Of a DNA stretch of 64,000 nt, positions 1-64,000 are shown piece after piece. The stretch's first letter is position 1, and the number at the start of each line of letters is the position of its first letter. A program made the position numbers and the translations under genes. The notes under the pieces are model-generated. The model worked only from the letters and a program-made list of their open reading frames with translations. It had not been told where the DNA came from and ran no database searches. Source of the stretch: Oceanidesulfovibrio marinus (GTDB lineage: Bacteria; Desulfobacterota; Desulfovibrionia; Desulfovibrionales; Desulfovibrionaceae); assembly GCF_013085545.1 (NCBI RefSeq), contig NZ_CP039543.1:310001-374000 (forward strand), written 5' to 3'.

Positions 1-574
1 GGACGGCACGGCTGTTCCGTGCACCGTGGTTGAAGCCGGCCCCTGCCCTGTGATTCAGATCAAGAATCCCGACACGGACGGCTACTCCGCCATCCAGGTA
101 GGGTTCGACGCAGTACCGGAGCGGAAGGTCAACAAGCCCCAGCAGGGCCACCAGAAGAAGGCCGACAAGGGCCTCTTCCGCATGCTCCGCGAGTTCCGCA
201 TCGCCAACGTGGACGAGTACGAACTCGGCCAGGAGCTTACGGTGGAACTGTTCAACCCCGGTGAGAAGGTCAAGGTTTCCGGCACCTCCATCGGTAAGGG
301 TTTCCAGGGCGTCATGAAGCGCTGGAACTTTGGCGGCTCCCCCGCGAGCCACGGCCACGAGAAGGTGCACCGCAAGCCCGGCTCCGTGGGCCACGCAACC
401 TTCCCCAGCAAAGTCTTCAAAGGCAAGAAGATGCCTGGACAGATGGGCAACAAGACCGTGACGACCGGCAACCTCGAAGTTGTCGACGTTCGTCCCGAGG
501 ATAACCTGCTCATCATCCGCGGCGCTGTGCCCGGGCCCCGCAACGGCCTGGTCATGATCTTCAAGAAGTCCTGA
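1..574 (+). CDS. rplC: 50S ribosomal protein L3, 5' end outside window
   Basis: Ribosomal protein L3 binds 23S rRNA early in large-subunit assembly and lies near the peptidyl-transferase centre. The frame is open from base 2 and encodes 190 residues before TGA; the usual length is about 209, so roughly the first 20 codons lie outside the window and no start can be assigned. The conserved central block with the FQGVMKRW and [10 protein letters not shown] motifs, the long basic loop and the C-terminal RGAVPGP signature are all visible. It is followed 22 bases later by rplD, the standard S10-operon order, so rpsJ is expected just upstream of the window. Confidence 0.97.
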
Positions 575-596
575 GGCGACGAGAGAGGACAGGCAC

Positions 597-1217
597 ATGC
601 CTACGATATCCGTATACGACCAGACCAAGAAAGAAGTGGGAACGCTGGAGCTCGCCCCTGAAGTCTTCGAAGTGGCCATCAAGCCCGAGATCCTGCATCT
701 CGTGGTGCGCCATCAGGAGACCATCCGCCGCGCCGGCACCCACGCCACCAAGAACCGCGCCAAGATTTCCGGCGGCGGTAAGAAACCCTGGCGCCAGAAA
801 GGCACCGGCCGCGCACGCGCCGGTACCACTCGTTCGCCCCTGTGGCGGCACGGCGCTACTGTGTTCGGCCCCCAGCCCCGGGAGTACGGCTTCAAGGTCA
901 ACAAGAAGATCAAACAGCTCGCCATGAAGATGGCTCTGTCCTCGCGTTTTGCCGAGGAGAAGCTGATGATCGTCAAGGGCTTTGAGCTTCCCGAGGCGAA
1001 GACCAAGAACTTCGTTGATGTGAAGAACGCTCTCGGCGCAAAAAAAGTCTTGATTGTTGTGGGGGAAGAGGATAACACTCTCTCTCTTTCGGCAAGGAAT
1101 GTTCCCGGCGTAACGGTGCTGACCAAAGACACATTCGGTGTTCGCGATATCCTCGTGCACTCCGAGCTGATCCTCACCGAGGACGCCGCCAAGGCCGTGC
1201 AGGAGCGGTTGAGCTAG
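597..1217 (+). CDS. rplD: 50S ribosomal protein L4
   Basis: L4 is a large-subunit protein whose extended loop lines the nascent peptide exit tunnel; in enterobacteria it also represses its own S10 operon. The 206-residue product has the tunnel loop with the GGGKKPWRQKGTGRAR block at about residues 60-75 and the RSPLWRHG motif after it. ATG at 597 follows a GAGAGGACA ribosome site. The gene is followed by the largest spacer in the operon (90 bases), which contains a terminator-like hairpin annotated separately. Whether this L4 autoregulates here cannot be told from the sequence. Confidence 0.97.
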   Translation: MPTISVYDQTKKEVGTLELAPEVFEVAIKPEILHLVVRHQETIRRAGTHATKNRAKISGGGKKPWRQKGTGRARAGTTRSPLWRHGATVFGPQPREYGFKVNKKIKQLAMKMALSSRFAEEKLMIVKGFELPEAKTKNFVDVKNALGAKKVLIVVGEEDNTLSLSARNVPGVTVLTKDTFGVRDILVHSELILTEDAAKAVQERLS

Positions 1218-1236
1218 CACGAACGACCGCTTCCAG

Positions 1237-1259
1237 AGAAGCCCGGGGGGCTTTTTTTT
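1237..1259 (+). terminator. Terminator-like hairpin inside the S10 operon
   Basis: AAGCCC (1239-1244), a GGG loop and GGGCTT (1248-1253) form a perfect 6-bp stem that can extend to 8 bp with flanking A/G-T pairs, and it runs into eight T residues. This is the shape of a rho-independent terminator, but it sits between rplD and rplW, in the middle of an operon that must be read through. It may act as a partial terminator or attenuator; no internal promoter was recognised downstream. Confidence 0.65.
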
Positions 1260-1307
1260 GTACCCCTCGGTCCCGCACGCGGAGCGTCAGTAATAGAGGA
1301 CGAACAA

Positions 1308-1598
1308 ATGGACTACACACAAATACTCTTAAAGCCGCTCATCTCGGAGAAGGCCACCCTCTCCAAGGAGTTCGCCAACCAGGTCGTCTTCTACGTCCAC
1401 CCCAAGGCGAACAAGATCGAGATCAAGAAAGCTGTTGAGCAGGCTTTCGACGTCAAGGTGGAAGGCGTCAATGTGGTCCGCAAGCGGCCTTCGGTCCGGA
1501 CGCGTTTCGGCCGCGCCGTTGGCAGGCAATCCGGCCACAAGAAAGCGTACGTGACGCTCGCGCCGGGCGAGAAAATCGAGTTCTTCGAGGGAGTGTAG
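1308..1598 (+). CDS. rplW: 50S ribosomal protein L23
   Basis: L23 sits at the exit of the nascent peptide tunnel and is the docking site for trigger factor and signal recognition particle. The 96-residue product is of normal length and shows the N-terminal [11 protein letters not shown] motif and the [20 protein letters not shown] rRNA-binding loop at about residues 54-73. ATG at 1308 follows an AGAGGACGAAC ribosome site. It is the first gene after the intra-operon hairpin, and rplB starts 4 bases after its stop codon. Confidence 0.97.
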
Positions 1599-1602
1599 CG
1601 AA

Positions 1603-2433
1603 ATGGCTGTACGCAAATTAAAGCCTACGTCTCCGGGTCGGCGGTTCCAGACGCTTGCCGATTTCACGGAGATCACCGCGGTCGAGCCCGAGAAGTCGCT
1701 CACCGTCGGTCTGACCAAAAAGTCCGGCCGCAACTCGTACGGCCGCGTGACGGCTCGCCGTCGCGGCGGCGGTCACAAGCGCCGTTACAGGATCGTCGAC
1801 TTCAAGCGCCAGAAGACCGGCGTGCCCGCCAAGGTTGCGAGCATCGAGTACGATCCCAACCGCAGCGCGCGCATCGCTCTTCTGCACTACGCCGATGGCG
1901 ATAAGCGCTATATCCTGGCCCCTGTGGGCGTTCGCCCCGGCGACACGCTGCTGTCCGGCGATACGGCTGACATCAAGCCTGGCAACGCGCTGACCCTGTC
2001 GCGCATCCCCGTGGGCACCATCGTGCACAACGTGGAGCTGCACCCGGGCAAGGGCGGCCAGATTTGCCGCGCTGCCGGCACCTACGCCCAGCTCGTGGCC
2101 AAAGAAGGAAAGTACGCGCTGCTGCGCCTGCCCTCGGGCGAGGTGCGCCGCGTCCTGTCCGCCGGTGCCGCCACGGTCGGCCAGGTGGGCAACCTGGATC
2201 ATGAGAACATATCCCTGGGTAAGGCCGGTCGCTCCCGTTGGAAAGGGAATCGGCCCAAGGTCCGCGGCGTCGCCATGAACCCGATCGACCACCCCCTGGG
2301 TGGTGGTGAGGGCCGTTCTTCCGGCGGCCGCCATCCGGTCTCCCCCTGGGGTAAGCCTACCAAGGGCTACAAGACCCGTAACAAGAAGAAATCTTCGAGC
2401 AAGCTCATCGTCAAACGCCGCGGTGAGAAGTAG
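1603..2433 (+). CDS. rplB: 50S ribosomal protein L2
   Basis: L2 is a universally conserved large-subunit protein needed for subunit association and peptidyl-transferase activity. The 276-residue product matches the family length. The N-terminal OB-like region carries the [20 protein letters not shown] block, and the C-terminal part keeps the [16 protein letters not shown] signature that contains the functionally important histidine. The start at 1603 lies 4 bases after the rplW stop, with a GAGGGAG ribosome site inside the rplW 3' end, so the two are probably translationally coupled. Confidence 0.98.
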
Positions 2434-2447
2434 GAGAGAGGGACAAC

Positions 2448-2729
2448 ATGCCCAGGTCGCTCAAGAAAGGTCCTTTTGTGGACGACCACCTGATCAAGAA
2501 AGTGGAGCGCGCCGGCGAGTCCGGCGACCGCCGGGTCATCAAGACCTGGTCGCGCCGCTCCACCATCGTGCCCGAAATGGTCGGTATGACCTTTGCGGTG
2601 CATAACGGCAAAAAATTCATCCCGGTATTCGTGACCGAAAACATGGTAGGCCACAAGTTGGGCGAGTTTTCGCCTACCCGTACCTACCATGGGCACGCCG
2701 CCGACAAGAAGTCCAAAGCCAAGCGGTAG
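2448..2729 (+). CDS. rpsS: 30S ribosomal protein S19
   Basis: S19 lies in the head of the small subunit beside S13 and contacts the A-site finger. The 93-residue product starts [12 protein letters not shown] and has the conserved [18 protein letters not shown] region and the [17 protein letters not shown]-terminal motif. ATG at 2448 follows a GGAGAGAGGGAC ribosome site directly after the rplB stop. Length and order are standard for the S10 operon. Confidence 0.98.
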
Positions 2730-2758
2730 CCGGCTCTACGAGTAAGGAGTGAAGGACC

Positions 2759-3100
2759 ATGGAAGCAAGAGCGACCGCCAAATACATGCGCATTGCCCCT
2801 CGCAAGGCGCGGCTCGTGGCGAAGAACGTCAAGGGCCTGCCTGTCGAGGAGGCGGTGAACATCCTGAAGTTCACACCGAAGAAAGCGGCAAAGGTTCTGA
2901 ATAAAGTGCTTGATTCCGCTGTAGCCAACGCCGAGCAGCTTGGCGGCGTGGACGTGGATAGCCTGGTCGTCAAGCAGATCATCGTTGACGAAGGCCCCAC
3001 GTGGAAACGTTTCATGCCCCGCGCCATGGGCCGTGTGAACAGGATACTCAAGCGAACCAGCCACATCACTGTCGTGGTGGAAGAAGGCGAGGAAGCATAG
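2759..3100 (+). CDS. rplV: 50S ribosomal protein L22
   Basis: L22 contributes a beta-hairpin to the wall of the peptide exit tunnel next to L4; changes there are known to give macrolide resistance. The 113-residue product has the [20 protein letters not shown] helix early and the [18 protein letters not shown] hairpin tip at about residues 80-97. ATG at 2759 is preceded by TAAGGAGTGAAGG. The gene ends 8 bases before rpsC. Confidence 0.97.
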
Positions 3101-3108
3101 GTAACGCT

Positions 3109-3750
3109 ATGGGTCAAAAAGTTCATCCGTACGGATTCCGGCTCGGCTACAACAAGAATTGGCTGTCGCGCTGGTACTCCAAGAAAGATTATCCGAGTTA
3201 CGTCTTCGAGGATCACAAGATCCGCACCTTTGTGAAGAAGACGCTGTACCACGCCGGAGTCTCCAAGATCGAGATCGAGCGCGCAGGCGGCAAGATCCGC
3301 CTGATCATCCACACCGCCCGTCCCGGCATCGTCATCGGCCGCAAGGGCGTGGAGATCGAAAAGCTCCGCAGCGATCTGCGCCGGAAGTTCGGCAAGGAGT
3401 TCGGCATCGAGGTCAATGAGATCCGCCGCCCCGAAGTGGACGCACAGCTCGTGGCCGAGAACATTGCCATGCAGCTCGAACGCCGCGTCGCTTTCCGCCG
3501 CGCCATGAAGCGCACGGTGAGCCTGGCCCGCAAGTTCGGCGCCGAAGGCATCAAGGTCTACTGCGCAGGTCGTCTGGCCGGCGCCGAGATCGCGCGCTCT
3601 GAATGGTACCGTGATGGCCGCGTGCCGCTGCACACCCTGCGCGCAGATCTGCAGTTCGGTGTAGCACGCGCCAACACCACCTATGGTGTCATTGGTGTGA
3701 AAGTTTGGATCTACAAAGGCGACATCCTCGACCAGGAAACGGAGCAGTAA
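3109..3750 (+). CDS. rpsC: 30S ribosomal protein S3
   Basis: S3 forms part of the mRNA entry channel and contributes to helicase activity on structured mRNA. The chosen ATG (3109) gives 213 residues beginning [15 protein letters not shown], the classic S3 N-terminus; the frame is open upstream, but that extension overlaps rplV and is not L3/S3-like. The KH domain with the [15 protein letters not shown] signature lies at about residues 72-86. The gene abuts rplP, whose ATG begins 1 base after this stop codon. Confidence 0.97.
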
Positions 3751-3751
3751 G

Positions 3752-4165
3752 ATGCTTTCCCCGAGAAGAATCAAATTCAGAAAGCAGCAGAAGGGTCGTC
3801 TGCGCGGCAAGGCGCTCCGCGGCAACTACGTTGCTTTCGGTGATATCGGCCTGAAGACGCTGGAACACGGCAAGATCTCCAGCCAGCAGATCGAGGCCGC
3901 CCGTGTGGCCATGATGCGCCACATCAAGCGTGGCGGTAAGGTCTGGATCCGCGTTTTCCCGGACAAACCCGTAACCGCGAAGCCTGCTGAAACTCGGCAG
4001 GGTAAAGGTAAGGGTGCTCCGGTGGGCTGGTGCGCGCCGGTGAAGCCGGGCAAGGTCCTCTACGAGATCAAGGGCGTTAGCCTGGAGCTCGCCAAGGAAG
4101 CCCTGACCCGCGCAGCGCACAAGCTCCCTGTGAAGACGGCCATTGTGCTGAGGGAGGGCCTCTAG
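3752..4165 (+). CDS. rplP: 50S ribosomal protein L16
   Basis: L16 organises the A-site tRNA elbow contact in the large subunit. The 137-residue product starts [16 protein letters not shown] and contains the [12 protein letters not shown]-like block (here [15 protein letters not shown]) and the MGKGKG-equivalent region written here as [19 protein letters not shown]. Its start is 1 base after the rpsC stop and rpmC starts 1 base after its own stop, so translational coupling is likely on both sides. Confidence 0.97.
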
Positions 4166-4166
4166 G

Positions 4167-4361
4167 ATGCAAGCGAACGAATTCAACAAGCTCTCTCACG
4201 ATGAGCTGAACGCCAAGCTCGCTTCCTTCCGCGAAGAGCTCTTCAACCTCCGCTTCCAGCACGCCACGGCGCAGCTGGAGAACACGGCGCGGATTCCGCA
4301 GGTCAAGAAGAACATTGCGCGGATTCTCACCGTGCTCAGCGAAAAGCAGAAGGGGGCCTAA
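4167..4361 (+). CDS. rpmC: 50S ribosomal protein L29
   Basis: L29 is a small helical-hairpin protein near the tunnel exit, next to L23. The 64-residue product is of normal length, and the family signature is seen in FREELFNLRFQHATAQLENTARI, with the basic VKKNIARILTVL helix after it. The start overlaps the ribosome site region created by the end of rplP (GGGAGGGCCTCTAGG before ATG), leaving a 1-base gap to rplP and 3 bases to rpsQ. Confidence 0.96.
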   Translation: MQANEFNKLSHDELNAKLASFREELFNLRFQHATAQLENTARIPQVKKNIARILTVLSEKQKGA

Positions 4362-4364
4362 GCC

Positions 4365-4628
4365 ATGGCCGAGACCCATAAGTCGAGCAAGCGGGTGCTG
4401 GTTGGCAAGGTTGTCAGCGACGCCAACGACAAGACCATTGTCGTGACCGTTGACACCGTGGTGAAGCATCCCTTGTACAAGAAGTATATCAGCCGGCGTA
4501 AGAAATTCATGGCGCACGATCCTGCCAACGAGTGCAAGATCGGCGACAAGGTACAGATCATCGAGAGCCGTCCGCTTTCGCGCCGCAAGCGCTGGCAGCT
4601 GGTGCAAGTACTCGAGAAGGCTGTCTAG
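4365..4628 (+). CDS. rpsQ: 30S ribosomal protein S17
   Basis: S17 is an OB-fold primary 16S rRNA-binding protein that nucleates assembly of the small-subunit body. The 87-residue product has the expected core: [17 protein letters not shown], then [18 protein letters not shown], then [21 protein letters not shown] at 4365 follows AAGGGGGCCTAAGCC, where the ribosome site lies in the end of rpmC. Confidence 0.97.
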
Positions 4629-4638
4629 GGGTAGAGTC

Positions 4639-5007
4639 ATGATTCAAGTGGAAAGCAATCTGGACGTGGCCGACAACTCCGGCGCCAAGCGTATCTCCTG
4701 CATCAAGGTTCTGGGCGGCAGCCGCCGTCGTTACGCCAGCGTGGGCGACATCATCGTCGTCTCGGTGAAAGAGGCCATGCCCCACTCCAAAGTGAAGAAG
4801 GGCGACGTGATGAAGGCCGTCGTGGTGCGCACCAAGAAGGAGCTGCGCCGTCCCGACGGATCGTACATCCGTTTCGACAACAACTCCGCGGTGCTGCTCA
4901 ACAACCAGGGCGAGCCGGTGGGAACACGCATCTTCGGCCCCGTGGCCCGCGAGCTGCGCGCGAGGAACTTCATGAAGATCGTCTCGCTCGCGCCCGAGGT
5001 CCTCTAA
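4639..5007 (+). CDS. rplN: 50S ribosomal protein L14
   Basis: L14 lies at the subunit interface and is the docking point of the silencing factor RsfS. The 122-residue product is full length and begins [18 protein letters not shown], with the [11 protein letters not shown] strand and the C-terminal [24 protein letters not shown] block seen in all L14 proteins. The start follows GGGGTAGAGTC. It opens the part of the cluster that corresponds to the spc operon of other bacteria, but no promoter gap separates it from rpsQ. Confidence 0.98.
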
Positions 5008-5017
5008 GGTGAGCGCC

Positions 5018-5341
5018 ATGAAGAAATATCGCATCAAGAAGGATGACCGCGTCATGGTCACCTCCGGCAAGGACAAGGGCAAGGTCGGTAAGATTCTGAA
5101 TATCGACAAGAAGCACGACCGTGTCCTGGTTGAGAAGGTGAACATGGTGAAGCGGCACACCAAGGGCAACCCGTACGCGCAGCAACCCGGCGGCATCGTC
5201 GAGAAAGAGGCGCCCATCGCCATCTCCAACGTGATGCTTCTGTGCCAGGCGTGCACCGAGCCGACCCGAATCGGGTATCGTTTCACCGAGGACGGCAAGA
5301 AGGTGCGCTTCTGCAAGAAGTGCAACGAGATAGTGGATTAG
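5018..5341 (+). CDS. rplX: 50S ribosomal protein L24
   Basis: L24 is an assembly initiator that binds the 5' domain of 23S rRNA. The ATG at 5018 gives 107 residues starting [14 protein letters not shown] and is preferred because AAGGTGAG lies just before it; a GTG at 5009 would add three residues. The KOW motif ([13 protein letters not shown]) is at about residues 15-27. The C-terminal half has the paired CQAC and CKKC cysteines of the zinc-binding form of L24. Confidence 0.96.
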
Positions 5342-5351
5342 GAGCCAAGCC

Positions 5352-5891
5352 ATGACCAGGCTGGAACAAATATACCAGGAAAAGGTGTCGCCGGAGCTCT
5401 TGAAGGAGTACGGCTACTCTTCGCCCATGCAGATCCCGCGTCTGGAGAAGATCTCTCTGAACATCGGTCTGGGCGAGGGCAGTCAGAACCAGAAGATCAT
5501 CGACGACGCCGTGGCGGAACTGACGAGCCTGTCCGCACAGAAGGCCGTTGTGACCCGGGCGAAGAAGTCCATCGCCTCGTTCAAGCTCAGAGAAGGCATG
5601 CCCATCGGCTGCCGCGTGACGCTTCGCCACGAACGTATGTGGGATTTTCTGGACAAGCTGGTGAACTTCGCGCTTCCGCGCGTTCGTGACTTCCGGGGCG
5701 TTCCGGACCGTGGATTCGACGGTCGCGGCAACTTTACCCTGGGAATCAAGGAACTCACCATCTTCCCGGAACTCGAAATTGATAAGGTGGAGTTTGTCAA
5801 GGGGCTCAACGTGACCATCGTGACCTCCGCCACCACCGATAAGGAAGGCAAGACCCTGCTGACACTGCTGGGTATGCCGTTCCGCAAGTAA
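5352..5891 (+). CDS. rplE: 50S ribosomal protein L5
   Basis: L5 binds 5S rRNA and contacts the P-site tRNA at the central protuberance. The 179-residue product is of standard length and shows [13 protein letters not shown] early, the [20 protein letters not shown] block, and [19 protein letters not shown] followed by the acidic FPELEIDKV stretch. The start at 5352 follows AGGAGCCAAGCC, which overlaps the rplX stop region. Confidence 0.97.
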
Positions 5892-5903
5892 GGAGGAGCC
5901 GTC

Positions 5904-6089
5904 TTGTCACGCACCGCACTTGAAGTCAGAGCGCGCCGCAAGGCAAAGTTCTCGTCGCGGCGTATGAACCGCTGCCCCATCTGCGGCCGGCCGCGTGCCT
6001 TCATGCGCAAGTTCGGCATCTGCCGTGTTTGTTTCCGCAACATGGCACTGGCCGGCGAACTGCCCGGCGTGCGCAAGTCGAGCTGGTAA
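5904..6089 (+). CDS. rpsN: 30S ribosomal protein S14, zinc (type Z) form
   Basis: S14 stabilises the head of the small subunit. This is the short zinc-binding form: 61 residues with CPIC at 24-27 and CRVC at 40-43, which would bind one zinc ion. The start is TTG at 5904, supported by a strong AAGGAGGAG site 7 bases upstream and by the fact that the frame begins there with the conserved basic N-terminus. The zinc-less paralogue that some bacteria keep for zinc shortage is not in this window. Confidence 0.95.
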
Positions 6090-6099
6090 GGAGCAGACG

Positions 6100-6483
6100 A
6101 TGAATATATCCGATCCCGTCTCCGATATGCTCGCCCGCATCCGCAATGCGTTCCACGCCTTGCACAAAGATGTGGCCGTGCCGCGTTCGCGCATGAAAGA
6201 AGCCATCGCCGCCATCCTCCAGGATGAAGGCTACATCGAAGGCTTCACCACCGACGAGCGTACCATTACCCTGGAGCTCAAGTACGTGGGCGGCAAACCC
6301 GCGGTCGCCGGTTTGAAGAAGATTTCCAAGCCTGGTCGTCGTGTTTATGTCCCCGCTACGGATATCCCGCGCGTGCAGAATGGCCTTGGCATCTGCATCC
6401 TGTCCACGTCCAAGGGACTTCTCGCCGGCCAGAAGGCCACCGAAGCCCACGTGGGCGGCGAAGTCCTGTGTGAAATCTGGTAG
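6100..6483 (+). CDS. rpsH: 30S ribosomal protein S8
   Basis: S8 is a primary 16S rRNA binder and, in E. coli, the translational repressor of the spc operon. ATG at 6100 gives 127 residues beginning [18 protein letters not shown], the expected N-terminus, with AAGGAGCAG 5 bases before it. The C-terminal signature [19 protein letters not shown] and the final GGEVLCEIW are present. The frame is open further upstream but only by overlapping rpsN. Confidence 0.97.
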
Positions 6484-6494
6484 AGGACAATACA

Positions 6495-7031
6495 ATGTCT
6501 CGTATAGGCAAACTGACGATTCCGGTGCCCTCCGGCGTGGAAGTCCAGTTCAAGGACGATGAAATCCACGTCAAAGGCCCCAAAGGCGCTCTGACCACGC
6601 CGACGCACGAGTCCGTGAAGTACGAGCTCGAGGACGGTAACATCCGCGTGTCCCGCGCGGACGAATCCCGCCTTGCCCGTGCCCAGCACGGCCTGCGCCG
6701 GACCCTCCTGGCCAATGCCATCGAAGGTGTGTCCAAGGGCTTTGAGAAGTCCCTGGAAGTCATCGGCGTGGGCTACAAGGTCAACGTCAAGGGCAACACC
6801 ATTGAGCTGGCCGTGGGCTACTCCCACCCCGTGCTCATGGAGCTGCCCAAGGGCATGGAGGCTAAGGTCGAAGGCAATAAACTCACCATCATGGGCATCG
6901 ACAAGCAGATGGTGGGCGAGATGGCGGCGCGTATTCGCCGTGTTCGCGAACCCGAACCCTACAAGGGCAAGGGCATCAAGTACACGACCGAGACCATCCG
7001 TCGCAAAGCCGGTAAGTCCGGCGGCAAGTAA
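6495..7031 (+). CDS. rplF: 50S ribosomal protein L6
   Basis: L6 lies near the sarcin-ricin loop and the factor-binding site. The 178-residue product starts MSRIGKLTIPVPSGVEV and contains the two alpha/beta repeats of the family; the second has the family signature PEPYKGKGIKYTTETIRRKAG at the C-terminus. The start is preceded by TAGAGGACAATACA, which overlaps the rpsH stop. Confidence 0.97.
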   Translation: MSRIGKLTIPVPSGVEVQFKDDEIHVKGPKGALTTPTHESVKYELEDGNIRVSRADESRLARAQHGLRRTLLANAIEGVSKGFEKSLEVIGVGYKVNVKGNTIELAVGYSHPVLMELPKGMEAKVEGNKLTIMGIDKQMVGEMAARIRRVREPEPYKGKGIKYTTETIRRKAGKSGGK

Positions 7032-7045
7032 GAGGGATATGAATC

Positions 7046-7408
7046 ATGAAGCTCAGCAAGGAACAAGCCCGCAGACGGCGCAAAATGCGCATCCGCAAGA
7101 AGATTCGCGGCACCTCCGAGCGGCCCCGTCTTGTCGTCTTCCGGTCCAACTCGTCTATCTACGCACAGCTCGTGGACGACAACGCCGGCGCGACCATCGC
7201 CGCCTCTTCCTCTCTGTCTCTGGGCAAAGCCAAAGGCGAGTCCATGAAGGCAAACAAGGATTCTGCGGCCGAAGTGGGCAAGGACATCGCCCGCCTCGCC
7301 AAGGAGCACAACATTGAAGAGGTGGTCTTCGACCGCAATGGGTACATCTATCACGGCCGCGTCAAATCCCTCGCCGACGGCGCCAGGGAAGGCGGGCTCA
7401 AGTTCTAG
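7046..7408 (+). CDS. rplR: 50S ribosomal protein L18
   Basis: L18 binds 5S rRNA together with L5. The 120-residue product has the basic N-terminus [20 protein letters not shown] and the core [15 protein letters not shown], ending with the conserved [22 protein letters not shown] at 7046 follows AGAGGGATATGAATC; an AGAGGG ribosome site lies about 9 bases upstream. The order rplF-rplR-rpsE is standard. Confidence 0.97.
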
Positions 7409-7416
7409 GAACGGCC

Positions 7417-7908
7417 ATGGAAACTAACGACCTCGGATTCATAGAGAAGATCGTCTACTTGAACCGCGTTGCCAAAGTGGTCAAGGGCGGACGCCGCTTC
7501 AGCTTCTCCGCCCTCGTTGTCGTGGGCGACGGCCAGGGTTCGGTCGGCTTCGGACTCGGCAAGGCCCAGGAAGTGCCTGAAGCCATCCGCAAAGCTACGG
7601 AACGCGCGCGCAAGGACATGGTTAAGGTCCCGCTCATCGACGGTACGCTGCCTTACGAGATTCTCGGCCGCTACGGCGCCGGTCGCGTTCTGCTGAAGCC
7701 CGCTTCCAAGGGTACCGGCATCATCGCCGGCGGCCCGGTGCGCGCTGTCATGGAAGCATGCGGTGTTTCGGACATCCTGACCAAGGCCATCGGCACCAAC
7801 AACCCGCACAACGTGCTCCACGCCACCATGGCTGGCCTGTCCTCCCTGCGTAACGCAGACGAGGTGGGCGCCATCCGCGGCAAGGAGCTTCATACGCCGA
7901 GAAAGTAG
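7417..7908 (+). CDS. rpsE: 30S ribosomal protein S5
   Basis: S5 lies at the mRNA entry channel and affects translational accuracy. The 163-residue product has the N-terminal double-stranded RNA-binding fold with [19 protein letters not shown] and [20 protein letters not shown], then the [20 protein letters not shown] block. ATG at 7417 follows TAGGAACGGCC. A 56-base-scale normal N-terminus is kept and no odd insertion is seen. Confidence 0.97.
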
Positions 7909-7919
7909 GGACGAACGCA

Positions 7920-8093
7920 ATGCCTACCGTGACTCTGAAGAAAAGCCTCATCGGCTGCAATCCTACCCAGCGTAGGACCCTTGCCGCCATGGGCTTGAGA
8001 AAAATCCGGCAAGAGAAGACCCTGCCCGACAACAAGTCGACCTGGGGCATGATCGAGACCGTCAAGCATCTTGTCGAGGTAAAAGAATCATGA
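7920..8093 (+). CDS. rpmD: 50S ribosomal protein L30
   Basis: L30 is a small large-subunit protein found in most but not all bacteria. The 57-residue product reads MPTVTLKKSLIGCNPTQRRT at the start, then has the family core LRKIRQEKTLPDN and ends in KHLVEVKES. It lies between rpsE and rplO, its usual place, and its TGA overlaps the rplO ATG (ATGA at 8090-8093), so the two are translationally coupled. A TAGGGACGAACGCA stretch precedes the start. Confidence 0.95.
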   Translation: MPTVTLKKSLIGCNPTQRRTLAAMGLRKIRQEKTLPDNKSTWGMIETVKHLVEVKES

Positions 8094-8575
8094 AGCTGAA
8101 CGATCTCTATCCATTCCCGGAAGAGCGCAAGAATCGCAAGCGCGTGGGTCGTGGCTCCGCCTCCGGCTGGGGCTGCACCTCCGGCAAGGGTAACAAGGGC
8201 CAGAACTCCCGTGCAGGCGGCGGCGTCCGTCCCGGTTTTGAGGGCGGCCAGATGCCCCTGAACCGTCGGCTGCCCAAGCGCGGATTCAAGAATCCCTTCC
8301 GCACCGAGTACGCCCCGGTGAACCTCGACGACCTGATTCAGGCCTTCGAGGGGCAGAGCGCCATCACCGTCGAGGACATCTACGCCAAGGGCCTGTGCAA
8401 GAAGGACATGCCCGTGAAGGTTCTCGGCCGTGGCGAAGTGTCGGCTGCAGTCACCGTTGAAGCCCACCGCTTCAGCGCCTCTGCCGCCGAGAAGATCGCC
8501 AAGGCTGGCGGCTCTGCCAAGTCGCTGGAAGGACAGTCTGTGGAACCCAATGCCGCCGCTGGCGGAGAAGAGTAG
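8090..8575 (+). CDS. rplO: 50S ribosomal protein L15
   Basis: L15 is a late-assembly large-subunit protein with a long glycine-rich N-terminal extension. The 161-residue product shows the signature RVGRGSASGWGCTSGKGNKG at about residues 19-38 followed by RAGGGVRPGFEGGQMPL. The C-terminal end (SVEPNAAAGGEE) is a few residues longer and more acidic than in E. coli. It starts in an ATGA overlap with rpmD and ends 9 bases before secY. Confidence 0.97.
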   Translation: MKLNDLYPFPEERKNRKRVGRGSASGWGCTSGKGNKGQNSRAGGGVRPGFEGGQMPLNRRLPKRGFKNPFRTEYAPVNLDDLIQAFEGQSAITVEDIYAKGLCKKDMPVKVLGRGEVSAAVTVEAHRFSASAAEKIAKAGGSAKSLEGQSVEPNAAAGGEE

Positions 8576-8584
8576 GGGGAGTCT

Positions 8585-9895
8585 GTGGCCCTTTCCGGAG
8601 TCGAGAATCTCGCGCGCCTGCCTGAGCTGCGCAAGAAGCTTTTTTGGACCTTCTTGCTGCTCGCGGTGTACCGCGTCGGCATCCACGTTCCCGTACCGGG
8701 CGTGGACGTCAGCGCTCTGCAGGAGTTCTTCGCCAGTGCGCAGAACACCCTGTTCGGCCTCTTCGACATGTTCTCCGGCGGCGGCCTGCGCAACCTGTCC
8801 ATCTTCGCGCTGGGCATCATGCCCTACATCTCCGCTTCCATTATTATCCAGCTGCTCACCGTGGCGAGCCCCGAGCTCAAGCGGCTGCAGAAGGAGGAAG
8901 GGGAGGCCGGCCGCAAGAAGATCACGCAGTACACCCGCTACGGCACCGTACTCATCACAGTGGTCCAGGGCATGGGCATCGCGGTCGGACTCGAGTCCAT
9001 GGCCAGCCCTACCGGCGCACCCGTCGTGCTACACGCAGGCTGGGCGTTCCGGCTTGTAACGGTCGTCACGCTCACCACCGGCACCGTGTTCATCATGTGG
9101 CTGGGCGAGCAGATCACCGAAAAGGGGCTGGGCAACGGCATCTCGTTGATCATCTTTGCAGGTATTGTGGCGGGTTTCCCGAAAGCCGCCTTCAACACCT
9201 TCCGGCTGCTGTCCACCGGTGAAATGACGCTCTTCGTGTTGCTGCTCATCTTGGCCGTGATGGTCGCCGTGCTGGCCTTCATCGTGTTCATGGAGCGTGC
9301 GCAGCGCAGGATTCCGATCCAGTACGCCAAGCGTATGATGGGCCGCAAGATGATGGGCGGGCAGACCACCCATCTGCCCCTGCGTGTGAACACTGCAGGC
9401 GTTATTCCGCCCATCTTTGCCTCGTCCATCCTGATGTTCCCGGCGACGCTGGCGCAGTTCTCCAATGTGGACTGGCTTTCGAGGATCGCGGCCTACTTCA
9501 TGCCGCAGACCATTCTGTACTCGGTGCTCTTCGTAGCCATGATCGTGTTCTTCTGCTTCTTCTACACGGCGATCATCTTCGATCCGAAGGACATCGCCGA
9601 GAACCTGAAGAACCAGGGTGGTTTTATTCCCGGTATCCGGCCCGGCGTGCGGACCCAGGAGTACATAGACAAAGTGCTTACGCGCATTACCTTGTGGGGT
9701 GCGCTGTATATTTCGGCGATCTGCGTCCTGCCCATGTTGCTCATCCGTCAGGTCAACGTTCCCTTCTACTTTGGCGGCACCAGCTTGCTCATCGTAGTCG
9801 GCGTGGCCATGGATTTCATGGGTCAGATTCAGTCCTACCTCATATCGAGGCAGTATGAAGGGTTGATGCAGAAATCCCGTGGTCGCGGTCGGTAG
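8585..9895 (+). CDS. secY: Protein translocase subunit SecY
   Basis: SecY is the channel subunit of the SecYEG translocon in the inner membrane. The 436-residue product is of normal length, with ten predicted membrane segments. The plug and TM2 region (GLFDMFSGGGLRNLSIFALGIMPYISAS), the cytosolic loop with RRIPIQYAKR, and the C-terminal cytosolic loop with GGFIPGIRPG are all present. The start is GTG at 8585, with TAGGGGGAGTCT just upstream. Its place between rplO and map matches the spc operon. Confidence 0.97.
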   Translation: MALSGVENLARLPELRKKLFWTFLLLAVYRVGIHVPVPGVDVSALQEFFASAQNTLFGLFDMFSGGGLRNLSIFALGIMPYISASIIIQLLTVASPELKRLQKEEGEAGRKKITQYTRYGTVLITVVQGMGIAVGLESMASPTGAPVVLHAGWAFRLVTVVTLTTGTVFIMWLGEQITEKGLGNGISLIIFAGIVAGFPKAAFNTFRLLSTGEMTLFVLLLILAVMVAVLAFIVFMERAQRRIPIQYAKRMMGRKMMGGQTTHLPLRVNTAGVIPPIFASSILMFPATLAQFSNVDWLSRIAAYFMPQTILYSVLFVAMIVFFCFFYTAIIFDPKDIAENLKNQGGFIPGIRPGVRTQEYIDKVLTRITLWGALYISAICVLPMLLIRQVNVPFYFGGTSLLIVVGVAMDFMGQIQSYLISRQYEGLMQKSRGRGR

Positions 9896-9922
9896 TATCG
9901 CACCGCAGGAGTGTATGGTTCA

Positions 9923-10690
9923 TTGAAGAAGTATCGCGGAGTGTTTCTTAAGAATTCGAGCGAAATTTCGCTCATGCGTGAAGCCAACCTCATTGTCTAT
10001 GAGGTCCTGGATGCCCTGGAGGCAGCAGTCGAGCCTGGCGTCCCGACAATGGAGTTCGAAAAGATCGCCGTCGATATCTGTAAGAAACGAAAGGTGAAGC
10101 CCGCCTTCCTCGGGTACGGGGGATTCCCTTTCACTTTATGTTGCTCTGTGAACGAAGAGGTGGTACATGGCTTCCCTTCCTCTGAGCGCAAGCTCGTGGA
10201 GGGCGATATCGTGAGCTTCGATATGGGGGTCATCTACCAGGGCTTTTACGGCGATTCGGCGCGAACGGTTGCTGTCGGAACCATCGAGCCGGAGGTCCAG
10301 AAGCTCTTGGATGTGACGCGCGAATCGCTCATGAAGGGCATTGAGAAAGCCGTACCGGGCAATACGCTGTTCGATATCTCGGCAGCTGTTCAAGGGCACG
10401 TCCAATCCCACGGGTTCGACGTTGTCCGCCGTTTTGTGGGCCACGGCATCGGCCGCCGCCTGCACGAGAAGCCCGAGGTGCCCAACTTCGTGCCCAAGGG
10501 TCTGCCCGATATCCCGCTTAAGCCGGGTATGGTGCTGGCCATCGAGCCCATGGTGACTATGGGCTCACCGGATGTGGAAATTTTGTCGGACCAGTGGACC
10601 GCTGTCACCAAGGACCGCAGCCTCTCTGGTCATTTCGAGCACTCGGTTGCCCTGACCGATAACGGACCATACATCCTGAGTCGGCCGTAA
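9923..10690 (+). CDS. map: Methionine aminopeptidase, type I
   Basis: This enzyme removes the initiator methionine from nascent proteins. The product is 255 residues from the TTG at 9923 (reading [12 protein letters not shown], a usual N-terminus for the family). A GTG at 9911 would add four residues, but it overlaps the AGGAG ribosome site itself, so the TTG is preferred. The five metal ligands appear in order: D in [12 protein letters not shown] in [12 protein letters not shown] in [11 protein letters not shown] in AIEPMVTMG and E in FEHSVALTD. It lies between secY and rpmJ, as in many bacteria. Confidence 0.95.
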
Positions 10691-10727
10691 GTCGGCGCAG
10701 GGCGACAAGGAAGCGAGGATAAAGGTC

Positions 10728-10841
10728 ATGAAAGTCAGACCTTCTGTGAAGAAAATGTGTTCCAAGTGTAAGATCATCCGGCGCAACGGAGTGCTCAGGG
10801 TGATTTGTGAAAACCCCAGACACAAACAGCGTCAAGGGTAA
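10728..10841 (+). CDS. rpmJ: 50S ribosomal protein L36, zinc-binding form
   Basis: L36 is the smallest ribosomal protein and helps fold 23S rRNA near the factor-binding centre. The 37-residue product begins [15 protein letters not shown] and keeps the zinc ligands C11, C14, C27 and H32 (the C+ form). ATG at 10728 follows AGCGAGGATAAAGGTC. It sits between map and rpsM, where it is expected. Confidence 0.95.
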
Positions 10842-10853
10842 GAGGGGTGTATC

Positions 10854-11225
10854 GTGGCTAGAATCGCCGGTATCGATCTGCCCAAGGCCAAACGGCTGGA
10901 TGTCGCTCTGACCTATATTTACGGCATCGGCCGCACGACGGCTTTGGAGATTTTGGATACGACTGGTGTCGACTGGACAAAGACCACGGACGATCTGACG
11001 GCCGAGGAAGTCAACACCATCCGTAAGGAAATTGAAAGTAACCACAAGGTCGAGGGCGATCTGCGTCGCGATATCTCGGCCAATATCAAGCGGCTTATGG
11101 ACATCGGCTGCTATCGCGGCCTGCGTCATCGCCGCGGACTGCCTGCGCGTGGGCAGCGTTCTCACACCAATGCCCGTACGCGCAAGGGGCCCCGCCGCTC
11201 CGTCGTGGGCAAGAAAAAGAAGTAA
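10854..11225 (+). CDS. rpsM: 30S ribosomal protein S13
   Basis: S13 lies at the top of the small-subunit head and bridges to L5. The 123-residue product begins with a GTG start and reads [19 protein letters not shown]. It has the helix-hairpin-helix [14 protein letters not shown] and the C-terminal basic tail [20 protein letters not shown] that contacts tRNA. AAGAGGGGTGTATC precedes the start. It opens the stretch corresponding to the alpha operon. Confidence 0.97.
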
Positions 11226-11267
11226 CCGCCCGCTCGGAACTTCTGCGACAGTCAAGAGAGAAGAGAT

Positions 11268-11657
11268 ATGGCTCGACCGAAACGCACCGCCAAGAAAAGA
11301 GAAAAGAAGAATATCCCCGTGGGGGTGGCGCACATCCAGGCGACCTTCAACAACACCATCATCACCTTCACCGATACGAAGGGCAATGTGGTGAGTTGGG
11401 CGTCCGCCGGCGGCAGTGGCTTCAAGGGTTCCAGGAAGTCCACGCCGTTCGCCGCCCAGATGGCTGCTGAAAAGGCCGCCCGTGTGGCCCAGGACAACGG
11501 CATGCGCTCCGTCGGTATCTTTGTGAAAGGTCCCGGCTCCGGACGCGAGGCCGCCATGCGCGCCATCAACAATGTCGGCTTCAAGGTCACCTTCATTCGC
11601 GACGTGACCCCCATCCCCCACAACGGCTGCCGCCCCCCGAAACGGCGGCGCGTCTAG
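11268..11657 (+). CDS. rpsK: 30S ribosomal protein S11
   Basis: S11 is part of the platform of the small subunit and contacts the E-site codon. The 129-residue product has a basic N-terminus ([17 protein letters not shown]), the [19 protein letters not shown] core and the C-terminal [20 protein letters not shown] signature. ATG at 11268 follows AAGAGAGAAGAGAT. The 42-base spacer after rpsM is unremarkable. Confidence 0.97.
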
Positions 11658-11681
11658 CCTGCATATTCTAGGAGGAATCAG

Positions 11682-12308
11682 GTGGCACGCTATAATGAGG
11701 CCAAATGCCGGTTGTGCCGGCGTGAAGGCATGAAATTATTCCTGAAGGGCGATCGCTGCTTCACGGACAAGTGCGCTTACGAGCGCCGTCCCTACGCTCC
11801 CGGCCATGCCGGTCGTATGCGCAAGAAGATGAGCGACTACGCCATTCAGCTGCGCGAGAAACAGAAAGTCCGCCGCATGTACGGAATTCTTGAGGACCAG
11901 TTCCGCAAGTACTTCCACCAGGCCGACATGATGAAGGGCGTCACCGGCGCCAACCTGCTCATTCTGCTTGAGCGCCGTCTGGACAACGTCATCTATCGCA
12001 TGGGTTTTGCCAACTCCCGTGACCAGGCGCGCCAGCTCGTGCGCCACGGCGTCTTCCAGCTCAACGGCCGTAAGGCGAACATTCCGTCGCTTTCCTGCCG
12101 TCCTGGAGATGTGCTGACCGTGCGCGAGAAGAGCCGCAAGATCCCTGTGATCATGGAAGCGCAGGAAGTCATGGCGCGTCGTCCGCAGCCGGGCTGGCTG
12201 GAAGTGGATGGCGCCAACTTCAAGGGAACCGTGACGGGGCTGCCCACTCGCGAAGACATTCAGTTCCCGATCAATGAGCAGCTCATCGTCGAGCTGTACT
12301 CCAAATAG
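11682..12308 (+). CDS. rpsD: 30S ribosomal protein S4
   Basis: S4 starts 16S rRNA assembly and in E. coli represses the alpha operon. The 208-residue product begins with GTG at 11682, 5 bases after TAGGAGGAATC, a near-perfect ribosome site. The N-terminus has the [15 protein letters not shown] and [16 protein letters not shown] regions, so the cysteine-rich zinc-binding N-terminal form is kept. The S4 RNA-binding domain follows at about 95-160 ([20 protein letters not shown]). Confidence 0.97.
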
Positions 12309-12322
12309 AACGCAGGATAGCT

Positions 12323-13366
12323 ATGCTTATCAAGCAAGGCGAACGCCTCATCAACACGCGCAACTGGCAAGAGCTTGTCAAGCCGGAGCAGATCGTCCGC
12401 GATGCAAAGGGCGACACCAGCTATGGCAAGTTTGTTTGCGAGCCCCTGGAGCGCGGATTCGGCACGACGATAGGCAACGCCCTGCGCCGCGTTCTCCTGT
12501 CGTCGCTGCAGGGCGCGGCTCCGGTGGCTGTGAACATCGAGGGCGTACAACACGAGTTCACGACCATCCCGGGCGTCATCGAAGATGTGACGGACATCGT
12601 TCTGAACATCAAGGCCGTCCGGTTCGCCATGGCCTCCGAGGAACCGCAGCACATCCAGCTCACTGCCTCGGGCAAGGGCGTCGTCACCGCCGCCGCGATC
12701 AAGGAGAACCAGAACGTCGTCGTGCTCAATCCGGATCAACACATCGCCACGCTCTCGGAGGATGTCGACCTCAAGATCGACATCGAAGTCCGCATGGGCA
12801 AGGGCTACGTGCCGGCCGAGATGCACGAGGGCCTCTCGGAAGAGATCGGGCTGATCAAGCTCGACTCCTCTTTCTCCCCCGTGCGCAAGGTGGCGTACAC
12901 CGTGGATCCCGCGCGTGTCGGCCAGATGACCAACTACGACAAGCTCATCCTCGAAGTCTGGACCGATGGCTCCATAACTCCCGAGGATTCCATCGCCTAC
13001 TCCGCGAAGATCCTCAAGGAGCAGCTCTCCGTGTTCATCAACTTCGATGAGCACGTCTCCGAGGAAAAGCAGCGGTCCGGCAGCGCCCCCACCGACCTCA
13101 ACGAGAGCCTCTTCAAGAGCATCGACGAGCTCGAACTCTCCGTTCGCGCCACCAACTGCCTGAAGAGCGCCAACATCTCGCTGGTGGGCGAGCTTGTGCA
13201 GAGAACCGAGAACGACATGCTGAAGACCAAGAACTTCGGCCGCAAATCCCTCGACGAGATCCGGCGCGTGCTCCACGACATGGGCCTCGAGTTCGGTCAG
13301 AAGATCGAGGGCTTCGAGCAGAGCTATCAAGAATGGCTTAAGAGGAAAGAGCACAATGAGGCATAA
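12323..13366 (+). CDS. rpoA: RNA polymerase alpha subunit
   Basis: Alpha dimerises to start RNA polymerase assembly and binds UP elements and activators through its C-terminal domain. The 347-residue product has the N-terminal domain ([20 protein letters not shown] at about residues 38-57) and the C-terminal domain from about 260 with the helix-hairpin-helix [21 protein letters not shown] and [10 protein letters not shown]. The start follows GCAGGATAGCT. The last 11 bases overlap the start of rplQ. Confidence 0.98.
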
Positions 13367-13946
13367 TAAAAGCGGCAGACGACTGGGCCGTACCTGGGCG
13401 CATCGCAAGGCCATGTTCCGCAACATGGCGCGCTCCCTGGTTACGTACGGCCGCATCAAGACGACCGAGGCCAAGGCCAAGGAGCTTCGCTCCGTTGCCG
13501 ACAAGCTCATCACCCTGGCTCTCCGCAACGATCTTCACGCCCGTCGCCAGGCGTACCGCGTGCTCGAGAACCATCAGCTCGTCAAGAAGCTCTTTGACGA
13601 GATCGGCCCGCGCTTTGTCGGCGTGAAGGGCGGCTACACCCGCGTGGTCAAGCTTGCCGTGCCCCGCGCCGGCGACTGTGCGCCCATGGCCGTGATCGAG
13701 TTCACCCGCACTGCCGGCGAAGAGCCCAAACCGGCCAAGAAGAAGCCGGCCAAGGCCGCCAAGCCCGCCGCTCCGACTCCCGAGGCCGCTCCGGCCGAGG
13801 AGGCCAAGGCGGAAGCTCCTGTAGAGGAAACCGCTGCCGAGGCTCCCGCAGAGGAAGCCGCGGCCGAGGAGGCAGCTCCCGAAGCCCCCGCCGAGGAACC
13901 GGCGGAAGGCGAGGAGCCCAAGGCTGAAGACAAGCCGGCCGAATAA
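13356..13946 (+). CDS. rplQ: 50S ribosomal protein L17 with long Ala/Glu/Pro tail
   Basis: L17 sits at the base of the large subunit near the tunnel exit. Residues 1-120 are typical ([47 protein letters not shown]). The product is 196 residues against about 120-130 in most bacteria: from residue 125 on it is a low-complexity stretch first rich in Lys/Pro/Ala and then made of Ala, Glu and Pro, very acidic. The start overlaps the end of rpoA by 11 bases, so the pair is translationally coupled. It is the last gene before the operon terminator. Confidence 0.96.
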
Positions 13947-13970
13947 TCGCCCTCACATCTGCATGATCTT

Positions 13971-13996
13971 AAGGCAAGCTTCGGCTTGCCTTTTTT
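13971..13996 (+). terminator. Intrinsic terminator of the ribosomal super-operon
   Basis: AAGGCAAGC (13971-13979), a TTCG tetraloop and GCTTGCCTT (13984-13992) form a perfect 9-bp stem that runs into a TTTTTT tract. This is a textbook rho-independent terminator 25 bases after the rplQ stop. Confidence 0.93.
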
Positions 13997-14042
13997 CTTT
14001 GTGGAACTTATTTGCAGAAGAACAAATATCTATGAGGGACAT

Positions 14043-14975
14043 ATGGATTTTCGACGACTTGAGGCGTTTTGCAAGGTCTATGAGCTGAGAAGCTTTTCCC
14101 GCGCCGCTGCGGAACTTTATCTCTCCCAGCCGACCATCAGCTCGCACGTGTCCACGCTGGAGCGCGAGCTCAAGGTGCGTCTTTTCGATCGTCTCGGTCG
14201 CGAAGTCCATCCCACGCCGGCCGGAGATATCCTCTACCGCCATGGCAAGGAGGCGTTCAGCTCCCTGAACCACGCGGCCGCCGAAATCCAACTTCTGCAG
14301 GACCGCGTTGCCGGCGATCTTTTCGTTGGCGGGTCGACCATACCGGCCAACTACTTTCTGCCGGCCATGCTGGCCAAGTTCAAGGAGATCTACCCGGACG
14401 TCAACCTGTCCCTGGCGCTTGGCGACTCCCTGGAGATCGTCAAACGCGTTGCTTCCGGCGATCTGCAGCTCGGCGTCGTGGGCGCCGAGGAGGACATTCC
14501 GGACCTTGCCTTCATCGAGCTGCTGCAGGATGAGCTGGTGATCATCGCCGCGCCGCAGGTTGCCGGCGACATGCGCAGCTGCAAGTACGAGGAGCTCCGG
14601 CAGTTCCCGTGGGTCATGCGTGAGCCGGGCTCCGGCACGCGCAAGGCTTTTGAGAAGAATCTGCAGCAGATCGGCGGCGATGTCGCCGACTTCAACATGG
14701 TGATGACGGTTGAGGGGACCCAGGCCATTCTTTCCTGTGTCAAATCCGGGGTCGGACTCTCCATTGTCTCCAAGCTGGCTGCCGATTCGCTGCTTCAGTC
14801 CGGCGAGGTCGTACGGATCGAATGCCCGGACCTTGCCGAAATCCGACGGCATTTTTACTGTGTGTACCATGAGCGGCGCCATTACTTCCCGGCGGTCCGG
14901 TACTTCATGGCCTTCCTCAACGAGGAGTGCGGCCAGCAAGTCACTATGACCGACGATGACAGCGCCGCAGCCTGA
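14043..14975 (+). CDS. LysR-family regulator, selenium-metabolism type
   Basis: This is a 310-residue LysR-type regulator. ATG at 14043 is preferred over an upstream in-frame codon because GAGGGA lies 4 bases before it and MDFRRLEAFCKVYE is the usual LysR start. The winged helix-turn-helix occupies residues 1-60 (SFSRAAAELYLSQPTISSHV), and the co-inducer domain fills 90-300. It stops 23 bases before selD on the same strand. LysR proteins of this kind are known beside selenium genes in anaerobes. The role as a selenium-linked regulator is inferred from this neighbourhood; the effector is unknown. Confidence 0.88.
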   Translation: MDFRRLEAFCKVYELRSFSRAAAELYLSQPTISSHVSTLERELKVRLFDRLGREVHPTPAGDILYRHGKEAFSSLNHAAAEIQLLQDRVAGDLFVGGSTIPANYFLPAMLAKFKEIYPDVNLSLALGDSLEIVKRVASGDLQLGVVGAEEDIPDLAFIELLQDELVIIAAPQVAGDMRSCKYEELRQFPWVMREPGSGTRKAFEKNLQQIGGDVADFNMVMTVEGTQAILSCVKSGVGLSIVSKLAADSLLQSGEVVRIECPDLAEIRRHFYCVYHERRHYFPAVRYFMAFLNEECGQQVTMTDDDSAAA

Positions 14976-14998
14976 CCATCTTTTTCCCTGGTAGCGCC

Positions 14999-16072
14999 AT
15001 GTCCGAAAGGAACAACGTGCCCCTCGCCGAAAGCGTCACGGCGGCGGGTTGAGCTTCCAAGATACCTCCAGGGGACCTGGAGGAAGTTCTTGCCGAGATC
15101 GTGTCCGAGGACGACGATCGTGTGATACTCGGCTCCGCAGGGAACGAGGACGCTGCCATTTTGCGCTTTCCGCCCGGCAAGGCGCTGGTGCAGACGGTCG
15201 ATTTCTTCACGCCCATCGTGAATGATCCGTACGACTTCGGCCGCATTGCCGCGGCCAATGCCTTGTCCGATGTCTACGCCATGGGCGGCGAGCCGTACTC
15301 GGTCATGAACATCGTCTGTTTCCCCATCAAGACGATGGACAAGATCGTGCTCAAGCAGATTCTCAAGGGCGGGTACGACACCATCCGCGAGGCCGGCGCC
15401 GTTCTCGCCGGCGGACACAGCGTGGAGGACCCGGAGGTCAAGTACGGCTTGGCCGTTTCCGGCGTTATCGACCCGGACCGCTACGCCGCGAACAAGGCGC
15501 TCGCGCCCGGAGACCTCCTGGTGCTCACCAAACCCCTGGGAACAGGCGTCCTGGCCACGGCCATCAAGGGACGCTGGCAGGGGCAGGACGTTTTGGAAGA
15601 TATCCTGGTGCGTTGGGCGGCACGGCTCAACGCCTCGGCCGGGAAGGCCATTCTGGAGCACGACCTCAAGGCCGCCACGGATATTACCGGCTTCGGCCTG
15701 GGGGGCCACCTTCTGGAGATGGCCCACGCCTCCAGGATGGATGTCGACCTCTGGCTCGACGCCGTGCCGTTTATTGACGAGTCCCTGGAGCTGGCCTCCA
15801 TGGGACTTCTTCCCGCCGGCTCCTACGCGAACAAGGACTTTTGCCAGAAGGCCATTGTCCTCGCGGGCGGAGTCGGTGAGGGTGCCGACAGCCTGCTGCG
15901 GGTGGATCTCGTGTTCGACGCGCAGACTTCCGGCGGCTTGTTGTTGGCCGTTCCCGAATCACGCCTCGACGCTGTTCGCGCCATGCTTGAATCGAACGGC
16001 GACATCGCCGCTGTCGTCGGCCGGGTGACCGGCCCCGGCGACGGACGGCTCCGCATCCTCCCTTCTATCTAA
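14999..16072 (+). CDS. selD: Selenide, water dikinase; selenoprotein with in-frame UGA
   Basis: SelD makes selenophosphate from selenide and ATP for selenocysteine and 2-selenouridine synthesis. The gene must be read from ATG 14999 through an in-frame TGA at 15050-15052 to TAA at 16070, giving 357 residues with U at 18. The context AAG-U-ASKIPPGDLE matches the glycine-rich loop of E. coli SelD, so U18 stands at catalytic Cys17 and K21 at Lys20. A perfect hairpin follows the UGA (see separate entry). The rest is standard: NEDAAIL, DFFTPIVNDPYDFGRIAAAN, then TDITGFGLGGHLLEMA. A conventional gene finder would start at about 15101 and lose the catalytic N-terminus. No good ribosome site is visible before 14999. 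Confidence 0.93.
15050..15083 (+). promoter_or_regulatory. UGA codon with downstream bacterial SECIS-like hairpin in selD
   Basis: After the in-frame TGA (15050-15052) there are 12 bases, then CCTCCAGG (15065-15072), a GGA loop and CCTGGAGG (15076-15083). The stem is a perfect 8 bp, and the apical loop starts with G about 20 bases after the UGA. That fits the bacterial SECIS element, which is bound by SelB and carries a loop G within about 16-37 bases of the UGA. Specific SelB binding is inferred, not shown. Confidence 0.85.
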
Positions 16073-16096
16073 CCTTCTTCACCAACTGGTTGTTTT

Positions 16097-17941
16097 ATGA
16101 GCAAGGATTCTATGATCAATCCGGAAGTGCGTAATGTGGCCATCATCGCCCACGTCGACCATGGCAAGACAACTCTTGTGGACGCCATGTTCCGGCAGGC
16201 CGGCGTGTTCCGCGAAGGGCAGGAAGTGGACGACCGGGTCATGGACCGCCTCGACCTCGAACGCGAGCGGGGCATCACCATCGCCGCAAAGAACTGCGCC
16301 GTGAAGTGGAAGGACATCAAGATCAACATCATCGACACCCCGGGCCACGCCGACTTCGGCGGCGAAGTGGAGCGCTCCCTGTCCATGGCGGATGGCGCGC
16401 TGCTGCTCGTGGACGCCTCGGAAGGGCCGCTGCCGCAGACGCGTTTCGTGCTCGGAAAGACCCTGGATGCCGGGCTGCCTGTGGTCGTGGTCATCAACAA
16501 GATCGACCGCGCCGACGCCCGCCCGGACGAGGTGCTGGACGAGGTCTACGACCTCTTCATCGACCTGGACGCCGACGAAGAGCAGCTGGAGTTCCCCATC
16601 CTCTACGCCGTGGGCCGCGAGGGCCGCGCCTCTTTGGAAAAAGACGGCGGAACCGATCTGACCGAGCTGTTCGAGATGATCCTGAAAACGGTACCCGGAC
16701 CGGAAGCCGACCCGGACGCGCCGTTCACCATGCTTGTCTCGGACCTCTCGTACTCCGACTACCTGGGCCGCCTGGCCATCGGCAAGGTCCGTGCGGGCCG
16801 CGCACACACCCAGCAGGGGCTGATGCGCATCGGCGAAAGCGGGCAGCCCAAGGCGCTGAAGGTCTCCAAGCTCCAGACCTTCGAGGGCCTCGCCGTTGTG
16901 GAGACGGCGGAAGCGCGTCCCGGCGACATCATCGTGCTCTCCGGCGTGGAGGACGTGAACATCGGCGACACGATCTGCGACCCCGAGCGCACCGTACCGC
17001 TGCCGCGCATCACGGTGGAGGAGCCCACGGTCTCCATGCGCTTTGCCGTGAACACCTCGCCCCTGGCCGGCCGTGAGGGCGACAAGCTCCAGTCCCGCGT
17101 CATCCGCGAGCGCCTGAACCGCGAGATGCTCTCCAACGTGGCCATCCGCATCGAGGAGACCGATGAGAAGGACGCATTCCTGGTCAAGGGACGCGGCGAG
17201 TTCCAGATGGCCATCCTCATTGAGACCATGCGCCGCGAGGGCTTCGAGCTTAACGTGGGCCGGCCGCAGGTCATCACGCGTGACGAAGGCGGCGCCAAGC
17301 TCGAACCCATCGAACATCTGTACGTGGATTGCGACGAGGCCTTCCTGGGCGTGGTGACGGAGAAGCTGGCCACACGCAAGGGGCGGATGATCAACCTGGT
17401 CAACAAGGGCAAGGGCCGCGTGCGGCTGGAGTTCTCCATCCCCTCGCGCGGGCTCATCGGGTACCGCGACGAGTTCCTGACCGACACCAAGGGCACCGGC
17501 ATCATGAACTCGTACCTTCTGGGCTACGAGACCTTTCGCGGCGAGATCCTGTCGCGCTACACCGGCTCCATCGTCAGCGACCGCGCTGGAGGCGCCGTGG
17601 CCTATGCGCTCTTCAACCTGGAGCCTCGCGGCGAGCTCTTTGTCGCACCCAACGACCCGGTGTACGAGGGCATGATTGTGGGCGAGCACAACCGCGACAA
17701 CGATATCGACGTGAACCCCACGAAGGAGAAAAAGCTCTCCAACATGCGCGCCTCGGGCAAGGACGAGAACGTGATTCTCACGCCCGTGCGCGCCATGACC
17801 CTGGAGCGGGCCATCCACTTCATCCGCGAGGATGAGCTGGTGGAGGTGACGCCGGAGTCCATCCGGCTCCGCAAGGGCATCCTCCCGGCCAAGGACCGGC
17901 ACGCCATCGCCGGCAAGAAGAAAAAGGCCACGCAGGCTTAG
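16097..17941 (+). CDS. typA: Ribosome-associated GTPase TypA/BipA
   Basis: TypA is a translational GTPase of the EF-G class that helps large-subunit assembly, mainly under stress or at low temperature. The 614-residue product matches the family length. The GTP-binding motifs are HVDHGKTT (G1), RGITI (G2), [12 protein letters not shown] (G3) and NKID (G4). The EF-G-like domains follow, and the C-terminal TypA-specific domain holds [12 protein letters not shown]. An alternative ATG at 16112 (MINPEVRNV) has AAGGA just upstream and may be the true start. It is followed by a Na/Pi-type transporter gene. Confidence 0.96.
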
Positions 17942-17953
17942 CCGCCGTGCGGG

Positions 17954-17986
17954 CGTATCCCTTCACTTGAAAGTAGGGGGGATACG
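17954..17986. promoter_or_regulatory. 8-bp inverted repeat before the Na/Pi transporter gene
   Basis: CGTATCCC (17954-17961) and GGGATACG (17979-17986) are exact inverted repeats separated by 17 bases, ending 18 bases before the ATG at 18005. No T-run follows, so it is not a classic terminator for typA. It could be an operator or a leader hairpin that affects translation of the transporter. Confidence 0.4.
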
Positions 17987-18004
17987 TGACATGCCCCTGG
18001 GTGC

Positions 18005-19648
18005 ATGAACACCGGCACTGTAATCAACCTCCTCGGCGGGCTTGGGCTTCTGCTGTTGGGCATGAAGCTCATGACCGACGGCCTCAGGCTCGCCGGGGGG
18101 CCTCTTCTGCGCGATCTCCTCTCCAACTGGACGCGGACGCGTCTGCGCGGGCTCCTCTCCGGCTTCGGGCTGACCTCCCTGGTGCAGTCCTCCTCGGCCG
18201 TCACAGTGGCGGCCATCGGTTTTGTCAACGCCGGGCTGATGACCATGCCCGAGGCGGTGTGGGTGGTGTACGGCTCCAACGTGGGCACCACGACCACGGC
18301 CTGGATCGTGGCGTTCCTGGGGCTGAAGATCAAGATCAAGGCGCTGGCCTTGCCGTTCATCGCCGTCGGCACGGGGCTCTGGCTATCGGGAACCGTTTCG
18401 CGGCGCGCCTCGCTTGGTGAAGCGCTCGCGGGCTTCGGCCTCTTTTTCCTGGGCGTGGAGGTCATGCAGTCCGCCTTCACCGGGCTGGGACCGCAGCTCG
18501 CCCTGCATTCAGGAGGAGCGCCCGGCATAGCTGGTCTGGCGCTCTTTGTCGGCATCGGCTTTGTCCTCACCCTGGCCATGCAGTCGTCCAGCGCTTCCCT
18601 GGTGCTTGTGCTCACGGCCGCGGCCGGCGGCACCATCGGTCTGGAAGCAGCGGCGGCCGCCATCATCGGCGCCAATGTGGGAACCACGTCCACCGCGGTC
18701 TTCGCCGTCATCGGCGCCACGCCCAGTGCAAAGCGTCTGGCCGTTATCCATGTTGTTTTCAAAGTCATCACCGGCATCATCGCGTTCCTCATTCTCGGGC
18801 CGATGCTCGCCGTCATCGTGTGGGGGCGCAAGGTTGTGGGCTTTGCCGGGGAGCCGGCCGCCATTCTCGCTTTGTACCACACCTGCTTCAACGTCCTGGG
18901 CGTGATGGTGCTGTGGCCGCTGACGCGGCCACTCACGCGATTCGTCTCCAAGCGTTTCAAGACGGCGGAGGAGGATGAGTCGGCCCCCAAGTATCTGGAC
19001 GACACCGTGGTCCGCACGCCAGCGCTGGCGGTCAACGCCCTGGTGCTGGAGCTGGGCCGCATCGCCGGCATTGCCCGTCGGATGGCCCTGTCCGCCATCG
19101 TCTGCTCGCTTGGACCGTGCCCCGAGAACTCTCGGGAGATGCGCGTCCTGGAATCATTGCAGTTGAAGGCCGGCAAGTTCATCGGCAAGCTCACACAGGA
19201 AGGGCTTGGCCAGGACATCGCCGATGCGCTGCCGCGCTTTTTGCGTGCGGCGCAGTATTTCCGAGTGGTGGGAGAGCTCGCCACCGAGGAAGAGCAACTG
19301 CGGGCAGGGATGCAGCCCATCCCCAAAGGGGAGGTGGCCAAGCGCATCGATGAGCTGCGCAGAAAGGCCGCCGCAGTGGTGGAGTTCGGCGATCCGGAAG
19401 AGGAAGGGTTCACGCCGGCAAAGCTGCGCGGCCTGCAGCAGGAGTTCGAAAACGACTACCAGGAAGTGAAGCAGCTTATCCTGAACGCCGGCACCGACGG
19501 TCGGCTGGCGGTCACCACCATGACGCAGCTGCTGGAGCTGAACTCGCGGATCAGGCGGCTCGTCGGGCAATCCGTCAAGGGCGCGCTCATGCTCGCCCGG
19601 CTTCGTTCGCGCCTTCCCTTTGTTCCTCCGGAAACAGCCGCGGAATAG
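18005..19648 (+). CDS. Na/Pi-cotransporter family protein with PhoU-like C-terminal domain
   Basis: This is a 547-residue membrane protein of the Na/Pi cotransporter II family (NptA/YjbB type). The two inverted Na_Pi repeats each carry the hallmark QSSSA motif, at Q61 (LVQSSSAVTVAAIG) and Q193 (AMQSSSASLVLVL). About nine membrane segments fill residues 1-320. The remaining soluble part is helical and PhoU-like, as in the bacterial members. In E. coli YjbB acts in phosphate export. Direction and exact substrate here are not known. It starts 64 bases after typA, with an inverted repeat in between. Confidence 0.88.
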   Translation: MNTGTVINLLGGLGLLLLGMKLMTDGLRLAGGPLLRDLLSNWTRTRLRGLLSGFGLTSLVQSSSAVTVAAIGFVNAGLMTMPEAVWVVYGSNVGTTTTAWIVAFLGLKIKIKALALPFIAVGTGLWLSGTVSRRASLGEALAGFGLFFLGVEVMQSAFTGLGPQLALHSGGAPGIAGLALFVGIGFVLTLAMQSSSASLVLVLTAAAGGTIGLEAAAAAIIGANVGTTSTAVFAVIGATPSAKRLAVIHVVFKVITGIIAFLILGPMLAVIVWGRKVVGFAGEPAAILALYHTCFNVLGVMVLWPLTRPLTRFVSKRFKTAEEDESAPKYLDDTVVRTPALAVNALVLELGRIAGIARRMALSAIVCSLGPCPENSREMRVLESLQLKAGKFIGKLTQEGLGQDIADALPRFLRAAQYFRVVGELATEEEQLRAGMQPIPKGEVAKRIDELRRKAAAVVEFGDPEEEGFTPAKLRGLQQEFENDYQEVKQLILNAGTDGRLAVTTMTQLLELNSRIRRLVGQSVKGALMLARLRSRLPFVPPETAAE

Positions 19649-19765
19649 CGGTTCCGGCCTTCTGTCAAACAGACGGATACGGTATACTGCACGCCACGGC
19701 TCTCCGGCTGCGGCGCATGCGCTCGTGCGTGCCCGGCACCGGGAAGGATAATCGAAGGAGGCGCC

Positions 19766-19960
19766 ATGGAGCCCGATTACACGGATACCGTGTTCATCAG
19801 GGATGAGGAATGTCCATACGATCCCGAGAACAACATCGCCAAGATCCTCTGCGATTCCTGCTCTGAATCCAATGAGGTGGAGTGCTACATCGAAGCCGGC
19901 GAGCCCGTGTTCCAGGGATTTGTTTGCGTCAAGTGCGGCGCCTGGAACGCTCCGGAGTAG
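19766..19960 (+). CDS. Small zinc-ribbon-like protein, 64 residues
   Basis: The gene is short but well supported: a strong AAGGAGG site lies 6 bases before ATG 19766. The 64-residue product is acidic and has two CxxC pairs, C29/C32 (CDSC) and C54/C57 (CVKC), which would form a zinc ribbon, plus extra cysteines at 16 and 40. No other domain is recognised. It lies 117 bases after the Na/Pi transporter, and a TATACT at about 19681 in that gap could be a -10 element. The function is unknown; a protein- or RNA-binding accessory role is only a guess. Confidence 0.75.
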   Translation: MEPDYTDTVFIRDEECPYDPENNIAKILCDSCSESNEVECYIEAGEPVFQGFVCVKCGAWNAPE

Positions 19961-20024
19961 ACCGCCGTGCTCGTAGGCCGGAGCAGCCGCCGGGGAATCT
20001 GGCCGCTCCAACGTGTCAATTGTC

Positions 20025-21341
20025 TCAGCCCAGCATCATGAAGTAGAGGAATCCGAAGCCGAGAACCAGCATGCACGGTACCACGAGCAGCCGCCACGCC
20101 TTGGCGAGGTCGGCCCCGAAGTACTGGCATGTGAGGATGAAGCAGAGGTGGATCGGGGAGACGAGCACGCCCGACATGCCGGAGAACATACCCAGCGCCA
20201 CATAGCGCATGGTCTGGTCCTGCATGCCCAGGGTGTCGAGCATGCCCAGGAACAGCGGGAACGATGCGCCCACGAAAGCGACGTTGATGCCGGCCACTGC
20301 CCCGACAAAAAAGGGCATGAAGACTGTGGTGAAAATCAGGGCGGCGGAGCCGCTGGCGACCTTTGCGATTTCCTCCACGGCGTGGGTCTGGGTCAGAGTC
20401 TCCTTGAAGATGAAGATGGCGGCGATGACCAGGAGCATGCTGCCGAGGCGCTTGGAAAAAAGCAGCGGCAGCATGAAACCGATCGATTTACCGTTCTGGA
20501 TGAGGCTGCAGACCACTGCGGCCACCAGCGCGGCGATGACGCCCCATTCGTAGGGCATGCCCGGGAAGAGGACGGCAATCATGCCTTCCAGGCCAAGCGC
20601 GCCGCCGATGCCGATGAGGATGGGAAGCCCCTCGTAGAGGGCCCGGCGCAAGGATGGGGCAGGCGGGGCCGACGACAGGCTCAGCTCCTTGAGTGAGGCT
20701 GTGATCGATTCCTTGACGGCGGCGCGACGCGTTTTGGGAACACGGCGCAGGTAGAAGAACCAGCCAAGCACCAGGGCCAGGATGGGCGACGGGCTGAGGA
20801 AAAGCGCGATCTCCACCAGGGGCACGTTGGCGAGGCTGGATGCCAGGATGACGCCCGGATAAAGCGGCCAGGCGAGCTCCCAGACGTGGCGGAACCAGTA
20901 ATTGATGACACTCAGCAACGGCGCGTCGAGGTCCATGGGGTCGGCCACTCGTTTGACCAAGGGTGCGGAAAAGACCGCGCCACCCGGCATGGGGAGCAGG
21001 CCGATGAGTGCGGGAAAAAAGGCGAGAGCGATACGCGGGCGATGGAGATAGCCGACCAGCGACTCCATGAGGCGCTCGGCCTGCGCCGTTTTTTCGAGCA
21101 CGTCGGACAGGAGCATGATGGCCCCGACGATGCCGGCGAGAAACAGGGTCTGTTCGTACATCAGCCCTTGTCCGGCCGCCTGCAGCCAGAACAACGGGCC
21201 GTGGCCGAAAGCCAGAACGAGTATGAAGCTGCCGATAATAATGGAGATAGCGAGATTGATACGAAGTCGAATGCAGACAAGCATGGCTGCAAAGGCGGCG
21301 ATGACTTTGGCCAACGGGATAAGGGAGGCGAACGTTAACAT
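20025..21341 (-). CDS. DUF401-type integral membrane permease
   Basis: This 438-residue, strongly hydrophobic protein has about ten to twelve membrane segments and resembles the DUF401 family of uncharacterised permeases, which are distantly similar to ion and organic-anion transporters. The motif LLPMPGGAVFSAPLV in the middle and the GMFSGMSGVLVSPIHLC region near the C-terminus are conserved-looking re-entrant loops. The start is placed at MLTFASLIPLAKV (21341) because the upstream in-frame extension is not membrane-like. Divergent from the 154-residue hypothetical gene at 21665. The substrate is unknown. Confidence 0.75.
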   Translation of the reverse strand: MLTFASLIPLAKVIAAFAAMLVCIRLRINLAISIIIGSFILVLAFGHGPLFWLQAAGQGLMYEQTLFLAGIVGAIMLLSDVLEKTAQAERLMESLVGYLHRPRIALAFFPALIGLLPMPGGAVFSAPLVKRVADPMDLDAPLLSVINYWFRHVWELAWPLYPGVILASSLANVPLVEIALFLSPSPILALVLGWFFYLRRVPKTRRAAVKESITASLKELSLSSAPPAPSLRRALYEGLPILIGIGGALGLEGMIAVLFPGMPYEWGVIAALVAAVVCSLIQNGKSIGFMLPLLFSKRLGSMLLVIAAIFIFKETLTQTHAVEEIAKVASGSAALIFTTVFMPFFVGAVAGINVAFVGASFPLFLGMLDTLGMQDQTMRYVALGMFSGMSGVLVSPIHLCFILTCQYFGADLAKAWRLLVVPCMLVLGFGFLYFMMLG

Positions 21342-21664
21342 GGTGGAGTGGGTTTGTAGGGTTGTGAAAAAGAGTTCCCTACACTCTGTTTTCACGATCG
21401 GCAATGCATGAAGATGGCCACGAGGCCACATAAGTCACTTGGCCAACAGTGCAACTGCACTCCGAGATCGGGAATGACCAATCCCGACTCACTTTGTTTG
21501 CATATGATATTGCAGATTTTTTGTTCGAAAACACGGCCGCTGCGTGTCGGCCAGCGGCCTTGATGCGTAGCCGGGCTTTTGATAGGGCAGAAGACCGTTT
21601 CGAGCCGTTTGCGTTCCAACTTTCGGTGCCGCATCCATCTGTCCTTTTTCCTTTCGAGGTCCAT
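21342..21664. promoter_or_regulatory. Divergent intergenic region with stacked dyads
   Basis: This 323-base non-coding stretch separates the minus-strand permease from a plus-strand hypothetical gene. It contains a row of inverted repeats: TGGCC/GGCCA at 21413-21427, the exact dyad AGTGCA-AC-TGCACT at 21448-21461 and TCGGGA/TCCCGA at 21468-21487. AT-rich sequence follows at 21490-21525. Promoters for both genes probably lie here; none could be assigned with confidence. Confidence 0.45.
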
Positions 21665-22129
21665 ATGCCTTTGTCTCAACAAATGATTCGGGAACACATG
21701 AAAGCCGTTGTCATGGAGCGTCTTTCGCGTGACGCGGGCCGCCGCGAGGAAGCACTGAACGAGTATTTCGCCGTAGCCATGCCGGACATGGAAGAAGCTC
21801 AGACAAAGCAGCTCGCGTCCATGATTCCCGTGGTGCTTCCGGCTCTGTACGAGAAGTGGGTCGGCATGTTCCTGGACAAGATCACTGAAACGGTGCCGGC
21901 CGAGCAGCTCGAACTGTTGTGCGATGGCAGCGACGAAAGCAGTGCCTCCATTGTGCTGGTCTACATCATGTTCCTCGAATCCGAGCGCATGGAAAAGCAG
22001 ATCGCGCAGGACCTGGCCGAGTATGGCAAGGCGCACAGCAATGATCCGGACCTGGGCAGCGTGGCCGCGGACTACATCCGCGCAAAGATGACGCAGCTGG
22101 GCGGTCAGATCAAAAAGCAGAACGAGTAG
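21665..22129 (+). CDS. Hypothetical protein, 154 residues
   Basis: ATG at 21665 is chosen because GAGGT lies 4 bases before it and the upstream in-frame part (72 codons) runs through a dyad-rich promoter region and looks non-coding. The product starts MPLSQQMIREHMKAVVMERL, is mostly alpha-helical, mildly acidic, with no signal peptide or membrane segment, and ends in a Lys/Gln/Glu-rich tail. No known domain was recognised. It stands alone between its own promoter region and a terminator-like hairpin at 22204, so it is probably a single-gene transcript. Confidence 0.7.
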   Translation: MPLSQQMIREHMKAVVMERLSRDAGRREEALNEYFAVAMPDMEEAQTKQLASMIPVVLPALYEKWVGMFLDKITETVPAEQLELLCDGSDESSASIVLVYIMFLESERMEKQIAQDLAEYGKAHSNDPDLGSVAADYIRAKMTQLGGQIKKQNE

Positions 22130-22203
22130 CTTCGTTTTCAGCGCGTCTTCCAATCAGGCAGCGTTTTCAGCAGAATCCTTCCTCCCATATTCATCCGCGC
22201 AGG

Positions 22204-22240
22204 AACAGGCTACCTCGCATTGGCGCAGGGCCTGTTTTTT
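22204..22240 (+). terminator. Probable intrinsic terminator after the 154-residue gene
   Basis: AACAGGC (22204-22210) pairs with GCCTGTT (22230-22236) over a 19-base loop and leads straight into a run of six T residues. The long loop makes it weaker than the rplQ terminator. Confidence 0.6.
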
Positions 22241-22317
22241 CTGGCGAACTCCTGGCACCTCTTAGCGCATCCCCGCCTACGTGGGTTCGCCATGCCAAAG
22301 AGACAAGGCAGTAAACT

Positions 22318-22482
22318 CTAGTTCAGATCGTCGATGTCGAGCTTGCGGCCGCACACCGGGCAGGTGAAGCGCTTGTGGCCCGAGTACTTGACGACGCTCC
22401 AGAATGTGGGTGACCAGCGGTTCTCGCGCTTGGAAAACTGAACATGGATGCGGTGGCCGCAGAGGCAGTAACGATCGATCAT
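22318..22482 (-). CDS. Mini zinc-ribbon protein, 54 residues
   Basis: This gene is too short for usual length cut-offs. ATG (22482, minus strand) has a perfect GGAGGA site 8 bases upstream, and the 54-residue product reads MIDRYCLCGHRIHV at the start and FTCPVCGRKLDIDDLN at the end. C6/C8 and C41/C44 would bind zinc; the first pair is CxC rather than the usual CxxC. Between them lies a basic, tryptophan-containing stretch. The function is unknown. It lies downstream of the repressor gene on the same strand, across a 188-base gap containing a long inverted repeat. Confidence 0.72.
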   Translation of the reverse strand: MIDRYCLCGHRIHVQFSKRENRWSPTFWSVVKYSGHKRFTCPVCGRKLDIDDLN

Positions 22483-22571
22483 GGCGTGTTCCTCCATATA
22501 CCTGAACGGGTATGTTTATTTTTATAAACACATTACGCAAAAAAATATTTCAGGCTCCGCAACGTCCGCCG

Positions 22572-22634
22572 CGCCGGCCCGGCGTACTACTTTCCGGGGG
22601 TGCATTGCATCCCGTATGGTCCGCCGGGCCGGCG
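22572..22634. repeat. 13-bp perfect inverted repeat, GC-rich
   Basis: CGCCGGCCCGGCG (22572-22584) and its exact complement CGCCGGGCCGGCG (22622-22634) are 37 bases apart. Each arm is itself nearly self-complementary. It lies between the repressor stop (22671) and the mini zinc-ribbon start (22482). On the minus-strand transcript a T-rich run comes about 20 bases after the structure, so it could reduce read-through, but it is not a canonical terminator. Confidence 0.6.
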
Positions 22635-22670
22635 TTTGGGCGTATACAGAGCAACTCCCCCCAGTAAACA

Positions 22671-23330
22671 TCAGCGGTACTCCCTGCTGAGCCAGATCAC
22701 CTTTCCGATGACACGCACCGTTTCCAGCTCTTCGCCGCGCAGCACGATTGGCGAATAGTCAGGGTTGTCGGAGAGCAGGGCCAGGCCGCCAGGCCGCTTC
22801 TCCAGGCGTTTGACCATGACAGTATCCTCCACCCCCACGGCGTATATGCCGCCGGCGAGGATGTCGCGCTGGGACTGATCAATAAGAACGGTGTCCCCTT
22901 CGTGAATCTCCGGTTCCATGGAGTTGCCCATGACGTCCATGAGAACCATGGAGTCCGGGCTGCCTTTGCGGTGAATCCACGGGCTCAGGAAGGGTTGTGT
23001 CTCGACGGTCTGGCCCTCGACCTCGAACGATCCGCCGCCGGCGCAGAGGCGGGCGCGGACCTTGGGAATCTGGAGGCAATCGACGTCAAACGACTCGGCG
23101 GCCGGCGCGCCGGGGTTCTGCGGGCCTTCGCCGCTTTCCAGCCAGCGGGCGGAGTAGCCGTAGTCCCTGGCCAGCGCGTGGAGCCACTTTTGCGGGATGG
23201 CGTTACGTTGCTTGGCCTGGGTGATGGCCGAGCGATTAACGCCAAGGATGCGGGCGAGATCGTTTTGCGTCTCGACCCCCGTGGCTTCGGCGACGCGCCG
23301 GAAAAAAGCGTCGAAGCTGGTGGCTGTCAT
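22671..23330 (-). CDS. CI/LexA-like repressor with S24 self-cleaving peptidase domain
   Basis: The 219-residue protein has an N-terminal phage-CI-type helix-turn-helix (about residues 5-65, TQNDLARILGVNRSAITQA) and a C-terminal S24 peptidase domain. The catalytic serine is S137 (MGNSMEPEI), the lysine is K174 (VMVKRLE), and a plausible self-cleavage site is A97-G98 (LCAGGG). Such repressors bind operators as dimers and self-cleave when RecA filaments form. No phage genes lie around it, so it looks like a domesticated or free-standing stress regulator. A candidate operator lies just upstream. Confidence 0.88.
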   Translation of the reverse strand: MTATSFDAFFRRVAEATGVETQNDLARILGVNRSAITQAKQRNAIPQKWLHALARDYGYSARWLESGEGPQNPGAPAAESFDVDCLQIPKVRARLCAGGGSFEVEGQTVETQPFLSPWIHRKGSPDSMVLMDVMGNSMEPEIHEGDTVLIDQSQRDILAGGIYAVGVEDTVMVKRLEKRPGGLALLSDNPDYSPIVLRGEELETVRVIGKVIWLSREYR

Positions 23331-23340
23331 AGAATTATTC

Positions 23341-23380
23341 CTTAACGGAAAACTTAGTGGTTGCGTTGTTGTTAAGTTTT
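23341..23380. promoter_or_regulatory. Candidate operator of the CI/LexA-like repressor
   Basis: Eleven bases upstream of the repressor start are two nested dyads: AAAACTTA (23349-23356) with TAAGTTTT (23373-23380), and CTTAAC (23341-23346) with GTTAAG (23371-23376). They form an arrangement of CTTA half-sites, as expected for a dimeric repressor acting on its own promoter. The region to 23520 is AT-rich and also holds the unseen promoter of the epimerase. Confidence 0.5.
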
Positions 23381-23519
23381 ATATACAAGGTAGACAGCGA
23401 ATGCAACAGGGAAGTTCAATTTTTTTGAATTTCAGGCGCGGGTATGTTTTATTCACTTGAAATAGCTGTTGAATTTTTTAGTTGCCAGGGGGTAGCCCCT
23501 TCCATAGTATCCCGGCGTT

Positions 23520-24581
<1,062 letters not shown>

Positions 24582-24670
24582 GGAATAGCGAACGCCTGGA
24601 CAGGAGCACGGATCAGCCGTCTGCATCCAAATGCGCGTGTCCAGAAAGTTGGACGAACCCAGGGTCGGGA

Positions 24671-24946
24671 TCAGTCCGATTCGAGTCGCACGGGGTGGAA
24701 GCGGCCCAGCTTGTCCTCGCCGGCTTCCGGGAAGAAGGCCCACGGCCGTCTGTCGCCGTAGATGCCTTTGTCCGGAAAGGCGTACTGCTCCGCATACTCC
24801 AGAGTCATGGGGGTGTCGAAGGGCGTGAACCCTTCGGTATCGCCGTTGGTCCAAACGATCTCGTCCGTCTCTATGGACGCGCCGTCCAGAAGGCTGATGG
24901 CTCGCTGCATGCGTGGCTCCATGCGCCGTGGGGTCGGGGGGATCAA
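24671..24946 (-). CDS. Hypothetical protein, 91 residues
   Basis: The frame starts at a TTG that overlaps the stop of the phosphoribosyltransferase gene (TTGA at 24943-24946); an internal ATG at 24922 (MEPRMQRAIS) would give an 83-residue product. The sequence is acidic, with aromatic residues (FTPFDTPMTLEYAEQYAFPD) and a GRFHPVRLESD end. No domain was recognised. The overlap suggests co-translation with the upstream gene. Confidence 0.5.
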   Translation of the reverse strand: MIPPTPRRMEPRMQRAISLLDGASIETDEIVWTNGDTEGFTPFDTPMTLEYAEQYAFPDKGIYGDRRPWAFFPEAGEDKLGRFHPVRLESD

Positions 24947-25668
24947 CCGTGCGCCATTGCGGTGGTGGCGTGCAGAAGGCGCACCACCTCGTCCTTGTCC
25001 AGATCATACCAGTTGCGGTACGCGCTCGCCACGGCAAAGGACCCTTCGCCGTGGAGATTGGCGCAGTAGATGCCGTCGTCGGACTCCGGGGAGACCATGG
25101 CCAGGGAGCGCCACGGCGCCGTGGGCACGGCGACGATTTTTCGACTGGCGCCGTTGTTGCGCGCGGCGGCCAGGGCTGCGAGCATGGTGAAGCCGGAGGC
25201 AAGGCCGTCGTCAACAAGGATGACCGTCTTGCCGCTCAGGTCCGGTGCCGGGCGTCCATCCCGGAAAACGCGGTTTCGTTCCTCCAGCTCATCGCGCACC
25301 GTCTGCACGCCTAGCTTCTTTGTCTCAGCGTCCAGGTCCAACCGGGCCAGCAGGGCCTCATTGTAAAAGACCTCGCCGGTCAGGGTGACGGCGCCGTAGC
25401 CAGCCTCGGTGTTGCCGGGTATCTGAATCTTGCGCACGAGCATGAGCTCCAGCGGCAGATGGAGCGTTTCCGCAACGGCAATGCCGACGGGAACGCCGCC
25501 AGAGGGAATGGCGAGGATCAGGCAGTCCGGGCAGTCCTGGAATTCCGGGGCAAGGAGCCTCGCCAGCTGCATTCCGGCGTCGTGTCTGTCCGCAAACACG
25601 CCGTGCTTGCCGCGTAGCTCCTTGACTTCGATGACCTCGCCTTCGCGACGGAGAGTGGTATTGACCAT
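24943..25668 (-). CDS. Phosphoribosyltransferase-domain protein
   Basis: The 241-residue protein has a type I phosphoribosyltransferase fold. The PRPP-binding loop is VILVDDGLASGFT (about residues 146-158), with the two acidic residues and the Gly that bind ribose phosphate, and the early LAIPSGGVPVGIAVAE loop. Members of this group are often found as stand-alone predicted phosphoribosyltransferases whose substrate is unknown. The start at MVNTTLRREGE (25668) is preferred to MCYEYG six codons upstream. It lies 70 bases after the MEMO-like gene on the same strand, so the two are probably co-transcribed. Confidence 0.8.
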   Translation of the reverse strand: MVNTTLRREGEVIEVKELRGKHGVFADRHDAGMQLARLLAPEFQDCPDCLILAIPSGGVPVGIAVAETLHLPLELMLVRKIQIPGNTEAGYGAVTLTGEVFYNEALLARLDLDAETKKLGVQTVRDELEERNRVFRDGRPAPDLSGKTVILVDDGLASGFTMLAALAAARNNGASRKIVAVPTAPWRSLAMVSPESDDGIYCANLHGEGSFAVASAYRNWYDLDKDEVVRLLHATTAMAHG

Positions 25669-25738
25669 GCCATATTCATAGCACAATTCTATCGTGCGGG
25701 AATCCCGTGAGATCGGGGAAATAAGGGGGGCGAAAAGG

Positions 25739-27025
25739 TCAGACCGCGTGCAGACGCACGGCGGCGAAGCTCACAGCGGAGCGGGTGGGCTCCTCGTGGT
25801 GCATGGCGTAGTCCAGCACCTGGCCGCGCATGGGCGGCAACGCCTCAAGCATGGTGGACATGGCCGAGAAGCCGCAGACGTTGTAGCGGTCTTGCACCCG
25901 GACGGACTCCTCCCAGAAGGCCTCGGCGCTGCCGACGGCAAGGCTCTCCAGCAGGGCGTGGTCGTGGGTTGCGGTCTCCGGCTCCAAAGCTTGGGCTGTC
26001 TGCCCATGGCCGAACTTGGGACCGATGTGGCTGAAGTCCACGCTGGCCAGCACCAATGTGCGACGGCTCTTGTCGGCGACGATATCGGACAAGGCCTCCA
26101 TGAACTTCGCGGCGTGGGCTGTGTACATTGCGCGGGAGTACTCGTTCGGATCGATATGCGCGGAGCCGCAGAGCACGGGCACGATGGCGAGTCGCTCCGG
26201 GTCGGGAAAGAGGCGCTGGAGGAACAGGGCCGGGAACTCGGCCGAATGCTCGTCGCGGTGGACCCAGTCCGAGGCCGAGACGATTGGCGGACCCAGAGCG
26301 GCCAGCCTGGACACGGCGTCGGCATCGGTGCGCAGCCTGCCCAGTGGGGTCTCGTAGTCCTTAGTCGTTACACTGTAGAGGCTGTCCGTAAGCTTGTGCC
26401 CCACGCCCAGGATCACGACGCGGTCGATGGGCCGGCGACCGGCCGCGGCGTCGCTTTCCAGGGTTTCGGCCAGGGCGGCGAAGGCGTGACCATACGCGCT
26501 ACGGCCCACGGCGATGTCGATATGCGGGGCCACGATGGCGAGCAGGGGGCCTTCCGGCGTTTCACCTGCGGGAAGGGCGGCTTTGCCGGCGGCGATGATG
26601 GCGTCCACCAGATCGGCGGCGGCGTCCGTTTCGGCCGGGTAGGATACGCCGGCGTGGGAAGGTGCGCGCACCGCCATGGCGGCGTACTCCTCCTCCATGA
26701 CGCGGCGCTTTTCGCGATAGGCGGTCGTATCGAGCAGGAAGGCGGAGTCCAGCGCAGCCAGGAGACGTTCGCACTCATCGCACGGGACGAGCACGCCGCC
26801 CTGAGACTCCGTGAGCGCCTGCTGGAACTGCGCCATGGTGATGCCCTGTTCCAGCAACTGCAGCAAGGGGATGAGCGCCGGGGCCACGGCGCTGCCCGCT
26901 TTGACGAGTTGCAGAGGGTCGCGCACAAGGATTAATTCGCGTCCCTCATGCTGGATGGGGATGAGGTCGAGGTCGAAACGCGGCCGTGGCAGGATGGCGG
27001 CATCGTAATCCATGGTCGTACTCAT
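25739..27025 (-). CDS. MEMO-family (AmmeMemoRadiSam system protein B-like) protein with N-terminal extension
   Basis: The 428-residue product has a C-terminal MEMO domain (about residues 145-428). Its motifs include PHIDIAVGRSAYGHAF, VVILGVGHKLTDS, the TPLGRLRTDADAV core and DEHSAEFPALFL, giving the histidine/aspartate set of this metal-site fold. The first 140 residues are an extra domain (PRPRFDLDLIPIQHEGR, later VLVPCDECERLL). AMMECR1 and radical-SAM partners, often found with MEMO genes, are not adjacent. The start is placed at MSTTMDYDA (27025). Its activity is unknown. Confidence 0.82.
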   Translation of the reverse strand: MSTTMDYDAAILPRPRFDLDLIPIQHEGRELILVRDPLQLVKAGSAVAPALIPLLQLLEQGITMAQFQQALTESQGGVLVPCDECERLLAALDSAFLLDTTAYREKRRVMEEEYAAMAVRAPSHAGVSYPAETDAAADLVDAIIAAGKAALPAGETPEGPLLAIVAPHIDIAVGRSAYGHAFAALAETLESDAAAGRRPIDRVVILGVGHKLTDSLYSVTTKDYETPLGRLRTDADAVSRLAALGPPIVSASDWVHRDEHSAEFPALFLQRLFPDPERLAIVPVLCGSAHIDPNEYSRAMYTAHAAKFMEALSDIVADKSRRTLVLASVDFSHIGPKFGHGQTAQALEPETATHDHALLESLAVGSAEAFWEESVRVQDRYNVCGFSAMSTMLEALPPMRGQVLDYAMHHEEPTRSAVSFAAVRLHAV

Positions 27026-27156
27026 ACCAGCAGCGCGGCCCAAACGTCGAGTGTTCCTTGCGGAGGCAGAAGAATGGGGATAAAGGCTTGCCCATGATCC
27101 CGTGGTATGGCACAAGGCCCTTGACCGAATAATCCCTGTGAGGAGTAATTTAAGAT

Positions 27157-27354
27157 ATGGAAAGTCTCGGTACGTACTCACTGATCTACAACATACAAGA
27201 ATTTCATATCGAAATACTCCGTGATTCTGCAAATGGGACGTATGCTTATGCAGTAACGGACGAAGAAGGAACAGTCCGCTATGAAGATACAGGTCTGCCA
27301 AGTGACGCCGAAGCCAGGCTCCAGGCGGAAAACTGTGTGACACTTAACAAATAA
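27157..27354 (+). CDS. Hypothetical protein, 65 residues
   Basis: A GAGGAG site 11 bases before ATG 27157 and a terminator-like hairpin 35 bases after the TAA support this short gene. The product (MESLGTYSLIYNIQEFHIEI at the start) is acidic, without cysteines, signal peptide or membrane segments, and looks like a small alpha/beta protein. Its base composition is lower in GC than its neighbours, which may point to acquisition. No family was recognised. Confidence 0.6.
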   Translation: MESLGTYSLIYNIQEFHIEILRDSANGTYAYAVTDEEGTVRYEDTGLPSDAEARLQAENCVTLNK

Positions 27355-27388
27355 CAATAAAAAGCAGGTGTCTGTAATCCCTATCAGA

Positions 27389-27411
27389 TCCACCATCAGG
27401 GTGGACTTTTT
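27389..27411 (+). terminator. Probable intrinsic terminator after the 65-residue gene
   Basis: TCCACC (27389-27394), loop ATCAG and GGTGGA (27400-27405) form a perfect 6-bp stem followed by CTTTTTC. It would isolate the small gene from por downstream. Confidence 0.55.
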
Positions 27412-27434
27412 CGCAGGATGCATTGTCGCGCACA

Positions 27435-27454
27435 TTGCTTTTTGTTAAAAGCAA
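27435..27454. promoter_or_regulatory. 20-base palindrome upstream of por
   Basis: TTGCTTTT (27435-27442), TGTT and AAAAGCAA (27447-27454) make an 8-4-8 perfect dyad about 200 bases before the por start. It resembles an operator in shape (TTG...CAA ends), but its spacing differs from Rex or CRP/FNR-type sites, so no regulator is named. The rest of 27455-27640 shows no clear promoter or gene. Confidence 0.4.
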
Positions 27455-27614
27455 GTGATACAGAGCGCGATTTTCGTCCTGTACTGTTGTTTTGTCCAAG
27501 AATCTCGTCGCCTTACGGTGAGGCTGCCGGTGATCCCTCCCATTGTCGGCTGGTCTGGCCTCCTCTACTGGGTACGTCGCTCGTCTGTTCGGGTGATTGA
27601 GGGTCCGCGATTGA

Positions 27615-31316
<3,702 letters not shown>

Positions 31317-31343
31317 TCCACAGGACTGATACGAACCACAACG

Positions 31344-31378
31344 CGCGCGCCTCGTTCTTACGGGGCGCGCGTTTTTTT
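31344..31378 (+). terminator. Intrinsic terminator of por
   Basis: CGCGCGCC (31344-31351) and GGCGCGCG (31364-31371) are exact complements around a 12-base loop and are followed by seven T residues. This ends the por transcript 28 bases after the TAG. Confidence 0.9.
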
Positions 31379-31546
31379 GTGCCCTGGCACGCCGGGGAGC
31401 AACGCTCTCTTGGGACTCATATTTGGGGGATAACAACGTGTTCGGGGCAGCCTCCTCATGCCCGACCGACCTGTTCGATTCCTTGCCAGTTCCCACGCCC
31501 GGACAACACCGTTGCCGTCCCTGTCCGCTTGGTGCATGCTGGCAGA

Positions 31547-32971
31547 ATGACCCCATTCCAGTCAGCGCACGAGGCAGAGTTCGCCGCCACCTTGGATGTT
31601 GTGGCGGATGTCCTGGTGGTCGGTTCCGGTTTCGCCGGGTTGACCGCGGCATTGACCGCGCGCCGGCTCGGGGCCACGGTCCATGTCATCGAGAAAATGA
31701 AGGGTCTGGGCGGCAACTCGGTGATCAGCGACGGCGTGATTGCCGCGGCCGGTACATCCTTTCAGAAGCGTCAGGGGATAGAGGACTCGCCCGAATCCAT
31801 GCTCCGGGACATGCTGCGCGCAGGCCGCGGGCTCTCCCACGAGCCGTTGGCCCGCGCCGTGGCGTTCGGTTCTGCCGAGGCCTTTGAGTGGCTGCTGGAG
31901 CTGGGTGTGGCGTTCCAGGACAAGGTGGAACGCTCCGGCGGGCACGCCGCTTCCCGCGGCCATGTGGCCGGCAAGCACACCGGCGCGGCCATCATCCACC
32001 CGCTGCTCAGACATTGCCGCGAGGAGGGCGTGGCCATCGCCACGCAGACCGTGCTAGATGCGTTCGTAACCAACCAGAGCGGCCGCGTGGTGGGGCTGGA
32101 CGTACGCGAGGGGCACGATTACCGCGACCTGGACTCTGGCACGCCGCGGCGCATCGGTGCGGCCAGGGCCGTGGTTCTGGCCTGCGGCGGTTTCGGCGCC
32201 GACGTGGCCTTCCGCAGCGTGCAGGACCCGAGGCTGGACGCCACGGTGGACACCACCAACAAGCCCAGCGCCCTGGCTCAGGGGCTCGTCGCGGCCATGC
32301 GGCTGGGCGCGGCTCCTGTGCAGCTTTCCCGCATCCAGCTCGGCCCCTGGGGCAGCCCGGACGAGAAAGGCTTCGGCACAGGCCCCGGCTTTGCCAGCTA
32401 CGCGGCATTTCCCTATGGCCTGGTAGTGGACCCGACCACGGGCAAGCGGTTCATGAACGAGCTGGGCGACCGCAAGGCCCGCAGCGACGCGATTCTTGCG
32501 CTGGGTCACCCTGCCGTGTCCATCGCGGACGAGATGGCCTGTGAGGTGGCGAGCTACGACCCGGCCAAGGCGTTGCGGCGCGGCGTGGTGCGGCGTTTCG
32601 AGAGCACAGCCGAGCTGGGCGCGGCGTATGACATGCCCGTGGATGCGCTGGAACAGACCATCGACAGCTTTGCCGCGGGTGTGGCCAAGGGCGAGGATGC
32701 GGCGTTCGGCAAGTCGATCCTGGCGGATGCGCAGCCACCAAAGCCGCCGTTCTACGCCATGCGCACGTGGCCCAAGGTGCACTTCACCATGGGCGGCCTG
32801 CGTTCGGACGCCGAGGCGCGGGTTCTGGACTGCGACGGCCGGATCATACCGGGGCTCTATGCCGCCGGAGAGGTGGTCGGCGGGACCCACGGCGACAGCC
32901 GTCTGGGCAGCGCAGCCATTGCGGAGTGCATAGTCTTCGGCAGGATAGCGGGCCGCGCGGCAGCCCGTTGA
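31547..32971 (+). CDS. FAD-dependent oxidoreductase, fumarate reductase/flavocytochrome c flavoprotein type
   Basis: The 474-residue protein has the FAD-binding motif VVGSGFAGLTAAL near residue 22-34, EKMKGLGGNSVISDG next to it, and the C-terminal GGTHGDSRLGSAAIAECIVFGRIAG signature of the flavocytochrome c/fumarate reductase flavoprotein family. There is no heme domain, no Tat signal peptide and no FMN-binding domain, so it is a cytoplasmic flavoprotein subunit type. Start at 31547 (MTPFQSAHE) was chosen because the upstream frame overlaps the por terminator region. The electron acceptor or donor and the substrate are unknown; fumarate-like acids are only a family-based possibility. Confidence 0.85.
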   Translation: MTPFQSAHEAEFAATLDVVADVLVVGSGFAGLTAALTARRLGATVHVIEKMKGLGGNSVISDGVIAAAGTSFQKRQGIEDSPESMLRDMLRAGRGLSHEPLARAVAFGSAEAFEWLLELGVAFQDKVERSGGHAASRGHVAGKHTGAAIIHPLLRHCREEGVAIATQTVLDAFVTNQSGRVVGLDVREGHDYRDLDSGTPRRIGAARAVVLACGGFGADVAFRSVQDPRLDATVDTTNKPSALAQGLVAAMRLGAAPVQLSRIQLGPWGSPDEKGFGTGPGFASYAAFPYGLVVDPTTGKRFMNELGDRKARSDAILALGHPAVSIADEMACEVASYDPAKALRRGVVRRFESTAELGAAYDMPVDALEQTIDSFAAGVAKGEDAAFGKSILADAQPPKPPFYAMRTWPKVHFTMGGLRSDAEARVLDCDGRIIPGLYAAGEVVGGTHGDSRLGSAAIAECIVFGRIAGRAAAR

Positions 32972-33000
32972 AAATTTCACGCCGACTGCGGCTTTCAGTC

Positions 33001-33894
33001 TTATCCGAAGATGTCGAAGATTCGGTCCAGGTCCTCGTCCGGGTCAAAGCTGCCGTGGTCGGCTTCCATCACGGCCTGGTCGGGCAGGACCTCGGTGCGG
33101 CCGAACACGGCCAGGCAGGCGCGGTCGATGTCCATGATCGTGGCGCGGGTCTCATCGACGCTGATCTCCGGAATGCGCCGACCCTGCAGGAGCATGGTCT
33201 CCATGTTCGATCTTTTGAGGTCGCGCTCGAACTCCTGGAGCTCGCGCAGGGCGCGGGCCAGGGTCGCCTTGTGCATCTGCAGGCCGGCATAGACGGCCTC
33301 GTCGCTCTCCAGCCCGGAGAGCAGGGGGGCGAGCCGGCCGAACATGGTGAAGAAGGTCGGCGCGGAGCCGGAACGCCGGGCCAGGTCGCCCAGGAAGCGT
33401 GCCTGCGCCTCGGGCGTATCTTCGCCGCCCAGGTTGCGTTGCCGGCAGCGCACCAGCAGTCGTGTGGCCTGCTCCTCGTCCAGTCCCTCGGCTGCGCCTG
33501 CGGAAAGCTCCGGCCGCGGGACCCAACCCAAGCGCAGACGCCGGGCCAGCATCCGGCAATCGTCGGCATCCAGGGGCAGGCGCACCACGCCGAGCGCCGT
33601 CCTCACTGCCAGCACGGGCTTCAGCCCGGAAAGCGCCGCGGCCACGTCCGCCTCGTCCGTCTGATTTTCGCGTGCCTCGGCCTCCACGGCCATGCGCACT
33701 GCCTCGTCCGGTTCCAGCATGAACTCGCGCAGGGTCACGGCCTCGGCGTCATCGCCATTGAGCAGCGCGGCCAGCTCCTCGTCGCCCAGCGCGCCGTAGG
33801 TGGATTCTATGAAGTGGTGCGTCTCGTCGTCCATGGGGCGCTCTTCGCCCAGCCAGTCGCGCAGGACCTGGGCGATGCGCTGTGATGCGTCCAT
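33001..33894 (-). CDS. Hypothetical acidic protein, 297 residues
   Basis: The start is placed at MDASQRIAQVLRDWLGEERP (33894), with GGAGC 9 bases upstream; the frame stays open for another 750 bases upstream, but that part overlaps the divergent secreted-protein gene and is not coding-like. The product is largely helical and acidic (many Glu/Asp), with Leu-rich segments at 80-150 and the ending DLDRIFDIFG. No signal peptide, cysteine motif or known domain was recognised. It is convergent with the flavoprotein gene. Confidence 0.7.
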   Translation of the reverse strand: MDASQRIAQVLRDWLGEERPMDDETHHFIESTYGALGDEELAALLNGDDAEAVTLREFMLEPDEAVRMAVEAEARENQTDEADVAAALSGLKPVLAVRTALGVVRLPLDADDCRMLARRLRLGWVPRPELSAGAAEGLDEEQATRLLVRCRQRNLGGEDTPEAQARFLGDLARRSGSAPTFFTMFGRLAPLLSGLESDEAVYAGLQMHKATLARALRELQEFERDLKRSNMETMLLQGRRIPEISVDETRATIMDIDRACLAVFGRTEVLPDQAVMEADHGSFDPDEDLDRIFDIFG

Positions 33895-34149
33895 GAGAAT
33901 GCTCCGGGTAGTTCGTCTGTCTGTTGCAGGGCGAGGAAGCCCGCGCCGTGGCAATTCGTGCGCTGTCTTCCTCGGGCGGACGCCGGGGGCAGGGCCCGGC
34001 CGGCGTGAATCAGTTTTCATAGCATGCGGTAGAGACGCTTGTGAAGCCGCGGCCGGGGGCCGGCATGACGACACGGCGGCGCGCTTTCCGCCCCACATCT
34101 TTCCTTGTGCAACATTTCCATTTTCTGCCTGAGTGATTATAAAGGGATA

Positions 34150-34590
34150 ATGTGCAGAGTTATTGATATGCCAAGACAATGGTTCCAGATAGTTACATGC
34201 TGCCTGCTCCTGGTTTTCCTGGGGGGAGCGGCGCAGGCCCAAACGCAGACCCAGACGCCCGCGCAGAACGAAGAACAGCTCATGGTCTGGCTGCCAGAGG
34301 GGGCGAAGATTGTGCAGCGGCTGGTGCTGCCCAACAACATCGTCACGCGCGTTACCGCGCCGTTGCCGCCGGCCGATACGGTCGCCTTCTACTCGGAGCG
34401 GTTCAAGGAGGATGGCTGGGACCTGATCTCGGACTTTCAGACCGGTGACAGCTACCGTCTCTTTGCCATCAAGGGGCGGCGGGACGCCACGTTGAGCATC
34501 GATCCAGACGGCCGCGGCGGCAGCCGCATCCGTGCTTCTGTTTCCCGCACAGAGTGGCAACGCATCGAGCCGGGCGAGTCTGGTGAATGA
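34150..34590 (+). CDS. Small exported protein, 146 residues
   Basis: ATG at 34150 has AAAGGG just before it; an inner ATG at 34168 is also possible. The N-terminus is a clear signal peptide (basic MPRQW followed by a hydrophobic core and AQA), with cleavage likely after AAQA. A short Gln/Thr repeat (TQTQTPAQ) follows. The mature domain has alternating hydrophobic and charged residues, with VAFYSERFKEDGWDLISDFQ, and appears globular and beta-rich. It is a periplasmic or secreted protein of unknown function, divergent from the 297-residue gene. Confidence 0.72.
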   Translation: MCRVIDMPRQWFQIVTCCLLLVFLGGAAQAQTQTQTPAQNEEQLMVWLPEGAKIVQRLVLPNNIVTRVTAPLPPADTVAFYSERFKEDGWDLISDFQTGDSYRLFAIKGRRDATLSIDPDGRGGSRIRASVSRTEWQRIEPGESGE

Positions 34591-34698
34591 TTCTGCCCTT
34601 GTGTGGGCGATTCCATGCGTGCATTGGTTTGACCCAACCACGCAGGAGACTTCCAGCGTAAAGGGGTGCGTGTCCCGGTCTGTGTTCTGCCGGATTGG

Positions 34699-35205
34699 CT
34701 ATCGCATCAGGTAGTTGAACAGCCTGAGCAGAAACGGGGCTGTTAAAATAACCAACACGATGCGCGTGAAGTGGAAGGCCAGGACCAGCGGCGTTTGTGC
34801 GTCGATGGAGGTGGACAGCCCGATCATGGCGGACAGTGCGCCGGGGTTGGTGCCCAGGAAGGCCGTGGAGGAATCCAGCAGGCCGAACCGCGCGTAGATG
34901 ATGGCGATGACGAACCCCAGCACGATGAGCAGCGAGCTGGACACGAGGATGGGGCCGGCCAGCCGTTTGAGCTCCAACAGCATGCCCGGGTAGTACATGG
35001 TGCCCACGGTGATGCCGATGAGAATTTCCACGGCGAGCTTGACGTTGGAGGGCAGGGTGATGTCGGCGCCTTTCAATGCCTTGAACAGCATGACGGCCAC
35101 CATGGCGCCGATGAGGCCGCCGCCGGGAAAGCCGGTGCGGTTGAGGAGTATGCCGCCGGCTGCGCCGGCTGCGACGATCAGGATGATATCGACAACAGAG
35201 GTCAT
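34699..35205 (-). CDS. Half-length AbrB-type membrane protein
   Basis: The 168-residue protein has about five membrane segments and the AbrB-duplication signature: GGILLNRTGFPGGGLIGAMVAV and the later FLGTNPGALSAMIGLS. E. coli-type AbrB proteins contain two such repeats; this one has a single repeat, so it could work as a dimer. These proteins are predicted transporters or regulators of AbrB-family activity, with no firm substrate. The start at 35205 follows GGAGAAC. No partner half is seen nearby. Confidence 0.78.
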   Translation of the reverse strand: MTSVVDIILIVAAGAAGGILLNRTGFPGGGLIGAMVAVMLFKALKGADITLPSNVKLAVEILIGITVGTMYYPGMLLELKRLAGPILVSSSLLIVLGFVIAIIYARFGLLDSSTAFLGTNPGALSAMIGLSTSIDAQTPLVLAFHFTRIVLVILTAPFLLRLFNYLMR

Positions 35206-35543
35206 GGCTGTGTTCTCCTGGAAGTTGCGCGAATGCGCATGGCCGCATCCACCCCCGGGGGTGTACGCCTGTAGACCACGTCCGGCAAGTGCGCATGGCC
35301 GAAACGCGCTACGGAGCAGCCGCAGGCCAAGGTCCCCATGACGGCGAACGAAGCGCGGCCTTCTCTCCGAATCCAGGCAGCCGGCATGCGATGTCTTTGG
35401 CCTGGATGCGCTGTATTGTCAGATTGTCAGCAGCAGGTGTGTCCAATATCATGGACAGCGTGGATGGGCGGCGCGGCCGTGGTGAAGACCGCACAATACA
35501 TGACGTTGTCTGTCGCAAGTATGCCCGCCGGGACGTTGCGGTT
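35206..35543. other. Intergenic stretch without a recognised gene
   Basis: This 338-base gap between two minus-strand genes holds no convincing coding frame. It contains a short dyad TGTCCA/TGGACA at 35440-35457 whose role is unknown. The promoter of the AbrB-type gene is expected in 35206-35300 but could not be pinned down. Confidence 0.4.
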
Positions 35544-36176
35544 CTAACGGCGGGGCAGGGACCCTCGCCCCTGGGGAGCGGACGGGGGGTGCTGGCCTCC
35601 GCCGCCGAGCTGGGCGCGCGGGGCAGGGCGTCCGTGGAATCCAGGCTTGTCGCCATAGCCGGACCTGTCTGGGTAGCCGTACCGCCGGTAGTACTGCCGC
35701 CGGAGGCGGTCCCGTTCCAGGCGGTCGCGGTTCCGCAATCCCCCGTAGTAGACGCCGTTGTACCAGTAGGTGTTGGGATATGGATCGGGCGGCGTGCGGT
35801 TGGCGCGCAGGTCCGCAATCTGTTGATCGATGGCCGCAATCTGCCGCTCCAGCTCGGCGATGTCTCGTTCCAATCTGCTCTTGTCCCGCTCGGCTTCCAG
35901 CCTGCGCTTCCGTTCCTCCTCCAGCCGCTGTTTCTGCGCTTCCTTCTCGTCCTGCTGCGCCTGCTCCGCCGCTGTGGGCGGCGGCAGGGACGGTCCCACG
36001 TCCAGACGCTGCTCCCCACCGCGCGGGTCATCCCAGATGATAACGTTGCGGCCGGACTCCTGTGCCAGGGCCACGGCAGCGGATATGACCACGAAGCAAG
36101 CGGCAAGGACGAGCAGCCCGGCGGCGCGCAGAACGCGGCAGGCAAGGGCGCCGGGATCTGCGCCGCGGCTACTCAT
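35544..36176 (-). CDS. Secreted coiled-coil protein, second of a pair
   Basis: The 210-residue product starts at MSSRGADPG (36176), in an 8-base overlap with the gene upstream. It has a hydrophobic signal segment (LLVLAACFVVISAAVALAQ) at about residues 18-36, then a short NVIIWDDPRGGEQ motif, a Glu/Arg/Lys-rich coiled coil at about 62-120 and a Tyr/Arg/Gly-rich tail ending in QGRGSLPRR. The IIWDD motif also occurs as IIWYDE in the upstream gene, so the two are paralogues that have diverged. The function is unknown; an envelope location is inferred. Confidence 0.7.
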   Translation of the reverse strand: MSSRGADPGALACRVLRAAGLLVLAACFVVISAAVALAQESGRNVIIWDDPRGGEQRLDVGPSLPPPTAAEQAQQDEKEAQKQRLEEERKRRLEAERDKSRLERDIAELERQIAAIDQQIADLRANRTPPDPYPNTYWYNGVYYGGLRNRDRLERDRLRRQYYRRYGYPDRSGYGDKPGFHGRPAPRAQLGGGGQHPPSAPQGRGSLPRR

Positions 36177-36747
36177 CGGCAAGCTGCATCTGGAGGGCAT
36201 GTCTGGTCACCTCCACGTTCATTTTCATTTCCGCCAGTATTTCCAGGTCGTTCCGCAGCTGGTTGATCTCGTACTTCAGCTGGATGCACTTTGCCTCGTT
36301 GCGGTTGAAGATGCGGTCCTGGCGGTATCGCTTGTAACTGATGTCGCGTTGGACGTCCTGCATGGCGCGGTCGATGGCGTCGCTGCGTTTACTCAGGGCC
36401 TCCAGGCGGGTCTGGGCGTACTTCGCGGGCCGGGCGTCCCTGGTGACGCCGGCGGTGGCCGTGCCATTGGTGTCCGGCGTAGGGATGTGCGTCCCGTTGC
36501 CCGCCGCGGCGTCCTCCAGGCTATCCGCAGGAGGGGCAATGGCGCCTGTCCCGCTCGGCGGGATGTCGTACTTTGCCATGACTATGGACTCGAGAACGCG
36601 CCGCTCGTAGGGGCCAGGCTCCTGCATGACGACGGAATGCATTTCGTCGCAGGGCTCGTCGTACCAGATGATGGTGTCGCCGGCGCGGAGAGGGGCGGCT
36701 GACAGCAGATATATGGCTGTGGCGATTGGGATAATGCGAAACATCAT
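36169..36747 (-). CDS. Secreted coiled-coil protein, first of a pair
   Basis: The 192-residue product begins MMFRIIPIATAIYLLSAAPL, a signal peptide with likely cleavage after LRAG or nearby. Right after it comes DTIIWYDEPCDEMHSVVM. The C-terminal third is a charged coiled coil (about residues 105-185) containing an isolated Cys at CIQLKYEI. It overlaps the downstream gene by 8 bases (ATGAGTAG), so the two are translated together. A GGAG site precedes the start. Confidence 0.72.
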   Translation of the reverse strand: MMFRIIPIATAIYLLSAAPLRAGDTIIWYDEPCDEMHSVVMQEPGPYERRVLESIVMAKYDIPPSGTGAIAPPADSLEDAAAGNGTHIPTPDTNGTATAGVTRDARPAKYAQTRLEALSKRSDAIDRAMQDVQRDISYKRYRQDRIFNRNEAKCIQLKYEINQLRNDLEILAEMKMNVEVTRHALQMQLADE

Positions 36748-37117
36748 GATGGCGACTCCGGCATGGATAGCGGTTTGGCAATACGGTCACGCCGCTAATC
36801 CATGGAGTCTGAGCATAGCACTGCCGAGCGTCGGTGGGCAACCGCTGTCCGGAAAATCATTCAATAAACATATCGGGCGCCGGCGGTCCGGGCGGTGGCC
36901 TGCGGGCAGCGCCGGAACGGAGGACAGGGGGCGGCGGGCCAACGCTTCCGGGACGATGGCGCGTCGGATCTGTCGGCGTTATCCGGCCGGGCCGGGTCGT
37001 CGCGCTGGTATTGCGGTGGAATTCATGTACAATGTGGCGACTCGCAACCCGCGGAAGCAAACTGCGACATGACCGAGCATTGATGCACGCACCATACAAC
37101 GGAGCCGGAACCAGACC
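36748..37117. other. Divergent intergenic stretch, no gene recognised
   Basis: This 370-base region between the secreted coiled-coil pair and the glycosyltransferase has no convincing gene. It likely carries promoters in both directions, but no -35/-10 pair could be called with confidence. GC drops toward 37020-37118. Confidence 0.4.
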
Positions 37118-38077
37118 ATGCCGAAAGTTTCCATCATAATGCCAGCGTACAATTCCATGCCGTACATCAAGGAGAGCTATGAATCCGTGATGGCTCAGAC
37201 GTACCAGGACTTCGAGCTGATTATTACGGACGATGGATCGACCGATAATTTTTCGGAATGGAGCGAGACAATCGATGATGAGCGCGTCACAGTCCTGCGC
37301 CAGCAGAATGCAGGAGCCAGCGCAGCGCGGAACAAGGGCATACAGATCGCATCCGGAGCATATCTCGCATTCATCGACGCCGATGATATATGGTATCCGA
37401 CAAAGCTTGAAAAGCAGGTCACGCTGCTGGATAACAATGAAGAAGTTGGTCTTGTGTACACACATGTCCTCTCCATTGACGAAAATGGCGCGTCCAGAGA
37501 CAAGGAGTATAAGTACTACCAGGAAGGATGGGTGTGGCGGGAGCTGCTCAAGGAGAACTTTCTGGTCTGCGGCAGCACGCCGGTCATACGCGCGGAATGC
37601 TTCGAGAAGGTCGGGCTGTTTGATACGGAGCTGAAGAACTGCAACGATAGAGACATGTGGATTCGCATTGCACGGCACTATCAGTTCGCCGTAGTGCCGG
37701 AGGTACTCGTGGAGTATCGCCAGTACGACACAAGCCTGTCCATGCAGTATGCGACGCGCGAGATCAGCATCAACCGCTTTCTCACCAAGGCGTCCAAGGA
37801 TGCGCCGGAGGAGCTGCACGGTCGGGAGCTCGACCGCATCATGCGCGACGCGTTCAGCCAATCCTACAATGTGATGGCGTGGAAACCATTGCAGAGTGAA
37901 CGCATGAGCTGGAAAGACGCCTGGCAATACTATGTGAAATCGATCCGCAAAAATCCGTCGTACGCGTTCTCCAAAGACAGCATACGCCTTGCCGCATCGC
38001 TGGCGCTTATCGGTATTGCAGGAAGAGACAGGTATAACGCATTCCGCAACAGTGTACGCAAGACGCTCAAGCCGTAA
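37118..38077 (+). CDS. Glycosyltransferase family 2
   Basis: The 319-residue inverting glycosyltransferase has the GT-A fold with MPKVSIIMPAYNS at the N-terminus, the ITDDGSTDN motif, NAGASAARNKGIQIASG and the DxD-type IDADDIWYP at about residues 87-95. The C-terminal third is helical and basic. It would transfer a sugar from a nucleotide donor to a lipid-linked or cell-surface acceptor. GC is clearly lower than in the flanking genes, so it may have been acquired. It faces a flippase gene across a 9-base convergent gap. Confidence 0.86.
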   Translation: MPKVSIIMPAYNSMPYIKESYESVMAQTYQDFELIITDDGSTDNFSEWSETIDDERVTVLRQQNAGASAARNKGIQIASGAYLAFIDADDIWYPTKLEKQVTLLDNNEEVGLVYTHVLSIDENGASRDKEYKYYQEGWVWRELLKENFLVCGSTPVIRAECFEKVGLFDTELKNCNDRDMWIRIARHYQFAVVPEVLVEYRQYDTSLSMQYATREISINRFLTKASKDAPEELHGRELDRIMRDAFSQSYNVMAWKPLQSERMSWKDAWQYYVKSIRKNPSYAFSKDSIRLAASLALIGIAGRDRYNAFRNSVRKTLKP

Positions 38078-38086
38078 CCCAGAGTT

Positions 38087-39487
38087 CTATGAATGGGTCG
38101 GCTTTGCACTCCGCAGCACTTCGACCACTATCTCGCGCGATGTCTTGCTGAATATGAACAGCATAGTCATGGAGACGATGTACACGACAAACGTTGGAAT
38201 CGGCTTCATGAATACGCTGGCAACGAGCGGTATGGCTGAGAACAGGACGATGCCGAACGCCTTGCTGTAGTCGATGCCCGTGAGAACCCTGTGTGTATAT
38301 CGCAGCAGGACAAAGACACTGAGCGTGGAGAAGAGCTGGCCTATGATGTAGCCCCAGATGCCGAACAGGTACATGCCGAGACACGCCGTGGAGTAGAGCA
38401 GCAGGAAGTAGGCAAGAAAGTGCAAGGCGATGGCGCCCAGCTTTTCGTAGAGCTTCAGAATGGTGATGTGCAGGTCGAACACCGAAAGGATGACGAACGC
38501 CAGGGCCACAGCCGGGAACAGCTTGGCGCTGACGAACCACTCTTCGCCGAACACGAGCGGAATGAGCCACGTGCTGAACACGGCGAACAGCGCCAGCGCC
38601 GGGCCGATCATCAGGGCCTGATAGGCCATGCCCTTGCTGGTCACGCGGGCCAGCCTCTCCTTGTCCGTGGCGAACTTGGACAGCACTCCCAGCGACATGA
38701 AGCGGGTAACCTGCCGCAGCAGTGAGAGCTGCTGCGTGAGGCGGACCGTGAGGTTGATGATGCCGGCGGCCCCGATGCCCAGGATGGGCGTGACGCCCAG
38801 GGGCACGAGCAGCACCTTGAGATTGCTCAGGGCCTGGGCGCCTGAGACCCGGAGGCCGAAGTTCAGCGCCGGCTTCAGATATTGTTTCTTGAGGTACAGC
38901 GAGATGGGGTAGGGCGCCTTTCGATACGCGAGAATGAACTTGGACAGCGATCCCACCATGAGCCCGATGATCGGGGCCCAGTAGGACGCGCCCAGAAAGA
39001 CCAGGGTGAGCGAGGTGGTGTAGATGAACACCTGGCAGAGCATCTCGATGCCGCCGACGTAGGCGAAGTCGAGCTCGCGGCGCATGAGATTGATGGAGAA
39101 GCTGGCCAGCAGCTCAAAGAGCAGGGCGATGGAGACACAGCGGACAAGGGGCGTTATCTCCGGCTGGGTTGACGCCCAGGCAAGTATGGGCGCGGCAAGG
39201 GAAAACAGCGCGGCCAGAACGATGCCGAGCACCAGGTGGAGCGATGCAAGACTCCGAAGGGCATCATCGGAAATCTCTTGTTCCTTGACTATGTAATCCC
39301 CGGTTCCAAGGTCTGCGAACCAGAAGACGAAGAAGAAGTAGTTGAGCGTGATGGAGGCAATACCGTAGTTCACCGGACCCAGCATGCGGGCGATGACCAT
39401 TGTGTTCGCGAAAGACAAGCCCATGTACGTGACTTGACGCATCGCGAGAACCTTTCCGCCTCTTTTTACTTTGGTGGCTATGTCCAT
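38087..39487 (-). CDS. Oligosaccharide flippase (Wzx-like, MATE/PST type)
   Basis: The 466-residue protein has about twelve to fourteen hydrophobic segments of the polysaccharide flippase type, with the cytoplasmic VKRGGKVLAMRQVTY N-terminus and long membrane arrays such as GASYWAPIIGLMVGS. It would flip lipid-linked oligosaccharides across the inner membrane. No polymerase or priming transferase sits next to it, so it may serve with the convergent glycosyltransferase or with other loci. Its GC is lower than neighbouring genes. Confidence 0.82.
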   Translation of the reverse strand: MDIATKVKRGGKVLAMRQVTYMGLSFANTMVIARMLGPVNYGIASITLNYFFFVFWFADLGTGDYIVKEQEISDDALRSLASLHLVLGIVLAALFSLAAPILAWASTQPEITPLVRCVSIALLFELLASFSINLMRRELDFAYVGGIEMLCQVFIYTTSLTLVFLGASYWAPIIGLMVGSLSKFILAYRKAPYPISLYLKKQYLKPALNFGLRVSGAQALSNLKVLLVPLGVTPILGIGAAGIINLTVRLTQQLSLLRQVTRFMSLGVLSKFATDKERLARVTSKGMAYQALMIGPALALFAVFSTWLIPLVFGEEWFVSAKLFPAVALAFVILSVFDLHITILKLYEKLGAIALHFLAYFLLLYSTACLGMYLFGIWGYIIGQLFSTLSVFVLLRYTHRVLTGIDYSKAFGIVLFSAIPLVASVFMKPIPTFVVYIVSMTMLFIFSKTSREIVVEVLRSAKPTHS

Positions 39488-39842
39488 AAGAAGAGCTTCA
39501 ACTGGTGTCGCAGGGTGGAGGAGCAGGGGAAGATGTTATAGCGCAGGAGAATAGGAGTCTTTGTAGAATGGAGACACAGGACAGTATAATCAGTTGTGAA
39601 GATGGGCACTGGAAAATGGGCGTATTCGCAATTGTGTGCCATTATGTATATGCATGATGCTTTCAAGGACGAGTTCATCCAAGCATCATTGACGATATCA
39701 CTTCTCCTCGGCAATTCAACATATTTTCTGCGGCTCCGCCAATAATCAGATGCGCGCCGTTTGATGCTGCCGGAGTAGAGCGGACGTTTGCCAAAGCGCC
39801 TGCGCGGTGGATGGCAGGCTTGAAGGAGGTCCCAAAACAAAA
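39488..39842. other. Intergenic stretch upstream of the flippase gene
   Basis: This AT-richer 355-base region lies between the flippase start and the terminator of the phosphate operon (both minus strand). A TATACT on the minus strand near 39588 could be a -10 element, but no good -35 pairs with it. No gene recognised. Confidence 0.4.
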
Positions 39843-39869
39843 CGGGCAGGGACTCTTCATCCCTGCCCG
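39843..39869 (-). terminator. Intrinsic terminator of the pit-DUF47 operon
   Basis: CGGGCAGGGA (39843-39852) and TCCCTGCCCG (39860-39869) form a perfect 10-bp stem with a 7-base loop. On the minus strand it is followed by TTTTGTTTTG, so it ends the operon 24 bases after the DUF47 stop. Confidence 0.88.
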
Positions 39870-39893
39870 CTGCATTACACAAATATAGTACGC

Positions 39894-40571
39894 CTAGCGT
39901 GCGATCATCGCGCGCAGGAGATCGGCGCAGCCCTCGGTGTTGTGGCTCATGGAGAGAATGTCCTCGGCAAAGTGGATAAGCTGGTGGATATCCTTGAAGT
40001 CCATCTCCGAGTTGTAGATCGCAATGACGAGGGCACGCTTGGTCTGCGCCGCCTCCCTGTGCTGGTTGCGCACAGCGCGGATGGCGTCCTTGGCGCGGTT
40101 GCGGTCGTAATGCTCGCCGTGCAGAAAGCCCACAGTGGCCTCCAGGGCGGCCCGGAGCAGCTTCACCGTCTGGATGCACTCGCTCACCAGGTCGACCAGC
40201 CCCTGCTGGAACTCCTGGGGAATCTCGACGCGCCGCATGAGCAGCCAGTTCATGGCTCGCTGGCCCTCGTCCAGAATATTGTCCTGCATGCGCGTGTAGT
40301 TGAAGAACACCGTCTTATCCACAGGCATGAACAGGCCCATGGGCAAGTGATTGCGGATGCTCCGCTTGATCTTGTCCGCCTTGTCTTCCAGCTCGTCCAC
40401 TTCGTTGGAGAGCTCCTTGAACTCGCGGCACACGCCCCCGCCGGAGATGTAGCACATCAGGGAATCCTCGATGGGCTCGCATCCCTGGGCGATCTTGTCG
40501 TAGTGCTCCATCAGCCGCTTCAGCGGTGAACGCGACGAAACAATTCCAAAAAAAGGTATACGCAATGACAT
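39894..40571 (-). CDS. DUF47 (PhoU-like) Pit accessory protein
   Basis: The 225-residue protein belongs to the DUF47 family, cytosolic helical-bundle proteins related to PhoU that usually pair with a Pit phosphate transporter. The start at MSLRIPFFG (40571) has a GAGGAGG site right before it. Helices with LSNEVDELEDKADKIKRS and YTRMQDNILDEGQRA are visible. It follows pit by 44 bases in the same operon. It is thought to regulate or support phosphate transport; the details are unknown. Confidence 0.85.
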   Translation of the reverse strand: MSLRIPFFGIVSSRSPLKRLMEHYDKIAQGCEPIEDSLMCYISGGGVCREFKELSNEVDELEDKADKIKRSIRNHLPMGLFMPVDKTVFFNYTRMQDNILDEGQRAMNWLLMRRVEIPQEFQQGLVDLVSECIQTVKLLRAALEATVGFLHGEHYDRNRAKDAIRAVRNQHREAAQTKRALVIAIYNSEMDFKDIHQLIHFAEDILSMSHNTEGCADLLRAMIAR

Positions 40572-40615
40572 GGTTGCCTCCTCATGACCGGCGACGGCCG
40601 ATGTCAACATCTAGC

Positions 40616-41848
40616 TTAAGTAAGAGTCCATCTGAGAATCTGAAAAATGACAATGCTCGTAAATGCGGCAATCGGCACCGTGAGCAACCAGTAGAGTACT
40701 ATCTTGCCCAGCACACGGAAGTCTACGGCTGCGAAACCGCGCGCCAGGCCCACGCCAACCACGGAACCCACAGCCGCGTGCGTGGTGGAGACCGGCATGC
40801 CCATGGAGGACGCCGCCAGAACCGTGGTGGCCGCGCCGAAGTCCACGGCGAAACCGCGCGTGTTTGTCAGCGTGGTAATGCGCTCGCCCACGGTGGCGAT
40901 GACGCGGCGGCCGAAGATGGCGATGCCCATGGCGATGCCGGCTCCGCCTATGACGAGCAGGAAGATCGGCACATCCGCCTTGGGCAGCAGCTGGTGGTGC
41001 TTGGCGATCATGAAGATGGCGGCCACAGGACCGATGGCGTTGGCCACGTCGTTGGCGCCCTGGGACACGGCCACGTAGCATGAGGTGCCAATCTGCATGC
41101 GGCGGAAGATGCACTCCACGCCGTCCACGCTGTCTTCCATCTTATCACACAGGCGATTGATGACTATGCGGCCCAGCAGCCAGGCCACGGCGCACACGCC
41201 AAGGGTGATCGCGAGGCTGACCGGGAGCGGCAGGTGCAGGGACTTGCCGGCCGGCGTCTTGTACATGAAGGAAAGCATCAGCAGCAGCATGGTGAAGGCT
41301 ATCCAGCGCGGAGCCCAGCGCCGTGAACTCTCGATCAGGTTCGGCCTGATCAGGATGCGCGAGCGGATGAGCGTGAACACGCCGTAGGCGATGAGTCCGC
41401 CGAAGAACGGCGAGATGATCCAGGAGAGCACGACGCTGATCATGGTTCCCCAGTTTACCACGCCGGGACCGCCGGCCACCAGGCCGAAGCCCAGGATGGA
41501 GCCTACGATGGAGTGGGTGGAAGAAACCGGCAGCGATGTGAGTGTGGCGACAAGCACCCAGAGCGACGCAGACACCAGTGCGGCGAACATACCGAGCATG
41601 ATGATCGTGGGATCATTGATGATATCCGGGTTGATGATACCCTTGCTGATGGTCGCTGTCACGTGGGAGCCGAGGAAGACTGCGCCGACGAAGTTGAGAA
41701 TGCCGGCTATGTACACCGCCTGTTTGACCGTGATCGCCCGCGCGCCCACGGCCGAGGCCATGGAGTTCGCAACGTCGTTGGCCCCCAGGTTGAAGGCCAT
41801 GAGCAGTCCTGCGCCGATGGAGAGGACAAGGAAGATGTCGAAAAGCAT
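40616..41848 (-). CDS. pit: Low-affinity inorganic phosphate transporter, PiT family
   Basis: The 410-residue protein has about eleven membrane segments and two repeats carrying the PiT signature: FNLGANDVANSMASAVGAR near the N-terminus and SQGANDVANAIGPVAA in the second half. The short STTHAAVGSVVG loop also repeats (STHSIVGSILGFG). It transports metal-phosphate or phosphate with protons or sodium. The start is at MLFDIFLVL (41848). It is divergent from a PhoR-like kinase gene, with a possible Pho box in the 157-base gap. Confidence 0.92.
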   Translation of the reverse strand: MLFDIFLVLSIGAGLLMAFNLGANDVANSMASAVGARAITVKQAVYIAGILNFVGAVFLGSHVTATISKGIINPDIINDPTIIMLGMFAALVSASLWVLVATLTSLPVSSTHSIVGSILGFGLVAGGPGVVNWGTMISVVLSWIISPFFGGLIAYGVFTLIRSRILIRPNLIESSRRWAPRWIAFTMLLLMLSFMYKTPAGKSLHLPLPVSLAITLGVCAVAWLLGRIVINRLCDKMEDSVDGVECIFRRMQIGTSCYVAVSQGANDVANAIGPVAAIFMIAKHHQLLPKADVPIFLLVIGGAGIAMGIAIFGRRVIATVGERITTLTNTRGFAVDFGAATTVLAASSMGMPVSTTHAAVGSVVGVGLARGFAAVDFRVLGKIVLYWLLTVPIAAFTSIVIFQILRWTLT

Positions 41849-41875
41849 GGGCGGGATGGTAATCGGGATAGTTTT

Positions 41876-41892
41876 GTTACATTTAGGTGACA
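41876..41892. promoter_or_regulatory. Candidate Pho-box-like direct repeat
   Basis: GTTACA (41876-41881) and GTGACA (41887-41892) are 11 bases apart and each is followed by T-rich or AT-rich bases, the arrangement used by PhoB-type regulators. TTGACG (41909-41914) with an 18-base spacer and TATGAA (41933-41938) downstream could be the promoter for the kinase gene. Only two half-sites are seen, so the call is tentative. Confidence 0.4.
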
Positions 41893-41960
41893 ATTGGGTG
41901 GCGCAGTGTTGACGGCCGCCAGAACCAAAAAGTATGAATCTGCTACAATTCACGAAAATG

Positions 41961-41990
41961 CTGGTCAACTAAAATATTTGCTTTGACCAG
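41961..41990. promoter_or_regulatory. 8-bp inverted repeat just upstream of the kinase gene
   Basis: CTGGTCAA (41961-41968) and TTGACCAG (41983-41990) are exact inverted repeats with a 14-base AT-rich spacer, ending 15 bases before ATG 42006. It could be an operator or a leader hairpin near the ribosome site. Confidence 0.4.
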
Positions 41991-42005
41991 GAAGAGGTTT
42001 TCTTA

Positions 42006-43802
42006 ATGACACGTTATTCTTTTCGATCCAGGATATTTATCACATTCCTCGTTCTTGTTCTGGCTTTCGTGGCGCTCACAGTTTTTTTGTACGGGCGAAG
42101 GCTGGACACGCAGCTGCGCGATGAGACGGTAAAACGCGCGAGGCGGAACCTGGAGCTGGTGTCCATGCTGATGGACGACCGCGACAAGGCCTCCACGGAA
42201 GAGAGCCTGGACGCCTGGGTCACGCGCGTGGGCTCCAAGCTGGGCTTCCGCATCACATACATGGAGAACGGTCATGTGCTGGCCGACTCCAACGTGCCGG
42301 CCGCCGAGGTCCCCGATATGGAGGATCACTCCACAAGACCGGAGGTCATCGAGGCGCTCGACTCGGGCGTGGGGTTCTCGCAGCGGCACAGCGCCACTCT
42401 GGACAAGGACCTGATCTACGCGGCCAAGAAGCTGCCCGGCGGCGTGCTGCGCCTGGCCGTGCCCATGGCCGATGTGGAGGCCCGCCGCGCCGCCATGCTC
42501 TCCATCCTCTGGTGGTCCATGCCGCTGGCCGTGCTGGCCGCCTTGCTCATAGGACTTCTGCTCTCGCGTTCGCTCACGCGGTCCATCAGCGCATTCTCGG
42601 CCGCGGCGCGGGCCATCGGCGAAGGCCGCTACGGCGACCGCCTGCGGGTCTACCCCGGCAGTGAGTTCAAGCAGCTGGCCGAGGCCGTGAACCGTATGGC
42701 CTCCGACATCCAGACCAACATCCAGAAGCTGCAGGACGAGCAGGGCCAGCGCGCCGCGCTTTTCGACTCCCTGAGTGAGGGTGTGCTCATTGTGGACGGC
42801 AGCGGCAAGATCCGCGACTGGAATCCGGCTTTCGCGAACATGGTCCCGGGCGAGACGCTCCGCCAGGGCAGGACGCTGCTCGAAGTCATCATGGAGCCGC
42901 GGTTGCAGAATCTGGTGGACGAGATGAGCGCTGATCCCGAGTACTCCGGAACGCGGCTTCTGAGCTTCCACTATGCGGAGCGCGACCTTGATGTCATCGT
43001 GGAGCCCTTCAGGGACAACGGCGGCGGCCGCAATACGGTCATCGTGCTGCGCGACACGACCGAGGTGCGCCGTCTGGAGTCCATCCGCAGCGACTTCGTG
43101 GCCAACGTGTCGCACGAGCTGCGCACCCCGCTGACCAATATCCGCGGCTACGCCGAGACCCTGATGGATATGGAGGGCCTGCCCGAAAACTGTGGCAAGT
43201 TTCTGGCTGTCATTCTCAAGAATATCGGCCAGATGACGCTCATCGTCTCGGACCTGCTGCAGCTCACGCGGCTGGAGCACGACGACGGGGAGGTGGAGTC
43301 CACGCCCATCCGGGTCTCTCCCGTTCTGGACGAGGCCTTCACCACCCTGGAGTACGCGGCGCGCGACAAGGAGCTGCGCATCGAGCGCGACATCGCGCCG
43401 GAGGCGGAGCTCGTGCTGGCGGACCGCCAGGGGCTGGAGACCGTGTTCCGCAACCTTCTGGACAACGCTATCCGCTACAGTCCCAAGGGCCAGGCGGTTC
43501 AGATCCGGGGCATGCGCGAGGGTGACACCTGCGTGTTCGAGGTACGCGACTTCGGCCCCGGCATTCCCCGCGGCCATGAGAAGCGCATCTTCGAGCGTTT
43601 TTACCGTGCTCCGGAGGTGGGCAATGCCCAGCGCGGCGGCTCCGGCCTGGGGCTCGCCCTGTGCCAGCACTCTCTGCGCGCCCACGGCGGCGGCATCGAG
43701 CTGGTCACGCCGGATGACGGCCCCGGCGCCCTGTTCCGCTTCACACTGCGCGCCGCCGACGGCGAGGCTGCGGAGTCCGGAGCCAAGGAGACCTCGGCCT
43801 AG
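42006..43802 (+). CDS. PhoR-like sensor histidine kinase
   Basis: The 598-residue kinase has a first membrane segment at about residues 10-30, a periplasmic loop, a second membrane segment at about 160-185, then HAMP, PAS (about 245-350), HisKA with the phospho-acceptor H370 in VSHELRTP, and HATPase with DNAIRYSPKG, DFGPGIP and GGSGLGLAL. This layout matches PhoR/ResE/WalK-type kinases. Divergent pit suggests phosphate sensing. No response regulator lies next to it, so its partner must be elsewhere. A GAAGAGG site precedes the ATG. Confidence 0.87.
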   Translation: MTRYSFRSRIFITFLVLVLAFVALTVFLYGRRLDTQLRDETVKRARRNLELVSMLMDDRDKASTEESLDAWVTRVGSKLGFRITYMENGHVLADSNVPAAEVPDMEDHSTRPEVIEALDSGVGFSQRHSATLDKDLIYAAKKLPGGVLRLAVPMADVEARRAAMLSILWWSMPLAVLAALLIGLLLSRSLTRSISAFSAAARAIGEGRYGDRLRVYPGSEFKQLAEAVNRMASDIQTNIQKLQDEQGQRAALFDSLSEGVLIVDGSGKIRDWNPAFANMVPGETLRQGRTLLEVIMEPRLQNLVDEMSADPEYSGTRLLSFHYAERDLDVIVEPFRDNGGGRNTVIVLRDTTEVRRLESIRSDFVANVSHELRTPLTNIRGYAETLMDMEGLPENCGKFLAVILKNIGQMTLIVSDLLQLTRLEHDDGEVESTPIRVSPVLDEAFTTLEYAARDKELRIERDIAPEAELVLADRQGLETVFRNLLDNAIRYSPKGQAVQIRGMREGDTCVFEVRDFGPGIPRGHEKRIFERFYRAPEVGNAQRGGSGLGLALCQHSLRAHGGGIELVTPDDGPGALFRFTLRAADGEAAESGAKETSA

Positions 43803-43981
43803 AAGGAGAAGGGAAAGGCGTCTTCCACATCCAGATGCGCGGGCCGTTGGAACTGCCGGAGCGCCGGAGTCGGGAAAGGGAAAGGGCCCTGATTCGCGGC
43901 GTTCCGAACCGCGCGCGACGTAAGGTTTCCGGTGCAGGAACGTGCAGGCCGCGCCTGCGTACGTCAGGATGTGGAACGATC

Positions 43982-46900
43982 CTACGATGTGGAATCAAGG
44001 GTCTGGCGGACAAGGCGCTGCAGCTCCTCCAGATCCACAGGCTTGGCCAGATAGCTGTCCATGCCTGCTTCGAGGAACTTTTGCCGGTCGCCCATCATGG
44101 CGCACGCCGTTAGCGCGATGATGGGCACGCGCATGTTGCCGGGCCCGGCCTTGCCTTCGCGTATGGCCCTGGTGGCGGCCACGCCGTCCATCACGGGCAT
44201 CTGTACATCCATGAGCACGCAGTCCACGGCGTTCTCGGCCAGCACGCGGATCGCTTCTTTGCCGTTGTGCGCCGCGAGGGTGTTGTGGCCGGACTTCACC
44301 AGCATCCTGCTGATCGAGAACATGTTGACTTCGTCATCCTCCACCACGAGGACTGTCGATCTGGCCGCGACCTGCGGCGCCTGCAACGGCAGCTCCTCCG
44401 GCGCCTCCGGGGTCTGCTGCACCTGGCCGAAGGGAATGGATATGTACATGATGGTTCCGGTGTCGGAGCCGTTGTCGATGGCAAGCTCGCCGCCCAGCAT
44501 CTCGACCAGGCGGCGGACTATGGACAGACCAAGCCCTGCGCCCTGGTGCTTGCGGATGAACGAGCTTTCCGCCTGCACGAATGGGGCGAAGATCTGCTCC
44601 AGCATCTCGTCCGGGATGCCGGGGCCGGTGTCCCGGATGACGAAAAGGATGCGCTGCTGGTTGCCTTGTGTATAGGGCAGGGGCATGGCGTGCACCCAGA
44701 CGCCGCCTTGCTCGGTGAACTTGATGGCGTTCCCTACGATGTTGAAAAGAATTTGCCGCAGCCGGGTCTCGTCGCCAATCACGTTCCTGGGGAGGCCGGG
44801 GCTTAACTCGAACCGCAGGGTCAGCCCCTTGTTGCGAGCGTTCAGCTCGAACACGTCGAGCGCGGCCCGCTGGAGATCCGCCAGCTCAAAGGGAGCTTCC
44901 TGCAGGCTGAACTTGCCGGCCTCTATCCGTGACAGGTCCAGGATGTCGGACAGTAGATCCGTGAGCCGTCTGGAGGACGTCACCGCGGTCTTCACATAGT
45001 CCTCCTGCTCTTCGGTCAGGACCGTGGTCTCCAGGAGCTGAAGCATGCCCAGCACGCCGTTCATGGGGGTGCGGATCTCATGGCTCATGTTGGCCAGAAA
45101 CTCCGACTTGGCGTGGGTGGCCGCCTCGGCCTGCTCCTTGGCCCGCAGCAGCTGCTCCTCGCTCTCCCGCAGGTTCTCCTCGATCTTCTTGCGGTGGGCC
45201 ACTTCCTCGCGCAGATGCGATGTGGCCTCGCCCAGCTCCGTGGCCTGGCGCTCTGCAAGCTGGAGCTTTTCGTTGACCGACGATTCGTAGAAATGGAAAC
45301 GCAACAGATTCATCTGGCGTTGGATGATCACGGCCTGCGTACGCGCCAAGGCGTCGTTCGGGGTGCGCATGGCCGCGGCGTTACCAGGGAAAGCGGCAGA
45401 TGCCAGGGCGGCGAACTCTTCCTCCATTCTGGCCTGCTTGGCTCGTGCGCCCCAACGGCCGTAGCCGCTGTAGGCCTGCTGCAGGTAGGAAAGGGCAACC
45501 ATCGTATTGCCGCGATTTTTCCAGAACATCGAGGCGCGCTCATTGGCAAAGGCTTCCCATTGCAGGAACCCGGAGGCGGCTGCGGCTGTCATGGCCTGTT
45601 CGTACAGGGGAATGGCCTCGGCAATGGCGCCGTGGATGCGGGCGATCTCGGCCCGCGCCAGCAGGTAGACGTGCTCGAAGTTGGAGGGGTTGTGTTCCGA
45701 CCAGGAGTGCAGCCTGCCGAGGGATTCTTCCAGCTGATGGTCCCACGCCCGTTGCTGCTCTGCATCCGCGTCGCTGTATAGCCCCGTGAGGATGAACAGG
45801 GTGGTGATCAGATGCTCCGGCCACGGCAGGAGTCCTTGCGTGCCGACCGTGTAGATGATGGGGGCTGCCTTCTGGGCCATGACCAGGGCTTTGTCCAGGT
45901 CGCCCATGAACAGGTGGAACGAAGCGCGCAGCACCTTGTGGATGCACAGGACCTGGATATTGTTGTGCTCTGTTACCCGCCGCAGGTAGGCGTCTTCGTC
46001 CCAGGCGCCTTCCGGATTGGCCCTGGCCAGCTCAAGGAAGATGCCGATGCCGCCTTCCAGCAGGTCGATGGCCCAGAGGTTCAGCCGGGTCCTGCTGAAC
46101 GCCAGGGACTGCTCCGATTCGTTGATGAGCAGGGGCAGGGCCGTGCCCTGATAGTAGCGGCAGTACATGTTGTGGCCAAAGGCGTATGCAGCGTACTGCA
46201 GGTTGCCGGACTGCAATCCGATCTCATAGGCCGAGCCGTAGTCCGTGCTGCTATTGGCAAGGGAGGAGAACCAGAAACGCGCCGAGCTGCCGATCATCAG
46301 GTAGAAAACGCTCTGGTCGGATGGCGAGTGGAACTTCGTGGTCATCAGACGCTCGGCCAGATCGGTAAATGCGCGGGCGGTCTCGAAGTCGTTGCGCACC
46401 CAGATGAGCAACCCGGCGAAGGCGGTGTGGCTGTAGCCGATCTGGGGCAGGTTGCCGTGGCGCAAAGTAAGGCCGACCACCATGGGGACCAGGACGGACC
46501 AGAGCTTCTGGTGGGAACGGTAGCACGGCGGCCCCATGGTGATGAGCAGCTTGGCGGCCGTGCGCATCTCCGGGTGGGTCATCTCGGGCAGGTCGTACAG
46601 CGACTCCACGCTACGGCCCTCCAGCTCCTGGAACACCTCGTCTATGGCCTGGTCCCGCCTGGCGTCGAAGTCGTCCTCGGGCAGGGTGATGCCCAACAAC
46701 GCCAGGCCCTCCCGGCCGGCCTCTATGGCCTCCGCATACCTGGCCTGCAGCGTGTTCTGGATGATGAGGATATTGATGACCTCGGCCTTTTCCACTGCAG
46801 AGCCGGCGCGCGAAACGGCCAGCCGGATGTGGTCTTTGGCCAGGTTGGGATCGCCTTCCAGAAACTCGCTCTCTGCCCACTCCTTGTACAGCCCCATGCA

Positions 46901-48433
46901 GAGGCCGTGGCGTTCTTGCCACATGTATTCCGAGAATGCCTCGTCGTTGAACAGGCTGCCGGCGGTGCGGTGGTATTGCAGGGCGGAGTCGTAAGCGATG
47001 GCCGCCTTTGCCTTGCGCGCGGCTGTGACGTTCAGCTCCACCACCGTGGCTTTTTCCTCGGTGTCCTGGATGAAGGGTATGCCGGCGTTCAGGTGGTCCA
47101 CCACCTCGAAGATGCGATCGATAATGTTGTTTTGATCGAGCTTGGAGAGCAGCAACCGGCCGATGTAGAGCTTGGTCCATGGCAGCTTCCGCTCGTCGAT
47201 CAGGCTGTGCGCGGCTTGCTGGACGCGGTCGTGCACGAACATCAGCTCGGTAGGATCGCCGTCCTTTGTCTGGGTATGGCCGACAGGCACGAGCAGGCCG
47301 TGCGCCAGCTCGTGGCCCAGCAGCTCCAGGCACTGCTTTGGCGTGGTCTGGTTGACGATGGCGAGGAGCCCCAGATCGAATCGGTTGCCCAGGCATGCCG
47401 CGCGGGCCATGATGTCCTGATGTGTGGAAGGGAGCCGGGAGAGCTGCCTGGCAAAGAGGTCCACCACGTCCCGCGGCAGGTTCTCTTCCCGGAAATCCTC
47501 TTTGTTCCAGCGCCAGACCGCGGCGCCCTCGTCGTACCGCACCATCGCGGAGTCATGGATGTAGTTGAGGAATGCCCGCATGTAGAACGGGTTGCCGTGC
47601 GTATGCTGGAACACGAGCTCCGCAAGCGCGCCGCCATCCATAATGCGCGGAGCCAGGGTGGAGTGGACGAAGCGGGCAACCTCTGGCTGGCCGAGGCTTC
47701 GTATCGACAGGGTTTCCACGGGCACGTTCTGACGGGTGATGTCGCCGAGGACGAGCCTGAAGGGGTGCGAGTCGTCCACCTCGTTGTCACGGTATGCGGC
47801 GATGAGCAGGAAGTAGCGCAACGACTTGCCGATGCGCAGCTGTCTGAGGAGATCGAGAGACGCCGTATCAGCCCACTGCCAGTCATCCAGAAACAGGACA
47901 AGGGGTGTTTCCGGCCGGCTGAACACGCCCAGGAAATTCCGGATGATGTTGGCGAAGCGGTGCCTTGCCTCCAGCGGCGTTATCTCCGGCACGGGCGGCT
48001 GCGGCCCGAGAAAGTCCTCCAGCGAAGGCGCCAGATCGATCAACAGCTGGCCATGGGGACCCACGGCGTGCGATGTGTTCTGCCGGAGCTCCTCCCGCTG
48101 CGGATCGTCCAGCCCCAGGATGGAGTCGCATAGATCCATCATGGCCTGGCGGATGGCGAAGTATGGCACGCCCTTCTGGTACTGGTTGAACTTGCCTCTG
48201 CAGAAAATGCCGTTGCGCTCATGCAGGATCGAGGACGCCTTGTCCACCAGCGCGGTCTTGCCCACTCCGGATTGTCCGGGCACGAGCAGGAGCTGGCCGC
48301 GGCCCAGGCTGGACTGCTCGAAGGTCTGCAGCAGAAAGCCGAGCTCGCGTTCACGCCCCAGCAGATCATCCGAGATGTGCAGGCGAGTCCTTGTCTGAAC
48401 GATGGCGGGGGGCGAGGTGTCTAGCATACGCAT
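43982..48433 (-). CDS. Giant AAA ATPase/hybrid histidine kinase with receiver domain
   Basis: The 1483-residue protein starts with an AAA ATPase of the MalT/guanylate-cyclase-coupled STAND type: Walker A GQSGVGKT at 53-60 and Walker B VLFLDD at 179-184. A long helical repeat region (about 350-1050) follows, then a coiled coil, HisKA with H1118 in the MSHEIRTP motif, HATPase (about 1215-1345) and a C-terminal receiver with D1409 (VLMDVQM). It lacks the serine/threonine kinase and GAF domains that many such giants carry. It has no membrane segments. The start at 48433 has AAAGG 6 bases before. It probably senses a cytoplasmic signal; targets are unknown. Confidence 0.88.
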
Positions 48434-49000
48434 GAAACCTTTATCGGCAGCTTTTTCGATTGAACTAGACTTCTTTGTCTAGAAAATATCAATGGGCGTA
48501 TAACAGGTTGGCGCGACTAGCCTAATTGGTGCAGATGAAGCACTCTGGTTATTCGGCCAAACATGGAACCGGCTGGTTTCACAGCGCAAGCCCATTGACA
48601 TGAATCGGTGCGCCGCCCCCCTGGGCGCACATGCAGTAGAGTACTGCATTGAGCCATGATTCTTAGCATCGGCTATGGTGGAGCTCAAGAACAAATACAA
48701 AATTCCATACAATCTATTGATGGATGCGAGGCGTTGCTGCGTCGGTGTATGCCAGGCCCCGGTACAGCCGCCGGCGGGGCGTGGTCCGCGCGTGTGCGCC
48801 GCGCGATTTTTCATATTGAAATAATCGGTGCAATCGTTGAAGGTTCTCAATACGAGTTCCAGAGCAGAAAGGTTCGAGGGCGGGCGGATTTCATGGTATG
48901 GTCGTTCATGTGCCAGCGCGCACAGGGCGGCACGGGCGCATATCTGGCGTATGGACGCAGGCAGTGTCCGGCGCGGGGGGATCCGTCACCGGGGGGAGCC
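48434..49000. promoter_or_regulatory. Divergent promoter region between the giant kinase and the OmpA-like gene
   Basis: This 567-base region has no convincing gene; the frame open upstream of 49001 is low in coding character. It holds an exact 6-bp dyad CTAGAC/GTCTAG at 48465-48482, only 32 bases from the kinase start, a likely operator or leader hairpin. AT-rich patches at 48690-48720 and 48810-48840 could hold the promoter of the four-gene unit, but none could be assigned. Confidence 0.45.
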
Positions 49001-50425
49001 ATGGGCAAGGTCGTCAGCTATATACTTTCCGTCTGTTTCGTGGCGGGGGCGCTGTACCTCTTCACGGTGGACAGCCTTTTTCCGCACGGCGTGGACTTAT
49101 CCACCATACGCACAGCCGTGACGCAGCAGCTCGCCATACTGACGGGGCAGCCGGCGGACGCGTCGCAAACCGCTGCAGCCCGAATCGTGCCCCCTGACTC
49201 TGCCCAGACGCAGCGGCCGGAAGCGCAGACCGGCGCAACGGCGGCGCAGCCGCCACTGCTGTCGCCTGCGGATGCGGACTTGGTCGATACAAACGATTCG
49301 GCTGCGGACAGTCCAGGGCCAGGAGACGCGCAACCCACCATGGCAAAGACCGAGCCGGCGTTGGACGCCGATGGAATCGGAGCAGGCACGGCAAAGGCGC
49401 CGCATCAGACACAGGAGCCGACGGCAGATCCGCAAACTCCCGCGGCTCTGGAGACCATTGCGCCGGAGCCTGCGCAGCAATCTGTTGCTGCCAAAGACGT
49501 CCAGTCCGCGCCTTTAGCAATCGAAGAGGTTCAGCCTTCGCCCCCAGCGATCGAGGCCGACTGGCCAGTGATCGATCCTGTCGCCTCTGTGGAGGGTGAA
49601 GAGAAATCCGCAGCTGCGTCGCCCGCTGACCAGGAACGGCAGCCGGTGAAGCGTGCCGCGACTCTGGATGCCGGAGCTCAGGAGGTTGCTCAGGATGTCG
49701 GTCAGGAGGTCACCCAGAGCGCCGGGGCCAAGGAAGGAACGACGGAGGTTACGCGGCCGATGGTGGCCTCGGTGGAGGCGAGAAGTCCCACCGAATCCGG
49801 CGGCTCCCCGCCGGGGCTTTTCCCGCAGGACCCGTCGGAGTATATGGATGCCCGAAAGCATGATTCCGAAGACGCCGCAGCATCCGCTTCCCAGACGATA
49901 GAGGAGACTGCCGCGCTGCCTGGCGAATCGGGCGCTGGCGCAGAAACCGCTGCATCACTGACCGGGGATGGCGATTCCGCCTCGGACGTCATCGAGGAGC
50001 AGGGCGTTCCGCAAGAAACAGGGGGTCAGGCGCGGACGCTGCTGGCCCGGGTGTCGGCTGGCCGGATGTTTGTCAAAGGGCACGACACCTTGCCGCCGGA
50101 CAGCCTGCGGCGCATCGAGGAGCTGGCCGCCACGGTGCGGCTGTCCCCCGGAGAGCGGCTGCTGGTGGTGGGGCACACGGACGACGTTCCCCTGGGGCCG
50201 GAGCTGCGGCGCCTGTACGGCACCAACTTCGGGTTGTCTCTGACGCGGGCCCGGCAGGTGCGCAACCTGCTCGTGGCGGGCGGCGTAGCCCCGGAGGCCG
50301 TGGGCGTGGCCGGAGTGGGCAATCTACATCCTCTGGTTCCCAACACGACTACGGAAAACCGCGAGCAGAACAGGCGCGTGGACATCTGGATTGTCCAAAA
50401 AAATAGACAACAGGCGCGACAATAA
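49001..50425 (+). CDS. Membrane-anchored OmpA-family protein with long acidic linker
   Basis: The 474-residue protein starts at ATG 49001 after GGGGGGAG. A single membrane segment (YILSVCFVAGALYLFTV) occupies residues 5-22. Residues 40-340 are a low-complexity Ala/Pro/Glu/Gln linker. The C-terminal 125 residues form an OmpA-like peptidoglycan-binding domain with GHTDDVPLGPE, TRARQVRNLL and NRRVDIWIV. It would tether the envelope complex to the cell wall from the inner membrane. It is the first gene of a four-gene operon with an ExeA-like ATPase. Confidence 0.82.
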   Translation: MGKVVSYILSVCFVAGALYLFTVDSLFPHGVDLSTIRTAVTQQLAILTGQPADASQTAAARIVPPDSAQTQRPEAQTGATAAQPPLLSPADADLVDTNDSAADSPGPGDAQPTMAKTEPALDADGIGAGTAKAPHQTQEPTADPQTPAALETIAPEPAQQSVAAKDVQSAPLAIEEVQPSPPAIEADWPVIDPVASVEGEEKSAAASPADQERQPVKRAATLDAGAQEVAQDVGQEVTQSAGAKEGTTEVTRPMVASVEARSPTESGGSPPGLFPQDPSEYMDARKHDSEDAAASASQTIEETAALPGESGAGAETAASLTGDGDSASDVIEEQGVPQETGGQARTLLARVSAGRMFVKGHDTLPPDSLRRIEELAATVRLSPGERLLVVGHTDDVPLGPELRRLYGTNFGLSLTRARQVRNLLVAGGVAPEAVGVAGVGNLHPLVPNTTTENREQNRRVDIWIVQKNRQQARQ

Positions 50426-50448
50426 AGCACGGTGGACAGGTAGCGCGA

Positions 50449-51651
50449 ATGTATCTTGAGCATTTCAAATTAAGCAGATATCCATTTGAGAACGTTCCCG
50501 ATCCTGCTTTTTTCCAGGCAACGGGCCAGTACAAGCGCGTCATTGCCAGCCTGATGAACTCAGTGCAGGTGGGCAGGGGGCTCATTGTCATCTCCGGCCC
50601 CATCGGCTCCGGCAAGACAACGCTCAGCCAGAAGCTCGTCAACACGCTCTCGCAGGAAACCCAGCTCATCTGGCTGGCCGAGCCGCCCAAGGACGCCATG
50701 GAGCTCTTCTCCTTTGTGGCCAGAGAGCTTGGCGTGGAAGAGGGCGGGTCCAGCTCCTTCATACTTCAGAGAATCCGGGAACGGCTGCTGCTGAACAATG
50801 AGCAGGGCCGGACGTGCCTGCTCATCATCGACGAATCGCACCACATGAACGACGACGTCTTCGAGGCCGTGCGGGTGCTCACCAATCTGGAGCAGTTGAC
50901 CTTCAAGCTCATGCAGATCCTGCTGCTGGGCCAGCCGGAGCTTATGGTGTTGCTCAACCAGCAGAAGCTGGAGCCCCTGCGGCAGCGCATCGCCATATTG
51001 CACAAGCTGGACAGGCTGCGGCCCGGCGAGGCGCGCGAGTACATCGCGAGCCGGCTGCAGACGGCCGGCGCTAACACCGAGGTTTTCACCAAGGCGGCCA
51101 TGGCCCTGGCGGCCCACGTGTCCGGCGGCATCCCGCGGCTCATCAACAATATCTGCCAGATGGCGCTGCAGCACACCTTTGAGCGCGGCGGCGACGTGGT
51201 CCGTGTGGAGGACGTGAAGGCGGCCAGCGTGGAGCTGGGCTACGGCAACCTGGCGCAGGAGTATCTGGCGTGGTTCAAGGAGCGCGCCAACGAGCTGCGC
51301 TCCCAGCGGCTCAAGGCGTCGCAGGCGCAGCCGAACGCCCAGGTCGAGCAGGTGCTGCAGCGAACCGCCCAGTCCGGGCCAGGCGCATCCGGAGCGGCGG
51401 ATCTGCAGGCGGCCCCGAACCCTGCCGGACAGGATCAGCCGGCAGAGGAAAGCGGAGACGTGTTTGCGATGAACGACCTCCCCGAGGAAGACGCCACCGA
51501 GACGCCGTTCGATATGCAGCTGCGGGGCGCGCGCGACGCACCTCCCCCCAAAAGCAGACGGCATGTCTATGTGCTCGCGGCCTCGGTGCTGCTTTTTGCC
51601 GCGGGTATGGTCTACCACCTGTACCGTACAGGGGCGTTGGACATCTGGTGA
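50449..51651 (+). CDS. ExeA-like AAA ATPase with C-terminal membrane segment
   Basis: The 400-residue protein has an ExeA/GspA-type AAA domain: the N-terminal YPFENVPDPAFF, Walker A GPIGSGKT at 50-57, Walker B CLLIIDES at about 123-130, and the sensor region SGGIPRLINNICQMAL. Residues 260-365 are a polar linker, and a membrane segment (HVYVLAASVLLFAAGMVYHL) lies at about 372-391, giving a short periplasmic end. This design resembles the ATPases of the EPS/PEP-CTERM locus type. It probably works with the OmpA-like protein before it. Confidence 0.85.
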   Translation: MYLEHFKLSRYPFENVPDPAFFQATGQYKRVIASLMNSVQVGRGLIVISGPIGSGKTTLSQKLVNTLSQETQLIWLAEPPKDAMELFSFVARELGVEEGGSSSFILQRIRERLLLNNEQGRTCLLIIDESHHMNDDVFEAVRVLTNLEQLTFKLMQILLLGQPELMVLLNQQKLEPLRQRIAILHKLDRLRPGEAREYIASRLQTAGANTEVFTKAAMALAAHVSGGIPRLINNICQMALQHTFERGGDVVRVEDVKAASVELGYGNLAQEYLAWFKERANELRSQRLKASQAQPNAQVEQVLQRTAQSGPGASGAADLQAAPNPAGQDQPAEESGDVFAMNDLPEEDATETPFDMQLRGARDAPPPKSRRHVYVLAASVLLFAAGMVYHLYRTGALDIW

Positions 51652-51692
51652 TGGCGCACATAGGGCATCCTTCTCGAAACGGGAGCAATGGA

Positions 51693-51983
51693 ATGACTAT
51701 CACGATACTCTGCAGGCGATGCGCTGTTGTACTTGCGATGCTTGTGGCCATCTGCATCATCCCGAAGACTGGATTATGTGAAAAGCTCATCAGTGAGTGG
51801 ACAGGGAACACTATAGCCCGTGTGGACACGAATCACTTCCGCGATATGGTGACCATGGAAGTCATCCATCAGTTGGATAAGAATACGCTGGTGAACATGA
51901 AGCGAAATATCTACTACGTCCGCACCGAGCCGGATGAGTTTGTGGATCAGCGTTCCGGAGAGCCATACCGTGTCGAGCCATAG
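51693..51983 (+). CDS. Small exported protein, 96 residues
   Basis: ATG 51693 lies 41 bases after the ATPase stop, with GGGAGC upstream. Residues 1-29 are a signal peptide (hydrophobic core VVLAMLVAICIIPKTGLC). The mature part is about 65 residues, with polar and aromatic residues, and ends RSGEPYRVEP. It has no cysteines after the signal apart from C29, which lies at the cleavage region and could in principle be a lipobox cysteine, but the preceding residues are not a good lipobox. The function is unknown. It overlaps nothing and is followed by the beta-helix gene after 1 base. Confidence 0.65.
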   Translation: MTITILCRRCAVVLAMLVAICIIPKTGLCEKLISEWTGNTIARVDTNHFRDMVTMEVIHQLDKNTLVNMKRNIYYVRTEPDEFVDQRSGEPYRVEP

Positions 51984-51984
51984 C

Positions 51985-53697
51985 ATGTTGCGGGTTTCAT
52001 GCCGCATTATTTTCCTTGTCGTGTTGTTGCTGTTGCTGCCCGCTGGCGTATGTGCGGCGGCCGAGTATCATGTGGACAACCGGGACCCCGGCGCCGACGA
52101 CAAGGGCGTGTGCTCCGCCGGGAAGCCGTGCCGCACCATCACCGCCGCGGTGCAGCGCGCCCAGGCCGGGGATACCGTGCTGATCCACGAAGGCGAGTAC
52201 CGCGAGGCCCTGGACCTGCCGAGAAGCGGCAATTCTCCGGACACGCCCATCCGCATAGCGGCCGCTGAGGGCGAAAAGGTCGTGGTCAAAGGCTCGGACC
52301 GCGTCACCGGCTGGCAGCCCGCCGGCAACGGTGTGTGGAAGCGTCCGGGCTGGCCGGTCAACAGCCAGCAGGTGTTCGTGGACGGCGTGCAGCTCGCGCA
52401 GATCGGCGCGGCCTCGCCGTTCCATACTTTGGTGAACAACGGCCACGTCTTCCTGCCGCCCATCGGCGACGGGCCGGGCGACCTTGTGGAGCGTTCCTTT
52501 TTCTATGACGCGTCGTCCAAGACGCTGTACATCCGGCTTGCTCCGGGGGCGGACCCCAATGCGCAGCTCGTGGAAGCCTCGGTGCGGCCCTTTGTTCTGA
52601 TCCCCCGGGAGCGGAGCTTCATCGTCCTGGATGGGCTGGAGTTCGCGCACTCCAACCTCACCTCGCTGGGCATCTACGGCTCCATGGTCAATGCCTGGGG
52701 CACGGGCTGGCTGGTGAGCAACTGCACTTTCCGCCAGTCGGACTTCTCGGGACTCGCCGTGGTGGGCAAGGAGCACCGCGTGGAGCGCTGCCGGTTTCTG
52801 GACAACGGCAATCTGGGGCTCACCGTCCTGGGTACGGACGAGGCCCATGGCTGGCAACCCGTGCCCAACCGGCCGCCCCAGGACATCGTGGTGGCAGACT
52901 CCGAGTTCCGCGGCAACAACACGCGCGGCTTTGATCCTACCTGGCAGGCCGGCGGCGTGAAGGCGTCCATGTCCTGCAATGGGCTCACGCTCCACGCCCT
53001 GCGCGTGGAGGATAACAACGGTCCGGGAATCTGGATCGACGTGCTGAGCCGCAACGTGGTGGTGCAGCGCAGCCTTGCCCGCCGCAACAGCGTGGGCGTG
53101 GCCGTGGAGATCATGGACGGGGCCTTGATCCGCAACAACATGATCCTGGGCAACGAGTTCGGGATCATCGTGGCCGCATCCAACGACGTCTTCATCCGCA
53201 ACAACACGCTGGCCGGCAACGGCCTGGGCGTGCTCGTCCAGGGCCTGCCGCGGCAGGAGCACAACGAGATGCGCCGCGTCTCCCTGCGCAACAATCTTTT
53301 CGTGGCCTCCCAGGGCACGGACATCGTGCTTCAGGAGAACGAGTCTCTGGGCGCGACGGGCAACACCTCGGACTACAACGTGTTCCTGCGGGCGAGCGGC
53401 GACCCCCTCGTGGTGCTCACGGACGACGCTTCGCAGTCTCCCACCGTGTCGGGCCTGGAGTCCATTCGCGCCAAGACCGGCCTGGAGGAAAACTCCCGCG
53501 CCGCAGCAAAGCGCTTGGAGAAGGTGTTGGAGCCCGAAGCCCTGCGGCCCGAGCCAGGGGATATCGCGCTGGACGCCGGAACCCCGGACGCGGCCATGGG
53601 TGCCGTGGATTACTTCGGCAATCCGCGTTCGGTGCCGTCCGCTCCAGGCGGAAAAGCGCTACCGGATGCCGGCGCGGTGGAATATCAGGGCGGCTGA
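51985..53697 (+). CDS. Secreted right-handed parallel beta-helix protein
   Basis: The 570-residue protein begins with a signal peptide (MLRVSCRIIFLVVLLLLLPA) and DUF1565-like N-terminal repeats (GADDKGVCSAGKPCRTITAAVQ). Repeated asparagine-rich beta-strand motifs follow through residues 150-430, such as RNNMILGNEFGIIVAASN and IRNNTLAGNGLGVLV, the mark of parallel beta-helix proteins of the pectate-lyase and C5-epimerase type. Such proteins often bind or cleave polysaccharide. No catalytic triad could be assigned, so binding or modification is inferred. It is the last gene of the plus-strand unit. Confidence 0.84.
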   Translation: MLRVSCRIIFLVVLLLLLPAGVCAAAEYHVDNRDPGADDKGVCSAGKPCRTITAAVQRAQAGDTVLIHEGEYREALDLPRSGNSPDTPIRIAAAEGEKVVVKGSDRVTGWQPAGNGVWKRPGWPVNSQQVFVDGVQLAQIGAASPFHTLVNNGHVFLPPIGDGPGDLVERSFFYDASSKTLYIRLAPGADPNAQLVEASVRPFVLIPRERSFIVLDGLEFAHSNLTSLGIYGSMVNAWGTGWLVSNCTFRQSDFSGLAVVGKEHRVERCRFLDNGNLGLTVLGTDEAHGWQPVPNRPPQDIVVADSEFRGNNTRGFDPTWQAGGVKASMSCNGLTLHALRVEDNNGPGIWIDVLSRNVVVQRSLARRNSVGVAVEIMDGALIRNNMILGNEFGIIVAASNDVFIRNNTLAGNGLGVLVQGLPRQEHNEMRRVSLRNNLFVASQGTDIVLQENESLGATGNTSDYNVFLRASGDPLVVLTDDASQSPTVSGLESIRAKTGLEENSRAAAKRLEKVLEPEALRPEPGDIALDAGTPDAAMGAVDYFGNPRSVPSAPGGKALPDAGAVEYQGG

Positions 53698-53703
53698 TTC
53701 CCG

Positions 53704-53724
53704 GCGGCTTACGTGAGCAGCCGC
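53704..53724. terminator. Hairpin between convergent genes
   Basis: GCGGCT (53704-53709) pairs with AGCCGC (53719-53724) over a 9-base loop; another GCGGCT at 53690 could compete. The structure lies between the stops of the beta-helix gene and the GNAT gene. No T-run follows on either strand, so it may only mark the end of both transcripts weakly. Confidence 0.3.
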
Positions 53725-53726
53725 TG

Positions 53727-54410
53727 TCAGGATCGCTTTCCCGAGCGGATGGCCTTTGCCAGATAGGCTGGAGCATCTTCCAGGGCGTGCCAGATCTGGA
53801 ACTGCTTGCCGAACAGCGGCACGTGATCCACCACGCCGATGGGCTTGAACTTCATCTTTGCGGAGCTGCGGAGCATGGGCTTGTTCCAGGTCTGGATGGC
53901 GTAGAAGACGCGATGGGCGCCGTATGCCGGGCATTGTGTCAGCAGGGAGTCCAGGAAGTAGCCGATGGCGCCTTGCCCGCGGTGCTCCGGAAACGAGGCG
54001 CCGTCCGAAAGGTAGACGTCATAGGGGGCAAGAGGGACCAGCCCATCCAGTGACAGGCCTTGATACCACCAGACAAAGCAGTGGACCGTATCGCCCTGTT
54101 TGTAGAGCCAGAGCGCCGCGCCCAGGGCGAAACGCTCCGCGTACTCCTGCTCAGCCTTGCGCTCTCCCTTGAGCGAGGCAATCTGCGCAGCCTCACTCTC
54201 GGAAATGGCCGATCGTTCGGCGCGCCGTGCCAGCGTGAAGCCGGGCGGAAGAATTTCCGGAAGACGGCCCTGCAGATCCTGCGCATCCGCACAGTAGACG
54301 ATGAAACGCCTGTGCAGCCTGGTGCGGTAGATACGCTGCGCCGCTTTGCGGAAAAAGCCGAGAACTCCGTGTTCGCGAATCTTGGATCGGATCTGTGCGA
54401 TCTGGCCCAT
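53727..54410 (-). CDS. GNAT-fold acyltransferase-like protein
   Basis: The 227-residue protein starts at MGQIAQIRSKIREHG (54410). The C-terminal region resembles a GNAT fold, with SFPEHRGQGAIGYFLDSLL as a likely acyl-CoA-binding loop and HRVFYAIQTWNKPMLRSSAKM after it. It is the last gene of the polysaccharide operon, 32 bases after the CelD-like gene. It could acylate a sugar precursor or the exported polymer; the acyl donor and target are unknown. Confidence 0.72.
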   Translation of the reverse strand: MGQIAQIRSKIREHGVLGFFRKAAQRIYRTRLHRRFIVYCADAQDLQGRLPEILPPGFTLARRAERSAISESEAAQIASLKGERKAEQEYAERFALGAALWLYKQGDTVHCFVWWYQGLSLDGLVPLAPYDVYLSDGASFPEHRGQGAIGYFLDSLLTQCPAYGAHRVFYAIQTWNKPMLRSSAKMKFKPIGVVDHVPLFGKQFQIWHALEDAPAYLAKAIRSGKRS

Positions 54411-54442
54411 CTCTATCCTTTGTGTTCGCAGTGGCCGCGGCG

Positions 54443-55588
54443 TCAGGAAATGATCTTCTGGTAGATGCGCCGGACCATGCGCAGCGGCGCGCCCATCACG
54501 CAGTGCTCCTGCAGCATCCGTTGCAGCGCTGGTTTGCAGGTCATCATCAGACGCAGCAAGCCGCCTCTTGCCGTGGCGTTGTAGCATATCAACCGCCGGC
54601 TGGCACGTTCCGTCTCGGTAAAGCGGTACTTGTACCGCTCACCACCTTCCATGAAGTCGAACTCCTCCATGCCGGCTTCCCAGGCGGAGTGGATGGCGTC
54701 CAGAATGGTCAGACCGCCGAGGCCGTATGCCGCGTACTCCTTGTCGAAGCTGGTTATGTACGCCAGCATGCGCCGGCCGGCGACGAAGCAGAGCACATAG
54801 GAAAGAAGCCGCGGCTCTTCCGCATATCCGTATACGCGAAGGCGGCCCGACCGCGCATACAGGTCCGACGCCTCGCGCAGGAAGGCCAGGCTCTCGGGCC
54901 GATCAAAATGCGTCTCCCCGCGCTCCGCCTTGAGGCTTCTGTTCAGGTTGATGTCGCCCATCATCCCGGCCAGGTCGTCGTCCAGGGCCGTGAACTTGCG
55001 GAACGCGCTGGCCGGAGCGAGTTCGCCGATGCGTCGGCGGCAGCGCCGGAACTCCCGGGTGCGTTTGCTGGTGAAGTGGGATGGGACTCCCTCGTTCGCG
55101 TCGTGCGCAATGTCCAGAAACGGATAGACGGAGTCCTCCTCCAGGCGCGCCTTTCGTCCGGCGGCGTGCAACGCGTCGCGCAAGAGCTCTGGGTTTTGGG
55201 AGAACACGCCGAAGGCGCGCAGGAAGAGCATGTCCCATTCCCTGGAGCCAGCCAGCCACTTCGCCGTGGCGTGTATGACCTCGTCCTCCCGGTCCGGCGC
55301 GGCAATGATGTCCAGCCGGTCGGACTGCGGCAGGCCGGCAAAGCTGAGGACGCGGAACACCCGCCCGGATAGCTTGAACGGCGCAAGGCCAACGAGCTCG
55401 CCGTTGTCGTGGAAGGCCAGCACGCGCAGCATGCCCGGAGTCGAGAAATGGCGACACCAGAGGATCAGCCAGTCAGGCTCCAGGAAGAGGTCGTTGACCG
55501 GGCAGCTCGCCAACAACCGCCGCCACGGCGCTTCCAGGGCCTGCAGCCCCTCGGTGGAGTCGATGACAGTCAGTTCCAGCGTGCTCAT
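54443..55588 (-). CDS. CelD/BcsL-like GNAT acyltransferase
   Basis: The 381-residue protein belongs to the CelD/BcsL (Acetyltransf_6) group: N-terminal MSTLELTVIDSTEGLQALE, central SHFTSKRTREFRRCRRR, and the C-terminal AYGLGGLTILDAIHSAWEAG with EFDFMEGGERYKYRF, a pattern seen in exopolysaccharide acetyltransferase-like proteins. Its start overlaps the stop of the SGNH-like gene by ATGA. It likely modifies the polysaccharide or its lipid-linked precursor; the target is not known. Confidence 0.82.
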   Translation of the reverse strand: MSTLELTVIDSTEGLQALEAPWRRLLASCPVNDLFLEPDWLILWCRHFSTPGMLRVLAFHDNGELVGLAPFKLSGRVFRVLSFAGLPQSDRLDIIAAPDREDEVIHATAKWLAGSREWDMLFLRAFGVFSQNPELLRDALHAAGRKARLEEDSVYPFLDIAHDANEGVPSHFTSKRTREFRRCRRRIGELAPASAFRKFTALDDDLAGMMGDINLNRSLKAERGETHFDRPESLAFLREASDLYARSGRLRVYGYAEEPRLLSYVLCFVAGRRMLAYITSFDKEYAAYGLGGLTILDAIHSAWEAGMEEFDFMEGGERYKYRFTETERASRRLICYNATARGGLLRLMMTCKPALQRMLQEHCVMGAPLRMVRRIYQKIIS

Positions 55589-56565
55589 TCGTGCTGATCC
55601 TGTGCGGACTGCGTGGCCGGTTCCGGGACAAAGTAGCTGGCTGAGGCCAGGGCCGCGCCCAGGGCGTCGGAGCGCATGTCTGCGCCGGGCAGCGAGAGAT
55701 GGCCGGCCGAGTCGGCGAAGTTGTCCGGATCGCCCATGGCCTGCCAGTCGAAATCGTCGAGCACGGGCATGATCGCGCCGATGTCCAGCAGGTACTGGCG
55801 GCAGGCCTCGCGGATTGCATCGGGCGGCAACGATGTCTCGAACCACGGCAGCGAGTACACCGTGCGCACGCCGCGTGCCTGCATGTGGGCCTGGAAACGT
55901 ATCAGGGCCGTGCGCCAGTCGCTGGAGACGCTCAGCGAGCCATGTGCGGGCGGGTGTGGAATCTGGAGCTTGCCGCGCATGTAGCCGAAGTGGTCCGGCT
56001 TGAGCGCGGAGTAGCGATAGACCTGCCTGCCCGTGATGATCTTGCCCAAATGGTTGGCGAGCTGCCGCAGGCCGGGGTTGGCCAGGTCCAGCCATTGCCC
56101 GGCGCGGAAGGCAGGGCCCGTGGGCTCGATCGGCGGTACGCCGCCCATGGCTTCGTCCCCCAAGCCGGCCAGCAGCATGAACTGGTTGCCCAGCCGCATG
56201 GGCTCCACCGTGCCCATGAAGAGATCGGGCTCCACGGACAGCACCAGCAGATCGCCGGGCCTGGCGAAGTGCGCGGCGAAACCGAGCAGGGCCGGAGCGC
56301 CCATGCCGGCGTGCAGCCCCAGGTTCACCACCGGCCGGCGGGTGACCTGCGCAATGCGTTCGCTGTCCAGCCCGAAGAGCACTGTGGAGCCGCCGCACAG
56401 CAGGATGCGGTCCGGGCCCTTGCGCTCCGCAGCGGCCTGTTTGACGTCCCGGAGCTGCATCAGCCAGGTGATCTCCGGGTTGAGCCACGCGGTGTACACC
56501 GCGCCAAGGCACGCCGCAGCCAGGAGCGCGGCGACAATGGCGTATATGATGGTTCGGTTCCGCAT
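55585..56565 (-). CDS. Membrane-anchored SGNH-like protein, MBOAT partner
   Basis: The 326-residue protein has one N-terminal membrane segment (IIYAIVAALLAAACLGAVY) and a periplasmic domain with LLCGGSTVLFGLDSE, where the Ser after GG would be the nucleophile of an SGNH-type esterase/acyltransferase, and a late DSAGHLSLPGA where D and H complete the set. It sits next to an MBOAT gene, as in alginate AlgJ/AlgX and DltB/DltD systems, where the SGNH partner takes the acyl group across the membrane. Start at 56565 (MRNRTIIYA) leaves a 2-base gap to the MBOAT stop. Confidence 0.8.
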   Translation of the reverse strand: MRNRTIIYAIVAALLAAACLGAVYTAWLNPEITWLMQLRDVKQAAAERKGPDRILLCGGSTVLFGLDSERIAQVTRRPVVNLGLHAGMGAPALLGFAAHFARPGDLLVLSVEPDLFMGTVEPMRLGNQFMLLAGLGDEAMGGVPPIEPTGPAFRAGQWLDLANPGLRQLANHLGKIITGRQVYRYSALKPDHFGYMRGKLQIPHPPAHGSLSVSSDWRTALIRFQAHMQARGVRTVYSLPWFETSLPPDAIREACRQYLLDIGAIMPVLDDFDWQAMGDPDNFADSAGHLSLPGADMRSDALGAALASASYFVPEPATQSAQDQHE

Positions 56566-56567
56566 GG

Positions 56568-57962
56568 CTAGAAGGCGAAGTAGACGAAGGGGGTGGATAC
56601 GCCGGCGCTGAGCAAAGGCAGGCACGCGGCCAGGAAGATGGCCACGCGGACGTCCAGCAGCACGGCGTAGGGATTGGCATCATGCTTGTGGACGAGCTCG
56701 CACCACAGAATGCACAGGGATAGAGCCAGGATTCCGGCCAGGGGCAGGATGTCGCCAATCGGGTAATGCCTCAGGGCCTCCGCAAGCATGCGGCCGGAGT
56801 ACGCCGACGGCCTAACCAGAGTGCGCGCCTTGTGCAGCAGCGTTTCCATGTCCCTTTCGTAGAACACTACCCACGAGAAGGTCACGGCCGTGAAGGTGAC
56901 GACCCAGGCAAAGAAGCGCGGCAGCTTGAAGATTGGGGACAACAGGCGCTCCAGGCCTATGTAGCAGGCATGCAGAAGGCCCCAGCAGAGGTAGTTGAGG
57001 CTGCTGCCGTGCCATGCGCCGGAAAGCAGCCAGACCACGAGCACGTTGACGAACCAGATGCCGGTGCGGTTGCCGCCCATGGGAATGTACACGTAGTCGC
57101 GCAGCCAGGTGAGCAGGGTTACGTGCCAGCGCCGCCAGAACTCGCGGATGGAGGTGGACAGAAACGGCGCCAGAAAGTTGAGCTGCAGCTCCACGCCAAA
57201 GAGCCGCGCCACGCCCAGGGCGATGAAGCTGTATCCGGCAAAGTCGAAGTAGAGCTTGAGGCCGAAGAGCAGGGAGGCCAGCCAGACGAGGTAGGCGTTG
57301 TCCGCGGGCTGGGTGTGGATGAACGGCCCGATGTTGTCCGCCAGCACGAACTTGAAGAAGAAGCCGAGCACGATCCACGGCAGGCCGGCGGCCGCATCCG
57401 GCAGACGCAGCGTGAAGGCGAAGCGCCTGAGCTGCGGGATGAGATGGCCCTTGCGCTCGATGGGGCCGGAGAGCACCAGCGGGAAGAACGCGAACATGTT
57501 GCCGGAAAGCAGAAGGTTCGGCGGGCGTTCCTTCTCGCGTACGCTGTCTATGGCGAAGGCGGCCATGGCAAGGGTGTAGAAGGAAATGCCTGGCGGCAGC
57601 CATGGAGCCAGGGGAGCGCCGGCCGCGCCGGCCGTCAGCGCCGGGTTGACATACTTGAAGAACGCCAGGGTTCCCAGCAACACGAAGAGGTTCGCGGCAA
57701 GGACGGCTCTGCTCCGGCTCCTTGTTTCGGCCTGGACAGCGGCGCGCGTGAGCAGCAGTGTCAGCCCGGCCTCGACGATGAGAATGCCGCAGGAGAGGGG
57801 GCTGAAGCAGGCGAACATGGCAAGGCTGGCGAGAGCCAGCAACACCAGGTCCACGGTGTTGGATTCCGTGTGCAGGGTACGGCGGAAAACGACGCGCGCG
57901 GCGAGGCACACCCCGGCCACGGCAAAGAAAAGCAGCCAGAAGGAAAGGCTCGTGTAGTTCAC
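56568..57962 (-). CDS. MBOAT-family O-acyltransferase
   Basis: The 464-residue membrane protein has about ten to twelve segments. The catalytic His of the MBOAT family is in LLSGAWHGSSLNYLCWGLLHA at about residues 315-335, and the REFWRRWHVTLLTWLRDYVY block with YIPMGGNR precedes it. It would move acetyl groups from a cytoplasmic donor to a periplasmic polysaccharide. Together with the SGNH gene it forms the acylation pair. ATGA overlap with the upstream WecG-type gene. Confidence 0.9.
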   Translation of the reverse strand: MNYTSLSFWLLFFAVAGVCLAARVVFRRTLHTESNTVDLVLLALASLAMFACFSPLSCGILIVEAGLTLLLTRAAVQAETRSRSRAVLAANLFVLLGTLAFFKYVNPALTAGAAGAPLAPWLPPGISFYTLAMAAFAIDSVREKERPPNLLLSGNMFAFFPLVLSGPIERKGHLIPQLRRFAFTLRLPDAAAGLPWIVLGFFFKFVLADNIGPFIHTQPADNAYLVWLASLLFGLKLYFDFAGYSFIALGVARLFGVELQLNFLAPFLSTSIREFWRRWHVTLLTWLRDYVYIPMGGNRTGIWFVNVLVVWLLSGAWHGSSLNYLCWGLLHACYIGLERLLSPIFKLPRFFAWVVTFTAVTFSWVVFYERDMETLLHKARTLVRPSAYSGRMLAEALRHYPIGDILPLAGILALSLCILWCELVHKHDANPYAVLLDVRVAIFLAACLPLLSAGVSTPFVYFAF

Positions 57963-58768
57963 GGCCGTGTGTCCTTCTCGTCAGTGCTTTGTTCGTTCCG
58001 TCCGATGCCCAGCCGCCGGCGGAGGATATCCCGGCCCAGGTAGGCCAGGAACAGGCTGTTGTAGACGAAGTACCGGCCGAAGAGCCGGCGCGGCTCCTTG
58101 CACAGCCGGAACAGCCACTCCAGGGAGTGGCGCTGCATCCAGGCCGGAGCCATGGGCTTTTCGCCGGCGTGGAAATCGAACGCCGCACCCACGCAGAGCA
58201 GCGCGCCGTGCACCTTGTCCCGGATGCGCGCCGCGAACTCGTCCTGCCGCGGGCAGCCCAGACCGATGAAAAAGAGGCCGGCTCCGCTGGCGTTGAACCG
58301 CTCGGCCGTTTCAATCAGCTCGGCATCGCTGAGCGTGCGGAATGGCGGGGATTCGCAGTAGGCCACATCGAGCCCCGGAAAGCGCTCGCGGAGCGTGTCC
58401 CCAAGCTTCTCCACCACCCGGGGGGTGCTGCCGTAGAGGTAAACGGGGATGTTTTGCCGCGCTGCGCGTTCGCAGAGCACGAGCATGTGCTGCGGCCCGT
58501 AGACGCGGTCCGGCAGGGTGCGGCCGTGGAGCATGGCCAGGGCGTGGCGCACGGGTTGGCCGTCCGGGCAGGCCAGCTCGAAGGAGTTGACGATGGCGCG
58601 GTACTCCGGGTTGCGTGCCGCGAGCATCAGGCTGTGCACGGGCATGTAGGTGGACACGCAGCTCTCGCGTGCCGCGGCCTTCTCCATGATGCACGTGGCG
58701 GCCTCGTCGTACGTGGTGGCGCTGACGAGCACGCCGAAGACTGGATATTTTTTAGGCATGGCTGTCAT
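57959..58768 (-). CDS. WecG/TagA/CpsF-family glycosyltransferase
   Basis: The 269-residue protein has the GT26 signatures: VHSLMLAARNPEYRAIVNSF with ACPDGQPV near residue 70, YLYGSTPRVVEKLGDTLRE, and FIGLGCPRQDEFAARI at about 190-205. It would transfer a sugar (ManNAc, ManNAcA, glucose or similar) to an undecaprenyl-linked acceptor. The start at MTAMPKKYP (58768) overlaps the GT4 stop by ATGA. The actual sugar is not predictable from sequence. Confidence 0.88.
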   Translation of the reverse strand: MTAMPKKYPVFGVLVSATTYDEAATCIMEKAAARESCVSTYMPVHSLMLAARNPEYRAIVNSFELACPDGQPVRHALAMLHGRTLPDRVYGPQHMLVLCERAARQNIPVYLYGSTPRVVEKLGDTLRERFPGLDVAYCESPPFRTLSDAELIETAERFNASGAGLFFIGLGCPRQDEFAARIRDKVHGALLCVGAAFDFHAGEKPMAPAWMQRHSLEWLFRLCKEPRRLFGRYFVYNSLFLAYLGRDILRRRLGIGRNEQSTDEKDTRP

Positions 58769-59937
58769 GGCGTTGAGCTCTCCGCGCGGGCCAGCTCGAC
58801 GGCCTCGGCGTATGCGGCCAGAAGGCGCTCCATGTGCGCGTCCATGGAGAACAGCGAGGCGGCGCGTTCCCTGCCTTTCTCGCCCATGGAGCGCTGCATG
58901 TCCGTGTCCTTCCAGATGCGGTCGATCTGGCTTGCCAGCGCCGGCACGTCGCCGCACGGGCACAGCGCGCCGGTCACGCCATCCCCCACGATCTCGCTCA
59001 GGCCGCCCGTATCGAAGGCGACCACGGGCAGGCCCGTGGCCTGGGCCTCAGCCGCCGTCAGGCCGAAGGGTTCTATGTAGCAGCTCGGAACCACGGCCAG
59101 GCGCGCGTTGCGCCAGAACTCCTGCATGCCGGATTCCGGCAGGTGGCCTGCAAAGGAAACATTGGTCGGCGCCTGGGAGGCGACCGCATCGAAGCCGTTG
59201 CCGGCAACGCGGAAGGGAATCTCCGGCAGCATGGCGGCCGCGGCAAAGAGCTGGGCGAAACCTTTCTCGGCCGAGGGCCGGCCGGCAAAGGCGACGTACT
59301 CGCCGCGGGCCGGGTCGGCCGGGCGCTCGGGGATGGGCACCGGGTTGTATACCACCCGTATCTTTTCACCGATCAGGCCGCGGGTGGCAAGGGTATCGCG
59401 CACGGCGTGGCTTGGTGCGATGAACAGGGTGACGGCGTTCCATGCGCCGCGGTTCCAGGCCGCCATGTTGCGCAGGGCGTAGACCATGCTTTCGGGCAAG
59501 GACCCCCGGCAGTTACGCGCGATGCAGGGCAGGGTGTTCCGCGGCGTGCAGCGGAAGCAGTCGCTGCTGCCGTTGCTGAACGTGCCCACCGGGCAGACGG
59601 TGCGGAAGTTGTGGCAGGTGTAGACCACCGGGATTCCGGCGCGGCTGCAGGCCAGCATCACGGACGGCGATATGCGCGGGTAGAGGTTGTGGAAATGGAC
59701 GATGTCGGGCGCGAAGTCCCGGATGATGTCCTCCGCCTCGCACACGGCGTCCTTGCAGTGGAAGCTGGAGGCGGCCAGCCGGATTCTGGCGATGAGCCCA
59801 TGGCCGTTGTCCGCGCTGGTGCGGGTGAGGGTGGCCACCTCGTGCCCTGCCGCGCGCAGGGCCTCCGCCTCGCGCATGAACACCACGCACTCGCCGCCGT
59901 GGGCGGCGTAGTGGTTGTGGGCGGTCAGAATCTTCAT
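58765..59937 (-). CDS. Glycosyltransferase family 4
   Basis: The 390-residue protein has the GT-B fold: N-terminal MKILTAHNHYAAHGGECVVF, VHFHNLYPRISP, and the C-terminal EPFGLTAAEAQATGLPVV with GGLSEIV, where the first Glu and the Glu of AAEAQ are the retaining-enzyme pair. A cysteine cluster CFRCTPRNTLPCIARNC lies at about 135-151, and may bind metal. It would add a sugar using a nucleotide-sugar donor. ATGA overlaps on both sides. Confidence 0.9.
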   Translation of the reverse strand: MKILTAHNHYAAHGGECVVFMREAEALRAAGHEVATLTRTSADNGHGLIARIRLAASSFHCKDAVCEAEDIIRDFAPDIVHFHNLYPRISPSVMLACSRAGIPVVYTCHNFRTVCPVGTFSNGSSDCFRCTPRNTLPCIARNCRGSLPESMVYALRNMAAWNRGAWNAVTLFIAPSHAVRDTLATRGLIGEKIRVVYNPVPIPERPADPARGEYVAFAGRPSAEKGFAQLFAAAAMLPEIPFRVAGNGFDAVASQAPTNVSFAGHLPESGMQEFWRNARLAVVPSCYIEPFGLTAAEAQATGLPVVAFDTGGLSEIVGDGVTGALCPCGDVPALASQIDRIWKDTDMQRSMGEKGRERAASLFSMDAHMERLLAAYAEAVELARAESSTP

Positions 59938-60983
59938 GAGGCGGCCCCGGACGCCGCTCGGGTGAAGCGGCTCTCGGCCGAGATCTCCAGCGAGGCATGG
60001 AACCGCGGCTGGGGAAAGAGGCCGGGCCAGAGCCGGGTAAGGCTGCTGCGGGCATAGCTCCAGGCGCGGTGCAGGAGATACTCGGCGTCGGCCGCGGCCA
60101 TGGCGTTGCCCCGCACTCTGCACACAATCAGACGCGGGAGCCGCAGGCACAGGGCCTGACCCAGCCGGGCGACGGCCAGAGCGGCCAGCCTGAACCCGCC
60201 TCCTGGGGCGTCCCGCCGGGCGAGGTTGCTGCCCCAGCGCCGGGAAACCCAGCAGAGATAGTCTTTGTGCAGCCGGTGCGGTGGAATGATATGAAAGACC
60301 ACGGCGGCCGGAGCGATGAACACGCCGTGGCCGGCGCGGCGGACCCTGGCTGTGTAGTCCGTGTCCTCGCCGCCGCAGAAGGATTGCGGATCAAAGGGAC
60401 CCACAGCGCGCAGGAGCTCGCGCGCGATGAGCATGTTGCCAAGGGACGGGACCGCCTTGTCCTCCAGCTTTCGGGCCGGTCCCTCAAAGGCGTGCTCGCC
60501 CAACATGTACCGCGCCACCGGACCGGGCCTGGCGCTGCCGGGCGGGAGCTCCAGCAGGATGGAGCCGCCGATGTAGTCGGCCCCGGTGGCCTGGCGTGCG
60601 GCCATGAGCTCGCGCAGCCAGTCCGGAGCCGCGGTCTGGTCGTCGTCGCAAAAGGCGATGAGCGGCGCGCGCGACTCGGCAATGCCGCGCTCCAACGGCG
60701 GCACCAGCCCCTCCACCGGTTCGTGGACATAGCGGACGGGCACGGCGGACTCCTCGGCGAGCTCCCGGACCGTCTGCGCGGTGTGGTCCGCGGAGTTGTT
60801 ATCCACCACGACGATCTCGTAGGCCGGCGCATCCTGCTGCTGTTGGATACTCTCAATGGTGCGGCGCAGCATCTCGGCGCGGTTGCGTGTCCGGATGACC
60901 ACGCTGAGTGTGGGCGCTGCGGCGTCGTCCGCGGAAGCCGGCGTCTGGGAAGCGCCTTCCGTCTGGCCGGTCTTCGGCGTCAT
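59934..60983 (-). CDS. Glycosyltransferase family 2
   Basis: The 349-residue protein has an extra 20-residue lead, then the GT-A domain: LSVVIRTRNRAEMLRRTIES, IVVVDNNSADHT, and the DxD-type FCDDDQTAAPDW, followed by GGEDTDYTARVRRAGH, the ED acid motif. Start at 60983 (MTPKTGQTEG) overlaps the polymerase stop by ATGA. It would extend the repeat unit; donor and linkage unknown. Confidence 0.88.
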   Translation of the reverse strand: MTPKTGQTEGASQTPASADDAAAPTLSVVIRTRNRAEMLRRTIESIQQQQDAPAYEIVVVDNNSADHTAQTVRELAEESAVPVRYVHEPVEGLVPPLERGIAESRAPLIAFCDDDQTAAPDWLRELMAARQATGADYIGGSILLELPPGSARPGPVARYMLGEHAFEGPARKLEDKAVPSLGNMLIARELLRAVGPFDPQSFCGGEDTDYTARVRRAGHGVFIAPAAVVFHIIPPHRLHKDYLCWVSRRWGSNLARRDAPGGGFRLAALAVARLGQALCLRLPRLIVCRVRGNAMAAADAEYLLHRAWSYARSSLTRLWPGLFPQPRFHASLEISAESRFTRAASGAAS

Positions 60984-62299
60984 GCGCCGCTCCGTATCTC
61001 GTCCGTGCTGTCGCTGAGGAAAGCCAGCCGGATGATGATGACGTAGGCGGTGAAGGTCATCAGGGACGGGTCCGTGATTACGGGGGCCTCGATGAGCATG
61101 TTGGCCACGAGGCTGACGAGCAGGCCGAAGCTGAACGATTCCAGCGGATGACGCCGCGCCAAGTACAGCGCCTTGCGCACGGCGAGCAGGAATATGCCCA
61201 GGAAGACGATAAGGCCCACGGCGCCCAGGCCCAGGAGCATCTGCAGGTAGGCGCTGTGGCAGTTGGTGGGCAGCCAGCTCATGCGGGCGTTGAGGTAGTT
61301 GAGGATGGATGGGATCTGGAAGGCGTTGTAGCCGTAGCCCAGAAACGGTTTGTCCTGCCACAGGTTGATGACCAGGGACCAGAGATGGGTGCGGCCGCTC
61401 AGGGTGCCGGCGCCCAGCAACGCTTCATCGCCGCGGCCCATGGACAGCGCCTTCCGGAACGGAACGCTGGGATCGTTGAAGTAGAAGAGCAGCACCACGC
61501 AGCCGGCGGCGGCGAGCCAGAGCACCACGGCGGCGCGGCTGCGCAGAGACCATGTGAAGTGGGAGATGGTGAACACGCCGATGAGGCCCGTGGCCAGGGG
61601 CCAGCGGCTCTTGGTGAGCAGGATGCCGGCAAGGCCGCACAGGGCCAGCAGGATGAGCCAGCGCCTGGGCCGGTAGCCGCAGGAGAGCAGGGCAAAGGCG
61701 GTGAGCAGCAGCAGGCCGCAGTTCCAGCCCTGGATAACCGGGTGCATGACGCCGGCGAAGCGGTAGCTGGACGTGAAGGGGTCGAAGTTGCCGTAGTACA
61801 GCTCGGCGGCCAGGGAGAGAAGCATGGTGCCGGCCGAGAGGATGAGCATGGTGGTGAGCAGCCTGGTGAGATTCATCCGGGTGGCCACGCCAAAGGCACC
61901 GATGGCGAGGCACCAGAGGATGATGATCTTGCGCAGGACCAGCCCGGAGGATTCCGACCACAGCAGACTGGCCGTGGCCCAGACCATGAAGAGGATGCAG
62001 AGGTGGCCCAGCCAGTCCCGCATGCGCAGGCGGTAGTGGCCGCGGATCAGGCAATCTACCCCGTAAAGCGCCAGACAGAGCAGGCCGACACGGCGGTAGA
62101 TGCTCCCTTCGAGGACTGCCTTCATGTAATCGAACTGCGCGCCGTCCAGATGGAAGGCGACGTTGTAGTAGTCCCGGGTCCACGAGAACCAGTACGGCGT
62201 GGCAAGGTAGAAAATGACGCCCAGGGCGACGATGGAGAACAGATCCAGGTGGTCTCGGATGTGCATGGAAGACGGCGTGCCGGTCCGGGGTGTGTTCAC
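60980..62299 (-). CDS. O-antigen polymerase/ligase-family protein (Wzy_C)
   Basis: The 439-residue membrane protein has about eleven segments. The periplasmic loop region includes SGRTHLWSLVINLWQDKP and LGYGYNAF, followed by TNCHSAYLQMLLGLGAVG, the H and surrounding pattern of Wzy_C. It would polymerise or ligate polysaccharide repeats in the periplasm. The start is taken as GTG (62299), because it forms the GTGA overlap with the flippase stop; a later ATG (MHIRDHLDL) is the alternative. Confidence 0.86.
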   Translation of the reverse strand: MNTPRTGTPSSMHIRDHLDLFSIVALGVIFYLATPYWFSWTRDYYNVAFHLDGAQFDYMKAVLEGSIYRRVGLLCLALYGVDCLIRGHYRLRMRDWLGHLCILFMVWATASLLWSESSGLVLRKIIILWCLAIGAFGVATRMNLTRLLTTMLILSAGTMLLSLAAELYYGNFDPFTSSYRFAGVMHPVIQGWNCGLLLLTAFALLSCGYRPRRWLILLALCGLAGILLTKSRWPLATGLIGVFTISHFTWSLRSRAAVVLWLAAAGCVVLLFYFNDPSVPFRKALSMGRGDEALLGAGTLSGRTHLWSLVINLWQDKPFLGYGYNAFQIPSILNYLNARMSWLPTNCHSAYLQMLLGLGAVGLIVFLGIFLLAVRKALYLARRHPLESFSFGLLVSLVANMLIEAPVITDPSLMTFTAYVIIIRLAFLSDSTDEIRSGA

Positions 62300-63606
62300 G
62301 TGCGTCCTCGCTGGCTGAAGGCGTGGCGGTAGGCGAGGATGCGCAGGCCCAGCGCCGCCGCGTTGCAAAGCGCCATGGTCAGCCCCACGCCTATTTTGCC
62401 GTAGGGTGGGATGAGCGCAAAGGCCAGCCCCACGCAGAGCGCAAGCTGGACCAGGTTGATATGCAGAAGGCGCCTGGGCTGCTCCAGGGCCATGATGCCG
62501 CCGCGGAAGCCGAACGAGGCCACGTCAGCCGCCACGCCCAGGGACATGAGGCCGATGACCGGGCCGACGCCGGCGTACCCGGGGCCGTAGACAAACGCGG
62601 CGAGCTGTCCGCCCAGCAGGGCCATGGCCACGCAGAACACGGCCATGCAGGCGATGAGCAGAATCGTGGTCTTGACGACGAATCTGTGCAGCGCCGACGC
62701 GCCACCCTCGGAGTATTGCCGCATGATGCTGGGGCCCAGGTAGTTGCCGATGCCCAGCATGAGGGGGTTGATGATGTTGATGATGCCGAGCACGGCGGCG
62801 AGCTCGCCCGTGGCCTGTGCGCCGTGGAAGCTGGTGAGGAACCAGGGGTAGCTCTGGTTGGTGGCCAGAAGCGTGATGCCGGCCAGGAACGGCCAGACCC
62901 CGAAGGAGAAAATGGTGTTCAGATCCGTGCGGAGATGCGCGCGGGAGATGCATACCCGCCCGCGCAGGCCATAGAGCCAATAGGCCACGGCTGCGGCGCA
63001 GGCCCCGCCCATGGCCAGGAAAACACGCTGCGGGTTCAGCCCGCCCGAGAGGAACAGCCAGCCCACAACACCGCACTGCAGCACGAAGACGACGGCGTCC
63101 AGCCGGAGCGCGTGGCCGTTCCAGCCGTGGCTGAAGTTCACCTGTCGCGCAAACTCCTTGAACAGGCAGAACTCCAGCGCCAGGCAGAGGCACAGGAGCA
63201 CGGGACCGAGGTTGGCGTACTCCTCGAAACCGGTCAGAAAGCCGCCGACCGAGTAGGCCAGGGCGATGAGCACGGCGCCGAGCACGAGCTGCATCAGCAC
63301 CAGGGAGCCCGTGAAGAAGAGCCGTTCCGCCTGGCTCCTGCGCGGGCTGAACACGGTGTACGGCGTGGAGACAAGGGACTGTTGAACGTTTTGGGCCATG
63401 AACAGGATGGTGAGGCACAGGGTGTAGAGCCCGAACTCCGCCTTGGAGGAGGAGCGCGCCACGAGCACGCCGGTGAGGAAGCTGAGGCCGCTGACAATGC
63501 CCTGGTCCAGAAGCACCAGCAGGCCGCCGTGCAGCCCTTTGGATTCGCCGGAGGTCAGCCTTTTGAAGCGAGCCAGGCGCATGGACTCCGAGATGGCTGC
63601 CGTCAT
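62296..63606 (-). CDS. Oligosaccharide flippase (Wzx-like)
   Basis: The 436-residue protein has about twelve hydrophobic segments, with ESKGLHGGLLVLLDQGIVSG near the N-terminus and LVSTPYTVFSPRRSQAERLF after the third segment. It belongs to the MATE-like polysaccharide flippase group. The start at MTAAISESMRLARF (63606) overlaps the deacetylase stop by ATGA. With the polymerase below it, it forms the Wzx/Wzy pair of the locus. Confidence 0.86.
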   Translation of the reverse strand: MTAAISESMRLARFKRLTSGESKGLHGGLLVLLDQGIVSGLSFLTGVLVARSSSKAEFGLYTLCLTILFMAQNVQQSLVSTPYTVFSPRRSQAERLFFTGSLVLMQLVLGAVLIALAYSVGGFLTGFEEYANLGPVLLCLCLALEFCLFKEFARQVNFSHGWNGHALRLDAVVFVLQCGVVGWLFLSGGLNPQRVFLAMGGACAAAVAYWLYGLRGRVCISRAHLRTDLNTIFSFGVWPFLAGITLLATNQSYPWFLTSFHGAQATGELAAVLGIINIINPLMLGIGNYLGPSIMRQYSEGGASALHRFVVKTTILLIACMAVFCVAMALLGGQLAAFVYGPGYAGVGPVIGLMSLGVAADVASFGFRGGIMALEQPRRLLHINLVQLALCVGLAFALIPPYGKIGVGLTMALCNAAALGLRILAYRHAFSQRGRT

Positions 63607-64000
63607 GAGGCCGGCTCCCGGAAGACGCGGTCGCGGAGCGTGCATTTAAGGCTGCGCAACGATCCGGCAATGCCCTTCATCTTGAGGGAGAAGGCCAGTG
63701 GGGAATCGCCGCCGTGCACGGCCATGCGCGCCGTGGTGTATGGGCCTGAGGGGCAGTGGCCGGCGCAGTATCCATAGCGGTATCCGGCGCCTGCTGCGGC
63801 TTGGACCACGCTTTCGTTGTATCGGCCGTATGGATAGGCCACGTGGTGGACCGGCGCGCCGAGAATGTCCTCCAGCATGCTGCGGGAGCCGGACATCTCC
63901 TGCATCAGGGCGTCCGGGGAAAGAGTGGTGAGGTCCTGGTGCGTGGCCGTGTGGCTCTGGATGGCGAACCCGGCGGCGTGCAGCTCCTGCAGCATGGACC
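63603..64000 (-). CDS. Polysaccharide deacetylase (NodB-type), cut by the window edge
   Basis: The 132 visible codons form the C-terminal part of a NodB-fold deacetylase; the frame is open to 64000, so the gene starts outside. The motif SHTATHQDL contains the H-x3-H metal-binding pair of the family, and PYGRYNE carries the later RxxxY-like region. It would remove N-acetyl groups from a polysaccharide, as IcaB/PgaB do. Its stop overlaps the flippase start. Confidence 0.85.
   Translation of the reverse strand, partial: SMLQELHAAGFAIQSHTATHQDLTTLSPDALMQEMSGSRSMLEDILGAPVHHVAYPYGRYNESVVQAAAGAGYRYGYCAGHCPSGPYTTARMAVHGGDSPLAFSLKMKGIAGSLRSLKCTLRDRVFREPAS

Follow-up and report, generated by a model that had tools for sequence, protein, structure and literature searches.

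The window analyzed here, a stretch of 64,000 nucleotides from Oceanidesulfovibrio marinus, contains a gene for selenide water dikinase (selenophosphate synthetase), selD, which is interrupted near its 5′ end by an in-frame TGA. The gene is followed by typA/bipA and preceded by a LysR regulator, and rpoA and L17 are located further upstream than the regulator. The features of the locus are as follows.

13986 to 14975, plus strand: LysR regulator matching the "selenium metabolism-associated" model NF040786 (293.6 bits; cut-off 250), start tentative.

14999 to 16072, plus strand: selD, selenide water dikinase, 357 residues when TGA is translated as U, with a predicted selenocysteine at residue 18; matches TIGR00476.

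15017 to 15019, plus strand: GTG at codon 7, a possible alternative start of selD, with AAGGA at 15007 to 15011 (by eye).

15050 to 15052, plus strand: TGA codon 18, predicted selenocysteine, aligned with Cys17 of 3u0o; TGA in 97 of the 98 alignable loci.

15065 to 15083, plus strand: predicted bacterial SECIS hairpin, with an 8 bp stem, a 3 nt GGA apical loop and 20 nt from UGA to loop.

15101 to 15103, plus strand: GTG at which the mechanical open reading frame list starts the gene (15101 to 16072, 323 aa), with the catalytic residue missing.

16097 to 17941, plus strand: typA/bipA, translational GTPase, the downstream neighbor of selD (TIGR01394, 886 bits; cut-off 757.3).

The LysR regulator, in which the profile match to the selenium-associated model starts at residue 20, directly adjoins selD on its upstream side.

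The frame that opens with ATG 14999 runs to the stop codon at 16070–16072, and the TGA at codon 18 is its sole interruption. This codon, which the original prediction had placed in the frame, is read directly from the sequence in the residue context VTAAG-U-ASKIPPGDLE. With the TGA entered as Cys for the profile and alignment programs, the translation matches the SelD equivalog model TIGR00476 at 337.6 bits (cut-off 125) over profile positions 3–309 of 311, a full-length match that continues across the TGA. Two narrower SelD models score below their own cut-offs (NF002098, 283.8 against 299; NF010705, 173.4 against 291). Alignment with the solved SelD chain 3u0o, which we take to be the E. coli enzyme, spans residues 4–350 (E 3.8e-59), placing the two proteins in the same enzyme family over that length. 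Codon 18 pairs with Cys17 of this chain, so that the TGA does stand at the place of the catalytic cysteine, as had been claimed; in 2yye, the other chain with a printed alignment, a Cys is likewise found opposite codon 18. The catalytic N-terminal position, at which a SelD carries Cys or Sec, is thus occupied by Cys in 3u0o and by a predicted Sec in the protein from the window. Coding conservation flanks the in-frame UGA on both sides, as is expected of a selenoprotein.

Initiation at either ATG 14999 or GTG 15017 would precede the TGA. By eye, the site upstream of the ATG is weak and the AAGGA sits five bases 5′ of GTG 15017, which is a possible alternative start. The upstream stretches of 30 relatives vary around the selD start. 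The mechanical list, which holds frames of 100 aa or more, enters the selD frame only from GTG 15101, and the loss of the N terminus expected of standard gene calls is therefore borne out.

An exact hairpin, CCTCCAGG-GGA-CCTGGAGG, begins 12 bases past the TGA. All eight of its pairs are Watson-Crick, and its position, stem and GGA loop agree with the earlier description. The model for bacterial SECIS elements (bSECIS), as far as it is set out in the part of PMC13188914 used here, calls for a loop of 3–9 nt with a G in the first two loop positions, an upper stem of 4–16 bp, a distance of 16–37 nt from UGA to loop and a minimum free energy of −7.5 kcal/mol or lower. The selD hairpin satisfies each of these constraints (3 nt, GGA, 8 bp, 20 nt and −13.2 kcal/mol for the hairpin by itself). 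The 46 nt from 15050 to 15095 fold at −18.1 kcal/mol (z −2.10), and 6 of 200 shuffled sequences were as stable or more so. Counting both strands, the window has 1585 TGA trinucleotides, and 16 of them, that of selD included, are followed by a hairpin of bSECIS geometry and at least the same stability (−13.2); a comparable hairpin was present in 70 of 9135 overlapping 60-mers taken every 7 bases along the plus strand. When selD was redrawn with synonymous codons and the protein held fixed, 276 of 20,000 sequences gave 8/8 pairs. On its own the hairpin is roughly a 1% event, and the case therefore rests on its conservation in relatives and on the conserved TGA. Rfam gave no match across the window at its gathering thresholds, which bears neither way on the hairpin.

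Conservation was followed in 101 loci, comprising that of the window, 46 from a collection of genome contigs and 54 from relatives. Since the SelD of the window served as the query, this set leans toward its relatives. Three loci (L063, L121 and L122) stop short of codon 18; among the 98 that can be aligned there, the codon is TGA in 97, including the locus of genome G017, and TGC in one. A SelD match was obtained in 55 of the 59 genomes searched, the window's own included. A wider draw from the order yielded matches with E values of at most 1e-60 in 249 of 297 genomes, and every match among those listed, which were the best by score, contains a TGA. For the loci from genome contigs, the closest named relative is a Solidesulfovibrio MAG with 60% identity.

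Under a strict test, which demanded an ungapped hairpin with an energy of −7.5 kcal/mol or lower for the hairpin alone, 53 of the 97 TGA loci qualified and 44 fell short. The failures comprise 31 of 45 genome-contig relatives, the closest named relative (L019) being one of the loci that fail, and 13 of 52 order-level loci. The order-level set (52 TGA loci, with that of the window) offers 416 stem cells, of which 385 are paired, against a mean of 374.0 (SD 1.79) when codons were exchanged among loci sharing the same residue in a column, a shuffle that ignores kinship; none of 2000 shuffles reached 385. Counting Watson-Crick pairs only gave 365 against a mean of 349.4 (SD 2.41), and again 0 of 2000 reached the observed value, kinship being ignored here too. 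The outermost stem pair of these 52 loci is G-C in 15, C-G in 11, T-A in five and T-G in four, and is unpaired in 17.

The genome itself (one contig of 4,761,435 bases, 99% complete) encodes the machinery for selenocysteine insertion. Both selA (610.4 bits) and selB (370.8 bits) are present above their cut-offs, and selC is represented by a tRNA-Sec match of 81.8 bits that ARAGORN also calls tRNA-SeC with anticodon TCA. The gathering score of the tRNA-Sec model (47) separates poorly, 5 of 14 control genomes passing it, and for this reason the ARAGORN call was used as well; in the window's genome a second match (47.1 bits) is classed by ARAGORN as tRNA-Ser. All three genes whose absence would have spoken against a selenoprotein are thus in place. 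A second, Cys-containing full-length selD would have done the same, and in a search of the whole genome at E 0.001 none was found, the SelD of the window being the single match. In-frame TGA codons also occur inside 2 of the 12 molybdopterin-oxidoreductase matches of this genome (L132 1768 and L134 1768), both in the context RI-U-HSATVAAL. This is presumably the Sec site of FdhA, and the two proteins are probably selenocysteine formate dehydrogenases.

The sole ortholog with a Cys codon is L098 (G009:C1:1157500-1159900). In its genome, G009, no SelB over the cut-off was found (best 192.2 bits against 242.25), and the best tRNA-Sec match reaches 47.9 bits against the gathering score of 47 and is called tRNA-Ser by ARAGORN; the matches in the window's genome and in G001, G014, G017, G050 and G053 score 75.5 to 84.7 bits. 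At the place of the SECIS element, all eight stem pairs of L098 are still of standard type, a single one being G-U. PMC1794560 mentions structures resembling SECIS elements 3′ of Cys codons. L098 is a probable case of a change from Sec to Cys after loss of the Sec trait, with a leftover SECIS element, although coding constraint could also have retained its stem.

The four genomes of the 59 in which a SelD match is missing are G001, G007, G030 and G050. In G007 and G030 no SelB exceeded the cut-off and no tRNA-Sec match the gathering score. G001 (330 contigs), the only other genome of the window's genus among the 59, gave no SelD match, although selB is present and its tRNA-Sec scores 81.6 bits. 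Comparison of G001 with the window's DNA from L17 to typA yielded three short matches only (92 bases at 73%, 53 at 79% and 39 at 90%), and as all of them fall within typA, the whole L17-LysR-selD-typA neighborhood is missing from this assembly; our guess is an assembly gap. G050 (490 contigs) has selB and tRNA-Sec and no SelD match. In G014 (430 contigs) a tRNA-Sec was found, no SelB passed the cut-off, and the SelD match is a piece that ends at a contig end, as does that of G053. The correlation between SelD and the Sec machinery is therefore not clean everywhere, with G050, G001 and G014 as exceptions.

Two other readings of the TGA were weighed. Readthrough of the UGA independent of selenium, by a near-cognate tRNA or general recoding, would place another residue at position 18. 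Sec-independent readthrough has been hypothesized for eukaryotic SPS1-UGA genes, according to the section of PMC4561486 consulted. The genome of O. marinus, however, encodes SelB and a tRNA dedicated to Sec, the hairpin conforms to the bSECIS model and codon 18 is the Cys/Sec position of SelD. Moreover, the lone locus without TGA encodes Cys, and in its genome no SelB passes the cut-off and the top-scoring tRNA-Sec match is called tRNA-Ser. Such readthrough is extremely unlikely here. That the TGA is a true stop, leaving either a pseudogene or a protein started at GTG 15101 without its catalytic residue, agrees with the frame in the mechanical list but is barely credible given a TGA kept in 97 of 98 loci, an otherwise intact frame, and a genome that offers no other SelD match while holding selA, selB, selC and FdhA-like genes with TGA. 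With the TGA conserved and the Sec machinery intact, the pseudogene and plain-stop readings were rejected.

The reading that remains, to which we assign a probability of about 0.98, is that the gene encodes a SelD with selenocysteine at residue 18, probably decoded from UGA through SelB and an mRNA hairpin. By analogy with the established pathway, a ribosome translating the selD mRNA would reach the UGA at codon 18, the hairpin 3′ of it would bind SelB carrying Sec-tRNA-Sec, and the codon would be decoded as selenocysteine at the catalytic position. The resulting enzyme is expected to convert selenide and ATP to selenophosphate, which SelA would in turn consume in making Sec-tRNA; because SelA needs selenophosphate for this step, SelD would help to make itself. 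One might further propose that the UGA acts as a selenium sensor, low selenium leading to a stop at codon 18 and thereby to altered downstream expression or to preferential initiation inside the gene at 15101; the adjoining LysR regulator would take part in this loop. This is conjecture, and we consider it very unlikely.

A selenocysteine-containing SelD is not new. SelD has been in print as a selenoprotein since at least 2006, Desulfovibrio included: the part of PMC1794560 considered here names FdhA and SelD as the most widespread selenoproteins and tabulates SelD of Desulfovibrio vulgaris and D. desulfuricans among them. In the section of PMC4561486 consulted, Sec is found in 19% of the SelD genes of reference prokaryotes, always at the same position, and bacterial SECIS elements were recovered for the Sec-containing genes. 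The protein of the window, like those of Desulfovibrio, has UGA at the catalytic position, and no substantive difference is apparent from PMC1794560, the comparison being with its table entries rather than sequence by sequence. As regards Sec-SelD systems, the hairpin resembling a bSECIS element occurs in the window and in relatives, and selA, selB and selC in the organism's own genome. As Sec-containing SelD is already published and, from the portions of these papers used, forms a well-documented selenoprotein family, the observation is correct but ordinary, and the surprise value attached to it is unsupported.

For annotation, the consequence is that gene callers reading TGA as a stop drop the catalytic residue of SelD. 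The model for tRNA selenouridine synthase gave no match in the genome at E 0.001, so that of the two uses of SelD covered here, selenoprotein and selenouridine synthesis, only the former is backed by genes. A selD with an in-frame TGA indicates that this genome uses selenocysteine.
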